Positions 1 to 44,381 of a stretch of 44,381 nt of DNA are shown in pieces. The first letter of the stretch is position 1. Each line of letters opens with the position of its first letter. Source of the stretch: Akkermansia muciniphila (lineage in GTDB: Bacteria; Verrucomicrobiota; Verrucomicrobiia; Verrucomicrobiales; Akkermansiaceae); the NCBI GenBank assembly GCA_945890645.1, contig CAMDCV010000034.1, positions 1 through 44,381 of the forward strand. Reading direction: 5' to 3'. A program made the translations under genes and the position numbers. Under the pieces are notes generated by a model. That model searched no databases and was not told the DNA's origin. It saw only the letters and a list, made by a program, of their open reading frames with translations.

Positions 1-119
1 TGGGGTTGTGCACGATACATGCCACTCTGTTACGTGAGAGGTGCACGGATTTTTGCGACGAAATGTGCAATTCCGTGCATTTGTGTGAGGCAATCATGCC
101 AGCATCGATTGATAGCTAA
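1..119. other. left-edge non-coding stretch with an inverted repeat
   Basis: No gene can be supported here. The stretch is rich in the word GTGCA. It holds an inverted repeat: TGCACGGA at 42-49 and its complement TCCGTGCA at 72-79, separated by 22 bases. An ATG at 96 opens a frame that stops at once at TAA 117-119, in the same frame as the gene that follows. The inverted repeat could be an operator or RNA structure; nothing decides between them. Confidence 0.35.
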
Positions 120-257
120 AGGCTTTTCGCGTTATTCAGGAAGCTCTATCTAGTTTTCGGCCAAAAGGCACCTACCTCCCTGCTGCTAGTCTGGTGGCTC
201 GCATGGATTGCGACTTCACTCTTTGATAATTTCTCCGCACAATCGGAGGATCCCTCC

Positions 258-494
258 GTGTTACTCACATCACAAATGGTGGCGCTACCCAGTGTGTTTC
301 TCGTATTATGGGTTCTTTTCACACTCACACGGCGCCAATACGAAATCGTCACCGATGCCGAACTAGCTGCAAAAATTGGCACCATCGATCCCTACAAAAG
401 CTTTATCCAAAAGGTCCCCGTAGTCCCCATGCAAATACCATCGGTTCCACCCGCGATGGTGGGGCCATCCTCTACTCCTCCCGAGCAAACATAA
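258..494 (+). CDS. small membrane protein, start uncertain (open frame reaches back to 120)
   Basis: Function not recognised. From GTG 258 the product is 78 residues with one hydrophobic segment (MVALPSVFLVLWVLFTL) followed by a basic TRRQYE turn and a proline-rich tail ending PSSTPPEQT. The same frame is open back to position 120, and the extra codons read like real protein with a second hydrophobic helix (LLLVWWLAWIATSL), so the true gene is probably a two-helix membrane protein. No ATG, GTG or TTG lies between 120 and 258; an ATG at 96 is cut off by TAA 117. GGAGG at 245-249 sits 8 bases before GTG 258 and can pair with CCTCC at 253-257. The gene ends 3 bases before the convergent MCE gene. 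It may be a broken 5' end, a non-standard start, or a sequence error. Confidence 0.5.
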   Translation: MLLTSQMVALPSVFLVLWVLFTLTRRQYEIVTDAELAAKIGTIDPYKSFIQKVPVVPMQIPSVPPAMVGPSSTPPEQT

Positions 495-497
495 ATC

Positions 498-1523
498 TCA
501 TCGCCTCTTCCCGCGAAAGCGGTTGCGCGGATCATCTTCAGGATGCACGGACTCGCCATCCTGATAACGCAAGATTCCACGCTCTTTTAAGTTGCGGATA
601 AACGACTTGGCATCAGTCGAAACTTCGTTGTCATTCGTGAGAGTACCGAGCAAGCCATTGCCTTTCACGACTTGATCCATCGTGGCGTTCGCTTTATTCG
701 CCGCCTGCGTGATCGCTTTTGTAGCCTTAGGCAATTCGGCAAAAGTAGGACCGAGCTCATCCACGCGCTGATCGATTCCGGCAAATGTTTTTTCCGCACC
801 CGCCGCCGCTTTTTCGATCGATTGAATGGCTTTCCGAGCATCGGCCACCGCAGGCTCGATCTCCAAACTCGCTTTTTTGAACTGTTCGCTCGTTTCCGTA
901 AAATTTCTTAACGCAACATCAACCTGGGCGAGGTTGTCGGGCTTCAGAACGGACTCATTGACTTTCCTGATAGTGAGTGTGAGTTGTTGCGATGTCTCGC
1001 GAAGGTCATCGACAGCTCCATCGACTTTTTTCAACGTAACCCCAGCACCTTCCATCAGCTTGCGAGCGTCACGACTCAGGATTTCGGCATTACTTTGAAT
1101 CGCATCGAGTCCCGATGGTCCCGCACCCATAATGACAGTACCGGGTTCGATGAATATGCCATTCTTATCTTTCGGCGGAGTGACGGTAATCATTTTATCC
1201 CCCAGCAACGATGCCGAGGCCACTCCTAACAAAGAGCCTTCAGGTAACTTGATGTTATCGTTGATGGCCAACTCGATTTTTACCAATGCGTCATCTGTTA
1301 GCTCAGGTAATTTTTTTACTCGCCCAATCTTGGCACCGCCCATGCGAATTTCCGAGCCCTTGATGATGCCAGCAGCGTCATCGACAATTAGAGTCAACGG
1401 ATACGACTCGTCAAAGCGTTCTCCAAAACGTCCGAACTGCACAATCAACGCACCTAAAAGCACCAAACCAATCAGAAAAAATGTGCCAACGAGCAACTCA
1501 GGGTGTTTTTTTTCAGCTGCCAT
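498..1523 (-). CDS. MlaD-family MCE-domain lipid transport protein
   Basis: Likely substrate-binding subunit of an Mla-type phospholipid ABC transporter, anchored in the inner membrane and projecting into the periplasm. After a short lysine-containing N-terminus comes one hydrophobic helix (about residues 12-30, LVGTFFLIGLVLLGALIV), then an MCE domain (about 35-115) with the family pattern of a glycine-rich loop (IKGSEIRMGGAKIGRV) and LLGDKMITV. The rest is a long helical tail rich in Ala, Glu and Lys, probably a coiled coil, as in other MCE proteins. I chose the ATG at 1523; a GTG at 1541 adds six residues. No MlaE or MlaF gene is adjacent in the window; they may lie elsewhere. It is about 50 bases downstream of the HtrA-like gene on the same strand, so co-transcription is possible. 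Confidence 0.82.
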   Translation of the reverse strand: MAAEKKHPELLVGTFFLIGLVLLGALIVQFGRFGERFDESYPLTLIVDDAAGIIKGSEIRMGGAKIGRVKKLPELTDDALVKIELAINDNIKLPEGSLLGVASASLLGDKMITVTPPKDKNGIFIEPGTVIMGAGPSGLDAIQSNAEILSRDARKLMEGAGVTLKKVDGAVDDLRETSQQLTLTIRKVNESVLKPDNLAQVDVALRNFTETSEQFKKASLEIEPAVADARKAIQSIEKAAAGAEKTFAGIDQRVDELGPTFAELPKATKAITQAANKANATMDQVVKGNGLLGTLTNDNEVSTDAKSFIRNLKERGILRYQDGESVHPEDDPRNRFRGKRR

Positions 1524-1572
1524 CGGACAGGAGATTGCCACAGATTATTGAAAGAGCAAGCACGAAGCCGTG

Positions 1573-2760
1573 TTAACGGTCGAGGCTTCCCAGTTCTTCA
1601 TCGAGTTTGCGCATCAGCTGATCCATCTCTTTCATGCGTGCGCGCAAGCGCTCGGTGTCGGGTCGATTAAGCCGTGGCCGCACCTCACGCGTGCGAGAAA
1701 GTTGGGGCCCCGGTTCCGCAGTTTTGACTTTGGCCAGATTCGCCGCCAGTGGCTTACGCGCCAGCATTTGCACGATTGATTCGGCGGGAATCACATAACT
1801 TCGGATCCGACCTGCCCTTGCCGCTGTTAAGCCTACCACGTTTCCTTGCAAGTCGAGCACGGGACCACCGCATTCTTCAGGGTTTAGCACCATATCTGTC
1901 TGAAGAACCACCGGAAATCCATCGCGGACTTTGCTGATTTCACCACCCATGCGTTCCATCACCTCCAATCGCCGTTGAGGAAATTGTCCCATCGATTGTT
2001 TCGAAGCTAACTTCAGCTCGAGGGACGTTGAGACGCCATCACGCGAGTACAAAATTTTCACGATATCGCCGGGTTTCATTGTCGTGAGTAGGGAGCGGAA
2101 TTCCATCAAACCACCCACCACTTTACCATTGAGATTCAGAATCACATCGCCCTCCTTGATTCCTGCCTTGTCCGCTGGAGATCCCTCGGACACTTGCTTC
2201 ACCAAAACACCCGTCCCTTCGGAATAATTTTCCACTCCTACGCCTACAAACGCTTGGTCACTTTCTCGCAAAACACGCTCTTTCACACTCACAACCCCCA
2301 TGCCAAGAGTGACGTCGCCTGGCCCTGCGGCGATCAGAAATTTTCCTAAATCTGGTTTTACCGTAGGAGCGAAACTCACAGGACGCAATTTGGAATCTTT
2401 TAACGAAAGCAGCACCAAGTCTTCATCTTCATAAACACCCGATACCGTGGCATCGTAAGTGACATTACCCGCCGCTACGCATTGCAGGGGCTGACCTTTG
2501 GCCCGCGACACTTCACTCCACTTCGCCAACACTTGGGAGCCATCGCCCACCACGGTTCCGACGCAAAGTTGTCGTTTGCCACCAGCCCAGACCCATACGG
2601 TGGAATTGCCTACCTTCTGCGCGATGGGTGATACCACATCAAACACAGAACCAGCTTGACGCCGCAAGACCACGCGGTCCTGTTCCTTTTGCAAAGGCAA
2701 CTCCTGCGCTAGCAAAGGCAACATCACCAGTGAACCTAACAATAAATTTGATTTCATCAT
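1573..2760 (-). CDS. secreted HtrA-like pseudo-protease with PDZ domain nested in the fold
   Basis: 395 residues with a signal peptide (MMKSNLLLGSLVMLPLLAQE). The protein resembles trypsin-like HtrA/DegP proteases, but the catalytic triad is broken. Where HtrA has the His of TNNHVV this protein has AKWSEV (about 79-84). Where it has GNSGGP this one has EECGGP (295-300), so Ser is replaced by Cys. The Asp-bearing strand EDEDLVLLSL (111-120) remains. A clear PDZ domain (about 170-250, with AGIKEGDVILNLNGK) lies before the EECGGP segment, so it interrupts the protease fold instead of following it. The tail (350-395) is basic and helical. Probably a non-proteolytic binding or scaffold protein. 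It follows the intact protease gene by 16 bases, same strand, suggesting one operon. Start chosen at the double ATG that opens the signal peptide. Confidence 0.78.
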   Translation of the reverse strand: MMKSNLLLGSLVMLPLLAQELPLQKEQDRVVLRRQAGSVFDVVSPIAQKVGNSTVWVWAGGKRQLCVGTVVGDGSQVLAKWSEVSRAKGQPLQCVAAGNVTYDATVSGVYEDEDLVLLSLKDSKLRPVSFAPTVKPDLGKFLIAAGPGDVTLGMGVVSVKERVLRESDQAFVGVGVENYSEGTGVLVKQVSEGSPADKAGIKEGDVILNLNGKVVGGLMEFRSLLTTMKPGDIVKILYSRDGVSTSLELKLASKQSMGQFPQRRLEVMERMGGEISKVRDGFPVVLQTDMVLNPEECGGPVLDLQGNVVGLTAARAGRIRSYVIPAESIVQMLARKPLAANLAKVKTAEPGPQLSRTREVRPRLNRPDTERLRARMKEMDQLMRKLDEELGSLDR

Positions 2761-2776
2761 GTTTCGATAATTTCTA

Positions 2777-3736
2777 CTACTGCGCGTCGCCGCGACGAAC
2801 CAACTCAACTTCTTTTTGCATCGCTTCCCCATCGCGGAGGATGGAAAGTTTCACCTTATCGCCCACCTGCTTGCGCAATAATTCGTTGCGCAAATCATCG
2901 AGGTTACGAATTCGTTGCCCTTCCAGCGAGACTATGACATCGCCTGGTTGTATGCCTGCATCTCTCGCCTTCGAGCCCTTGCTCACTTCGCCCACGATCA
3001 ATCCCGCACGAGACCAGTCAATCGCCACACCTAATACGGGCATGTCTTCGTTTTGCAAAGGATCTAACACCAGTTTACCCCACTGCTCGCCGCGCAACAT
3101 TTTTTCCCAATCTTCCTTAAAGCCATCGACTCCCGCGTGATTATTCACCTTAAGCGCTTGGCCGATGTTGGAATTGATACCGATGATATTCCCCTCCAAA
3201 TCGAAGATCGGTCCGCCCGAGTCACCGCCAATCAGCGTGCAATCGGTGGTGAAAAAATTACCAGGCCCCTTGGAAACCACGCGCCCGAATCGCACCGGTG
3301 GCGTGCGCGCAGGATCGAAGCCGGCCGCATGTCCCGTCGCTACTACCCAATCACCCACTTCCAGCGGCTTTGAGTTACCACGCGGAGCAGAGGGCCACTT
3401 GCCTTGTGCTTCGATTTTCACCATCGCAATGTCCTTGCCATAGTTTGCCCCCAATACCTTGCCCTTGACGGTTTTGCCATCAGGAAAAACAACGTCCATA
3501 GATTCGCTTCCTTGCACCACATGCGCCGCGGTCAAAATCAACCCATCCTCTTGCGTGATCACGCCTGAGCCAGAACTAGAGGCATCCGCCGCGATTAGCG
3601 CCACGGTTAACGGCACGCGAGTCTTCGCCACCTCCTCGACCTTGGCTTCCACGGCCAATAAATCCTGCAAATCATTCACAGGAGCCGCCCAAAGCATCGG
3701 CATCAAACACAAACTAATCAGCCCAATCCGTTTCAT
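2777..3736 (-). CDS. secreted trypsin-like serine protease with C-terminal PDZ domain
   Basis: 319 residues, periplasmic or exported. A signal peptide (MKRIGLISLCLMPMLWAAPV) is followed by an S1C-type protease domain with all three catalytic residues visible: His72 in LTAAHVV, Asp102 in YGKDIAMVKI, Ser173 in GGDSGGP. One PDZ domain follows (about 233-312, with AGIQPGDVIVSLEGQ). This is the HtrA/DegQ plan with a single PDZ. Such proteases degrade misfolded envelope proteins. The frame runs upstream to 3928, but that extension overlaps the preceding gene and lacks coding character; ATG 3736 directly opens the signal peptide. It stands between a small secreted protein (76 bases upstream) and its degenerate relative downstream, all on the same strand. 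Confidence 0.85.
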   Translation of the reverse strand: MKRIGLISLCLMPMLWAAPVNDLQDLLAVEAKVEEVAKTRVPLTVALIAADASSSGSGVITQEDGLILTAAHVVQGSESMDVVFPDGKTVKGKVLGANYGKDIAMVKIEAQGKWPSAPRGNSKPLEVGDWVVATGHAAGFDPARTPPVRFGRVVSKGPGNFFTTDCTLIGGDSGGPIFDLEGNIIGINSNIGQALKVNNHAGVDGFKEDWEKMLRGEQWGKLVLDPLQNEDMPVLGVAIDWSRAGLIVGEVSKGSKARDAGIQPGDVIVSLEGQRIRNLDDLRNELLRKQVGDKVKLSILRDGEAMQKEVELVRRGDAQ

Positions 3737-3812
3737 AAAATCCACTGTAGCAAACGACGCGCGTTCGTCAAATTCTCTGTATTTTTTCCGCTTCTCGGCT
3801 GATATTTCCCCC

Positions 3813-4361
3813 TCACTTACCGCTGCCAGGCACCACATACTGGGTCCCCATGTCTTGCAGGGTGTGATTGCTTTCATTGGTGCCAACGATGCGCAACAAG
3901 ACCTTGAGGTCATCCTTTTGCCTTGCATTATACTCCGTCAGGGTCTTACGAATTGATGCCGATGCCAGTTTAAGCACCTGCCGCGCGGTAAGATCGACAT
4001 CTGCCGGAATGCCCAAATTCGCGATATTAATTTCCACATGGAGGTTCCCCTTTTCTACTTGCTCTGCGGATAATTTCAATCCGCACAACACCGCCAAGTT
4101 CACTTCTTTGATCACGTAATTGGGATTATTGGTCGGCAACTGATGGGGCATAGATATGGACTCCACCAAAACTTCGGGAAACGCCCCCGTTAATGCCATC
4201 GGTCGGGAAAGTATGGCAGCTTGCAGGGCCTCCCCCATGTCATCGACCTCGTCATCTACATCAGATCCGTGCAAACTCACAGGTTGATAAATCGTCACCA
4301 CATCGATTACGGTCGCATGGCAACAAAACACGGAAAGAACCAGTAGCATCAACGTTTTCAT
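3813..4361 (-). CDS. secreted protein of unknown function
   Basis: 182 residues; family not recognised. The N-terminus is a signal peptide (MKTLMLLVLSVFCCHA). The mature part is about 165 residues, acidic near its start (DVDDEVDDMGEALQAAI), with a predicted mix of strands and helices and an ending GTQYVVPGSGK. It has no membrane segment after the signal peptide and no metal or catalytic motif that I recognise. It is the first gene of the minus-strand group that continues with the two protease-like genes, so it may be a partner or substrate of them; this is inference from position only. It is divergent from the Ppx/GppA gene. Confidence 0.6.
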   Translation of the reverse strand: MKTLMLLVLSVFCCHATVIDVVTIYQPVSLHGSDVDDEVDDMGEALQAAILSRPMALTGAFPEVLVESISMPHQLPTNNPNYVIKEVNLAVLCGLKLSAEQVEKGNLHVEINIANLGIPADVDLTARQVLKLASASIRKTLTEYNARQKDDLKVLLRIVGTNESNHTLQDMGTQYVVPGSGK

Positions 4362-4522
4362 AGCCCTTTTATAGCAGAAATCCCATGGGCGCTACAATCA
4401 CCATTTTCCGCCATCATTACAGATTGCCTGCAGTGGCACAATTCATCAATCCACCACCAAACCCAAGTTTGCACTTTCCCTTTTCACCTCACTCCCTCAT
4501 TCTAGAAATCATCCGTTACGCC

Positions 4523-6037
4523 ATGCAAGTTACTTCACTCCACATCGGTGCCAGTTCCGTCTCCCTTCTCATCGGCGAACAAGCTGCCGACGGAACCATT
4601 GCCCCCATCGATTTCCTCGAGCAACCAGCTCCGCTCGCACACGACATTTTCGGACGGGGTGTGATTTCGCCCAGCACCACGGAACGCATCGTCAGTATCA
4701 TTCACGGTTATCAAAAAACGTTGCGCGAACTCGGCCTTCCCGAAAAACAACTGACCCGCGCTGTCGCGACCAATATTTTACCAGAAGCCACGAATCACGA
4801 TGTATTCCTCAATCGTATTCGCGTTGCTTGTGGCGTCCATCTTGATCCCATCGACGATGGTGAAATGACTCGTCTGATTTACCTGAAAACCCGCCGCCGC
4901 TTGATGGACACCCCCGCGATGAAACGTGGCAGCACACTCGTCATCCACGTCGGCCCTGGTAATACCCGTGCCTTGCTTTTCAAAAAAGGCGTCATCGCCC
5001 GCTACACTTCTTATCGACTCGGCACGCACCGCACCCGCGAAGCCGTTCATCAATCAAACGCCGAGGGCGCCGCACTGCTTCATCTCATCCGCCAGCACGC
5101 CAGCGGCAACCTCGAACAAATCCGACTCGACTATCAAGCGGAAAAAATCGAGGCACTTGTCATCATCGGTTACGAAATTCAGTTGATGGCACCCTTTCTC
5201 AATAAGCCTAGCCAAGCTTGCTCGCTCAAGACCATAAAGCAACTCACGCAGCAGGCCTCAGAGCTTTCCGACTATGATTTGGTACGACGTTACAATCTCG
5301 ATTACCACACCGCCGAAGCGCTTCTCCCGGCGATGGAGATTGCCATTGCCATCACAGAAATGCTGCGCCTGCCGGAATTATTTGTCCCCGTCTCTGAATA
5401 CGAACAAGGCTTACTGCACGATCTGCTGATCTCCAATACTCTCATCGGCACCTTCGAGGAAGAAGTGCTTCGCGCCACCCACATCCTCGCCGAGCGCTAC
5501 CACTCAGACCCGCGCCACGGCGATCACGTCATGAAACTTTGTTTGCATTTGTTCCATCATTTGCAGGCACTCCATCAAATGGGCGACCACGAGATGCTAC
5601 TTTTACAATGCGCGGCCATCCTACACGAAGTCGGTTCCTACATCAGCCCACGATCGCACCATAAGCACTCGCAATACATCATCCTCAACTCGGAAATTTT
5701 CGGACTCGACCGCCTTGATATCACGCTTGTGGCACTTATTGCCCGCTATCATCGTCACTCCACGCCGCGCCCTGACCACCCCGACTATGCCGATCTGAAC
5801 GCCGATGATCGCGTCCGCGTCTGCAAACTCGCCGCCCTGCTACGCGTCGCCGATGCCTTAGAGCGAACCCATCACCAGCGCATTCACGACATCGGCATCA
5901 TCCTGCAACAAGACAAGCTCATTCTCAAACTCAAAGGCATCAACGACGCCACCGTAGAACAACTCGCCATGCAATCCAAAGCTGACCTATTCACGCAAAC
6001 CTTTGGCTTGAATGTAGTCGTCGAAACCGATGGCTGA
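4523..6037 (+). CDS. Ppx/GppA exopolyphosphatase-type phosphatase with C-terminal HD domain
   Basis: 504 residues. The N-terminal two-thirds has the actin-like fold of the Ppx/GppA family, which hydrolyses polyphosphate or pppGpp: a first phosphate loop (HIGASSVSLLIGE), the segment RAVATNILPEATNHDVFLNRI and a second loop (VIHVGPGNTRALLFKKG), where classical enzymes have DIGGGS-like sequence. The loop has drifted, so activity is not certain. The C-terminal third is HD-like, with ILHEVG, HHKHSQY and ALIARYHR supplying histidines. The frame is open to 4385, but ATG 4523 gives the normal family start (MQVTSLHIG). No polyphosphate kinase is adjacent. The stop is followed two bases later by the ATG of a small membrane protein gene, so the two are probably coupled. 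Confidence 0.85.
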   Translation: MQVTSLHIGASSVSLLIGEQAADGTIAPIDFLEQPAPLAHDIFGRGVISPSTTERIVSIIHGYQKTLRELGLPEKQLTRAVATNILPEATNHDVFLNRIRVACGVHLDPIDDGEMTRLIYLKTRRRLMDTPAMKRGSTLVIHVGPGNTRALLFKKGVIARYTSYRLGTHRTREAVHQSNAEGAALLHLIRQHASGNLEQIRLDYQAEKIEALVIIGYEIQLMAPFLNKPSQACSLKTIKQLTQQASELSDYDLVRRYNLDYHTAEALLPAMEIAIAITEMLRLPELFVPVSEYEQGLLHDLLISNTLIGTFEEEVLRATHILAERYHSDPRHGDHVMKLCLHLFHHLQALHQMGDHEMLLLQCAAILHEVGSYISPRSHHKHSQYIILNSEIFGLDRLDITLVALIARYHRHSTPRPDHPDYADLNADDRVRVCKLAALLRVADALERTHHQRIHDIGIILQQDKLILKLKGINDATVEQLAMQSKADLFTQTFGLNVVVETDG

Positions 6038-6039
6038 AG

Positions 6040-6459
6040 ATGCCTGAAGAAAATCCAGAAACACTCGAAAGCATCGCGACGAAGATCGCAATGGCAGACC
6101 AGAGTAATGCCCCGCGAAACCGAGCGCTCTATTGGTATCTGGTAGTAGTCTGTTTGATGCCTGCAATGGTGAGCGTAGGAGTTGGCATGCTCATTTCCTA
6201 CTTGCTACGAGAAACGTGGTTGGCTCGTTTTCCTATCCATTTATATGGGTTGTATGTTGTTTATGGTTTGATTGTTTACTCCTCTATTTTTTCTCTCGGC
6301 ATAGTTCACTCACGCATCCATGACGCTCTCTATCATCGGGATCCTGCCCAACAGAAGATTACGCATTGGAAACGTACATTCCAATTTTTCTGCTTACAAG
6401 TAATGGCCACGTCTCCCTTTGCATTAGGTAATTGGGCCGCTTTTTCTATCATCGTGTAA
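6040..6459 (+). CDS. small membrane protein, paralogue 1 of 3 (139 aa)
   Basis: Function unknown. It starts two bases after the phosphatase stop. An acidic cytoplasmic N-terminus (MPEENPETLESIATKIAMA) precedes three probable membrane helices: around residues 32-56, 68-90 and 112-137. It closely resembles the next gene: same length, same N-terminal pattern (MPEExPExLExIATxIAxAxQSNAP), a conserved NRAL-WYL and CLMP/CFMP motif at the first helix, LARF/FARF after it, and VHSRI-DAL after the second. The third member of the set starts at 7538. No enzyme motif is visible. The set looks like a tandem expansion of one membrane protein. An AT-rich hairpin follows the gene. Confidence 0.65.
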   Translation: MPEENPETLESIATKIAMADQSNAPRNRALYWYLVVVCLMPAMVSVGVGMLISYLLRETWLARFPIHLYGLYVVYGLIVYSSIFSLGIVHSRIHDALYHRDPAQQKITHWKRTFQFFCLQVMATSPFALGNWAAFSIIV

Positions 6460-6468
6460 CGCCTTATT

Positions 6469-6492
6469 AAACTACGATAAATCATAGTTTTT
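6469..6492 (+). terminator. weak terminator-like hairpin
   Basis: AAACTA (6469-6474) pairs with TAGTTT (6485-6490), with an inner GAT/ATC, and a run of five T follows at 6488-6492. It lies in the 54-base gap between the first two 139-residue paralogues. The stem is AT-only and short, so any termination would be partial. Confidence 0.25.
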
Positions 6493-6513
6493 CAGAACTA
6501 CTTCAAACTAACG

Positions 6514-6933
6514 ATGCCAGAAGAATCACCAGAAGCACTCGAACGAATCGCGACAGAGATCGCGCTGGCGGAGCAAAGTAACGCCCCCGTGAATCGTGCT
6601 CTGAACTGGTATTTGGCGTTGGTGTGCTTTATGCCTACAATCATGTGCATTGCGTTAGCGCTCCTATCCTCGATTTTAATTCGTATGTCGTGGTTTGCAC
6701 GTTTTCAGATCGATGGTGACTGGGTGGCACTGGGGTATGTGAGCTTCATCGGCCTATCGACTTTCATACTAGGGTTCGTTCATTCACGGATCTACGATGC
6801 ATTGCATCCTCAAGAAACTCCTAAGCGTGGTGGTAAGATCTGGTGGCACGCGGTCAAATTTTTCTTTTTGCAACTACTGTTGATTCCTTTCACGATTACC
6901 ATACTTGTAACGGTTCTTTCTTTGTTATTCTGA
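6514..6933 (+). CDS. small membrane protein, paralogue 2 of 3 (139 aa)
   Basis: Function unknown; the closest relative in the window is the preceding gene. It has the same acidic N-terminus (MPEESPEALERIATEIALA), the QSNAP-NRAL-WYL motif and three probable membrane helices. It contains SWFARFQID after helix 1, FILGFVHSRIYDALHP after helix 2, and a third helix preceded by KFFFLQ. The identical length and conserved ordering of motifs indicate tandem duplication followed by divergence. There is a 54-base gap from paralogue 1 and a 40-base gap to the next, larger membrane protein. No cysteine pairs, histidine clusters or nucleotide-binding motifs suggest a reaction. Confidence 0.65.
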   Translation: MPEESPEALERIATEIALAEQSNAPVNRALNWYLALVCFMPTIMCIALALLSSILIRMSWFARFQIDGDWVALGYVSFIGLSTFILGFVHSRIYDALHPQETPKRGGKIWWHAVKFFFLQLLLIPFTITILVTVLSLLF

Positions 6934-6973
6934 ATTTATTACCAGTTAGTTTCCAACTACTCTACTGATTTCC

Positions 6974-7489
6974 ATGACGCAAACGATACATGAATACATG
7001 TGGGGCATCCTTCTTCTTTCTGGTGCCATCCTATCGGTGGGAGCTCTGATCTTTACGATCATTTTCACATGGGTCCGACGCCCCCGAGGCTATCAATTAT
7101 TGCGATACAGCCTTACTACTGTGGGATTTTCCTTGAGCACATGGATGATTTTCGTGTGGATTTTCATCAATACATTTATGACTTATTTCATGGATGTCGA
7201 CCGTCTTCGTAATATATGGATCGGTATCGGCGTTTTTTTGATTCCCATGATTTTGGGCATGCTAGCGGCGATCGGCCCGCGATTTGCCTTCGTGATGGGT
7301 GCGGGGAGAATTGTCGTGTATGTTTTGACCCCGATTGCGATTACATGGCTCCGCCTCACAAAGGGATTCTCCAGTTCGAACCAAGAAGAAACCTTTTGGT
7401 TGATTTCATATGCAATCGTAGCAGCCCTCTGGTGGGAAGTTTTGATTCACTGGGATCGCAAGTTGCAAAACATCGCACTCGCCCATTGA
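6974..7489 (+). CDS. multi-pass membrane protein (171 aa), unknown function
   Basis: Not recognised. The 171-residue product has four or five hydrophobic helices (about residues 9-33, 45-70, 80-100, 103-125 and 143-160). A basic loop (RRPRGYQLLRY) follows the first helix and a basic tail (HWDRKLQNIALAH) ends the protein. It is not an obvious copy of its 139-residue neighbours: it lacks their acidic N-terminus and VHSRI motif. It is nevertheless embedded between paralogues 2 and 3 on the same strand, so it probably belongs to the same functional group. No signal peptide and no catalytic motif can be seen. Confidence 0.6.
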   Translation: MTQTIHEYMWGILLLSGAILSVGALIFTIIFTWVRRPRGYQLLRYSLTTVGFSLSTWMIFVWIFINTFMTYFMDVDRLRNIWIGIGVFLIPMILGMLAAIGPRFAFVMGAGRIVVYVLTPIAITWLRLTKGFSSSNQEETFWLISYAIVAALWWEVLIHWDRKLQNIALAH

Positions 7490-7537
7490 AATAAAACCTC
7501 ACAAATCAAGAGACTCCCACACGAACTCGCCCGAGAT

Positions 7538-7957
7538 ATGATTCCGAAACCATATAAATCTCTGGAAGATCAACTATCCACTCAAGCAGTCACGGAATAC
7601 AGCCCCCCGAATCATTCGTCTTTGCGTTTGTATCTATGGATACTCCGTTTAATGCCTACCATGTTGCTTTGCGGCATGGTAATGGTGACTCTATTACTCG
7701 AACGCGCTTCATGGTTTTCTCGCGGTAACATCAGTGATGAAACCATCTTGGCCTACTGTTTGATTTTTGCCGCTCTAGCCACTTGGGTTTTTGGGTTCCT
7801 ATTAACTTACTTAAGTGATTATGCTGATGGAAACTTCAACCCACGTCATTGGGTGAGCTACTTACTCCGCGCTACACTTTTTTTCTTATTACAAGTTTTT
7901 ATCGCCCCGTTTTTCACAGTCATAATTATTTCTCTCCTGTATTCGCTTAATATCTGA
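7538..7957 (+). CDS. small membrane protein, paralogue 3 of 3 (139 aa)
   Basis: Again exactly 139 residues, but more diverged. The N-terminus (MIPKPYKSLEDQL) is no longer the MPEE type. The landmarks remain: a YLWILRLMPTM motif at the first helix, RASWFSR after it, a second helix with WVFGF followed by LSDYADG where the others have HSRI-DAL, and a third helix preceded by LFFLLQ and a conserved APFF/IPFT turn. The shared length and landmarks are my reason for calling it a paralogue. It is the last gene of the plus-strand group starting at the phosphatase, and it converges on the Hsp70 gene with a palindrome between. Confidence 0.6.
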   Translation: MIPKPYKSLEDQLSTQAVTEYSPPNHSSLRLYLWILRLMPTMLLCGMVMVTLLLERASWFSRGNISDETILAYCLIFAALATWVFGFLLTYLSDYADGNFNPRHWVSYLLRATLFFLLQVFIAPFFTVIIISLLYSLNI

Positions 7958-7975
7958 CCCACCGACTCGCTGCCG

Positions 7976-7989
7976 ATGTGAATTCACAT
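7976..7989. repeat. 14-base perfect palindrome between convergent genes
   Basis: ATGTGAATTCACAT lies between the ends of paralogue 3 and the Hsp70 gene, which converge. It is self-complementary over its whole length. There is no T run on either side, so it is not a clear terminator. It could bind a dimeric regulator, but the position between two 3' ends argues against that. Confidence 0.3.
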
Positions 7990-7998
7990 AGGAGCGAT

Positions 7999-9756
7999 CT
8001 AGTTCATCAACTGCTGCTCGATCGCGCGCTCCATTGCTTGCTCGACGATTTTTGCCGCTAGGGCTTCGGTGGCTTGATCAAGCTTCTGCACCGCTTGCTT
8101 CAGCACACGTGCTTCGGTTTGCAACAACGCGGCTTTCACCGCTGCGACCGATGCATCAATCGACTGCCGCTCCTCCGCACTGAGCCACTCATGACCGATC
8201 GCCAGCGCGGCCTCCACGGCGGGCAATAATTCCTCCGCCTTGAGCTTGGCCTCGGTCCACACACGCTCGGCCATGTCACTGAAAGCGTGCTCCACGGACT
8301 CGCTTACCATTTGCTCGACCTTTGCATCGCTTACATCGACGGCAGAATGCTCGATCACTAATACTTGATCGATCCCCGTCGCAACATCGCGAGCAAGCAC
8401 TTCGAGAATGCCATTTTCATCCAAACGAAATTGCACCCCGATACGCGCCTGACCTTTCGGGGCTGGAGCGAAGGGCACATCGACCTGACCCAACTCCCAA
8501 TTATCACGCGCCATTTCTCGCTCTCCTTGCAAGACGCGGATGCGCATTGCCTTTTGTCCAGCAACGGCATTGGTGAACATTTCGCCAGCCTTGCAGGGAA
8601 TCGTAGTATTGCGTGGGATCAACACATTCATCAATCCACCCAATGTCTCAATACCGAGACTGAGCGGCGTGATATCTAACAACACCATCTGCTTCATCGC
8701 GCCGCTGAGCATGCCCGCCTGAATCGTCGCACCGAGTGCGATTGCTTCATCCGGATGCTGAGAAACATCAGCCACTTTTCCAAAACATGCCTCCACCGCC
8801 GCGCGCACAGCTGGGATGCGAGTGCTGCCGCCCACCAAAACCACGGCATCCACTTCGTTAGGCAAAAGCCGAGCATCATTCAAGGCTTTGTGGCAACAAG
8901 CAATCGTGCGCGCAATCCAAGGCTGCATCCACTCGTTCCACTGCGCTTGCGTCAACAAGGCAGAAAAACTTTTTTCCCTTTCGTAAAAAGGCAGCACGAA
9001 GGTTTCATCGTCTCGCTGCGACAGCGAGCACTTCACTCGCTCTGCTTCCATCAGCCAACGACTCCGCTCTTGCTGGTTGAGTTGCTCTAGCTCTATGCCG
9101 GCGCGACGTGCCATCGCAGAGGCCATTGTGCGATCAAGATCATCGCCACCCAGCTGTGTATCACCGTGAGTCGCTAGCACTTGGAAGACCCCTTCCTGCA
9201 TCTCTAAAATCGATAAATCAAAGGTACCGCCGCCAAGATCATACACTGCCACTCGTGAACGATCACCGAGCTGATCGAGACCATAGCTCAGCGCTGCGGC
9301 GGTGGGTTCATTGATGATGCGCACGACTTCCAAGCCTGCCATTTCACCGGCACGTTTCGTCGCCTGACGTTGACCATCATGGAAATACGCGGGCACGGTG
9401 ATTACGGCCTTGTGCACCGCATGACCGAGCCGCCACTCCGCCACACGTTTGAGTTCTCCGAGAATCAATGCACTGATTTCCTCAGCGGATTTCCCTAACA
9501 AATTTTCCCGATCTGCTGGGTCAAGATCGCGTCCCACCAATCGCTTCACACTCGTGATCACGCGTCCGCCATCGAGCGCACGACGACGCAAGGCCTTACG
9601 CCCGATCTCCACCATACCATCTTCATTAAGCCAGACGGCACTGGGCATGATGCGTTTCCCCTCTTCATCCGCGAGTAGGATGGGAAAACCAGAATCCACC
9701 ACACCGATGGCCGAGTTGGTGGTGCCTAGGTCGATGCCTACGATGATGTCGTTCAT
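7999..9756 (-). CDS. Hsp70-family chaperone (DnaK/HscA-like)
   Basis: 585 residues, shorter than typical DnaK (about 640). The ATPase domain (about 1-370) carries the family signatures: GIDLGTTNSAIG at 6-17, VYDLGGGTFDLS in the middle and VVLVGGSTRIPAVRAA before residue 330. The substrate-binding domain follows (LLDITPLSLGIETLGG), then a helical lid that is short and ends IEQQLMN without the acidic EEVD-like or Gly-rich DnaK tail. It is probably a secondary, specialised Hsp70 and not the housekeeping DnaK, since no grpE or dnaJ is adjacent. The gene lies 7 bases after the PtsN-like gene on the same strand and is probably co-transcribed with it. Confidence 0.88.
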   Translation of the reverse strand: MNDIIVGIDLGTTNSAIGVVDSGFPILLADEEGKRIMPSAVWLNEDGMVEIGRKALRRRALDGGRVITSVKRLVGRDLDPADRENLLGKSAEEISALILGELKRVAEWRLGHAVHKAVITVPAYFHDGQRQATKRAGEMAGLEVVRIINEPTAAALSYGLDQLGDRSRVAVYDLGGGTFDLSILEMQEGVFQVLATHGDTQLGGDDLDRTMASAMARRAGIELEQLNQQERSRWLMEAERVKCSLSQRDDETFVLPFYEREKSFSALLTQAQWNEWMQPWIARTIACCHKALNDARLLPNEVDAVVLVGGSTRIPAVRAAVEACFGKVADVSQHPDEAIALGATIQAGMLSGAMKQMVLLDITPLSLGIETLGGLMNVLIPRNTTIPCKAGEMFTNAVAGQKAMRIRVLQGEREMARDNWELGQVDVPFAPAPKGQARIGVQFRLDENGILEVLARDVATGIDQVLVIEHSAVDVSDAKVEQMVSESVEHAFSDMAERVWTEAKLKAEELLPAVEAALAIGHEWLSAEERQSIDASVAAVKAALLQTEARVLKQAVQKLDQATEALAAKIVEQAMERAIEQQLMN

Positions 9757-9763
9757 GATGCAA

Positions 9764-10237
9764 TCAATCCTTCAGCACCACGACTTTATTACAAAACAAT
9801 GCATACAAATCTTCGACATCGCAGGCGCGCATCATGGCATCGCGCGTTTCCGGTTTTGTAAACATGCGCGCGATGGCCGCCAGCGCGTGCAAATGCTTTT
9901 GATACGGATTCCGTGGTGAAATGAATAACACCACAAAGTGCACAAGCTCTTGATCCTGCGCCTCGAAATCGATGCCTGGGATCGAACGACCGAAGACCGC
10001 GACTACATCCTGCAGAGATTCGGAAAACGCATGAGGGATCGCCACACCGCCACCGACACCTGTGCTTACGAGGGATTCTCTCTGGTGCAAACTATGTGCT
10101 ACTTCTTCACGCCACTCCGCAGGAAAGTCCCCGGCAGCTATCAAATGATCGAGCAATTCTTCCATCGCATGCCAACGGTCACTCGCCTGCAAATCGAGCA
10201 GGATGTGTTCTTGTGGCAAAATTTCGGAAAGCTTCAT
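9764..10237 (-). CDS. PTS EIIA domain protein, PtsN/fructose type
   Basis: 157 residues, one complete PTS EIIA type-2 domain. The phosphorylatable histidine is His69 in GVAIPHA, within the family pattern of ESLVSTGVGGGVAIPHA. A second conserved part, VVLFISPRNPYQKHLHALAAIAR, forms the later helices. PtsN proteins do not carry sugar; they relay phosphate in the nitrogen-PTS and control K+ transport and other targets. No EI or HPr gene is in the window. The downstream neighbour is an Hsp70 gene 7 bases away, an unusual pairing; the upstream neighbour is the TrhO-RluA gene 62 bases away. The start ATG at 10237 gives the usual N-terminus (MKLSEILPQE). Confidence 0.87.
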   Translation of the reverse strand: MKLSEILPQEHILLDLQASDRWHAMEELLDHLIAAGDFPAEWREEVAHSLHQRESLVSTGVGGGVAIPHAFSESLQDVVAVFGRSIPGIDFEAQDQELVHFVVLFISPRNPYQKHLHALAAIARMFTKPETRDAMMRACDVEDLYALFCNKVVVLKD

Positions 10238-10299
10238 CGGTATTTAGCGCGGTATCTGTAACGGTGCACACCACAGATGGCAAGTGGTTTTTGCCGTTG

Positions 10300-12108
10300 T
10301 TAGATGGCATCTATGGCGGCCCATGCAGGACGTGCATCTTCAAATGTCAAACGCTCACCCGTCAGTGGATGGTCGCAACTCAAACGCCACGCATGCAATT
10401 GCATCGGTTCATCAGTGCAGTCTAGCGTTTGTGTTGCTGCCACCTTACCATGCAACAGATAAGTAGCATCACCGCAAACAGGAAAGCCTAGATGCCACAG
10501 ATGAACGCGAATTTGATTGGTACGACCACTGTGCAGAGACGCTTGCAATAAGGCCGTGCCGTCCGGGAATCGATGCAAGAGAGTGAAGTCGGTGCGCGAC
10601 TCTGAGCCATTCTCTTCATCGACTTCGCGCGAACCCGCCACTTCGGGACCAGTGCTGATCGATGCTTCGCATCGATGTTGTTCCCACTCGGGATGACCCT
10701 GTACGCGGACGAGATACGTTTTCTCCAAAGTGCGTTTATGAAACTGTCGTTGCATTTGCGCACAGATCGGGCGCGTGCGGGCAAACAACACCAGACCCGC
10801 GGTGTTCGCATCGAGCCGATGCACGGGACGCGGTGCGGGATGCACGACTTGGTTGATGATCGATTGCAGAGTATTGCGAACAAAGCGGCCACAGGGATGC
10901 ATCGGCAGCGGGGCTGGCTTGCGGATCACTATGAGAGCACTGTCTTCGTAGAGAAACTGAATGTCCGCATTCACATCAGGCTCGGCAGCGAGGACCATGC
11001 GCTGATTGTAGCGCTCACCACTGCGCACGATTTGTGCGCCATCCACCACTTCCCCGCGCTCATTGCGAAAGCGACCCTCGGCGAGCCTTTGCCGCCACTC
11101 GGTCTCAGCAATTTGCGGAAACAAACGCACTAACAAATCACCCAAGTTCCACTGATCGAAATCTTGTTTGATGAAAAGCGGACGTTGGTTTTCATAAGGC
11201 ACACTGCCTGGCAAAGGATGCACGACTATTTCTAACGCCTTACGACGTTTCGCAAGCGTCTCGTGCATGATCTGTTCCTGACTGACGAAGCAATACGGAC
11301 AAGAAATGCCCTCGACATAACGCGGGTCCTGTTGCTCTTCGACCTCCAACGGGGCTTGGCAATGAAAACAAAGCGCCGATGGCGTCTCGCGCAAACTGGG
11401 ATCAACACCGACGCGATGATCGAACACAAAACATTCACCGTCATAGTGATCGCCGCCGACCTCTTCAAAGTATTTCAAAATTCCCCCATCGAGCTGGAAG
11501 ACATTTTCAAATCCCTGCAACTCCATAAACGGCGCCGCTTTTTCACAGCGGATGCCGCCCGTGCAGAAAGTAACGATCGGTTGCTTCTTCAAATCCTCCG
11601 GAAGCTTTGCTACGGCAGCGGGAAACTGACGGAAGGTATCCACACCAATTGGAATCGCATTACGAAAGGTGCCAAGCTTCACTTCATAATCATTGCGCGT
11701 ATCGATCAAAGTCACCGGACGTCCCTCATCGAGCCACTGCTTCAAGGTCGCGGCAGGAAGATGGCGCGACGTGTATTTCGCCGGATCCACTTCCGGCACG
11801 CCGAAGGAAATGATTTCTTTTTTGATGCGCACCAGCATGCGATTAAATGGCTGATGATCGCTTTCACTGAACTTCGCCTGAAATTTTTCCAAGCCGGGAA
11901 TGCTCCGCACCACGCTAATGAGGTGATCGATGTCTTGACGTCGCCCCGCTAAAAACAAGTTAATACCTTCGGTACTTAACAAGATCGTGCCTTTGAGATG
12001 ATGCGCTTTGCACTCGCTGATTAATTTCTCACGCCACTCTTTCAATTGATCGAGCTGGGCAAAAAGATAACCGGAGATGTTACTGTAAACTGACGAAGGC
12101 GGATTCAT
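10300..12108 (-). CDS. fusion of TrhO-type rhodanese and RluA-type pseudouridine synthase
   Basis: 602 residues made of two RNA-modifying enzymes. Residues about 1-290 match TrhO (YceA), which hydroxylates U34 of tRNA to ho5U: the N-terminal domain with GTILLSTEGIN, a rhodanese domain with LIDTRNDYE and the active-site loop FCTGGIRCEKA (about 181-191), then a zinc-like C-x2-C, C-x2-C cluster (Cys247, 250, 270, 273). Residues about 310-602 match the RluA family: an S4-like part (LGDLLVRLF), the catalytic RPVHRLDANTAGLVL with Asp433, and the closing RTNQIRVH and DPLTG-like HPLTGERL. ATG 12108 is chosen because it gives the normal TrhO start; the frame is open to 12147. Each half looks complete, so both activities are expected. 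Divergent from the DCC gene. Confidence 0.85.
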   Translation of the reverse strand: MNPPSSVYSNISGYLFAQLDQLKEWREKLISECKAHHLKGTILLSTEGINLFLAGRRQDIDHLISVVRSIPGLEKFQAKFSESDHQPFNRMLVRIKKEIISFGVPEVDPAKYTSRHLPAATLKQWLDEGRPVTLIDTRNDYEVKLGTFRNAIPIGVDTFRQFPAAVAKLPEDLKKQPIVTFCTGGIRCEKAAPFMELQGFENVFQLDGGILKYFEEVGGDHYDGECFVFDHRVGVDPSLRETPSALCFHCQAPLEVEEQQDPRYVEGISCPYCFVSQEQIMHETLAKRRKALEIVVHPLPGSVPYENQRPLFIKQDFDQWNLGDLLVRLFPQIAETEWRQRLAEGRFRNERGEVVDGAQIVRSGERYNQRMVLAAEPDVNADIQFLYEDSALIVIRKPAPLPMHPCGRFVRNTLQSIINQVVHPAPRPVHRLDANTAGLVLFARTRPICAQMQRQFHKRTLEKTYLVRVQGHPEWEQHRCEASISTGPEVAGSREVDEENGSESRTDFTLLHRFPDGTALLQASLHSGRTNQIRVHLWHLGFPVCGDATYLLHGKVAATQTLDCTDEPMQLHAWRLSCDHPLTGERLTFEDARPAWAAIDAI

Positions 12109-12218
12109 GAAGCGCGCGACACTAGCCAACTCCGCATATCTTGCCAAGTGGGATTATCCCGGCAGTTCGTATCTCGACGCTTTTAAGAATAGGATTTTCG
12201 ACAAAAGTAAAAAATCTA

Positions 12219-12254
12219 TTGCAAATTCATTATTTTCAGATAATACTGAAAATA
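12219..12254 (+). promoter_or_regulatory. candidate promoter overlapped by a 9+9 palindrome
   Basis: TTGCAA at 12219-12224 and TAATAC at 12241-12246 are 16 bases apart and could be -35 and -10 elements for the downstream plus-strand operon. The -10 lies inside a perfect inverted repeat: TATTTTCAG at 12231-12239 and CTGAAAATA at 12246-12254 with a 6-base centre. The ATG of the next gene is 16 bases further on, with GGGA before it. A dimeric repressor bound here would block the promoter. It could also act as an RNA hairpin at the 5' end of the message. Confidence 0.5.
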
Positions 12255-12269
12255 CCGAAAGGGACTACC

Positions 12270-12725
12270 ATGAATTTACCGAAAGAAATCAAAGGAATCG
12301 AAGTGTTTTACGATGGTCGCTGTGGAATGTGCTGTTCGTTTCATGAATGGATCAACCGCCAACCGCGCGCCTTTCCGATCGACTTCATCCCCTACCAAGC
12401 CGCGCATGCCGAACAAATTTTCCCAGGTCTCGGCACGCTCGACCCGGCACGGGAGATGGTCGTGCGGACGAGCGAAAACCAAATTTTTCGCGGTGCGGAA
12501 GCATGGGTGTGGTGTCTTTACAGTTGCGCGAATTATCAGAGCGCGGCTCGCCGACTCGGTGGTCCGGGACTGCTGCCCATCGCCATCCGCGCCTGTCGGG
12601 TTTTGGCCGCAAATCGCCACAGCTTGAGCAAAGTGTTTTTCCGCAGCAAGGACAAGAAAGTGCGGGAGGAATTACATCACATGGAGACGACGAACTGTGA
12701 AGAGGGCTACTGTGTGACGAAATGA
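12270..12725 (+). CDS. DCC-type thiol-disulfide oxidoreductase family protein (DUF393)
   Basis: 151 residues. The N-terminus has the family motif FYDGRCGMCCSFHEW: Asp-Gly followed by a C-x2-C pair that is expected to be redox-active in a thioredoxin-like fold. Further family features are DFIPYQ and a later RGAEAWVWCL segment, where DUF393 proteins usually have a conserved helix. The tail ends with two more cysteines (NCEEGYCVTK). The frame is open to 12141, but ATG 12270 places the motif near the N-terminus as usual and has GGGA upstream. The next three genes follow with gaps of 18 bases or overlaps, so it heads an operon with two membrane proteins and a membrane acyltransferase. Confidence 0.82.
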   Translation: MNLPKEIKGIEVFYDGRCGMCCSFHEWINRQPRAFPIDFIPYQAAHAEQIFPGLGTLDPAREMVVRTSENQIFRGAEAWVWCLYSCANYQSAARRLGGPGLLPIAIRACRVLAANRHSLSKVFFRSKDKKVREELHHMETTNCEEGYCVTK

Positions 12726-12743
12726 ATATCTAACGAAAATCCG

Positions 12744-13148
12744 ATGAACGTGTTATTTTTGGAAATTGGGTTGCGCATCGCAGGGTTGATGCTGCTGGGA
12801 TTGGTGGTGGCAAATTTTGTTGCCGCCAAACGTTTGCAATACGCTTACAACCTTGCGGGTTCGGCGACTATGGTGCGACAGATTTTTTATGTCCACTGCG
12901 CTTACATTATTGCCATCGTCTCAGCTCTAGCACTGTTATGTTTGGGTTGGCCGGAGTTGCTCCATGAAGAAACAATGGGGCGAATACTTAGCGGATTTTT
13001 CGGACTCTTCTGGGCCAGCCGTGTGATCGTGCAACTCACCTACTACGACAAAGAAGTGCGTCGAAAAGAACGAGCATGGGACGTGTTTTTTCTGGCTATT
13101 TTTGCCCTGCTTAGCACGGTGTTTACTTTAGCGGCCATCCATCCATGA
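12744..13148 (+). CDS. membrane protein, four helices (134 aa)
   Basis: Function not recognised. It has four probable membrane helices at about residues 5-27, 48-68, 82-100 and 113-131. A VYVHCAYI-like segment (FYVHCAYIIAIVSAL) and FWASRVIVQLTYYDKEVRRKERAWD are the most distinctive parts. The following gene encodes a protein with the same plan and similar landmarks (a YSIYVWSSHV segment, WWSVRLYLQFFGFD), so the two are probably old duplicates that may form a heteromer. The stop codon overlaps the ATG of that gene by 4 bases, indicating translational coupling. It begins 18 bases after the DCC gene. Confidence 0.65.
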   Translation: MNVLFLEIGLRIAGLMLLGLVVANFVAAKRLQYAYNLAGSATMVRQIFYVHCAYIIAIVSALALLCLGWPELLHEETMGRILSGFFGLFWASRVIVQLTYYDKEVRRKERAWDVFFLAIFALLSTVFTLAAIHP

Positions 13149-13588
13149 AAGAGCTTTTACAAATCGGTTTATTGCTCGGCGGTTACTCACTGGTCGCGCT
13201 GTGCATCGCCAGTTTTTGGATTCCGAAAGTACTTCGATGGCGTGAAAAATTGTCGGGGCTGACTCCCTTGATGCGAGAATTGTGGTGGACTTATTCGATC
13301 TACGTGTGGAGCAGCCATGTATTCTTTGCCGTGTTATCGTTAGGCTTTGGCGGTTGGTTGATGGGAGGAAGCGGCTCCGCGATGGCAATGTGTACATTCA
13401 TGCTGTTGTGGTGGTCGGTGCGTCTCTACTTGCAGTTTTTCGGCTTTGACCTGAGCGAAGTGGAACCAAGCTTCACGAATCGATTGGCGAAACATTTGCT
13501 TACCCTGCTTTTTATGTGCTTGGTGATTTTGTATGCGAGTTTGCTGAGCTGGAATGCCGGATGGCTGCCGGGAGGAGGTTTCCCATGA
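13145..13588 (+). CDS. membrane protein, four helices, related to preceding gene (147 aa)
   Basis: Function not recognised. It has four probable helices at about residues 5-26, 50-73, 78-100 and 115-137. A basic loop (PKVLRWREKLSGLTPLMRELWW) after helix 1 corresponds to KRLQYAYNLAGSATMVRQIFY in the previous protein, and WWSVRLYLQFFGFDLSEVEPS corresponds to FWASRVIVQLTYYDKEV. The C-terminus is a glycine-rich WLPGGGFP. It overlaps the preceding gene by 4 bases and its TGA overlaps the ATG of the acyltransferase gene (ATGA), so all three are translated together. A strong GGGAGGAGG at 13570-13578 inside its end serves the next gene. Confidence 0.65.
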   Translation: MKELLQIGLLLGGYSLVALCIASFWIPKVLRWREKLSGLTPLMRELWWTYSIYVWSSHVFFAVLSLGFGGWLMGGSGSAMAMCTFMLLWWSVRLYLQFFGFDLSEVEPSFTNRLAKHLLTLLFMCLVILYASLLSWNAGWLPGGGFP

Positions 13589-14499
13589 TGACTTCGATTC
13601 CAATTTTGGTCATTGCGGGAATCGTAACTGGTCCTATTCTAGCAACAATAAAAGTGCTATGGCTCAAACGGCTTAGCGGATGGATGGTTTTGTTGGCGCT
13701 TGTTGGGTGCGCTAATTTCGCTCTTATTGAGCATCATGCCGTATCACGAATGGTGGGAATTTGCTGCGTTCTGTTAGCCAGCATGAAAGGTCTGGTGTAT
13801 GCCGAATGGGCCGTCGGACAGAGGCTTCCCCTCTTACGATACCTTGTATTCGCGATCCTGTGGTTCGGCATGGATCCAGGAACGTTTCAACATCGACGCG
13901 CAGGATTGAGTTGGAAGAACGATGTGTTCATCGGCTCAATCTTGATGATGATCGGCACTCTCGGTGCGTGGTTAGTGTGGGCGATGGAGTGGCATCAGAT
14001 TCTCATCATGTTTCTGCCCATGAGCTTGGGCTTCCACTTCGGTGCCTTGCGAGTGCTGAAAGGTGGCTTGCGAGTCGCAGGCTTCCCCGTCAGAACTTTG
14101 TTTCCGAATGTGCTAAAAGCTCAGGGCGTTAGTGATTTTTGGAGTCGTCGATGGAACGTCGGCTATTCGCAAATGATGCAACGCCTCGTCGGTAGACCCA
14201 TCGAAACAAGGTATGGCACCCATGCGGGCATGATGGCCATTTTCCTCGCATCGGGATTACTCCACGAATTAGCCATTACACTCCCAGTCCGTGCCGGCTT
14301 TGGCTTACCAACCCTTTATTTCACGCTCCACGGCATCCTGACATTGATCGAGAAAAAGACGGGCAGACAATTCGGAAAAATCCCTGCCCTGCTCGCTGTC
14401 ATGGCGCCGATGGGATTGCTTTTTCCTCCTACGTTTCAAACCGAAGTGATCCAAGAATGCCTCGGCGTGTTCGATGTGTTGAGAGATGGGTTTCGTTAA
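13585..14499 (+). CDS. wax-synthase-like MBOAT membrane acyltransferase
   Basis: 304 residues, about eight hydrophobic helices. The C-terminal half carries the marks of the wax synthase branch of membrane-bound O-acyltransferases: SDFWSRRWNVGYSQMMQRLV followed about 50 residues later by FLASGLLHELAI, whose His is the likely catalytic residue. The middle contains FGMDPGTFQHRR. Family members transfer acyl groups to an alcohol or sugar in the membrane; the substrate here cannot be told. The start is the ATG at 13585, overlapping the previous stop, with a perfect-looking GGAGG ribosome site 8 bases upstream; the frame is open further back, but only as a shadow. It is the last gene of the DCC operon and ends tail-to-tail with the peptide transporter. 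Confidence 0.8.
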   Translation: MMTSIPILVIAGIVTGPILATIKVLWLKRLSGWMVLLALVGCANFALIEHHAVSRMVGICCVLLASMKGLVYAEWAVGQRLPLLRYLVFAILWFGMDPGTFQHRRAGLSWKNDVFIGSILMMIGTLGAWLVWAMEWHQILIMFLPMSLGFHFGALRVLKGGLRVAGFPVRTLFPNVLKAQGVSDFWSRRWNVGYSQMMQRLVGRPIETRYGTHAGMMAIFLASGLLHELAITLPVRAGFGLPTLYFTLHGILTLIEKKTGRQFGKIPALLAVMAPMGLLFPPTFQTEVIQECLGVFDVLRDGFR

Positions 14500-14500
14500 A

Positions 14501-16330
14501 TCACGCATCCGGTAGGTATGACTTTGGACGATACAACATGGCGAAGGGCACATACACCACCGCAAAGATCAACATAAGAACCGTAAAGAAACGAAAGTAG
14601 CTTTGTCCCTCGAGTTTCGTTTGTCCGCCGGAGAAATACGCGATGTCATAACCGACCGTGGTTTCCTTTTTCGGCTGCACGCCGAGTTCCCTTGCTCGTC
14701 GGTCGATCCAGCGCTCTTTCGTAGCACTCGCATTTTCTCCCTCCGGCATTGTTACCTCGATGGTCAGCCCTATGTCCCAGGCCGTGCCTTTGACCCGATC
14801 AGGTCCGGCAGAAATGAGACGGCACGTATTCTGACTCGTGATCGCATACTCAATCGCATTACCCCACGCATCTTTACCGAGAGCGTCCTGAGAAATTGAC
14901 TCCACGGCCGGCAAGCGATTCCCCTGCCCTTTCGCCATGCTGATGATACGCTCCGCCGCCTTGGCCATCGGTTCCTGAGTGCGGTCGGGAAACTCGATGG
15001 ACTTCAGACTGCCGTTGTTCAAGCGCGCGATCAGATCGTCATCCGTTCCCGTCTGTTGATCGTAGCCGGGAAGAATCGCGTTCTTCGCATCCTTTATCCA
15101 CTCTTTTGGTTGCGAAGCCTGCAACGCAGAAAATTGCTCATGGCTCGACGAAGGAATCTGGATGAAACGATTGATTTCTTTGGTAAAAAAATTCCCCAAA
15201 AATACAGCCAAGAGATAAAACGCCATCACCATCGACTTCATATTCTTCGGCGCTTGGGTGTAGGAAAACTCCAGCCCGACAATCGAAATCATAATCTCCG
15301 CCGCCGTGATGATCGCAAACGCCAGCAACTGCCAACCCACCGACGGACGCTGTCCGGCATCGATCCATGTTTGAATCAGAGTGATCAAGGCAAACGAGGC
15401 CGCCACCAAAAACAAACCGATGCCAATTTTCCGCAACGGCGACAGCGGAAAAAAACGATGGATCAGCGGATAGACCAAAAACGTGAAAAGCGGAATGTAG
15501 AGCAAAATCAAAATGGGATTGATCGCCTGAATTTGCGACTCCAACCACGTAACGCCCATGAAATTCAAGTCCATGTGCTCTGCCTGTAACACCCACGATG
15601 AACCCGTTTGATCATACAAGGCCCAGAACAGAGCGATGAACAGATACAAGGGCAACAATTTCGCCAGCGCAATCAGCCCCTGAGCGGAAAACATCTCATT
15701 GAAAAATTTCCATCCTCCCGCCGGGACGTGGATGAACTTGTGACGACCTAACCAAAACATCAGCGTCGCAATCGCCATCAACACCCCTGGCACACCAAAG
15801 GCCCAATGCGGTCCATACCACTCTAACAACCACGGCGTGAGCAAGGTCGAGAAGAACGAACCGAAGTTGATTGAGAAATAAAACCAATTGTAGATTCGTG
15901 ATAAGAGGTGCTGATTGTTCGCGCCAAATTGATCGCCCACGTGCGCCGAGACACAAGGCTTAATGCCACCCGAGCCCAGACAGATCATCACCAATCCACC
16001 CATCAACCACCATTGTGAATACCCCGCTAAGCCCATACATGCCAATGCCGCATGACCCGCGCAGTAAAGCAAACTCAGAAGCATAATCGTGCGGAATTTC
16101 CCAAGAAACACATCGCTCAATAGCGCCCCAAACAACGGTGTAAAATACACCCACATGACAAAACTATGAAAGTGCTCGGTCGCTTGCGCATCGGACATCG
16201 GAGTCCCCGCCTCCGCATCCATGAGCCAGAGATACTTAGTCATGAACACCACCAGAATCGCGCGCATGCCATAGAACGAAAACCGTTCCGCCGCTTCATT
16301 GCCGATGATGTAGGGGATGCCCGGCGGCAT
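14501..16330 (-). CDS. POT-family proton-coupled peptide transporter with extra periplasmic domain
   Basis: 609 residues. The N-terminal 390 are a POT/PTR2 (MFS) di- or tripeptide symporter: the ExxERF motif in NEAAERFSFYG (11-21), the second signature GSGGIKPCVSAHVGDQFG (119-136) and a run of about ten membrane helices. Bacterial members are usually 450-520 residues. Here about 180 residues (395-575) are inserted before the last helix. Part of the insert (484-520, KDAWGNAIEY ... SAGPDRVKGTAWDIG) resembles the C-terminal lobe of GspG-type pseudopilins (DPWGNPY ... GADG). The frame is open upstream to 16747, but that is a shadow of the polymerase gene; ATG 16330 starts next to the first helix. 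It is likely transcribed after the polymerase gene, 101 bases upstream. Confidence 0.85.
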   Translation of the reverse strand: MPPGIPYIIGNEAAERFSFYGMRAILVVFMTKYLWLMDAEAGTPMSDAQATEHFHSFVMWVYFTPLFGALLSDVFLGKFRTIMLLSLLYCAGHAALACMGLAGYSQWWLMGGLVMICLGSGGIKPCVSAHVGDQFGANNQHLLSRIYNWFYFSINFGSFFSTLLTPWLLEWYGPHWAFGVPGVLMAIATLMFWLGRHKFIHVPAGGWKFFNEMFSAQGLIALAKLLPLYLFIALFWALYDQTGSSWVLQAEHMDLNFMGVTWLESQIQAINPILILLYIPLFTFLVYPLIHRFFPLSPLRKIGIGLFLVAASFALITLIQTWIDAGQRPSVGWQLLAFAIITAAEIMISIVGLEFSYTQAPKNMKSMVMAFYLLAVFLGNFFTKEINRFIQIPSSSHEQFSALQASQPKEWIKDAKNAILPGYDQQTGTDDDLIARLNNGSLKSIEFPDRTQEPMAKAAERIISMAKGQGNRLPAVESISQDALGKDAWGNAIEYAITSQNTCRLISAGPDRVKGTAWDIGLTIEVTMPEGENASATKERWIDRRARELGVQPKKETTVGYDIAYFSGGQTKLEGQSYFRFFTVLMLIFAVVYVPFAMLYRPKSYLPDA

Positions 16331-16431
16331 CGTGGTGGATTCCAGAGGTGCAGTGCGGTAGGCTTGGCTCACGCGGGGAAGTGTGCCTGCAAATTGCACC
16401 GCAGAGCAATGGAAAATATTTCCCCCTGCCC

Positions 16432-17646
16432 TCACACATCCGGCAGCGACTGGAACGCGATGCGTGGCACGTCTTCCGCCAAGGCGGCCTGCGCGGAACC
16501 AAACCATAAAGCCTTGGAGCCATGACGTTTTGCCACTTGATCGAGCAAGCGACTGACCGCCTCCTCGCGAGGATCCGGTGCGAACAAGGGCAAGCGCGGA
16601 TCGCTGTGCGGAAGCAACCGGCACAAGTCCACGCCGACCGCAAATGGATGACTCAAAGGACGCGGTCGCTCCTGCCACAGCGCACGCCAGACTTCTAACA
16701 AAGGCCGCACTTCTTGCGTCGAGGGAAAACGCGCCATCACCGCCCACGACTGCGCCACAAACTCGCGATTTCGTTTCACGGAAATGTGCATCTCACCGCA
16801 CTCGTAACCTTCGCGTCGCAAGCGCAACGCGGCTTTGTACACGAGCCGATCAAGCATCGCCCGCGCGCCATCCTCATGACGCAGATTCGGATGCAAAATT
16901 TTCGAATGACCAATCTGCCGCGGCGTGATCTCGGGACGCACGGGTTCGATGCCATGCAACGCCTGCCAAAATCGCTCGCCCTCGATCCCGCCCCACACAG
17001 CCCGCAACCGCTGCGGTGTCGCCTCCCACAAGGCCTTCACCGTACGAATGCCACGCACCTTCAGACGCTCGTGCATGTTGGCACCGATGCCACAAAGATC
17101 GCGCAACTCTAACGAAAAAAATTCTGGTCCCGGTTGTTGCGCATCGAGCCATACCAGTCCATCGGGCTTGCGCATATCGCTCGCGGTCTTCGCCAAAAAC
17201 ACCGTCGGTGCCAGCCCGATCGAACAGGTCATCGGTCCGCCGAAGTCTTTCGCCAAGCGACGTTTCACCTGCAACGCGATCTGCCACACCTTGTCCTTCT
17301 CGGCATAGGGACCGGTGAAAACGCCGTAGAGCTCATCAACCGAACAGACTTTTTCCACCGGAATTTCTTCTTCGAGCAAAGCCACCAACCGACGATGGTA
17401 ATCCATGTACTTCACCGCATCGCTCAGCACCAGCACCAGCCCCGGACAACGCGCCCGCGCCTCACGCACGCCCGTGCCGGTCTTGACCCCGAAACGTTTC
17501 GCCTCGCGACTCGCCGCAATGCAACAAGTGGTATCCGTCATACTCGCAATCACCGCGATCGGCTTGCCCCGCAACAACGGATTCGCATGCTGCTCTACCG
17601 AAGCAAAGTAGCTATTAAAATCGATAAAACAAACCGTCCGTCGCAC
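16432..17646 (-). CDS. Y-family translesion DNA polymerase
   Basis: 404 residues. The palm motifs are present: CFIDFNSYFASVEQ with Asp9, and CSVDELYG with Asp104 and Glu105, which bind the catalytic metals. The finger region has IAASREAKRFGVKTG. The thumb helix-hairpin-helix reads LRDLCGIGANMHERLKVRGI, followed by a little-finger domain around GHSKILHPNLRHEDGARAMLDRL. Enzymes of this class copy damaged DNA. The DFNSYF motif is closer to UmuC/ImuB-type proteins (DVNSFY) than to classic DinB (DMDAFF), so I give no gene symbol. No RecA, ImuA or UmuD gene is adjacent. Start at ATG 17646, 127 bases from the divergent penicillin-binding protein gene. Confidence 0.87.
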   Translation of the reverse strand: MRRTVCFIDFNSYFASVEQHANPLLRGKPIAVIASMTDTTCCIAASREAKRFGVKTGTGVREARARCPGLVLVLSDAVKYMDYHRRLVALLEEEIPVEKVCSVDELYGVFTGPYAEKDKVWQIALQVKRRLAKDFGGPMTCSIGLAPTVFLAKTASDMRKPDGLVWLDAQQPGPEFFSLELRDLCGIGANMHERLKVRGIRTVKALWEATPQRLRAVWGGIEGERFWQALHGIEPVRPEITPRQIGHSKILHPNLRHEDGARAMLDRLVYKAALRLRREGYECGEMHISVKRNREFVAQSWAVMARFPSTQEVRPLLEVWRALWQERPRPLSHPFAVGVDLCRLLPHSDPRLPLFAPDPREEAVSRLLDQVAKRHGSKALWFGSAQAALAEDVPRIAFQSLPDV

Positions 17647-17773
17647 GCCAAATACTGTTCATGCGAACTGCATTTTGGCAAGGGTGATTTTTCGAAACGA
17701 AACGGATTCCGCCCAAATTTCCCACTGACAATCCTCCCTTTACACCCAGCCCTTCCGCCGCTAGGCTCTGTCC

Positions 17774-19486
17774 ATGTCGTGGCGGCCGCAGGACCCTCCC
17801 GCGCGCTGGTTGAGAAAAATTCCCGCGCGGTACCACAAGCTGATTCGCCTGACCTTGTGGACGGGCTTGTTCGGTCTGGTGGCGGTATTTTTTTTCTGCC
17901 TCTACTACAGTTCCCTAGCCGCTAGTTATGACATCAGCGAAGTCGGGAAATTACCCCAACGCAACCGCGTCTATGACCGCTACAACAACGAAATCGATGC
18001 TGTGGTCGGCTCAAACATCGACCTCATCGCCTTCGATGACCTACCACCCTTCCTCGTGAAAGCCCTGCAAGCCCGTGAGGATGCGGAATTTTTCACCCAC
18101 TCGGGCGTGCACCTACGAGGTCTCGCACGCGCCACCGTACGCAACATCAAAGAACGGAAATTCAAACAAGGCGCCTCCACACTCTCAATGCAACTCGCGC
18201 GGAATACCTATGAAATTCGCGCTAAATCCATGCACCGGAAATTTCTCGAAATCGCCCTCACCTTACGCGTGGAAAAACACTACAGCAAAAAGGAAATCAT
18301 GGCGGGTTACCTGAATCGCATTTATTTCGGCGTCGGCGCGGGTCACTACGGCGTGCAGGATGCCGCAACGAATTACTTTGGCAAAAGTGTCAAGGACCTC
18401 AACGAAGCGGAATGCGCCATGCTCATCGGTATCATCCGCGGCCCGCACATTTTTTCCCCATGGCGCGATCTCGATGCTGCGGAAAGCCAGCGCAACCAAG
18501 TGCTCGATCGCATGATCGCAATGAATTTCATCAACGCCGAAGAAAAGGCACGCATCATCGCTCTGCCCATCCACATCACCAAACCTGAAAACGTCACCAC
18601 GGAAAAATCCTATGCCATTCAAGCGGTCGTCAAGGAGGTGAACAAACTCGTTTCCGCCGAGGAAATCCAGCTCGGTGGACTGAAAATTTACACCACCCTC
18701 GACATGCCGTGGCAACGAAGACTCGAGGACGAAATGCAAAAAGCACTGAGCGCCCTCGAAAAGGAAAAAGCCTACCAAGCGCCGACCCTGGCCGCCTACC
18801 CCGGCAAGGGCGATCCCACTTACCTACAAATGACCGCCGTCACGCTCGAAACAAAAACCGGAGCCATTCTCGCACAGATCGGCGGGCGCAATTACTCGCA
18901 CTCGGCCTTTGATCGATGCCATACCGCACGACGCGATCTCGGCACCGCCTTCGAGCCTTTTGTCGCTGCCGCAGCCGCTCAACGCGGTCGCCCGGTCTAT
19001 CCCGGTAGCCCGGTGCAAACAGGTCGACAAGTCGGTCCCGAAGGCGTTGAGCGCATCGCTCGCCGCTGCGGCCTTAGCGGCCCCTTTGCGAACACCGAGG
19101 ATCTTTATCGCGGTGCGGTTTCTGCTACGCCGATGGAAATGGCGATCGGACTTTCCACCCTCGCCCATCAAGGTCAACGTCCCCGCCCCTTTCTCATTCG
19201 CGAAATACGCAACTCGGAAAACGAAGTCATCACCAGCAACCAACCAGAACTTTTCGCAGCACTCACTCCTGCCGCCGCGCGCCAATCCCTCACGGTGTTG
19301 AAACAAACCAAAGGCTCCGATATCTTCACCGGCGCCACCGGTTCGGAACGCGAAGCCTGGACCCTCCGACTTGGCCCCAAAGGCTCCACCGCCATCTGGG
19401 TCGGCTTCGATCAACCTCAAGTCATCACTCACGAAGCTCGCCTCAAACAACTTCTCTCTGATATCGTCGATCGATTGGACAATTGA
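17774..19486 (+). CDS. class A penicillin-binding protein with intact GT51 but degenerate transpeptidase domain
   Basis: 570 residues. One membrane helix (about 24-46) anchors the protein. The GT51 transglycosylase domain (about 65-245) is intact: REDAEFFTHSGVH with Glu102, QGASTLSMQLARN (132-144), KKEIMAGYLNRIYFG. It polymerises lipid II into glycan. The C-terminal part keeps the transpeptidase fold (TAVTLETKTGAILAQIGGRNY, ATPMEMAIGLSTLAHQG), but the active-site motifs are gone. SxxK, normally in GSAFKPF, reads GTAFEPF (Thr391, Glu394). KTGT reads GATGSE (Ala521). No SxN is visible. It should bind no penicillin at this domain and act as a monofunctional transglycosylase. The gene is shorter than usual PBP1A. 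It converges with cca, 19 bases apart. Confidence 0.85.
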   Translation: MSWRPQDPPARWLRKIPARYHKLIRLTLWTGLFGLVAVFFFCLYYSSLAASYDISEVGKLPQRNRVYDRYNNEIDAVVGSNIDLIAFDDLPPFLVKALQAREDAEFFTHSGVHLRGLARATVRNIKERKFKQGASTLSMQLARNTYEIRAKSMHRKFLEIALTLRVEKHYSKKEIMAGYLNRIYFGVGAGHYGVQDAATNYFGKSVKDLNEAECAMLIGIIRGPHIFSPWRDLDAAESQRNQVLDRMIAMNFINAEEKARIIALPIHITKPENVTTEKSYAIQAVVKEVNKLVSAEEIQLGGLKIYTTLDMPWQRRLEDEMQKALSALEKEKAYQAPTLAAYPGKGDPTYLQMTAVTLETKTGAILAQIGGRNYSHSAFDRCHTARRDLGTAFEPFVAAAAAQRGRPVYPGSPVQTGRQVGPEGVERIARRCGLSGPFANTEDLYRGAVSATPMEMAIGLSTLAHQGQRPRPFLIREIRNSENEVITSNQPELFAALTPAAARQSLTVLKQTKGSDIFTGATGSEREAWTLRLGPKGSTAIWVGFDQPQVITHEARLKQLLSDIVDRLDN

Positions 19487-19505
19487 TGGATACGCAAAAG
19501 GTGGA

Positions 19506-20837
19506 TTAGTCTTGCTGACTGATGGGCCAATGCTCTTGGAAGTAGGCCAAGCCTTGCTCGCGCGTTTGCAGTCGACCTTCCAGTTGCTCAACCTGAATCG
19601 TTTCGAGGATTTCACTGAACAAGGGTCCCGGCTTCAATCCAGCGTTGATCAAATCACGACCCGTCACCAGCGGCGCAGGGATCAAGGGTTCGTTCGAGAA
19701 CTCTTCACGCTTGTCGATCAGATATTCGAGGTTGTCCGTAAAGCCATTGCTGGATTTGCAATCGACCCGATGCAGTTCCAGTTCCTGCGTGAACGTCGGC
19801 GATGCCATGAAACGTTTCAACTTCGCCGTGCGCATTTGTTGCACGTGCATGAACTGCATGTGGCGCGCTACCATCGGTACGACGGCATCAATGACATCAT
19901 TGGAATAGCGCAATCGACGCAGCATCTCCGCAGCCATTTGCGCGCCTAAAGCATCGTGTCCGTTGAAGCGAATGCGACCACCGGCCCCCTCATCGATAGT
20001 CCGCGTCGGCGGCTTGGCGATGTCGTGCAACATGACCGCTAGCGCAAGTTCCAACGGCGCATCAGGCTCTAACAATTCCAGCATGATACGGGTGTGAACA
20101 AACACATCGCCTTCCGGATGCCATTCAGGCGGTTGTTCGCAGCCGATCAACGCCATCACCTCCGGCCAGAAATGCACAAACAATCCAGAGTCGGTCAGCA
20201 GTTGAAACGACCGCGCACGCGACGGATGAACAAGCATGCGCGACAATTCCTCGCGGATCCGCTCCGGTGAGATACGAGCTAACAAAGGCGCATGTTTACA
20301 GATCGCCGCCCACGTTTTTTCCTCTATCGAAAAGCCCAAACTACTCGCGAAACGAATCGCCCGCATGAGACGCAAACTATCTTCCTGAAATCGTTGGGAA
20401 GCATCGCCGATCGCGCGGATCTGACCTGCACTCAAATCATCCCGACCGCCCACAAAATCGATGATCTCGCCGCTTTGGGGGTCTTCGAACAACCCATTGA
20501 TCGTAAAATCACGACGCTGCGCATCTTCTTCCGCCGTCGCAAACACCACATGATCCGGGCGTCGGCCATCACTATAGCTGCCATCGGTGCGAAACGTGGC
20601 AACCTCAATCACGTGCCCCTGTTGCTTCACCAACATCACCCCAAAGTGCGCGCCGACCTCATTGCTCTTCGGAAATAGCGAGAGCACTTGAGCGGGAGTC
20701 GCATTAGTGGCGACATCGTAATCCTTTGGTTCACGTTGCAGCAAACGGTCGCGCACACAGCCACCCGCAAACAAAGCCTCATAGCCCGCTTCTCGCAAAC
20801 GTCGCGCAATTCCCGAAGCTACCTCCCATTCCGTCAC
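19506..20837 (-). CDS. cca: CCA-adding tRNA nucleotidyltransferase with HD-type domain
   Basis: 443 residues. The nucleotidyltransferase head has GGCVRDRLLQREPKDYDVATNATP with the catalytic Asp-x-Asp (DYD), followed by RRDFTINGLF and the conserved RFQEDSLRLMRAIRFASSLGF. These are class II CCA-adding/poly(A) polymerase signatures. An HD-like region follows (AVMLHDIAKPPT, RFNGHD), then a tail of about 100 residues. The enzyme adds or repairs the 3' CCA of tRNAs. The one tRNA in this window already encodes CCA, so the role may be repair, or completion of other tRNAs. Some relatives are poly(A) polymerases (PcnB); the HD part favours the CCA type. Start ATG 20837 gives MTEWEVASGIARRLREAGYE, the usual N-terminus. 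Confidence 0.86.
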   Translation of the reverse strand: MTEWEVASGIARRLREAGYEALFAGGCVRDRLLQREPKDYDVATNATPAQVLSLFPKSNEVGAHFGVMLVKQQGHVIEVATFRTDGSYSDGRRPDHVVFATAEEDAQRRDFTINGLFEDPQSGEIIDFVGGRDDLSAGQIRAIGDASQRFQEDSLRLMRAIRFASSLGFSIEEKTWAAICKHAPLLARISPERIREELSRMLVHPSRARSFQLLTDSGLFVHFWPEVMALIGCEQPPEWHPEGDVFVHTRIMLELLEPDAPLELALAVMLHDIAKPPTRTIDEGAGGRIRFNGHDALGAQMAAEMLRRLRYSNDVIDAVVPMVARHMQFMHVQQMRTAKLKRFMASPTFTQELELHRVDCKSSNGFTDNLEYLIDKREEFSNEPLIPAPLVTGRDLINAGLKPGPLFSEILETIQVEQLEGRLQTREQGLAYFQEHWPISQQD

Positions 20838-20907
20838 AAACCATGCCTATCGCATGCCTCGTAAAACACAAGGATTTGTTGATGGCAGGCAATCAGGAAT
20901 ATTCGAA

Positions 20908-21249
20908 TCAAGGCATGACCTTTTTCACGAAACAAGCTTTGAGGCCGATGGAAAGACCTTCCATTTTGCAGGCAATTTCGTGATCGCCATCGACGAGGCG
21001 GATGGGCTTTGACTTGGTGCCGACTTTAAGCACCTCGGAAGAGCCCTTGAGTTTGAGGTCTTTGATCATCGCGACGATGTCACCATCGGCTAGGATGTTG
21101 CCATAAGCATCTTTTACGATCCGTTCTCCAGCGGGAGCATCCACTTCTGGGGCGATGGACCACTCGTGACCGCAGGTGACGCATTCGTAGTGATCCTCAT
21201 GACTGAGAATTTCGGTCATGGTGCATAAAGGACATGTTTGTTCGCTCAT
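20908..21249 (-). CDS. yjdM: YjdM/PhnA-family zinc-ribbon protein
   Basis: 113 residues, the normal length. The N-terminal zinc ribbon has Cys6, Cys9, Cys23 and Cys26 (CPLC ... CVTC). The C-terminal domain has the family sequence VKDAYGNILADGDIVAMIKDLKLKGSSEVLKVGTK and ends with the usual EIACKMEGLSIGLKACFVKKV. The family was once named PhnA from the E. coli phosphonate operon region; it has no proven part in phosphonate breakdown, and its role is unknown. No phosphonate genes are nearby. It stands alone between cca (downstream, same strand) and the photolyase gene (upstream, same strand, 117-base gap). Confidence 0.9.
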   Translation of the reverse strand: MSEQTCPLCTMTEILSHEDHYECVTCGHEWSIAPEVDAPAGERIVKDAYGNILADGDIVAMIKDLKLKGSSEVLKVGTKSKPIRLVDGDHEIACKMEGLSIGLKACFVKKVMP

Positions 21250-21330
21250 GTCAGGAGGGTAAAGGCATCGATGCCGAGAGGCAAGCTTAATGGACTAGTA
21301 GGATCTGTTAGCTCTCAAGCAATTTTTTTA

Positions 21331-21356
21331 CAGAATTTCAGAATTTTCAGAATTGG
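21331..21356. repeat. short direct repeats CAGAATTT in the gap before the photolyase 3' end
   Basis: The word CAGAATTT or CAGAATTTT occurs three times in a row, the last copy ending AATTGG. It lies in the 117-base gap between the photolyase and yjdM genes, preceded by a run of seven T. It could be slippage-generated, or a binding site upstream of yjdM. Confidence 0.4.
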
Positions 21357-21366
21357 TAGATGGATT

Positions 21367-22851
21367 TTACGAATCGAGTTTTGTTAGAAAATTTTGCGCT
21401 GCTATACGATGCGATTCCTTGGTGGTTTCGGGGAATTTCCGCCATGTGCGGACCATCATCGAGAGGCGTGGATTGCGAAGGAAGAAGTCGGTATGATCAT
21501 CGATAAAGGTCCAGAACAATCCATCCCACACGGGACACCACGTTCCACTATCTTCGTTGGACATTTTTTTCAGATAGTTCGAACCAGAAAGATAGGGCTT
21601 GGTGGTGAAAGTGCCACCATCGGCAAACTGCGACATGCCATAGACATTCGGCACCATCACCCAGTCGTAGGAATCGACAAACATCTCCATAAACCAACGA
21701 TAAACATCATCGGGGCGGATGCGGCAGAGCAGGAAAAAATTTCCTAACACCATGAGTCGTTCGATGTGATGACAATAACCCTCGCGCAGAATCTGGCGGA
21801 TCACGCGGTCGATCGGTGCAATCCCCGTGGTGCCATCGTAACAAGACTTTGGCATCGGACGAGTAAAGCCCCAGAAATTTTTCAGCCGGATGCTGCTGCC
21901 ATGGAATTGATAGATGCCACGTAAAAATTCGCGCCAGCCGATGATTTGTCGCACGAAACCTTCGAGTGAATTAAGCGGCACACGATCGGCATGCTGCAGG
22001 ACGGCATCGATCACTTGTTGTGGGTGAAGAAGTCCGATATTGAGCGCGGGTGTAATGGCGGAGTGGTAGAGAAACGCATGATCGACGGCGATTGCGTCTT
22101 CATACTTGCCGAAATCATGAAAACGCTCGTCGATAAATTGCTGCAACCATTCTGCGGCTTGCTCGTGGGTCACGGGCCAACGAAAGTCATCGATGGATCC
22201 TAGGTGATGCGGAAACTTTTTTTCGACATAGACGGCAGCCTTTTTCCATGTCGCATCCTCGGTTCGAGGTTCGCGCGGCACAACATGGCGTTTGGGTAAC
22301 TTGGCGCGGTTATCGGCATCGTAGGACCATTGACCGCCGACGGGACCACCCTGCTCATCTAACAAAATCCCCATGCGCTTGCGCTGCGCTTCATAAAATC
22401 GTGCCATGAACGGCTTCTTTTTTCCGGCCAGCGTCGCTTCCAGAAAAGGCTGCGGGCTGAGAAAGTTCGGGCTCTCGTAACAATGAAGTTTGATATTGTT
22501 GCGATCAACAAAACGTTTCAGCCGACGCGTGAGAATTTCATCCACCGGATCTACGACGTGAATTTTACTCACGCCCGCCGGCAGCTCTCGTTGCAATAGT
22601 ACATCGCTGCTGGTTTGATTTCCCTCAGGCGCATCGACATACTCGACTTTCGCACCATTCATTTTTAAACGCTCTGCATAAGCTTTCATGGAGGCCCGAT
22701 GCAACACGAGTTTTTGTTTGTGCATGGCGCAGGGCCAGTGGGGGTCATTCCCAAAGAACAACGAATCCTCGATTAGGTAGATAGAGCGTTTTGCCGCGAT
22801 GGCGGGGTGCTGCGCATACAACTGATGCGGGTATATGAGCGTAACTTCCAT
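21367..22851 (-). CDS. PhrB-type (DPRP) photolyase/cryptochrome family protein
   Basis: 494 residues, FAD-binding. It belongs to the deoxyribodipyrimidine photolyase-related group that includes (6-4) photolyase PhrB: VTLIYPHQLY start, GFVRQIIGWREFLRG, HHIERLMVLGNFFLL (361-375) and PNVYGMSQFADGG (401-413) followed by TKPYLSGSNYLKKMSN. PhrB-type enzymes normally continue with a YC-x2-C and a CPF motif that bind a 4Fe-4S cluster. Here the CxxC part is deleted (MSNEDSGTWCPVW) and only Cys439 remains; the fourth ligand before the HH motif also seems absent. DNA repair, or a light-sensing role, is possible. ATG 22851 follows the flavin-protein stop by one base, so translation is coupled. The frame opens earlier, at 22893, as an overlap. 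Confidence 0.83.
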   Translation of the reverse strand: MEVTLIYPHQLYAQHPAIAAKRSIYLIEDSLFFGNDPHWPCAMHKQKLVLHRASMKAYAERLKMNGAKVEYVDAPEGNQTSSDVLLQRELPAGVSKIHVVDPVDEILTRRLKRFVDRNNIKLHCYESPNFLSPQPFLEATLAGKKKPFMARFYEAQRKRMGILLDEQGGPVGGQWSYDADNRAKLPKRHVVPREPRTEDATWKKAAVYVEKKFPHHLGSIDDFRWPVTHEQAAEWLQQFIDERFHDFGKYEDAIAVDHAFLYHSAITPALNIGLLHPQQVIDAVLQHADRVPLNSLEGFVRQIIGWREFLRGIYQFHGSSIRLKNFWGFTRPMPKSCYDGTTGIAPIDRVIRQILREGYCHHIERLMVLGNFFLLCRIRPDDVYRWFMEMFVDSYDWVMVPNVYGMSQFADGGTFTTKPYLSGSNYLKKMSNEDSGTWCPVWDGLFWTFIDDHTDFFLRNPRLSMMVRTWRKFPETTKESHRIAAQNFLTKLDS

Positions 22852-22852
22852 T

Positions 22853-23482
22853 TCAGAGACGTCGCGGTGCGCGATCCGCTTTGGCATAAGCAAGGCGCGC
22901 TTCGGGTTGCAGGGTGAAATAGGTGTCGAGCGCTGTCGATGCCAAGCATTCTAGAGCGGGAAGATCGATCGAGCCATCGCTCTGCATCGCATCGCTCGTT
23001 TGCACCAATGCCACGCGTCCAATAATCATCTGCGTGCCATTCGCGGTGATATCGATGATCTGCTCGAGTATCATACCGATGCGAAATTTCGACTCCTCCA
23101 CAAATGGGGCCGCGAAGCCATCGACCAAATGTTCTGTAAGCCCCGTAGCGGAAAACTCCGAGACTTCCCGTGGGTAGCGTGCCGAGCATTGATGCGCGGC
23201 ATCGAGTATCGCGGGATGCAGATGATTGATTGTCCAGCATTTCATCTCGAGAATATTCGAAAGCGTGTGTCGCTCCACCAGATCCGGGCGGCTGATCATT
23301 CCTAACAACGCGGGATTTGAGCCAAGGTGAACGACACTAGAAAATGGGGCAAGATTGGTATGACCTTCGGCATCGATCGTGCCGATGAGCGAAATCGGCT
23401 TTGCGCCTGGGAGTGAGGTGGCAAATTGAACACGGACCAATTTGTCCATGGCGGTAATATCGTCAGCGGTGATAGTGTGCAT
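22853..23482 (-). CDS. flavin-reductase-like FMN-binding protein
   Basis: 209 residues with a split-barrel flavin reductase fold: VRVQFATSLPGAKPISLIGTIDAEGHTNLAPFSSVV near the N-terminus, then NPALLGMISRP, HTLSNILEMKCWTINHL and SEFSATGLTE. This is the DIM6/NTAB pattern that binds FMN. Proteins of this fold reduce flavin with NAD(P)H or act as flavin-dependent oxidoreductases. The gene ends one base before the photolyase-family gene, which needs reduced flavin, so it might supply electrons or flavin to that protein. This is inference from the coupling. It is probably the first gene of a two-gene operon; the nearest upstream gene is separated by a 137-base gap and lies on the same strand. Confidence 0.8.
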   Translation of the reverse strand: MHTITADDITAMDKLVRVQFATSLPGAKPISLIGTIDAEGHTNLAPFSSVVHLGSNPALLGMISRPDLVERHTLSNILEMKCWTINHLHPAILDAAHQCSARYPREVSEFSATGLTEHLVDGFAAPFVEESKFRIGMILEQIIDITANGTQMIIGRVALVQTSDAMQSDGSIDLPALECLASTALDTYFTLQPEARLAYAKADRAPRRL

Positions 23483-23619
23483 GCGAGGGGTCTATCGTAA
23501 TTCGTATTGTTGAAAAAGCAATCAAGTGAGATCAAGGAATCACGCATTCACAATCATGGAAACGCGAGAAAGTGCGCTGCCCGCGAAAATGCTACTATGA
23601 GCAAGGACTTCAGGTTCAA

Positions 23620-24930
23620 TCAGCGCCTGACAGGATTGGTGATTTGTTGTTGCACCTCGGGAGAGAGTCCGCTGGATTCAAGCCACGTGCGAGCGGCATT
23701 GGGGTTTTGGCGGAAATAAATCTGGCCGGCATGTGTGAGAGAACGTTGACGCAAATTAGCATCCGAGATGCTGCCCGCCCATTGGATGGCAACTTCAGGA
23801 TTTTGCCACGCATAGCCATTGGAAAAACCGCTGATCGAGGTGTCGCGCTGAGGAGAATTCGGCATGGAGAGCAAGTATTGACCGGCGGAGGCGGGATCGC
23901 GGTCTTCCCAATCATTAAAGGCAGTTTGCAGACCAGCGTTTTGCCCTTGGCCAGGCGGCAGAGATTCCAACCAGTTCACTGCTGCTTGAGGATTTTGAGC
24001 GGTCCATTGCCCACTAATTTTAGCGATGGTGGAAGCGGCGAAATCTTGAGATGCGTAGCGCTGGGCCCATGCCGCTGCGGCCTCGGGATTGCTGCGCGCA
24101 TAGTCTTCGGCGATGCGGTTCATGGCAGCACCTTTCAGGGGGCCATCGGGAAGGCTATCGGACCACAGAGATGCCGTCTCTGGTCCATCGGCGCGCAGCG
24201 ATTCGTTTGCGACCATGGCCATCAGACTCGAGGCGTTTGCGTTACCTTGCTGATTAAGGCGAAGCACCAGATCCGTTGCCATCGCGCGGTTCGTATCGGC
24301 AAGCCCCGAAACGATGCCACGTGTCAACTCCTCGCGCTTGCCTTCGAGTGCAGCGGGAAGATTTTCAAACATGGCCAGCGCTTCTTCTGGTTTGGCGGCC
24401 GCCCATCCTGCGAGTGTATCGGCAAGTGCTCCCTCGCGGTTGTTATTCGGTGATTCCAAGGCGGCCTTGCCGGCGATGGCACCCCAACTGTAATGAAAAT
24501 CTTTCCACTGGTCGGGAGCGGCACCGAGTTCAGTGAGCTGGGCGCGAATTTGCTCAGCATTCTCTGGCGTCATCGTTTCGAGCAGACGGGAGAAAGCAAG
24601 GCGTCGCGTGACTTGATTCGGATCGCGCAGTGCGAGTCGGGCGAGAGCTTCGATTCCCGCGTTTGATGCTCCACCAAAAAGGCCAGCGAGGATGCTTTCG
24701 GGGCCTTGGGAGGAAGGACGATTGCTACGAGCGCGAGTAGAAGAGAGCGAAACGTCTTGATCGATTGTGTTGGCGTTGTTACTATGCAATTCTGAGTGAC
24801 CGGATGATGACGAACTTTCCTTCGGAGAAGAATGAGACTTGCGCCATGAGCCAAGGCCGAAAGCTGCCACTGCGGCAACGAGCCAAACGGCATGAACTTT
24901 CAAATGTTGATATTTTTTATGATCGTTCAT
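23620..24930 (-). CDS. exported or membrane-anchored repeat protein of unknown function
   Basis: 436 residues. A hydrophobic N-terminal helix (VHAVWLVAAVAAFGLGSW) is followed by a Ser/Asn-rich linker (about 30-75), then by a long helical region of degenerate repeats about 30-35 residues long. Each repeat has a pattern near NPxAAxxWxxSLP or DPxxAxQYLLSMP, seen in NPEAAAAWAQRY, NPQAAVNWLESLPPG, DPASAGQYLLSMP, NPEVAIQWAGSI and NPNAARTWLES. This looks like a TPR- or Sel1-like helical solenoid, typical of many secreted verrucomicrobial proteins, and suggests protein binding. No catalytic motif is seen. Divergent from trmD. Confidence 0.72.
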   Translation of the reverse strand: MNDHKKYQHLKVHAVWLVAAVAAFGLGSWRKSHSSPKESSSSSGHSELHSNNANTIDQDVSLSSTRARSNRPSSQGPESILAGLFGGASNAGIEALARLALRDPNQVTRRLAFSRLLETMTPENAEQIRAQLTELGAAPDQWKDFHYSWGAIAGKAALESPNNNREGALADTLAGWAAAKPEEALAMFENLPAALEGKREELTRGIVSGLADTNRAMATDLVLRLNQQGNANASSLMAMVANESLRADGPETASLWSDSLPDGPLKGAAMNRIAEDYARSNPEAAAAWAQRYASQDFAASTIAKISGQWTAQNPQAAVNWLESLPPGQGQNAGLQTAFNDWEDRDPASAGQYLLSMPNSPQRDTSISGFSNGYAWQNPEVAIQWAGSISDANLRQRSLTHAGQIYFRQNPNAARTWLESSGLSPEVQQQITNPVRR

Positions 24931-25006
24931 GGCTCATTCATTCTGCGATTATCGCCCATTGTCAACGGGAAAAACTCCTTTTATCGAGAACATGATCAAG
25001 TCAGTT

Positions 25007-25020
25007 AGCACAAAAGTGCT
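25007..25020. repeat. small inverted repeat upstream of trmD
   Basis: AGCAC (25007-25011) and GTGCT (25016-25020) flank AAAA. The pair forms a five-base-pair hairpin in the gap between the divergent repeat-protein gene and trmD, just before a possible TTG start at 25024. It may affect translation or be chance. Confidence 0.25.
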
Positions 25021-25065
25021 GGATTGTCAAAGTGCGAAAATGAAGCTACGGTTGCGCATCTCACC

Positions 25066-25740
25066 TTGATAAAAATTGATATCCTCACCCTGTTTCCTGA
25101 AATTGCCCTCGCACCCTTGAGCGAAAGCATTATCAAACGTGCGCAGGTCGCGGGCATTGTCGAGATTCAAGCGCATAAGTTGCGCGATTGGGCCACCGAC
25201 AAGCATCACAAAACTGACGACACCCTCTGCGGTGGTGGGCCGGGCATGCTTCTTAAACCCGAGCCCTTGTTTGCAGCCATCGAAGCCTTGCGCGGTCCCG
25301 ATACCTTGGTGGTTCTCATGACGCCGCAGGGCAAGGTTTTCAAACAAGCCATCGCTCGTGAGTTATCGCAACAATCGCATCTATTGTTTGTCTGCGGGCA
25401 CTACGAAGGCGTCGATCATCGCGTCATCGAGCAGCTCGTGGATTTAGAGCTTTCCATTGGCGACTACGTCCTAACCAATGGGGCCATTGCAGCGGCTGTG
25501 GTCAGCGATGCCATTATCCGATTGCTTCCTGGCGCACTCGGTGATGATCAATCCAGCGTGGAAGAATCCTTTTCCCAACAAAATCTGTTAGAGGCACCAG
25601 CTTACACAAAACCCGCAGAATTTCGTGGTCTCGCCGTGCCTGATGTGTTGCTGTCCGGAAATCACAAAAACATCGCGGCCTGGCAGAAAGAACAAGCTGT
25701 CGCACGCACTCGTAAGAATCGTCCGGATTTGTTAGAATAA
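25066..25740 (+). CDS. trmD: tRNA (guanine37-N1) methyltransferase TrmD
   Basis: About 225 residues. It has the trefoil-knot methyltransferase signatures of TrmD: IDILTLFPEIA at the start, DDTLCGGGPGMLLKPEPLF, FVCGHYEGVDHRVIEQLVDLELSIGDYVLTNGAIAA, and the C-terminal LLSGNHKNIAAWQ with RTRKNRPDLL. TrmD methylates G37 next to the anticodon and prevents frameshifting. No ATG precedes the conserved start in frame; TTG at 25066 gives a normal N-terminus, while TTG at 25024 would add 14 residues. Both are weakly supported. In many bacteria trmD lies with rpsP, rimM and rplS; here it stands alone. It converges with the antiporter gene, with 4 bases between stops. Confidence 0.9.
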   Translation: MIKIDILTLFPEIALAPLSESIIKRAQVAGIVEIQAHKLRDWATDKHHKTDDTLCGGGPGMLLKPEPLFAAIEALRGPDTLVVLMTPQGKVFKQAIARELSQQSHLLFVCGHYEGVDHRVIEQLVDLELSIGDYVLTNGAIAAAVVSDAIIRLLPGALGDDQSSVEESFSQQNLLEAPAYTKPAEFRGLAVPDVLLSGNHKNIAAWQKEQAVARTRKNRPDLLE

Positions 25741-25744
25741 CGCA

Positions 25745-26944
25745 CTACTCCTCGACTTTTGCGATGGCAAGCTTTCGACGATACCATTGAATGCCGGGTG
25801 TGGCACTGAAGCCGTGCGCAAAAATACTCAAAAGCACTGTGGTGATCACCGATAGTCGAATCGTGGATTCCCCCGCGATGAGCAATTCCTCTTCGAGAAA
25901 CACCAACCCCAGTACGATCGAAGCCAGACCACGGGGGCCAAACCAGCCCATAAACAATTTGGTGGAAGTTTGCAAACCAGTGCCGGATAGCGCCAATCCG
26001 ACAGGCAACATACGAACAATCGTCAAACTCAGAATCGCATAGAAAACATGAGTAAGTTGAATCGCGCCCACATAAGAAAACGTGAGCATGCCAAAGAGAA
26101 AAAATACCGATAGATTGAGCAATTGTCCCCATTCTTCGGTGAATTCAACACTGTGCTTGCCCGCTTCCTTGAATCGAATTTGCACAAACAAGCCGGCGAC
26201 AAAAGCCGCAATGAACATGCTGGCACCAAAGTGTTCCGAGAGCAGCAAACAAAGGACAGGAATCACTACCAAGGTGATTTGCTTGTAGTTTTCCGCAATC
26301 CATTTTCGCTCAATCGCAAGTTGCACCAGCAAACCGCCCAAAAGCCCCAGCGCCGCGCCAAGCAAGGCACCGTAGCCCAATTGTTCAACCACAAAATTCC
26401 CAAGCGCTTTCTCTGGATCGCCATGCAAAGAAGCTAACGACATGAAGAACAAAAGAAAGGGAACCGAAAGACCATCGTTCAGCCCCGCTTCCACATTTAA
26501 CGACTGACGTATGCGCTCGGGCACTAGCGGGCTATTGACAATGATTTGTCCCAACCCGGCATCCGTAGGGGCCAGAATTGCGGCAAGAATGCCAGCCTCC
26601 CAAATCGTCAGCTGCGGAAAAATCCACAACGCGATCCCAGCACCCAGCACAATGGTCAACAGCATACCGACACTAAGCAAACGCACGGCTAGAGCGCGGA
26701 TGCTTTTCAACACGCGAAGATCCGTGCGACTCGCATCCGCAAACAACAGCATCACGAGGCCGATTTCCGCGAGTTGAAGAAACACATTGCTTTGATTCTC
26801 AACAGCATCGGAAAGCTGCAAGACAGGCTCCAGAAAGAAACCTGCCGCAGTAAATAAGATCGGAGCAGTGATCAGTGTGCCCTCCAGTCTGCGCGAAAAC
26901 AAACCGTGCAAAAACAATAACAGAATGAATACGAGCAACGTCAT
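25745..26944 (-). CDS. CPA1-type cation:proton antiporter (NhaP-like)
   Basis: 399 residues, about twelve membrane helices and no long cytoplasmic tail. Family landmarks are the LLFADASRTDL region after the third helix, ILAPTDAGLGQIIV (the TD motif in the unwound helix) and EAGLNDGLSVPFLLF, whose Asn-Asp pair is the ion-binding ND motif of electroneutral antiporters. FMGWFGPRGLASIVLGLVFLEE matches the conserved C-terminal RG-containing helix. It exchanges Na+ or K+ for H+. The coiled-coil protein gene is 67 bases upstream on the same strand. The start at 26944 opens directly with a hydrophobic helix. Confidence 0.88.
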   Translation of the reverse strand: MTLLVFILLLFLHGLFSRRLEGTLITAPILFTAAGFFLEPVLQLSDAVENQSNVFLQLAEIGLVMLLFADASRTDLRVLKSIRALAVRLLSVGMLLTIVLGAGIALWIFPQLTIWEAGILAAILAPTDAGLGQIIVNSPLVPERIRQSLNVEAGLNDGLSVPFLLFFMSLASLHGDPEKALGNFVVEQLGYGALLGAALGLLGGLLVQLAIERKWIAENYKQITLVVIPVLCLLLSEHFGASMFIAAFVAGLFVQIRFKEAGKHSVEFTEEWGQLLNLSVFFLFGMLTFSYVGAIQLTHVFYAILSLTIVRMLPVGLALSGTGLQTSTKLFMGWFGPRGLASIVLGLVFLEEELLIAGESTIRLSVITTVLLSIFAHGFSATPGIQWYRRKLAIAKVEE

Positions 26945-27011
26945 GAAAACAGGTTCGTTGGGTCATTGAAGCATTTTCCGCGACGCCGTTTCGTGCGCGT
27001 TTACGAACCAA

Positions 27012-28004
27012 TCACTTCGATGGCGGAGGATTGTTTTTCAACCATTCTTCCCGTGCCTGCAGATTGTTTTTCAATCCATAAATACGCGTGCGTTCGGTTT
27101 CAAGGTCACTGTACTTTTGCATGATTTCCGAGAAGTCGCGTGAAAGATCCGCACGAGCATCTTCGAGCATTTGCTTGACGTCGTGTGCCTCATCGCCGCC
27201 GATTTCTTTACCTGCGCCACCTTCTGGCATAACGAGTTCTCGTCGTTGCGCACGCAAATTATCGATTGTCGCATCAATGCGTCCCATCTCTTCCTGCTGA
27301 ATGGTTTTTTCTTTATCCGTCAGTTTACGGTTCTTAAGAGCTTCAAGAATGGAAGCACGGCGGCTTTGATTCGTTTCCAGTGCTTTATCCAAGGCTGTCA
27401 GCACCTCTTTGCGCGCTTGACGACCGGAAGTATTGTCACGACGGTTTTGTTTCCAATCCTCACTGATGCGCGTATCCTCATTGTAGTAGCCATCGTAATA
27501 AGAGCCGCCATAGCTTTCATACTTGTCGATGTCCTGATGACCGGGAAAAGACTTTGCCAACTCCATTACTTGGCTAACGCGCTTGTTGATATGATCGTCA
27601 AAAGTCTTAAGCGTTTTTTCTAATTCCTCTTTCGGCACAACGTTTTCCTTGCGCATGCGTTCGAAAACCGTCACGCGCTTTTGGCGATAGATCCAAATGC
27701 TACGCACCAGACCGTCGATCACGTCATCCTTCATATTAGCAACCTTGGTGCGCGAGTCATTCGAATCGGTCAAGGAAGCGAGTTTTTTTACGATGGCGTC
27801 GATTTGTTTTTCAAGTCGGCCATCGAGATCGATCAGATCTTTTTTCAACAATTCAAAACGCTCCTCGCGCGCGGCAATGTGTTCTTTCAAAGTGACCACC
27901 GATTGCACCCGCGCCTCGTAATCGATGGGTGCGGGAGTGGTTTGTGCAAAGGCAGTGACCAGTGACAAGGTCATGATGCTGATAGTGGATAGGTTATTTT
28001 TCAT
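27012..28004 (-). CDS. secreted coiled-coil protein of unknown function
   Basis: 330 residues. A signal peptide (MKNNLSTISIMTLSLVTAFAQT) precedes a highly charged, almost entirely helical protein. Heptad-like stretches at about 35-75, 100-150, 190-260 and 270-320 suggest long coiled coils. The middle has a tyrosine/glycine-rich insertion (YESYGGSYYDGYYNEDTR) that breaks the helix. No enzyme motif is visible. It lies between the antiporter and the K+ channel genes on the same strand, so it could be co-transcribed with either, though the 54-base and 67-base gaps do not prove it. Confidence 0.65.
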   Translation of the reverse strand: MKNNLSTISIMTLSLVTAFAQTTPAPIDYEARVQSVVTLKEHIAAREERFELLKKDLIDLDGRLEKQIDAIVKKLASLTDSNDSRTKVANMKDDVIDGLVRSIWIYRQKRVTVFERMRKENVVPKEELEKTLKTFDDHINKRVSQVMELAKSFPGHQDIDKYESYGGSYYDGYYNEDTRISEDWKQNRRDNTSGRQARKEVLTALDKALETNQSRRASILEALKNRKLTDKEKTIQQEEMGRIDATIDNLRAQRRELVMPEGGAGKEIGGDEAHDVKQMLEDARADLSRDFSEIMQKYSDLETERTRIYGLKNNLQAREEWLKNNPPPSK

Positions 28005-28058
28005 AGGTTAATCGGGTAATGGTAATGGAGAGTTGATTGATATTCTAACGGAGAAATT

Positions 28059-28526
28059 TCAGGGAACTGGATCCGCGGCCGTGGTATGAGCACCATCGGG
28101 GAAATGGAACAAATTGGTATGCAAGCGATGGACGATCGAAAATAATACGCCCGTACTCCAACCGAACATGAGAATCCCCGTGACCGCTTCGATCGCACCA
28201 AAAACACGCCAACTTTCTGGAGGGATCACATCGCCGTAGCCTGCTGTCGAATAGCTCGTGGCGGAGTAATAGAAGGCGGTTTCAAAGTTGGGAAAATAAT
28301 GACCCATATGAAAAAATGCGGCCCACACGGTAATTTGCAGCAGATGCAGCACAAGCAAGCCGAAAACCACTCGGATCAGAATCCAAAACATGCGCGGCAG
28401 ATAGCTTGCACATCGTGGCGGGGGCCAACTTTTCATGATTTGCTTCAGCCCGATCAACATGCCCAATCCATGAATCATCACACAACTGGCGACGAGCAGG
28501 AACAGAATGAGCAGATGTATCAACAT
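28059..28526 (-). CDS. two-helix potassium channel (TAGYGD filter)
   Basis: 155 residues. An extra N-terminal helix (about 3-27) is followed by a pore-type pair of helices (about 46-74 and 111-133) with a re-entrant loop between. The loop carries the K+ selectivity filter STAGYGDVIPP (TxGYGD). The family is Ion_trans_2. The protein has no RCK, cyclic-nucleotide or Kir-type cytoplasmic domain, so gating is unknown. The last 20 residues are hydrophilic. It lies 12 bases upstream, in transcription order downstream, of the RND outer membrane factor gene and may be part of that transcript. Confidence 0.82.
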   Translation of the reverse strand: MLIHLLILFLLVASCVMIHGLGMLIGLKQIMKSWPPPRCASYLPRMFWILIRVVFGLLVLHLLQITVWAAFFHMGHYFPNFETAFYYSATSYSTAGYGDVIPPESWRVFGAIEAVTGILMFGWSTGVLFSIVHRLHTNLFHFPDGAHTTAADPVP

Positions 28527-28538
28527 GAGAATAAAAAC

Positions 28539-29924
28539 TTATTTCCAACCACCACCGAGGGCCCGATAGGCCTGCACAACGGCCCGCAAGCGGTCGCTGC
28601 GAGAGTCGGCAAGATCGAGTTCCGCGGTAAATAAATTGCGTTCGGCATCGAGGACTTCGAGATAGCTGGAAACGCCGCCCTTGAATCTCTCCATCGCAAG
28701 ATAAGCCGTAGCTCGCTGCGAGGTCACGAGCTTGTTTTGCTCTTCGATGATTTGTGCGGATTTTTGATAAGCGTTAATCGAATCGGCCGCCTCTTGGAAC
28801 GCGCGCTTGACGGCTTTGTCGTAGTCAGCCATCGCGATTTTCGCCCGCGCCTTCGCGGCATCAACGCGGGATTTCCCTGCACCGGCATCGAAAATGGGTC
28901 CAGCCAGATTGGGACCAAACGAATAAGCCCCCGAACGACCTTCGAGCAGGTCATTTAGATCCGCACTGATCACCCCACCGCGCCCCGTGAGCGAGAGACT
29001 GGGATAACGCAATGCCTCGGCGACACCGATTTGCGCGGTGGCCGAACGGAAATTTTGATCGGCTGCTGATACGTCGGGACGACGCGCGATGAGCGAAGAA
29101 GGAAGTCCAGCGGAGATATTCAACGATTTGCCCAAGCCCTCGAAACTTCCCGCGCGCGTAATTCCACCGGGGTATTCTCCGAGCAGAGCGCGAATTTCAT
29201 TTTCCTTGGCTGCGATGCCTCGCTCTGTCGTGGGGATAATCACGAGCGCCTGCGATAAGAGCGACTCCGCCTGACGCACTTCTAAGTCAGAACTCACACC
29301 ACCGTCTTTGCGGGCCTTCACGAGATCGAGAGAGACTCTGCGACTGTCCACGGTGCGACGTGCGATCGCTAAGCGTTCATCGAGATTTTTTAAATCAACA
29401 TAGGCACTCGCGACGGATGCCACGAGTATGGTCTGCACGCCATCGCGTTGGTACTGCGCTCGCAGTAGATTAGCGCGGGCGGCTTGGTCATTGCGAGCAA
29501 TACCACCCCAGAGATCAAGTTCCCAGCTGAGAAAGCCCGTCAGGTTATAGGACTCCGAACGACGATTGCTACCGGGCGCAACTTGATTGGCATTCGGCGA
29601 TCCATAGTTGCTGGTGGCATCAGCCCCACCATCGACGCGCGGGAAAAAACCCGACCGTGAGACGTTCGCTTGGGCACGGGCTTCTTCGATGCGATAGGTT
29701 GCCGCCACGAGGTCCTGATTGTTCTTCAACGAACGATCAATGAGCGTGCGCAGTGTGGAATCCGTAAATACCTTGCGCCAGGCTTTGTCGCCAAACGATG
29801 CACCGTGAGGCGCGGAGTCGCCGCGCACCGAGGATGGTAGATCCACAGAGGCGGAATCGGGATGGGGACCCAGCATGCAAGAACTGGCGAGCAGTAAAAA
29901 CGGTAGTAACAAAATCGCGCGCAT
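28539..29924 (-). CDS. RND efflux outer membrane factor lipoprotein (NodT/OprM type)
   Basis: 461 residues, the usual size. It starts with a lipoprotein signal (MRAILLLPFLLLASSCMLGP, lipobox ASSC). It has the two alternating helical repeats of the TolC/OprM family: SLKNNQDLVAATYRIEEARAQANVSRSGFFPRVD, LSWELDLWGGIARNDQAARANLLRAQ, SLIARRPDVSAADQNFRSATAQIGVAEALRYPSLSLTG, and a final KGGVSSYLEVLDAERNLFTAELDLADSR. It forms the trimeric exit duct for drugs pumped by the RND transporter encoded just upstream (25-base gap). ATG 29924 is chosen because it opens the lipoprotein signal; the frame is open to 30023. Confidence 0.92.
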   Translation of the reverse strand: MRAILLLPFLLLASSCMLGPHPDSASVDLPSSVRGDSAPHGASFGDKAWRKVFTDSTLRTLIDRSLKNNQDLVAATYRIEEARAQANVSRSGFFPRVDGGADATSNYGSPNANQVAPGSNRRSESYNLTGFLSWELDLWGGIARNDQAARANLLRAQYQRDGVQTILVASVASAYVDLKNLDERLAIARRTVDSRRVSLDLVKARKDGGVSSDLEVRQAESLLSQALVIIPTTERGIAAKENEIRALLGEYPGGITRAGSFEGLGKSLNISAGLPSSLIARRPDVSAADQNFRSATAQIGVAEALRYPSLSLTGRGGVISADLNDLLEGRSGAYSFGPNLAGPIFDAGAGKSRVDAAKARAKIAMADYDKAVKRAFQEAADSINAYQKSAQIIEEQNKLVTSQRATAYLAMERFKGGVSSYLEVLDAERNLFTAELDLADSRSDRLRAVVQAYRALGGGWK

Positions 29925-29949
29925 GAGATGAGTTTCGTAGATAAAAGGG

Positions 29950-32900
29950 TCAGTGAGCGGAGTGATTTTCGCCCGGTTCAGGATCAGGCGTCGGAGCAGC
30001 CGTTTTTTGTTTTCGATCCGCAAAACGCTGTACGAAAACGTAACATACGGGGATCAGGAACAAGCCGATGATCGTAGAGATGGTCATACCATACACCACG
30101 CCCGTGCCCATCGTGCTGCGAGACGCGGCACCAGAGCCTTTGGCGAGCATGAGCGGCACGCACCCAAGAATGAAGGCGAATGATGTCATCAAAATCGGTC
30201 GCAATCGCAGCTTCGCTCCCTCGAGCGCTGCTTCCAAGGTAGGCACGCCTTCATCGCGTTTCATCTTCGCAAATTCCACAATCAAAATCGCGTTTTTCGC
30301 CGCGAGACCGATGAGCATGACGATACCAACCTGCGCATAAACATTGAGTTCATACTTTTCCAAAAACAGTCCGATCAAGGTGCCAAGGACGACGGTGGGC
30401 ACTGACAGCAATACCGCAAAGGGCAATGACCAGCTTTCGTATTGCGCCGCAAGCAAGAGGAAAACAAACAAGATCGCCATACCGAAAATCACGGGCGCCT
30501 GGCCTTCCGATTTTTTCTCCTGCAAGGTAAGTCCCGACCATTCATAGCCGACGTTCGATGGCATCGTTGCCATCACCTCTTCGATCGCTTTGCTGGCTTG
30601 GGCCGAGCTATAGCCGGGGGCCGGAGAGCCCATCATTTCTGCGGATAAGAACAAATTGAATCGGGTCGCGAAATTCGGGCCGGACATTTTCGTAACCGTC
30701 ACCAGCGTGCTCAGAGGGACCATTCCCCCCGCACTGTTGCGCACGTAGAATTTACCAATGTCATCCGGCTTGCTCGTGAACTGAGGTTCCGCTTGCAAAA
30801 AGACTTTATAGACCCGACCAAACTTGACGAAGTCATTGACATAGAGTCCACTGAGATAGGCTTGCAGTGTTTGGAAAATGTTATCAACGGGCACCCCTAA
30901 GGTGCGGGCTTTTTCACGATCCAATTCCACTTTCACCTGCGGCGTGGATGGCTGGAAGGTGGTGCTGATGCGACCGATTTCCGGACGTTTCGACGCGGCG
31001 GAAATCACTTGATCCACATAACCAGCGAGCTGATCCACAGAACCACCGGAACGATCTTGTAGCTGCATGGTGAAACCCGAAACGTTGCCGTATCCAGGCA
31101 GCGCAGGCGGTCCGAAAGCAAAGACTCGAGCCCCAGCGATACCAGCGAATTTTTTATTCCACTTCGCGACGATGGCTTTCGCATGCAGTTCGGGATTTTC
31201 GCGATCTTTCCAGTCGTCGAGACCGACGAACATTAGCGCGGAGTTAGGAAAGCTCAGCGAGTTGAGAATGTTCATACCGGAAATTGCCAGCGCGGAACGA
31301 ACTCCATCAGAACTATTGACGATTCCCTCGACTTGCTTCAGCACTTCATCCGATCGCTGCAACGAGGCCCCCTCCGGCAATTCAATGGAGACAAACACAT
31401 ACCCTTTATCTTCGTCCGGAATGAAGCCACCCGGCACAACTTTCCCGATGAAATAGATACCAGCAAGAACTAACACGAGTAGCAACATCGAGCGCGCCGC
31501 CTTACGTGTTAGGCCGCCAACGATGACTCCATACCCTTGAGTAATCCAATCGAAGAACTGATTGAATTTTTTAAAGAACCAAGCGATTGGTCCTTTGCCA
31601 GGCTTGGGTGCACGCAGTAGCAAAGCCGACAGCGCAGGGCTGAGTGTCAGGGCATTGATAGCAGAAAAAATCACCGACACTGCAATCGTGATCGCAAATT
31701 GCTGATACAGAGCGCCCGTCACGCCACCCATGAAAGCGACAGGAACAAACACCGCACAGAGAATCAATGCAATCGCAACGACAGGACCGGATACTTCCTT
31801 CATCGCCTGACGCGTCGCATCTACGGGCGTCATGCCGTGCTCGATGTGATGTTGCACAGCCTCCACCACCACAATCGCATCGTCCACCACGATACCAATC
31901 GCGAGAACCAGACCGAACATCGTTAGCGTGTTCACACTGAAACCTAACATCGGGAATGCGATAAACACACCTAACAATGACACCGGCACGGTTAACATCG
32001 GGATGATCGTCGCACGGAAACTTTGGAGGAAAATGTATACCACCACCAGCACCAGAATGATGGCTTCAAACAGGGTGTGCACGATTGCCTCCATAGATGC
32101 CTTGATCGGCAGTGTCGAATCGAGAGTAATGCTGTACTCCATGTCAGGCGGAAAGCGCGACGCAGCTTCATCAAGAATTTTTTTGACGTTGTCCGCGGTT
32201 TGAATCGCGTTCGCACCCGGTGCGAGATAAACGCCGAGAGCCCCTGCGGGCGCTCCATCCATACGTGCACGCAATGCATACGTCTGCGCACCGAGCTCGA
32301 CTCGTCCCACATCCTTGATTTTGACCTGCGAGCCATCGGAACTCGAGCGAATGATGATGTCGGCAAATTCTTCGGGAGTCTTTAGTAGCCCTTGCGCACG
32401 AACGTTGAACTGACTTTCCTGACCAGCGGGAGCTGGCTCCGCACCGATGGTGCCCGCAGGTGATTGGGCGTTTTGCTCTTTGATCGCATTCGCGATGTCC
32501 TGTGGCATGATGCCGAGCGAGGCAAGTTTTTCAGGATCCAGCCAAATGCGCATCGAGTAGTCTTGCGCCGTGAAGTTTTTCACATCGCCCACGCCGCGCA
32601 CGCGTTTGATTTGATCGATCAAATTGATGTCAGCATAGTTGCCAAGAAAGACGCCATCATAACTCCCCTTCGGCGACGATAGGCCAATTGCGAGCAAAAT
32701 ATCAGGCGACGAACGATTCACCACAACGCCCTCGCGTTTCACGGCATCCGGCAATTGCGCTTCTGCTTGGCCAACGCGGTTCTGCGTATTCACCTGCATG
32801 ATGTCCACATCCGTGCCGACATCGAAGGTAACGTTCAGCGTGAGTTTGCCGTCGTTCGCATTGTACGACTGCATGTAAAGCAGCTTATCTACTCCGTTCA

Positions 32901-33105
32901 CCTTCGATTCGATCGGAGTCGCGACCGATTCCATGACTGCTTCCGCAGCAGCACCGCGATAGGTAGTGGTCACCTGGATCAGCGTCGGACTAACGGTCGG
33001 ATACTCAGCGATCGGCAATCTCGATAGGGAAATGAGACCGACGATCACGGTAAGAATCGAGATCACCATCGCGACGATGGGCCTGCGGATGAAAAATTCG
33101 GCCAT
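29950..33105 (-). CDS. RND multidrug efflux pump, HAE1 (AcrB/MexF) type
   Basis: 1051 residues, the full family length with twelve membrane helices and two large periplasmic loops. N-terminal MAEFFIRRPIVAMVISILTVIVG is typical. Helix 4 has the proton-relay Asp pair in GIVVDDAIVVVEAVQHHIEHG, followed by PVVAIALILCAVFVPVAFMGG. The C-terminal half repeats the fold with LIGLAAKNAILIVEFAKMKRDEG and RPILMTSFAFILGCVPLMLA. It uses the proton gradient to expel drugs, bile salts, dyes or solvents. It is the middle gene of a complete adaptor-pump-outer membrane operon, six bases after the adaptor. No regulator gene of the TetR or MarR type lies adjacent. Confidence 0.95.
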   Translation of the reverse strand: MAEFFIRRPIVAMVISILTVIVGLISLSRLPIAEYPTVSPTLIQVTTTYRGAAAEAVMESVATPIESKVNGVDKLLYMQSYNANDGKLTLNVTFDVGTDVDIMQVNTQNRVGQAEAQLPDAVKREGVVVNRSSPDILLAIGLSSPKGSYDGVFLGNYADINLIDQIKRVRGVGDVKNFTAQDYSMRIWLDPEKLASLGIMPQDIANAIKEQNAQSPAGTIGAEPAPAGQESQFNVRAQGLLKTPEEFADIIIRSSSDGSQVKIKDVGRVELGAQTYALRARMDGAPAGALGVYLAPGANAIQTADNVKKILDEAASRFPPDMEYSITLDSTLPIKASMEAIVHTLFEAIILVLVVVYIFLQSFRATIIPMLTVPVSLLGVFIAFPMLGFSVNTLTMFGLVLAIGIVVDDAIVVVEAVQHHIEHGMTPVDATRQAMKEVSGPVVAIALILCAVFVPVAFMGGVTGALYQQFAITIAVSVIFSAINALTLSPALSALLLRAPKPGKGPIAWFFKKFNQFFDWITQGYGVIVGGLTRKAARSMLLLVLVLAGIYFIGKVVPGGFIPDEDKGYVFVSIELPEGASLQRSDEVLKQVEGIVNSSDGVRSALAISGMNILNSLSFPNSALMFVGLDDWKDRENPELHAKAIVAKWNKKFAGIAGARVFAFGPPALPGYGNVSGFTMQLQDRSGGSVDQLAGYVDQVISAASKRPEIGRISTTFQPSTPQVKVELDREKARTLGVPVDNIFQTLQAYLSGLYVNDFVKFGRVYKVFLQAEPQFTSKPDDIGKFYVRNSAGGMVPLSTLVTVTKMSGPNFATRFNLFLSAEMMGSPAPGYSSAQASKAIEEVMATMPSNVGYEWSGLTLQEKKSEGQAPVIFGMAILFVFLLLAAQYESWSLPFAVLLSVPTVVLGTLIGLFLEKYELNVYAQVGIVMLIGLAAKNAILIVEFAKMKRDEGVPTLEAALEGAKLRLRPILMTSFAFILGCVPLMLAKGSGAASRSTMGTGVVYGMTISTIIGLFLIPVCYVFVQRFADRKQKTAAPTPDPEPGENHSAH

Positions 33106-33111
33106 GCTCGT

Positions 33112-34341
33112 TTATTCTTTGGAAGTTTTGACCTCGGGAGTGGAGGCTGCTTTCGCGGCCGCAATTTGGGCGGCAGTCATCGCCGTAACCCTAGCACCGT
33201 CGCGGGCTTTTTGAATGCCTTCCACAATGACGCGTTCGCCGACATTGACACCATTAAGTATTAGCAGATTTCCGCCATGTTTTTCACCGACTACCACGGG
33301 GCGCATCTTGCAAGTGCTGTCGGCGCCGACCACCCATAGGAAGGTTTTTCCTTGTAGTTCGACCACTGCGCGCTCGGGAACCTCAATGCAATCCTTTCGC
33401 GTGCCGAGATCGACCCGTGCCCGTGCAAACATTCCAGGACGTAGATTTTTTTCCTTGTTCGGAAATTCTGCGCGCACCCGCAAAGTACCCGTTTTCACAT
33501 CAACAGCTCGGTCTATGAAAACGAACCTCCCCTGATCCGGATGCTCCTTGCCATTTGCTAAGATCAGTTTGAGTGGCAGACTTTCGACAGCGCGGCCCAA
33601 GGCCTTGCTTTTTTCGACGGATTGCAAGTATTCCACTTCCGCTACATTGCAATAAAACCAAATGGGATCGAGCGTGGAAATGGTGGCTAGCAAAGTAGGT
33701 TCACCCTTACCCACAAGTTCTCCTAACGAAACGAGTTTCGCACCAATCAGACCAGTGATCGGAGCTTTGACTTCGCAGTAACTCAAGTCGAGCTGCGCAG
33801 ATTCCACTCGTGCTTGAGCCGAGGTGATACCCGCCTCGCCGACTTCTACACCAGCCTTGGCATTATCAAGATCCTGCTTAGGAATAGCGCTTTTTGCATA
33901 GAGTGGCTCCAAGCGAGCGACATCGGCTTCATACTTTTTCAGAGAAGCCTTGGCTTCTGCATACATGCCTTGTGCGGCAGCCAGTTTTTCGAGAAATGGT
34001 TTTTTGTCGAGTTGGAACAGCAAGTCGCCCTGCTTGACTTCGAGTCCCTCAGTGAAAGGCATTTGATCAACGAAGCCCTCGACTCGCGAGCGGATTTCCA
34101 CGTTCTGGGGCGAGTCCAATTGCCCGATGAGAGTGGTCGTGAGTGGCACTTCCGACGACTTGAGTTCCATCACCTCAACGAGTGGCGGCGGCGGCACGGC
34201 GACCACGGGCTTTTTACAACTGATCACGGCAAAAGGCACGCAACCTGCAGAGATCAAGTAAATCAAGGCTCTACTCAACCGCGTGACACTTTTTTGGGAG
34301 CCCCCGCATGCGACTCTCCTCGATAACGATTTCTGTTTCAT
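33112..34341 (-). CDS. RND efflux periplasmic adaptor (membrane fusion protein)
   Basis: 409 residues. A basic N-terminus is followed by a hydrophobic stretch ending in a lipobox-like VISC (about residue 41), so it is probably lipid-anchored. Then a PPPP linker, a barrel-sandwich half (VEIRSRVEGFVDQMPFTEGLEVKQGDLLFQLD), a coiled-coil hairpin (about 110-190), the second barrel half (CEVKAPITGLIGAKLVSLGELVGKG) and the C-terminal beta-barrel and MP domains (RPGMFARARVDLGTR). It links the pump to the outer duct. The first gene of the operon. I use ATG 34341; other starts up to 34419 are possible. The signal is longer than normal, which leaves the start slightly open. Confidence 0.9.
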   Translation of the reverse strand: MKQKSLSRRVACGGSQKSVTRLSRALIYLISAGCVPFAVISCKKPVVAVPPPPLVEVMELKSSEVPLTTTLIGQLDSPQNVEIRSRVEGFVDQMPFTEGLEVKQGDLLFQLDKKPFLEKLAAAQGMYAEAKASLKKYEADVARLEPLYAKSAIPKQDLDNAKAGVEVGEAGITSAQARVESAQLDLSYCEVKAPITGLIGAKLVSLGELVGKGEPTLLATISTLDPIWFYCNVAEVEYLQSVEKSKALGRAVESLPLKLILANGKEHPDQGRFVFIDRAVDVKTGTLRVRAEFPNKEKNLRPGMFARARVDLGTRKDCIEVPERAVVELQGKTFLWVVGADSTCKMRPVVVGEKHGGNLLILNGVNVGERVIVEGIQKARDGARVTAMTAAQIAAAKAASTPEVKTSKE

Positions 34342-34387
34342 GAGAAAATGGTTTGCATTGGGGGAATGCAGTTGTTTGACAGTCATT

Positions 34388-34416
34388 CGATACCGAAAAC
34401 CGACTAACGCTGTCAA
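34388..34416 (-). promoter_or_regulatory. possible promoter for the RND operon
   Basis: On the minus strand a perfect TTGACA (34411-34416) is followed after 17 bases by GTATCG (34388-34393), or after 18 by TATCGA, about 45 bases before the adaptor start. The -35 is good, the -10 poor. A consensus TATAAT also occurs on this strand at 34478-34483, but without a recognisable -35. The 192-base gap 34342-34533 holds nothing else I can identify. Confidence 0.3.
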
Positions 34417-34533
34417 CAAAATATGAGTATTGCGTCAACTCGCCAACGTCACCTAACACACAAATACCTATTCAAAAATTATATGTTAACTAATGACACT
34501 TTGTTCTAACAGCACAGCATGAAAATCGCTCAT

Positions 34534-35727
34534 TCAGCAAAGACGGTCACGGAAATCTTCATAGCCGAATTCTCGCAGCGTCTCAATGGATCCATCTGCG
34601 TGAAGGAGGCAAATCGCTGGGTGAGGCACACCATTGAACATCGTCGTTTTTACCATCGTGTAATGCGCCATGTCATCAAAAACGAGAATATCGCCCACAC
34701 GCAGCTCGCGTGGAAACGAAAAATCTCCTGTGACATCACCCGCCAGACAGGTCGGGCCGCCGATGCGATACGTATGACCCTGCATGCCCGCTTCGCCCGC
34801 GAGATGGTAGTTTTCGCCGGCTAGAGTCACCGCAGGCAAGGTGTCTTCTCTAGCGGGTGAGTCATTGACGAGAAACACATCAGGTCGATACGGCATCTCT
34901 AACACATCCGGCATGTGAGCCGTGGCGGATACATCGAGAATAGCTAGATTGTGCCCCGCTGATTGAAACACATCCATTACCGTGGCACGAAGAACGCCAG
35001 TATGAATTGCCACCGCTTCGCCGGGCTCTAACCAGACATCGACATCGTAACGCGCGCGAGCCTCTTTCACCAAACGGATTAAGCGCTCGCGATCATAAAA
35101 CGGTTTGGTGATCCAGTGGCCACCGCCCATGTTCAGATAGGTAAATTGCGGAGAACGCAAGAGGTGACCGAACTTTTCATCGACAGTCGCGAGTGTGGTT
35201 TCGAGATCGTCGGAATTCTGCTCGCAGAGCGTGTGAAAATGCAAACCCGATAGACCGGTGAGATCCGCACCTAACAATTGATCCGCCGTGATGCCCAGTC
35301 GGGATCCCGCGACGCAGGGATCGTAGAGCGCCGTTTCTCCTGTGGAGCATTGCGGATTGATGCGCAAACCACAGAGCAACTGACCGGACTGGAAGCGAGG
35401 GTGAGCGAAAATGATTTCACGGAAGCGATACCATTGCGAGAGCGAATTAAAATCGAGGTGATCGGTGAACTCCAGCAGTGCCTTAATATCCGCTTCGTTG
35501 TACGCAGGTGAATATGTGATCACATGCTTGCCAAAAGTCTCATGCGCCAACCGAGCTTCCCACAGGCCCGAGGCGCAACAGCCATCGAGATCATCGCGCA
35601 GCGCAGGGAATGTTTTCCAGCAAGAAAACCCTTTAAGAGCTAATACCAGATGGCAACCAGCCGCTTCCTTCACTTCGCGCAGGATGCGAGTATTGCGCTG
35701 CAAGGCGGGCAGAGAAATGAGAAACAT
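34534..35727 (-). CDS. nspC: carboxynorspermidine decarboxylase
   Basis: 397 residues, a PLP enzyme of the alanine-racemase-fold decarboxylases. The PLP lysine lies in LVLALKGFSCW. Other family motifs are DLDGCCASGLWEARLA, GLHFHTLCEQ, TYLNMGGGHWIT, WLEPGEAVAI and GPTCLAGD with the catalytic Cys near the dimer interface. It makes norspermidine or, from carboxyspermidine, spermidine in the alternative polyamine pathway. Its usual partner, carboxynorspermidine dehydrogenase, is not adjacent, so it must be elsewhere or beyond the window. It has a consensus TATAAT 42 bases upstream. The gap to the RND operon downstream is 192 bases. Confidence 0.92.
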   Translation of the reverse strand: MFLISLPALQRNTRILREVKEAAGCHLVLALKGFSCWKTFPALRDDLDGCCASGLWEARLAHETFGKHVITYSPAYNEADIKALLEFTDHLDFNSLSQWYRFREIIFAHPRFQSGQLLCGLRINPQCSTGETALYDPCVAGSRLGITADQLLGADLTGLSGLHFHTLCEQNSDDLETTLATVDEKFGHLLRSPQFTYLNMGGGHWITKPFYDRERLIRLVKEARARYDVDVWLEPGEAVAIHTGVLRATVMDVFQSAGHNLAILDVSATAHMPDVLEMPYRPDVFLVNDSPAREDTLPAVTLAGENYHLAGEAGMQGHTYRIGGPTCLAGDVTGDFSFPRELRVGDILVFDDMAHYTMVKTTMFNGVPHPAICLLHADGSIETLREFGYEDFRDRLC

Positions 35728-35768
35728 GCGTGCAGTATGAAACGATCCGTGCGTTATGACAAGCGCCC

Positions 35769-35774
35769 ATTATA
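35769..35774 (-). promoter_or_regulatory. nspC: candidate -10 element of nspC
   Basis: The minus strand reads TATAAT here, 42 bases before the nspC ATG. A weak TAGTGA-like -35 lies 16 bases upstream. The rest of the 221-base divergent gap to nhaA (35728-35948) shows no clear gene. Confidence 0.4.
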
Positions 35775-35948
35775 AACGTCTTCGCATGCGTCACTAGTGA
35801 GAAGTGTCGCAGGAGCCTACCGGCGACACCAACGACACCATGTCGCAGTTGAGCCCCAAGCACGGCGTCCTAAAAACCCAAAAACTGTTCGATTCCAATG
35901 GCGAATTCTATTGCGTGAATGTAGTTTCAGTGGTTGGGTCATCGCGAT

Positions 35949-37127
35949 ATGACTAATGGCAACACAGGCTACCCGCTCACCCAGGCGCTCACGAAATTTT
36001 TCCAGAACGAGAAATCCTCCGGCTTCGTCTTGATCGCCTGCGCCATTGCCTCGCTTCTGCTTGCGAACTCTCCCTTCGCCGAGGCCTATCTCAGGATTTG
36101 GAAAACCTACTTCGCCGGGCTCACAGTCGCCTACTGGGTGAACGACGGCCTGATGGCGATCTTCTTTCTGCTCATCGGCCTGGAATTGAAACGTGAACTC
36201 TACAAGGGCGAACTCTCCGATCTGAAAAGTGCGCTACTGCCGATTTTCGCTGCTCTTGGGGGCATCGCGTTTCCTGCTCTCATCCACTTCGGTTTTAATG
36301 CCGGTCTGCCGACTGCAAAGGGCTTCGGAATCCCGATGGCGACCGATATCGCCTTCGCACTCTGTGTGCTTGCTTTGGTCGGCAGTCGCGCGCCAAGCTC
36401 CCTGAAAGTATTCCTGACCGCAGTGGCCGTGATCGATGATCTCTGCGCGATCATTGTCATCGCCCTGTTTTATTCCTCGAAATTTTCCATCCTCTACTTC
36501 GGACTCTCGATGGCCGTCCTTGCCTTACTCGCCGTCCTGAATCGTAAACGCGTGATGAAGCTGCCCGTCTATTTGGTCGGCGGTGCGCTGATGTGGTTCT
36601 TCATGCTCCAGTCCGGCATCCATGCGACCATTGCCGGAGTTCTGCTGGCGTTCACCATTCCGTTCACCCCGGTCCGCGATCATGAGAAGTCGCCCGCCTA
36701 CAAACTCGAGCACAATCTGCACAAGCCTGTTGGCTTCCTTATCATGCCGATCTTCGCACTGTGCAATACAGGCATCGTGATCGGTGCGGATTGGGCTGCG
36801 ACCCTCACGTCCCCGAATAGCGCAGGGATCATATCCGGCCTGTTGCTTGGGAAAATCGTCGGAGTCGCGTTGCTGTGTTTTATCGCGGTCAAAGCCGGGA
36901 TGTGCAAGCTCCCACCGGGTATGGCATGGAGGCACGTGATCGGCGCCGGACTGCTCGCTGGGATCGGTTTCACGATGTCGATCTTCATCACGAACCTCGC
37001 CTACAAGCCGGATGTGGGTCTGATCAACGGATCCATCATGGCGGTGCTGATTGCCTCTGTCGTATCGGGAATACTCGGCTACTGCTGGCTGACACTCTGC
37101 GGCAGGGGGAAACGGAAAACGGAATGA
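35949..37127 (+). CDS. nhaA: NhaA-type Na+/H+ antiporter
   Basis: 392 residues, twelve helices, the normal length. NhaA signatures are clear: GLELKRELYKGELSDLKSALLPIFAALGG, PMATDIAFALCVLALVG, and VFLTAVAVIDDLCAIIVIALFY with the two adjacent Asp residues that bind Na+ (Asp163-Asp164 in E. coli). GLLAGIGFTMSIFITNLAY near the C-terminus is also conserved. It exports Na+ in exchange for two H+. The start is ATG 35949; a TTG 15 bases upstream is less likely. The gene is somewhat richer in G+C and lacks many of the A/T-ending codons of its neighbours, a possible sign of transfer. It stands alone. Confidence 0.93.
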   Translation: MTNGNTGYPLTQALTKFFQNEKSSGFVLIACAIASLLLANSPFAEAYLRIWKTYFAGLTVAYWVNDGLMAIFFLLIGLELKRELYKGELSDLKSALLPIFAALGGIAFPALIHFGFNAGLPTAKGFGIPMATDIAFALCVLALVGSRAPSSLKVFLTAVAVIDDLCAIIVIALFYSSKFSILYFGLSMAVLALLAVLNRKRVMKLPVYLVGGALMWFFMLQSGIHATIAGVLLAFTIPFTPVRDHEKSPAYKLEHNLHKPVGFLIMPIFALCNTGIVIGADWAATLTSPNSAGIISGLLLGKIVGVALLCFIAVKAGMCKLPPGMAWRHVIGAGLLAGIGFTMSIFITNLAYKPDVGLINGSIMAVLIASVVSGILGYCWLTLCGRGKRKTE

Positions 37128-37444
37128 TTCCACACGCATCTCAGGGGTCACCTCAGGAGGCAGTCCTGCATGGTTCTATCTTAAGCACCATTTAGGACGG
37201 ATTTCGCATATAACAGCGATCTTTTCACACTCCAAAGTAGCCTTATGTTAGCGCCATTCACTCTTGACCCCATTTTGTCGAGCAGTCGGCGGCGCCCCCA
37301 GCAAATTGATCATTCCTGCGGGATTCCTTTGCATCCAGCGAGTGCGGGCAGGTCCTTCAGCGAAACATTGATAGACTTCCTGCTAAGTTTCAAAACCGCT
37401 GAGTTGAGAGAGATCAACGATTTATTTGATCCTTACTTTTGTAA
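37128..37444. other. 317-base gap without a supported gene
   Basis: No gene is supported. Just after nhaA, CAGGA and TCCTG (around 37154-37168) can pair as a short hairpin, but without a T run. An open frame from 37245 (plus strand) runs into the next gene on the opposite strand and has no family resemblance. The middle (37260-37420) has coding-like composition and may be a decayed remnant; I could not assign it. Confidence 0.35.
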
Positions 37445-38068
37445 TCAAGCAGTCTTACCTTTTTTGCCCGAGAAGATCAAGAGCACAAAACCGAGTGCTA
37501 AACCGCCGATAAACATGCCGAGTCCTAACATCATACTTGGCTTAGTGCCTTCCTCCAGAATAATCACATCAGGCGAAAGATTGGTGTATAGCCCACGAAT
37601 TTTGCGCTCTTTTTTTCCACCGCCTTCGATGCCATATTGAACGAGTCCTTCAACATCACGTGTTACTTGCATTTTTTCCGCAGACTCAGCTAGAAATTTC
37701 AACACCTGTGCAGCGCTGGCATTGTCTTTTTCTAGCTTGCGCGAATCATTGGTAAATTGAAGCAAATCAGGATCTTTCGTGAGCACCAAAACGCGGATGA
37801 TACTTTCAGAACTGTCTTCACTGGGGGCAACAAGTGGTACGTATATTTCTGTAGCATCGCCCACTCCAAAGGAACTTGTATAGGTAGCATTCATCACATC
37901 GAGCTTGCCGCCCTTCAGACGCAGCCATTCAGAATCGGGCTTGCTTGTTGTGAGTGAGGAAACTTCAACTTCTGTTACCTTGCGATTTTTTAATGAAGTG
38001 TAAACATTCTGACCGCCACCAATGATCATGACAATCGCGACTAAGGGAAGTAGGCATCCTAATTTCAT
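37445..38068 (-). CDS. two-helix membrane protein of unknown function
   Basis: 207 residues from ATG 38068. An N-terminal hydrophobic helix (MKLGCLLPLVAIVMIIGG) and a C-terminal one (MMLGLGMFIGGLALGFVLLIF) flank an extracytoplasmic domain of about 150 residues. The domain has strands and a GYxxx-less, acidic-basic mixed composition with YVPLVAPSEDSSES and VIRVLVLTKDPDLL-like stretches. The C-terminus ends basic (SGKKGKTA). The topology suggests both ends in the cytoplasm. No domain is recognised. It lies beside, and divergent from, the broken TauE/SafE gene. Confidence 0.6.
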   Translation of the reverse strand: MKLGCLLPLVAIVMIIGGGQNVYTSLKNRKVTEVEVSSLTTSKPDSEWLRLKGGKLDVMNATYTSSFGVGDATEIYVPLVAPSEDSSESIIRVLVLTKDPDLLQFTNDSRKLEKDNASAAQVLKFLAESAEKMQVTRDVEGLVQYGIEGGGKKERKIRGLYTNLSPDVIILEEGTKPSMMLGLGMFIGGLALGFVLLIFSGKKGKTA

Positions 38069-38088
38069 TCGCAACAAATCGAGCAGAA

Positions 38089-38808
38089 ATGTCTTATGCT
38101 GTAAATAGGTTTGTTAGAAAACATTCCTTGCGGTACATCCTTGGGGGCAATCCTGAATGGCAGGACCCGAATGACATGTCCATGGTGGGACTTTCTACGC
38201 AGATGATCAATCCCACCGCGCTTACGCTCAACATCATTGTCGCACTCATCACGATCCTTCAATTTTACCGAGCGGGTCATTTTAGTTGGCGTTTGTTTTG
38301 GCCTTTCGCTGTGCTTGCGATCCCTTGCGCTTTTCTCGGTGGTTACCTTAATCTTCCGAGTACCGCATTCAAGATTCTGGTAGACATTGTGTTGTTGATT
38401 TCTGCATTTCGATGATTAGTGCCAAAAGCGCTAGAGGAAGAATCGAAGTTACCCGCTATTGGGATCGCCCTACCCGTCGGTGCCGGACTGGGGTTTCTCG
38501 CGGGTCTCACGGGAATTGGCGGCGGTATTTTTTTGACTCCCCTACTCTTGTGGAAAAAGTGGGCCATCATCTAACAGGCGGCGGGAGCATCGTCTCTGTT
38601 TATTCTGGTGAACTCAGCATCGGAGCTGGAGGAAAATTATGCCAGCACCGCCTTTCTTCCTGCATTTGTCTTGATCTTGGGAGCGTGTGAGGTGGTCGGC
38701 GGGACCATCGGATCGCAATGCGGGAGCCGACGTTTTGATCATCAACTCATCAAACGACTGCTGGCGATTGTCCTGCTGATCGCGGGCACGAAGCTGATGA
38801 TTGCCTGA
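38089..38808 (+). pseudogene. TauE/SafE-family membrane exporter, broken by two in-frame stops
   Basis: One reading frame, no frameshift, is interrupted by TGA at 38413-38415 and TAA at 38572-38574. Read through, it gives a TauE/SafE permease: GLSTQMINPTALTLNIIVALI, then FAVLAIPCAFLGGYLNLP, FKILVDIVLLISAFR, stop, LVPKALEEE, GLGFLAGLTGIGGGIFLTPLLLWKKWAII, stop, QAAGASSLFILVNSASEL and the final helices to 38808. The family motif GLTGIGGGIFLTPLLL is perfect, and the stops fall where family members have ordinary codons. About 60-70 residues of the usual N-terminus, including the first glycine-rich helix pair, are also missing; the first 90 bases look unrelated. The family exports sulfite, sulfoacetate or similar anions. 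Most likely a recent pseudogene. Confidence 0.82.
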
Positions 38809-38876
38809 AATTTCTCGCGAATTTTCCTTTACAAAATCCAGCTCACTGATCAATCCTCCCGCCCGCAAGGGAAAAA

Positions 38877-38966
38877 GGAGAGGTGGCTGAGTGGTCTAAG
38901 GCACCCGATTCGAAATCGGACGTGGGGTAATACTCACCGTGGGTTCAAATCCCACCTTCTCCGCCA
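38877..38966 (+). tRNA. tRNA-Ser (anticodon CGA)
   Basis: The acceptor stem GGAGAGG pairs with CTTCTCC, with one G-T pair. The D-arm sequence is TGGCTGAGTGGTCTAAGGC, the anticodon loop TTCGAAA places CGA at 38911-38913, and a long variable arm follows (class II, as in serine tRNA). The T-arm is GTGGGTTCAAATCCCAC. Discriminator G and an encoded CCA end the gene at 38966. It reads UCG codons. It sits exactly at the change from lower to higher G+C sequence. Confidence 0.95.
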
Positions 38967-38982
38967 TCGACCCGGCGGCGGT

Positions 38983-39007
38983 GTGAGCGGCAAACGCGCC
39001 GCCTCAC
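38983..39007. terminator. GC-rich hairpin between tRNA-Ser and the PEP-CTERM gene
   Basis: GTGAGCGGC (38983-38991) pairs with GCCG-C-CTCAC (38998-39007) around a six-base loop, with one bulged C. It is 16 bases after the tRNA and 20 bases after the stop of the convergent PEP-CTERM gene, so it may end both transcripts. There is no T run, so it is not a classic intrinsic terminator. Confidence 0.4.
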
Positions 39008-39027
39008 TCCCGCCCCCGAGTCCAAGG

Positions 39028-39705
39028 TTACGCAGCAGCCTTGGCCCTGCTGCGGCGGATCAACAGGCCGCCCGCACCCAGCGCGAGCAGGCCGAGGCTG
39101 GAGGGCTCAGGCACGGCACCCCATTCGGTTTGCGCGCCGGGGATCGAGGCAAAGGCAGGCCGCGTCGTGCTCGCGTCATCAAAGATCAGGCGGGAGAGTT
39201 CCACCGTGTGGTCCGTCGCGCTGGTATTGAACGCGTTCACTTGCAACCAGCCCGCGGTAGGAGAACCACCGTTGATCCCCGGATCTGAGAAGGTAATGGG
39301 ATTCAGGTACGAGATGTCACGCGGCGAAAACCCCACAGAACGGGTCACCCCAACGCCGTATGGCGCAAAACCTGCTTTCACCACGTACGTCGTTGTTGAA
39401 TTCCACGCAGACACCAACTCACTACCCACAATATTAAATAAGTCTCGAATCCCCACCCAAACCGCTCTATCCCGGATTTGCGCGGACCCGAATTCCGGCG
39501 CCCCGAACACCAGATCCGCAATCCCGTCCCCCGTCAGGTCCGCGTTGAGCTGGTTGCCCCCGGTCGAGGAAAGCTTATTCCCCGTGAGGGTGATCTGCAC
39601 GGTGGCAGCCTGCGAGCTGGCGGTGGTGGCCGCGAGGGCCATGGCTCCCGGTAGCCACTTGGCTGCGGAACGATCGATCTTGGTCTGTTTTGTTTTCGTT
39701 TTCAT
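39028..39705 (-). CDS. PEP-CTERM-anchored secreted protein
   Basis: 225 residues. An N-terminal signal (MKTKTKQTKIDRSAAKW ... ALAATTASSQAA) is followed by a beta-rich domain of about 165 residues with DLTGDGIADLVFGAP, which resembles an FG-GAP/EF-hand-like calcium loop. The C-terminus is a PEP-CTERM sorting signal: VPEPSSLGLLALGAGGLL followed by the basic RRSRAKAAA. Such proteins are cut by an exosortase and held at the surface of exopolysaccharide-producing bacteria. No exosortase gene is in the window. The gene lies next to a reverse-transcriptase remnant on the same strand, whose open frame overlaps its first 130 bases. Confidence 0.85.
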   Translation of the reverse strand: MKTKTKQTKIDRSAAKWLPGAMALAATTASSQAATVQITLTGNKLSSTGGNQLNADLTGDGIADLVFGAPEFGSAQIRDRAVWVGIRDLFNIVGSELVSAWNSTTTYVVKAGFAPYGVGVTRSVGFSPRDISYLNPITFSDPGINGGSPTAGWLQVNAFNTSATDHTVELSRLIFDDASTTRPAFASIPGAQTEWGAVPEPSSLGLLALGAGGLLIRRSRAKAAA

Positions 39706-39852
39706 CTTTTCTATTATTTGTGTTTAGGGCTCCCCGCCGCCCAGATGGCGATGGGTGAGAGGATACAGACGGATCATCGCTCAGGCGCGGCGTGGGGTGC
39801 CCCGGGGGCCGGGCCTGCGGGGCAGGGGCGGCTGGGTCGGACCGGTCAGTGA

Positions 39853-40321
39853 GGCTGCGGAGCCACCGTGACCAATGCGTTTCATATCTCCCGATGCGCT
39901 CTTGCGAGGCACCTTGCTCATAAAGCCGGGCGATTTTCTCTGTCTTGCGGGCGAGGCTCACCGCGCTGGGCACCAGGGGCGCACCAGGTTGGAAGTCCAC
40001 GCCCAGAAAGTCGAAGCCACGCGTCACGCGGCCGATGAAGGTTTTATCCGGGTGCTGCGCGAGCCCGAGGCGGGCGAGCACTTGGTTCATGACGCGCACG
40101 GCACGGCGGAGGTGCCAGCGGCTGCGCGCAAGGATCACCCAGTCATCCATGATTTTCCACGTGTGCCAATTCCAGCGGAAGTGCCACACGGGATGGTTGG
40201 GATGGGCAGTGTGCCGGGCCTGGCACAGCCAGCGGTATGCGCTCTCCAGACGCCCGGCCCACGACACGGCTACCGCCGTGCCTGCGGCGGCGTTGGCTGG
40301 AAGTGGGTGGCAGCAGGTCAT
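39853..40321 (-). pseudogene. reverse transcriptase remnant with internal deletion
   Basis: The frame contains the catalytic YxDD-type box as IMDDWVILARSRWHLRRAV (Asp66-Asp67 of the open frame), then VMNQVLARLGLAQHPDKTFIGRVTRGFDFLG, the conserved late palm and thumb of bacterial reverse transcriptases, and a C-terminal helix (RLYEQGASQERIGRYETHWSRWLRSL). Upstream is RLESAYRWLCQARHTAHPNHPVW, similar to the N-terminus of one group of RNA-directed DNA polymerases. Between them, the first half of the palm (about 130-150 residues) is missing, in frame. After about 39853 the frame runs on as low-complexity sequence into the PEP-CTERM gene, so the true stop is lost. The class is not certain, and no intron RNA, retron or template-variable repeat was seen. 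Confidence 0.7.
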
Positions 40322-40338
40322 GGCGGAAAGGTGGTGGC

Positions 40339-43287
40339 TCAAGCAAGTTGCGCGACGAACTCGGCGCCACTGCGGACGCGGTGGAGGGTGGGATCGATGA
40401 CGGCGCGCATGGCAGCGAGTTTCTCGGGCACTCCGAGGAAGGCGGCGAGCGGCGGCAGGGCCTCGTCCGGGTGGTGGACGAGGTCCGCGTAGGACACGCT
40501 CATGGCCGGGATGCCGCGGCCGGTGAGCCAGGTCTTGGCGTGGCGGACTTGCTGGCGGTAAGCCTTGGCGATGTCCGCGCCGGGCCGGGTGGGCTTGCCG
40601 AGGCGGGCGAGCATGCTGTCCTGGCTATCCAGGATTTCCTCCATCTCGCGCTCCATGAAGAGCACGCGGTAGTGGAAAGTGTTCAGTTTCGAGTTTTCAG
40701 TTTTCAGTTGAAGAGGGAGGGCGGCGAGGAGGGGGGCGACGACTTTGAGCGAGTGGCCGCGGGCGTCGGCGAGCCAGGATTTGTCGGGACTGCTGAGCAG
40801 GCCGGCGACTTTGTCGTGCTCGTAGTAGCCTTTTTCATTGGAGGCGTCCGCCGCGCGGCGGCCGTCGGTGAAGGCGGGCAGGCCGGCGGCTTCGAGCAGC
40901 TGCATCATCAGCGAGGTGCCGGAGCGCGGTAGGCCGGAGACGAGGGTGATGAGCTCTTCCGGAGCCACGCCGGCGAGGGTTTCCGGGCGCGGCTGGAGCT
41001 CGGGCATGGGGCGGTTTTCCGGGTCATCGCCACCGTGCAGCGGGCGGGCGCTGAGCTGCTGGAGTTCGGCGAACTTGGAATTCCGCAGCGTGGCGAGTTG
41101 CTGGCGGGAATGGCGCAGCCGCAGCGCGTATTCGCTCTGGCCCAGGGCATCGTGCTCGAAGCGGGCGATCTGGCCGAGCATCCGGAAACCGGCGGCGAAC
41201 AGGGGGGCCATGGTGACGGAGGTGAGGAAGGCATCCTTGGCCGCCGCCAGTTCGCCGAGGCGGTAGTGGGCGAGGCCGAGCAGGTAGTGGCCCTTCGGCT
41301 GGAAGTAGAGCAGCCCGAGCGAAATGCGGGCGTGCTCGATGGCTCCCTTGAAATCGCGCGCGGCCAGCGCGGCGCGGGCCATGCCGAGCAGCGGGCCGGG
41401 CGCTTCCGCATCGATGGCGAGCGCCTCCTCGAAGGCGGCGCGGGATTCATCCCAGCGCTGGAGCCGCTGCAGCACCTCGCCGCGCAGGGTGAGCGCGTTG
41501 CGGCGTGCGCCGAAGTCGCTGTCGAGCTGTTCGAGCTTGGCGAGGGCGTCCTCGTAGCGTTTTTCCGCCATATCGGCGCTGGCCTCCATGTGACGCAGGG
41601 CGAAGAGGTTCGGGCGGGACTTGGCGAGCAACTCGCGGCGCTCGCGGCCGAATTTTTCCTTTTCCTTGTCGCTCATCGCCTCGATGCGCTCCTTCTCCGC
41701 CTGCTGGGCTTCCTCGGTGTCGAGCTTGAGTTCCTTAAGGGTGGCGATGGCCTCGCTGGCTTCCTGCATGCGGCGCTCGCAGACGGTGGTGACCAGCGCG
41801 CGCAGCTCGGTGCTGCGGCCTTGGCTCTGGTAGCAGGTGGCGAGCTTGAAACCGAAGCGGTGCTCCATCGGCCACGTCCGGTAGAGGCGCTCGAGGATGG
41901 TCACGGCCTCGGCGTAGTAGCCGCCGTCGATCCACGCTTGGGCGAGGTTGTAGTCGAGCTCGCGCACGGTTTGCTCGATGGCCTTGGATTGGTCGGCATC
42001 CGGCTCGTCGATGTAGCCGAGGGCGACGAGCTGCTGGAGGGCGGCCTTGGAATCGGCGGCGGAGATCTGCTTGTCCGGCGGGTGCATGCCGTGATCGCCG
42101 GGGACGGCGTCCCAGCTGGGGATGCGGGCGATTTCCACGGGCGGGTTTTCGTAGATGTCGATGAGCACCTTGCCGTCCATGTCCTCGCCGACTGGCAGGC
42201 CGAAGAGGTGGAGCAGGGTCGGGCAGATATCGATCAGGCTGGCGCCGTACACGCGCTCGTCCTGGCGGATGCCGGGGCCCTTGGCGGCGAAGATGCCGAA
42301 CTGGCGGTGCTCGGCAGCCGGGCCGGCGGGCTCGCGCGGGATGTTGCTCAGGCGCAGGTCGTCCGGGTGGAAGCCGTGGTCGGACATGAGGATCACGGTG
42401 GCGTCCTCACCCGCGAGAGCGAGCAGGGTGCCGAGCATCGCATCGTGATAGAGGTAGCCCATTTCCACGCAGTGGTGGAAGACTTGGTAGTCCCAGTCGT
42501 TCACCTGCGGCCGCTGCGGCGGGTGATATTTCATGAACGCGTGGCCGAAGTGGTCGATGGCGTCGTAATAGACGCACATCAGGTCCCAGGGCTCGTTCTG
42601 GATCAGGGCGGTGGCGGCGGAGTGGACGCTGGTGCAGTCCGCGATGATCTTGGAGAGCGACTGGATGCGCGGGTCCTTTTCCGCCTTGTCGAGGTCCTCG
42701 CGGGACATGCCGTCGAGGCCGGGCAGGAAAGGACGGAGGTCGTTCTCGTTCAGCTCCGCGGGATGGAAGCGGAGGTCCTTGAGGTGGCGGACGAGGCGCT
42801 CCGGATGGATGGTTTCCGGCTTGAGCGGCCATTTGTCGGGCTCGTAGCTGCCGCCGTGGGTTTTCTGGTAGTCGTCGGAAACCATCACGCCGTGGCTGAG
42901 CGGCTCGGCGGGGTTGGACGGCCACCAGCCGACGGTGATGGTGTTTTTCCCCTGCTGGTTGAGGATATTCCAGATGGCCTTGGTCTTGCGCGAGAGATTG
43001 GTGATCGGGCGGATGCCGCCGGTGACCGGGTCCGGCTCGGAGAAGCCGAGGATACCATGCTTGTACGGGCGCTTGCCGGTGGCGATGGAGGTCCAGAGCG
43101 TGGGGCTGAGCGCGGGCTGGAGGGTGGTGATGTTGCCCATCACGCCTTTTTCAAGAAAGCGCGCAAGGTGGGGCATTTTGCCGGCGTCGAGCAGCGGGTG
43201 GATGACCTTCCAGTCCGCGGCGTCCCAGCCGATGAGCAGCACTTTGCGGGAAGGGGACGGCGGGGCGGCGGCGGGTGGGAGTGACAT
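40339..43287 (-). CDS. phosphodiesterase-TPR-sulfotransferase fusion protein
   Basis: 982 residues in three parts. Residues about 14-430 form an alkaline-phosphatase-superfamily phosphodiesterase: VLLIGWDAADW with metal Asp22, SPTLWTSIATGKRPYKHGI with the probable Thr63 nucleophile, YYDAIDHFGHAF, and ILMSDHGFHPDD. Residues about 450-730 are helical repeats of TPR type (LDYNLAQAWIDGGYYAEAVTILERLY, AFEEALAIDAEAPGPLLGMARAALAAR). Residues about 775-982 are a sulfotransferase: ITLVSGLPRSGTSLMMQLLEAAG is the PAPS phosphate-binding loop. Some domain pairs occur separately, but the triple fusion is unusual. It is cytosolic by the absence of a signal peptide; substrates are unknown. The start at 43287 is in a region overlapped by the truncated upstream gene. 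Confidence 0.82.
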   Translation of the reverse strand: MSLPPAAAPPSPSRKVLLIGWDAADWKVIHPLLDAGKMPHLARFLEKGVMGNITTLQPALSPTLWTSIATGKRPYKHGILGFSEPDPVTGGIRPITNLSRKTKAIWNILNQQGKNTITVGWWPSNPAEPLSHGVMVSDDYQKTHGGSYEPDKWPLKPETIHPERLVRHLKDLRFHPAELNENDLRPFLPGLDGMSREDLDKAEKDPRIQSLSKIIADCTSVHSAATALIQNEPWDLMCVYYDAIDHFGHAFMKYHPPQRPQVNDWDYQVFHHCVEMGYLYHDAMLGTLLALAGEDATVILMSDHGFHPDDLRLSNIPREPAGPAAEHRQFGIFAAKGPGIRQDERVYGASLIDICPTLLHLFGLPVGEDMDGKVLIDIYENPPVEIARIPSWDAVPGDHGMHPPDKQISAADSKAALQQLVALGYIDEPDADQSKAIEQTVRELDYNLAQAWIDGGYYAEAVTILERLYRTWPMEHRFGFKLATCYQSQGRSTELRALVTTVCERRMQEASEAIATLKELKLDTEEAQQAEKERIEAMSDKEKEKFGRERRELLAKSRPNLFALRHMEASADMAEKRYEDALAKLEQLDSDFGARRNALTLRGEVLQRLQRWDESRAAFEEALAIDAEAPGPLLGMARAALAARDFKGAIEHARISLGLLYFQPKGHYLLGLAHYRLGELAAAKDAFLTSVTMAPLFAAGFRMLGQIARFEHDALGQSEYALRLRHSRQQLATLRNSKFAELQQLSARPLHGGDDPENRPMPELQPRPETLAGVAPEELITLVSGLPRSGTSLMMQLLEAAGLPAFTDGRRAADASNEKGYYEHDKVAGLLSSPDKSWLADARGHSLKVVAPLLAALPLQLKTENSKLNTFHYRVLFMEREMEEILDSQDSMLARLGKPTRPGADIAKAYRQQVRHAKTWLTGRGIPAMSVSYADLVHHPDEALPPLAAFLGVPEKLAAMRAVIDPTLHRVRSGAEFVAQLA
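40683..40709. repeat. AT-rich micro-repeat (TTTTCAG)n inside the sulfotransferase coding region
   Basis: CAGTTTCGAGTTTTCAG is followed by TTTTCAGTTG: the unit GTTTTCA is repeated in a gene that is otherwise very rich in G+C. On the coding strand it reads LKTENSKLNTF, unlike the surrounding protein. It may be an inserted or slippage-made repeat that happens to stay in frame. Confidence 0.5.
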
Positions 43288-44381
43288 GGCTGGCTGCTAG
43301 GAATTTGCTTTTGGGGTGAAGGCCGTTGAAAGAGCCGGTGGCCGGACCGGAGGCGGGGAAAAGGGGGTTGGTAGATCGTGTCGAAACCACCATTCGGTAT
43401 GCGCACCGCCTCGAATTCTGCAGCAGGAGTCGTCACACTGACGGGAAGTGATGCGTTGCCCTCTTGACCCAGGGCATTGCGCATTTTCACCGTGTAGGTG
43501 TAGCTCGTGCCGGGCTCCAGACTTGTGTCCGTGTAGACAGGATTGCTTGTCCATCCGCTGTCAGCTCCTCCCGGATTGCCCGATGTCTCATCGAAGAAGT
43601 ATTCGATCGGCTCAAAGTCGCCGCGGCCCGGGGTCGCCTTCATGACGATATCCAGAGTGCCACTGATCGAGGGCGGCGAGGCAAACGTTGCCGGATCCGG
43701 GCCGGGGACGGCTACCTTCTCCTTGAGATTTGTCAGGTTCACGATGGCGCTCACCATGCCCGGCTTGTGGCCTTCCTCTTCATAGTCTTTGGCGTTAAGC
43801 CGTTTGATGATTTCCGGGCGGTACAGCGTATAGAGGATGTCCTTGAGCTCCTCGCGTTGTTTGGAATCCATTTTTTCCATAACGGTGGTAAATCCGCCTG
43901 GATCTGCCACGATGCTGACGATGTCAGTCGATCTCAAGTCGCTGAATCGAAGTTGCAGGGCAGTGGCGAGTGCAGGGGCAAGGGTTGGATCGTTCTGCAG
44001 GCAAAGCTTCAGGGTTTCTATGACGTTCCAAGCACTCACGCCGAGATCACTGCTCTTGATCTTGCCCGTGTCCACGCCTTTACGCAGCGCGGCAAGAATG
44101 AGTTTGCCCGCGTCGCTCTCGGGCTTCTTTTTCTGCACCACCCCGTTGAGGTGCTGCATCATCGTCTCGCGGGGCATGGCGTGGTATTCGCTGGTCGCCA
44201 TGTTCAGGAGTGTAGGTAGGATTTTGACGTAAAGGGCATCATCTTTCTCAAGTCCAGAGAGCGCCCTGAAGGCCGCCTCGCGCAGCCACCAGTCGGAGTG
44301 TTTGGTCCACGGCTCGATGAGCTTGTAGTTCTGCTGGATGTCCTTGGCCGGAGCGAACTTGAGTGCCAGCAGCGCACCGTC
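43140..44381 (-). CDS. HEAT-like/FN3 secreted-type protein, 5' end outside the window, 3' end disrupted
   Basis: Partial: the frame is open from the window's last base and reads DGALLALKFAP ... TKHSDWWLREAAFRALSGLEKDDALY, a HEAT-like helical repeat. After about 200 residues comes an FN3-like domain: SGTLDIVMKATPGRG, IEYFFDETSGNPGGADSGW, YTDTSLEPGTSYTYTVKMRNALGQEG. This set recalls large verrucomicrobial proteins such as DUF6288. The frame then has no natural stop: from about 43370 it turns proline/arginine-rich and runs 148 bases into the phosphodiesterase gene in another frame, to TGA at 43140. The true C-terminus is probably lost at about 43370. Low confidence in function. Confidence 0.6.
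   Translation of the reverse strand, partial: DGALLALKFAPAKDIQQNYKLIEPWTKHSDWWLREAAFRALSGLEKDDALYVKILPTLLNMATSEYHAMPRETMMQHLNGVVQKKKPESDAGKLILAALRKGVDTGKIKSSDLGVSAWNVIETLKLCLQNDPTLAPALATALQLRFSDLRSTDIVSIVADPGGFTTVMEKMDSKQREELKDILYTLYRPEIIKRLNAKDYEEEGHKPGMVSAIVNLTNLKEKVAVPGPDPATFASPPSISGTLDIVMKATPGRGDFEPIEYFFDETSGNPGGADSGWTSNPVYTDTSLEPGTSYTYTVKMRNALGQEGNASLPVSVTTPAAEFEAVRIPNGGFDTIYQPPFPRLRSGHRLFQRPSPQKQIPSSQPCHSHPPPPRRPLPAKCCSSAGTPRTGRSSTRCSTPAKCPTLRAFLKKA

Follow-up and report, generated by a model that had tools for sequence, protein, structure and literature searches.

The window, the whole 44,381-nucleotide stretch of Akkermansia muciniphila DNA that was analysed, encodes a three-part fusion enzyme on its minus strand. 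On the same strand lies a gene for an exported-type protein, hereafter the partner, with a reverse transcriptase remnant between the two. The features are as follows.

40339..43287, minus strand: fusion enzyme of 982 aa with an ATG start, joining alkaline phosphatase (AP)-superfamily, TPR and sulfotransferase (ST) parts (open reading frame, Pfam, full-length relatives, model pLDDT 89)
41998..43251, minus strand: AP-superfamily (NPP/PafA-like) phosphoesterase domain, residues ~13-430 (PF01663, PafA/NPP fold, invariant ligands)
41053..41991, minus strand: TPR or helical-repeat region, residues ~433-745 (TPR models, helices in the predicted structure)
40372..40956, minus strand: PAPS-type ST domain, residues ~778-972 (PF13469, profile match to SULT1A and TPST chains)
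40912..40938, minus strand: 5'-PSB loop SGLPRSGTS, residues 784-792 (from the sequence; R788, G790, T791 and S792 each 77/77)
40624..40650, minus strand: 3'-PB motif, R880 to S888 (aligned to the SULT1A1-type 3'-PB Arg and Ser; each 77/77)
39986..40162, within the open reading frame 39575-40342, minus strand: group II intron-type reverse transcriptase remnant between enzyme and partner (TIGR04416 positions 209-269 of 353)
39028..39705, minus strand: partner, an exported-type protein of 225 aa with a shared body domain and a PEP-CTERM tail (body HMM, PEP-CTERM match)

The original prediction had placed a phosphodiesterase, TPRs and a sulfotransferase in one 982-residue chain with both sites intact, and this description stands, as the catalytic positions are conserved in 77/77 full-length family members. 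Several Pfam TPR models match the enzyme, with the best stretches between residues 445 and 695. The AlphaFold2 model, made from a 77-row alignment, has a mean pLDDT of 89; it is alpha/beta to about residue 430, continues as helical repeats to about 745, and is alpha/beta again from about 778. The hydrophobicity of the sequence gives no sign of a signal peptide or transmembrane segment in the enzyme: its top 19-mer averages 1.55 overall and 0.78 within the first 60 windows of the scan. Across the family, the most hydrophobic 19-mer exceeds 1.9 in one of 77 enzymes and 1.6 in 22 of 77. Upstream, an open frame at 43140-44381 (minus strand) overlaps the enzyme start by 148 bases in a different frame, perhaps owing to a frameshift near its 3' end. 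It has no Pfam match at E <= 0.01.

The enzyme had appeared to be an odd single protein; instead, it belongs to a family conserved across several phyla. A scan of genome contigs located relatives encoded at 489 places, and the best 80 of these 489 were kept, making 77 loci. Gene calling, which followed a greedy longest-ORF rule, returned a full-length protein at 74 of the 77 loci. The exceptions are two partial matches (L022, L023) and L044, where a longer antisense ORF displaced an intact enzyme frame, and which lies outside the partner count. Besides the window protein and its paralogue, the full-length set (n=77) comprises 75 proteins, which come from 74 of the 77 loci. Removed before counting were the row for the window (L001), one with a weak AP match (L003), two partial ones (L022, L023) and L044. 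L002 is outside the locus count, L081 being the same place; L091 duplicates L034, and the two count as one, which gives 83 distinct loci. Alignment A2 leaves out L055|2, L050|0, L005|8 and L030|9. Family members are 40-91% identical to the window protein, and their database entries are labelled Verrucomicrobia, Planctomycetes, Nitrospirae, deltaproteobacteria and gammaproteobacteria, cyanobacteria, Bryobacteraceae, Actibacterium and Bacteroidetes, mostly as MAGs. The loci are not all independent, because several come from one MAG (L004, L007 and L008, for example). At L064 (7137-10826) the enzyme frame is 1229 aa long, with about 290 extra residues ahead of the AP domain; this may be an over-long ORF call.

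Two ways in which the fusion might mislead had been named beforehand, an assembly artefact and a domain that is inactive in all relatives, and both can be rejected. The same genome holds, on another contig, a full-length paralogue that is 83% identical to the 982-aa enzyme, and full-length relatives occur at many loci. The fusion is real and old. The AP and ST sites are both probably active, because the catalytic positions of the two domains are invariant in the 77 full-length members, which also disposes of a dead domain.

In the N-terminal part, PF01663 (Phosphodiest) matches residues 16-308 at E 2.2e-28 (Pfam). The six metal-binding positions of the AP superfamily, assigned by motif and profile alignment, are D22, D245, H249, D303, H304 and H327, each present in 77/77 full-length members. 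Structure comparison of the model matches the fold of this domain to PafA (Z 27.3, rmsd 3.4, 326 residues aligned) and to NPPs (Z ~26). When the profile is aligned to Xac NPP and phosphonoacetate hydrolase, S61 falls on the Thr that is the nucleophile of the NPP site, and F82 on the Asn of that site. Both S61 and F82 are found in 77/77 full-length members. The Thr and Asn of NPPs are thus absent, yet membership of the AP superfamily stands, because Ser serves as the nucleophile in other members. T66 was ruled out as the nucleophile, since the profile alignment places it at S61. A formylglycine sulfatase was also rejected. Such sulfatases carry the maturation motif C/S-x-P-x-R at the nucleophile; residues 61-65 here read SPTLW, with no Arg, so the motif is absent. 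The match to PF00884 barely clears its cut-off (25.5 against 25 bits). The putative Ser-type two-metal site speaks for phosphoester chemistry and against a sulfatase.

In the C-terminal part, Sulfotransfer_3 (PF13469) covers residues 783-806 of the enzyme barely above the cut-off (27.4 against 27 bits, Pfam), and the isolated domain scores 32.4 bits. When the ST profile was compared with PDB sequences, SULT1A chains came out first (best E 3.4e-6), with TPST1 at 1.7e-4 and TPST2 at ~1e-3; unrelated PDB chains begin at E 0.076. In the SULT rows listed, the 3'-PB Arg and Ser line up with R880 and S888. Among the matches listed from fold searches that were not confined to the ST domain there are AP and TPR folds and no SULT or TPST, an absence that carries no weight. 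Ten positions (R788, G790, T791, D808, R811, E823, K848, R880, S888, Q889) are each found in 77/77 full-length members. By eye, the position of the catalytic His in the SULT KTHLP-type motif is V850 in the enzyme (V in 60 and I in 17 of 77). A positive residue in the 5'-PSB, a Ser in the 3'-PB, and a His or Glu base between the motifs are listed as essential for sulfotransferases (PMC6637879). The enzyme has each of these: R788, S888 together with R880, and E823 as the putative base in between. E823 (or D808) would be the candidate catalytic base between the two motifs. An A-rich, repeat-like stretch at 40680-40710 (minus strand), coding for KTENSKLNT, enlarges a loop of the domain, and its length differs among close relatives. 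Its origin in a dispersed repeat was rejected, as the DNA pattern was found a single time in the window's genome when up to one mismatch was allowed.

The chief new finding lies beside the enzyme. When 735 neighbours within 8 kb were clustered, with the clusters judged by eye, one stood out, present in 44 loci; the next occurs in 7. With body HMMs, a partner was recognised near the enzyme in 54 of the 83 distinct loci, in 47 of them within 700 bp and in 53 on the same strand, upstream in 31 and downstream in 23. The search of relatives and their neighbours proposed in the original prediction yielded both a family in several phyla and a shared neighbour. At least two partners occur in 10 loci, the maximum for one enzyme being five (L030), followed by four in L075. 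Body-HMM matches make up 61 of the 346 genes within 1.5 kb of the enzyme and 9 of the 664 farther out (p 3e-21; L083 and the duplicate L091 excluded), a test that is valid for decay inside 8 kb only, because the two body HMMs were built from partners clustered within 8 kb. No partner was recognised in 29 of the 83 loci, which counts against the partner as the enzyme's substrate. Seven of the 29 have a flank under 300 bp; the other 22 are not truncated near a contig end, and among them there are nine (L024, L031, L036, L040, L043, L066, L071, L080, L084) with another leader-bearing or CTERM-type protein adjoining the enzyme.

The arrangement varies in gene order and in whether the enzyme is whole. 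L085 runs in the order 191-aa ST gene, 683-aa AP-TPR gene, partner, 907-aa fusion, two further partners; in L084 an AP-TPR gene (697 aa) is accompanied by a gene for a CTERM-type protein, two others and a 200-aa ST gene. Stand-alone STs of the same type lie near AP-superfamily genes in L082 and L083; at L082 (2143-8570) and L083 (3-10088) these are 200-aa STs with two AP-superfamily genes of ~650-680 aa nearby, and L087 and L089 contain similar-looking neighbour genes of ~270-280 aa. L093 counts against sulfation of the partner by the enzyme: its 788-aa frame (6677-9043) matches AP and TPR models and has partners nearby, with no ST match. The frame ends in residues that resemble an ST C-terminus, and a partial loss of the ST may have occurred. 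The window's genome has a second enzyme-partner pair at L081 (7757-11388, G000:C10), in which the partner lies 99 bp downstream and has a PEP-CTERM-type tail. The gap is 633 bp in the window, as against 99 bp in that paralogous pair, and contains the reverse transcriptase remnant. The latter matches TIGR04416 at E 4e-8, far under the cut-off, and is probably an old insertion outside the enzyme-partner system.

Partners are mostly 200-320 aa long and consist of a leader, a shared body domain and a variable tail, which may be PEP-CTERM, IPTL-like or missing. In most phyla the body has a D-x-[DN]-G-D-G loop followed by Y-G-W and W-A-Y-E-D motifs; the Verrucomicrobial branch is divergent. Pfam found PEP-CTERM (PF07589) tails in 26 of 60 partners scanned, IPTL-CTERM in 4 of 60 and FG-GAP in 2, and NCBIfam, with 27 scanned, returned CTERM-type families too. 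Apart from the tails and a few scattered weak matches, no body match was found at E <= 0.01 in Pfam (60 scanned) or NCBIfam (27 scanned), and no relative among PDB sequences at E <= 1; a partner model with pLDDT 73 gave no Foldseek match at E <= 0.001. The neighbouring PEP-CTERM gene, to which the original prediction had already drawn attention, bears this body: an HMM constructed without the window's partner matches it at E 1.2e-41. Its PEP-CTERM tail scores 24.4 bits (cut-off 20.7), and an exosortase is encoded in the same genome (G000:C24). The link to exopolysaccharide that had been proposed through this gene found no support: the conserved neighbour is an exported-protein body whatever its tail, and no other cluster occurs in more than 7 loci. 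In L029 (10910-13714), a 934-aa secreted-looking protein beside the enzyme combines the partner body with choice-of-anchor U and DUF11-type repeats.

Is the partner itself modified? The partner alignment contains no Tyr, Ser or Thr acceptor common to all partners. The Tyr of the WAYED motif is present in 93% of the 43 non-Verrucomicrobial partners, and among the 15 Verrucomicrobial partners no Tyr reaches 60%. Because a conserved acceptor Tyr is missing from the Verrucomicrobial partners, we do not class the enzyme as a tyrosylprotein sulfotransferase. A Tyr with two acidic neighbours occurs in 41 of 60 partners and is absent from the window's partner, which counts against the partner as acceptor. 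In that protein the leader shows weak hydrophobicity only (best 16-mer 0.96), and this too counts against its sulfation before export.

Whole genomes bear on the association as well. We examined 47 enzyme genomes, which stand for 46 of the 77 loci plus the window's genome (G000). The partner-body model A4 matches 35 of the 47; it misses G000, whose partner belongs to the divergent Verrucomicrobial branch. Where a genome has a single A4 match, that match lies 6-1537 bp from the enzyme in 13 of 17 cases. In the other four (G194, G201, G202, G207), three of them Verrucomicrobia, it appears to lie elsewhere. A strong enzyme match (E < 1e-90) occurs in nine of 194 genomes of the phylum. A4 is found in 7 of these nine, all adjoining the enzyme by coordinates, as against 15 of the 185 others (p 3e-6), so that the association is strong and not exclusive. 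The partner bodies in genomes with no strong enzyme match count against the partner as acceptor.

The genomes also speak to the sulfate donor. APS kinase is detected at E <= 0.001 in 47/47 enzyme genomes and in 12/14 controls, and over the cut-off in 44/47 and 6/14, respectively; it is weak in G226 and G236 (E ~5e-4) and partial in G200, and these three genomes count against the PAPS-dependent model. In two loci an adenylyl-sulfate kinase gene abuts the enzyme on the same strand, just after it in L070 and overlapping its end in L073, with TIGR00455 scores of 258 and 251 bits (cut-off 138.7). This adjacency argues for PAPS as the presumed donor of the enzyme.

We favour, at a probability of about 45%, a model in which a cytosolic PAPS-dependent enzyme with a built-in AP phosphoesterase sulfates the neighbouring surface protein before its export. 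The TPR region would hold the partner chain, and the C-terminal domain would transfer sulfate from PAPS onto it, with Arg788 in the 5'-PSB loop, Arg880 and Ser888 at the 3'-phosphate, and Glu823 or Asp808 as the base. The sulfated partner would then be exported and anchored by whichever tail it has. The N-terminal domain, with its two-metal site and Ser61 nucleophile, might clear the by-product PAP or act on a phosphoester of the same substrate; removal of one ester and addition of a sulfate by one enzyme is possible. The body or leader fits as the recognised part, because the tails vary, the body stays and there are several partners per enzyme. Multiple partners, as in L030 and L075, are expected if partners are substrates. 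In its widest form, the model describes a widespread and so far undescribed bacterial pathway, in which one cytosolic enzyme unites the ST with a TPR arm to hold the substrate and with a phosphoesterase of its own. Each such enzyme would have between one and five surface proteins dedicated to it, which are later anchored by exosortases or otherwise; we put this forward tentatively, as a reading that could well prove too broad.

There are several other ways to read the pairing. First, the enzyme may sulfate a cytosolic glycan, lipid or small molecule, and the partner may carry, bind or display the product rather than accept the sulfate. The lack of a common acceptor residue among partners favours this, as does the ST profile, which is closer to the small-molecule SULT chains (3.4e-6) than to TPSTs (1.7e-4); NPP/PafA-type AP domains, moreover, have small phosphoesters as substrates, nucleotides and lipids among them. 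The TPR region that separates the catalytic domains, and the presence of several partners per enzyme, are better suited to a protein substrate, and genes for glycans or lipids form no recurring cluster next to the enzyme (clusters judged by eye). We consider a non-protein acceptor unlikely, if well short of far-fetched. Second, and overlapping with either kind of acceptor, the AP domain may hydrolyse PAP formed as a by-product, or PAPS that is wasted, and thereby relieve product inhibition of the ST. The AP site is intact, its fold matches the phosphomonoesterase PafA (Z 27.3) and the NPPs (Z ~26) about equally well, and stand-alone STs near AP-superfamily genes (L082, L083) are consistent with such a role. 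The invariant F82 at the NPP Asn position stands against it, and activity on PAP is not to be assumed, because Phe replaces that Asn; this role seems to us improbable. Finally, that the pairing reflects mere co-regulation or the high number of PEP-CTERM-type genes around an enzyme with an unrelated household role, as an exosortase in 41 of the 47 enzyme genomes and the partnerless loci might suggest, is very improbable, given that the neighbours share a body domain beyond the tail, that some have no CTERM tail, and that the pairing survives order changes and splits and falls sharply with distance.

Sulfation of the partner before export would matter beyond this locus. To our knowledge, known bacterial protein sulfation is essentially that of RaxX. 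If the pairing can be taken at face value, sulfated surface proteins would be common among environmental bacteria, and the body domain of the partner, which matched no family model, would acquire a function. Even with a glycan or lipid acceptor, the pairing names an enzyme and the surface protein tied to its product. Overall, the pairing suggests an undescribed bacterial route to sulfate surface proteins or something tied to them. In line with the original prediction, which knew of no described system with this plan, we found no description of the fusion or of the enzyme-partner pairing in the open-access literature, which is weak evidence of absence.

Each component has known counterparts. 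The enzyme shares its fold (Z 26-27) and metal-ligand positions with the NPP family and PafA. It differs from NPPs in Ser61 for Thr and the invariant Phe82 for Asn, and from both NPPs and PafA in being fused to TPR and sulfotransferase parts and in having no signal peptide. With SULT1A and TPST sulfotransferases it shares the 5'-PSB and 3'-PB motifs; its base would be a Glu or Asp, in contrast to the SULT His. Many partners carry the tails of exosortase-sorted PEP-CTERM and IPTL-CTERM proteins, from which they are set apart by a body domain with no family model and by tails that are interchangeable. A further likeness is to RaxST and RaxX, where a PAPS-type sulfotransferase is encoded beside an exported substrate that it sulfates before secretion; RaxST sulfates the RaxX precursor, and the RaxX leader is removed before secretion (PMC6637879). 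Compared by description, RaxST likewise has an Arg, a Ser and an acidic base between them, and in that account it is presented without AP or TPR parts, unlike the fusion enzyme (PMC6637879). RaxX is described there as a 60-residue peptide with type I export and one modified Tyr (PMC6637879), whereas the partner is larger, has a leader and tails of several kinds, and lacks a Tyr common to all members. The parts are thus of known kinds, and it is their combination in one chain, and the pairing with the partner, that appear to be new.
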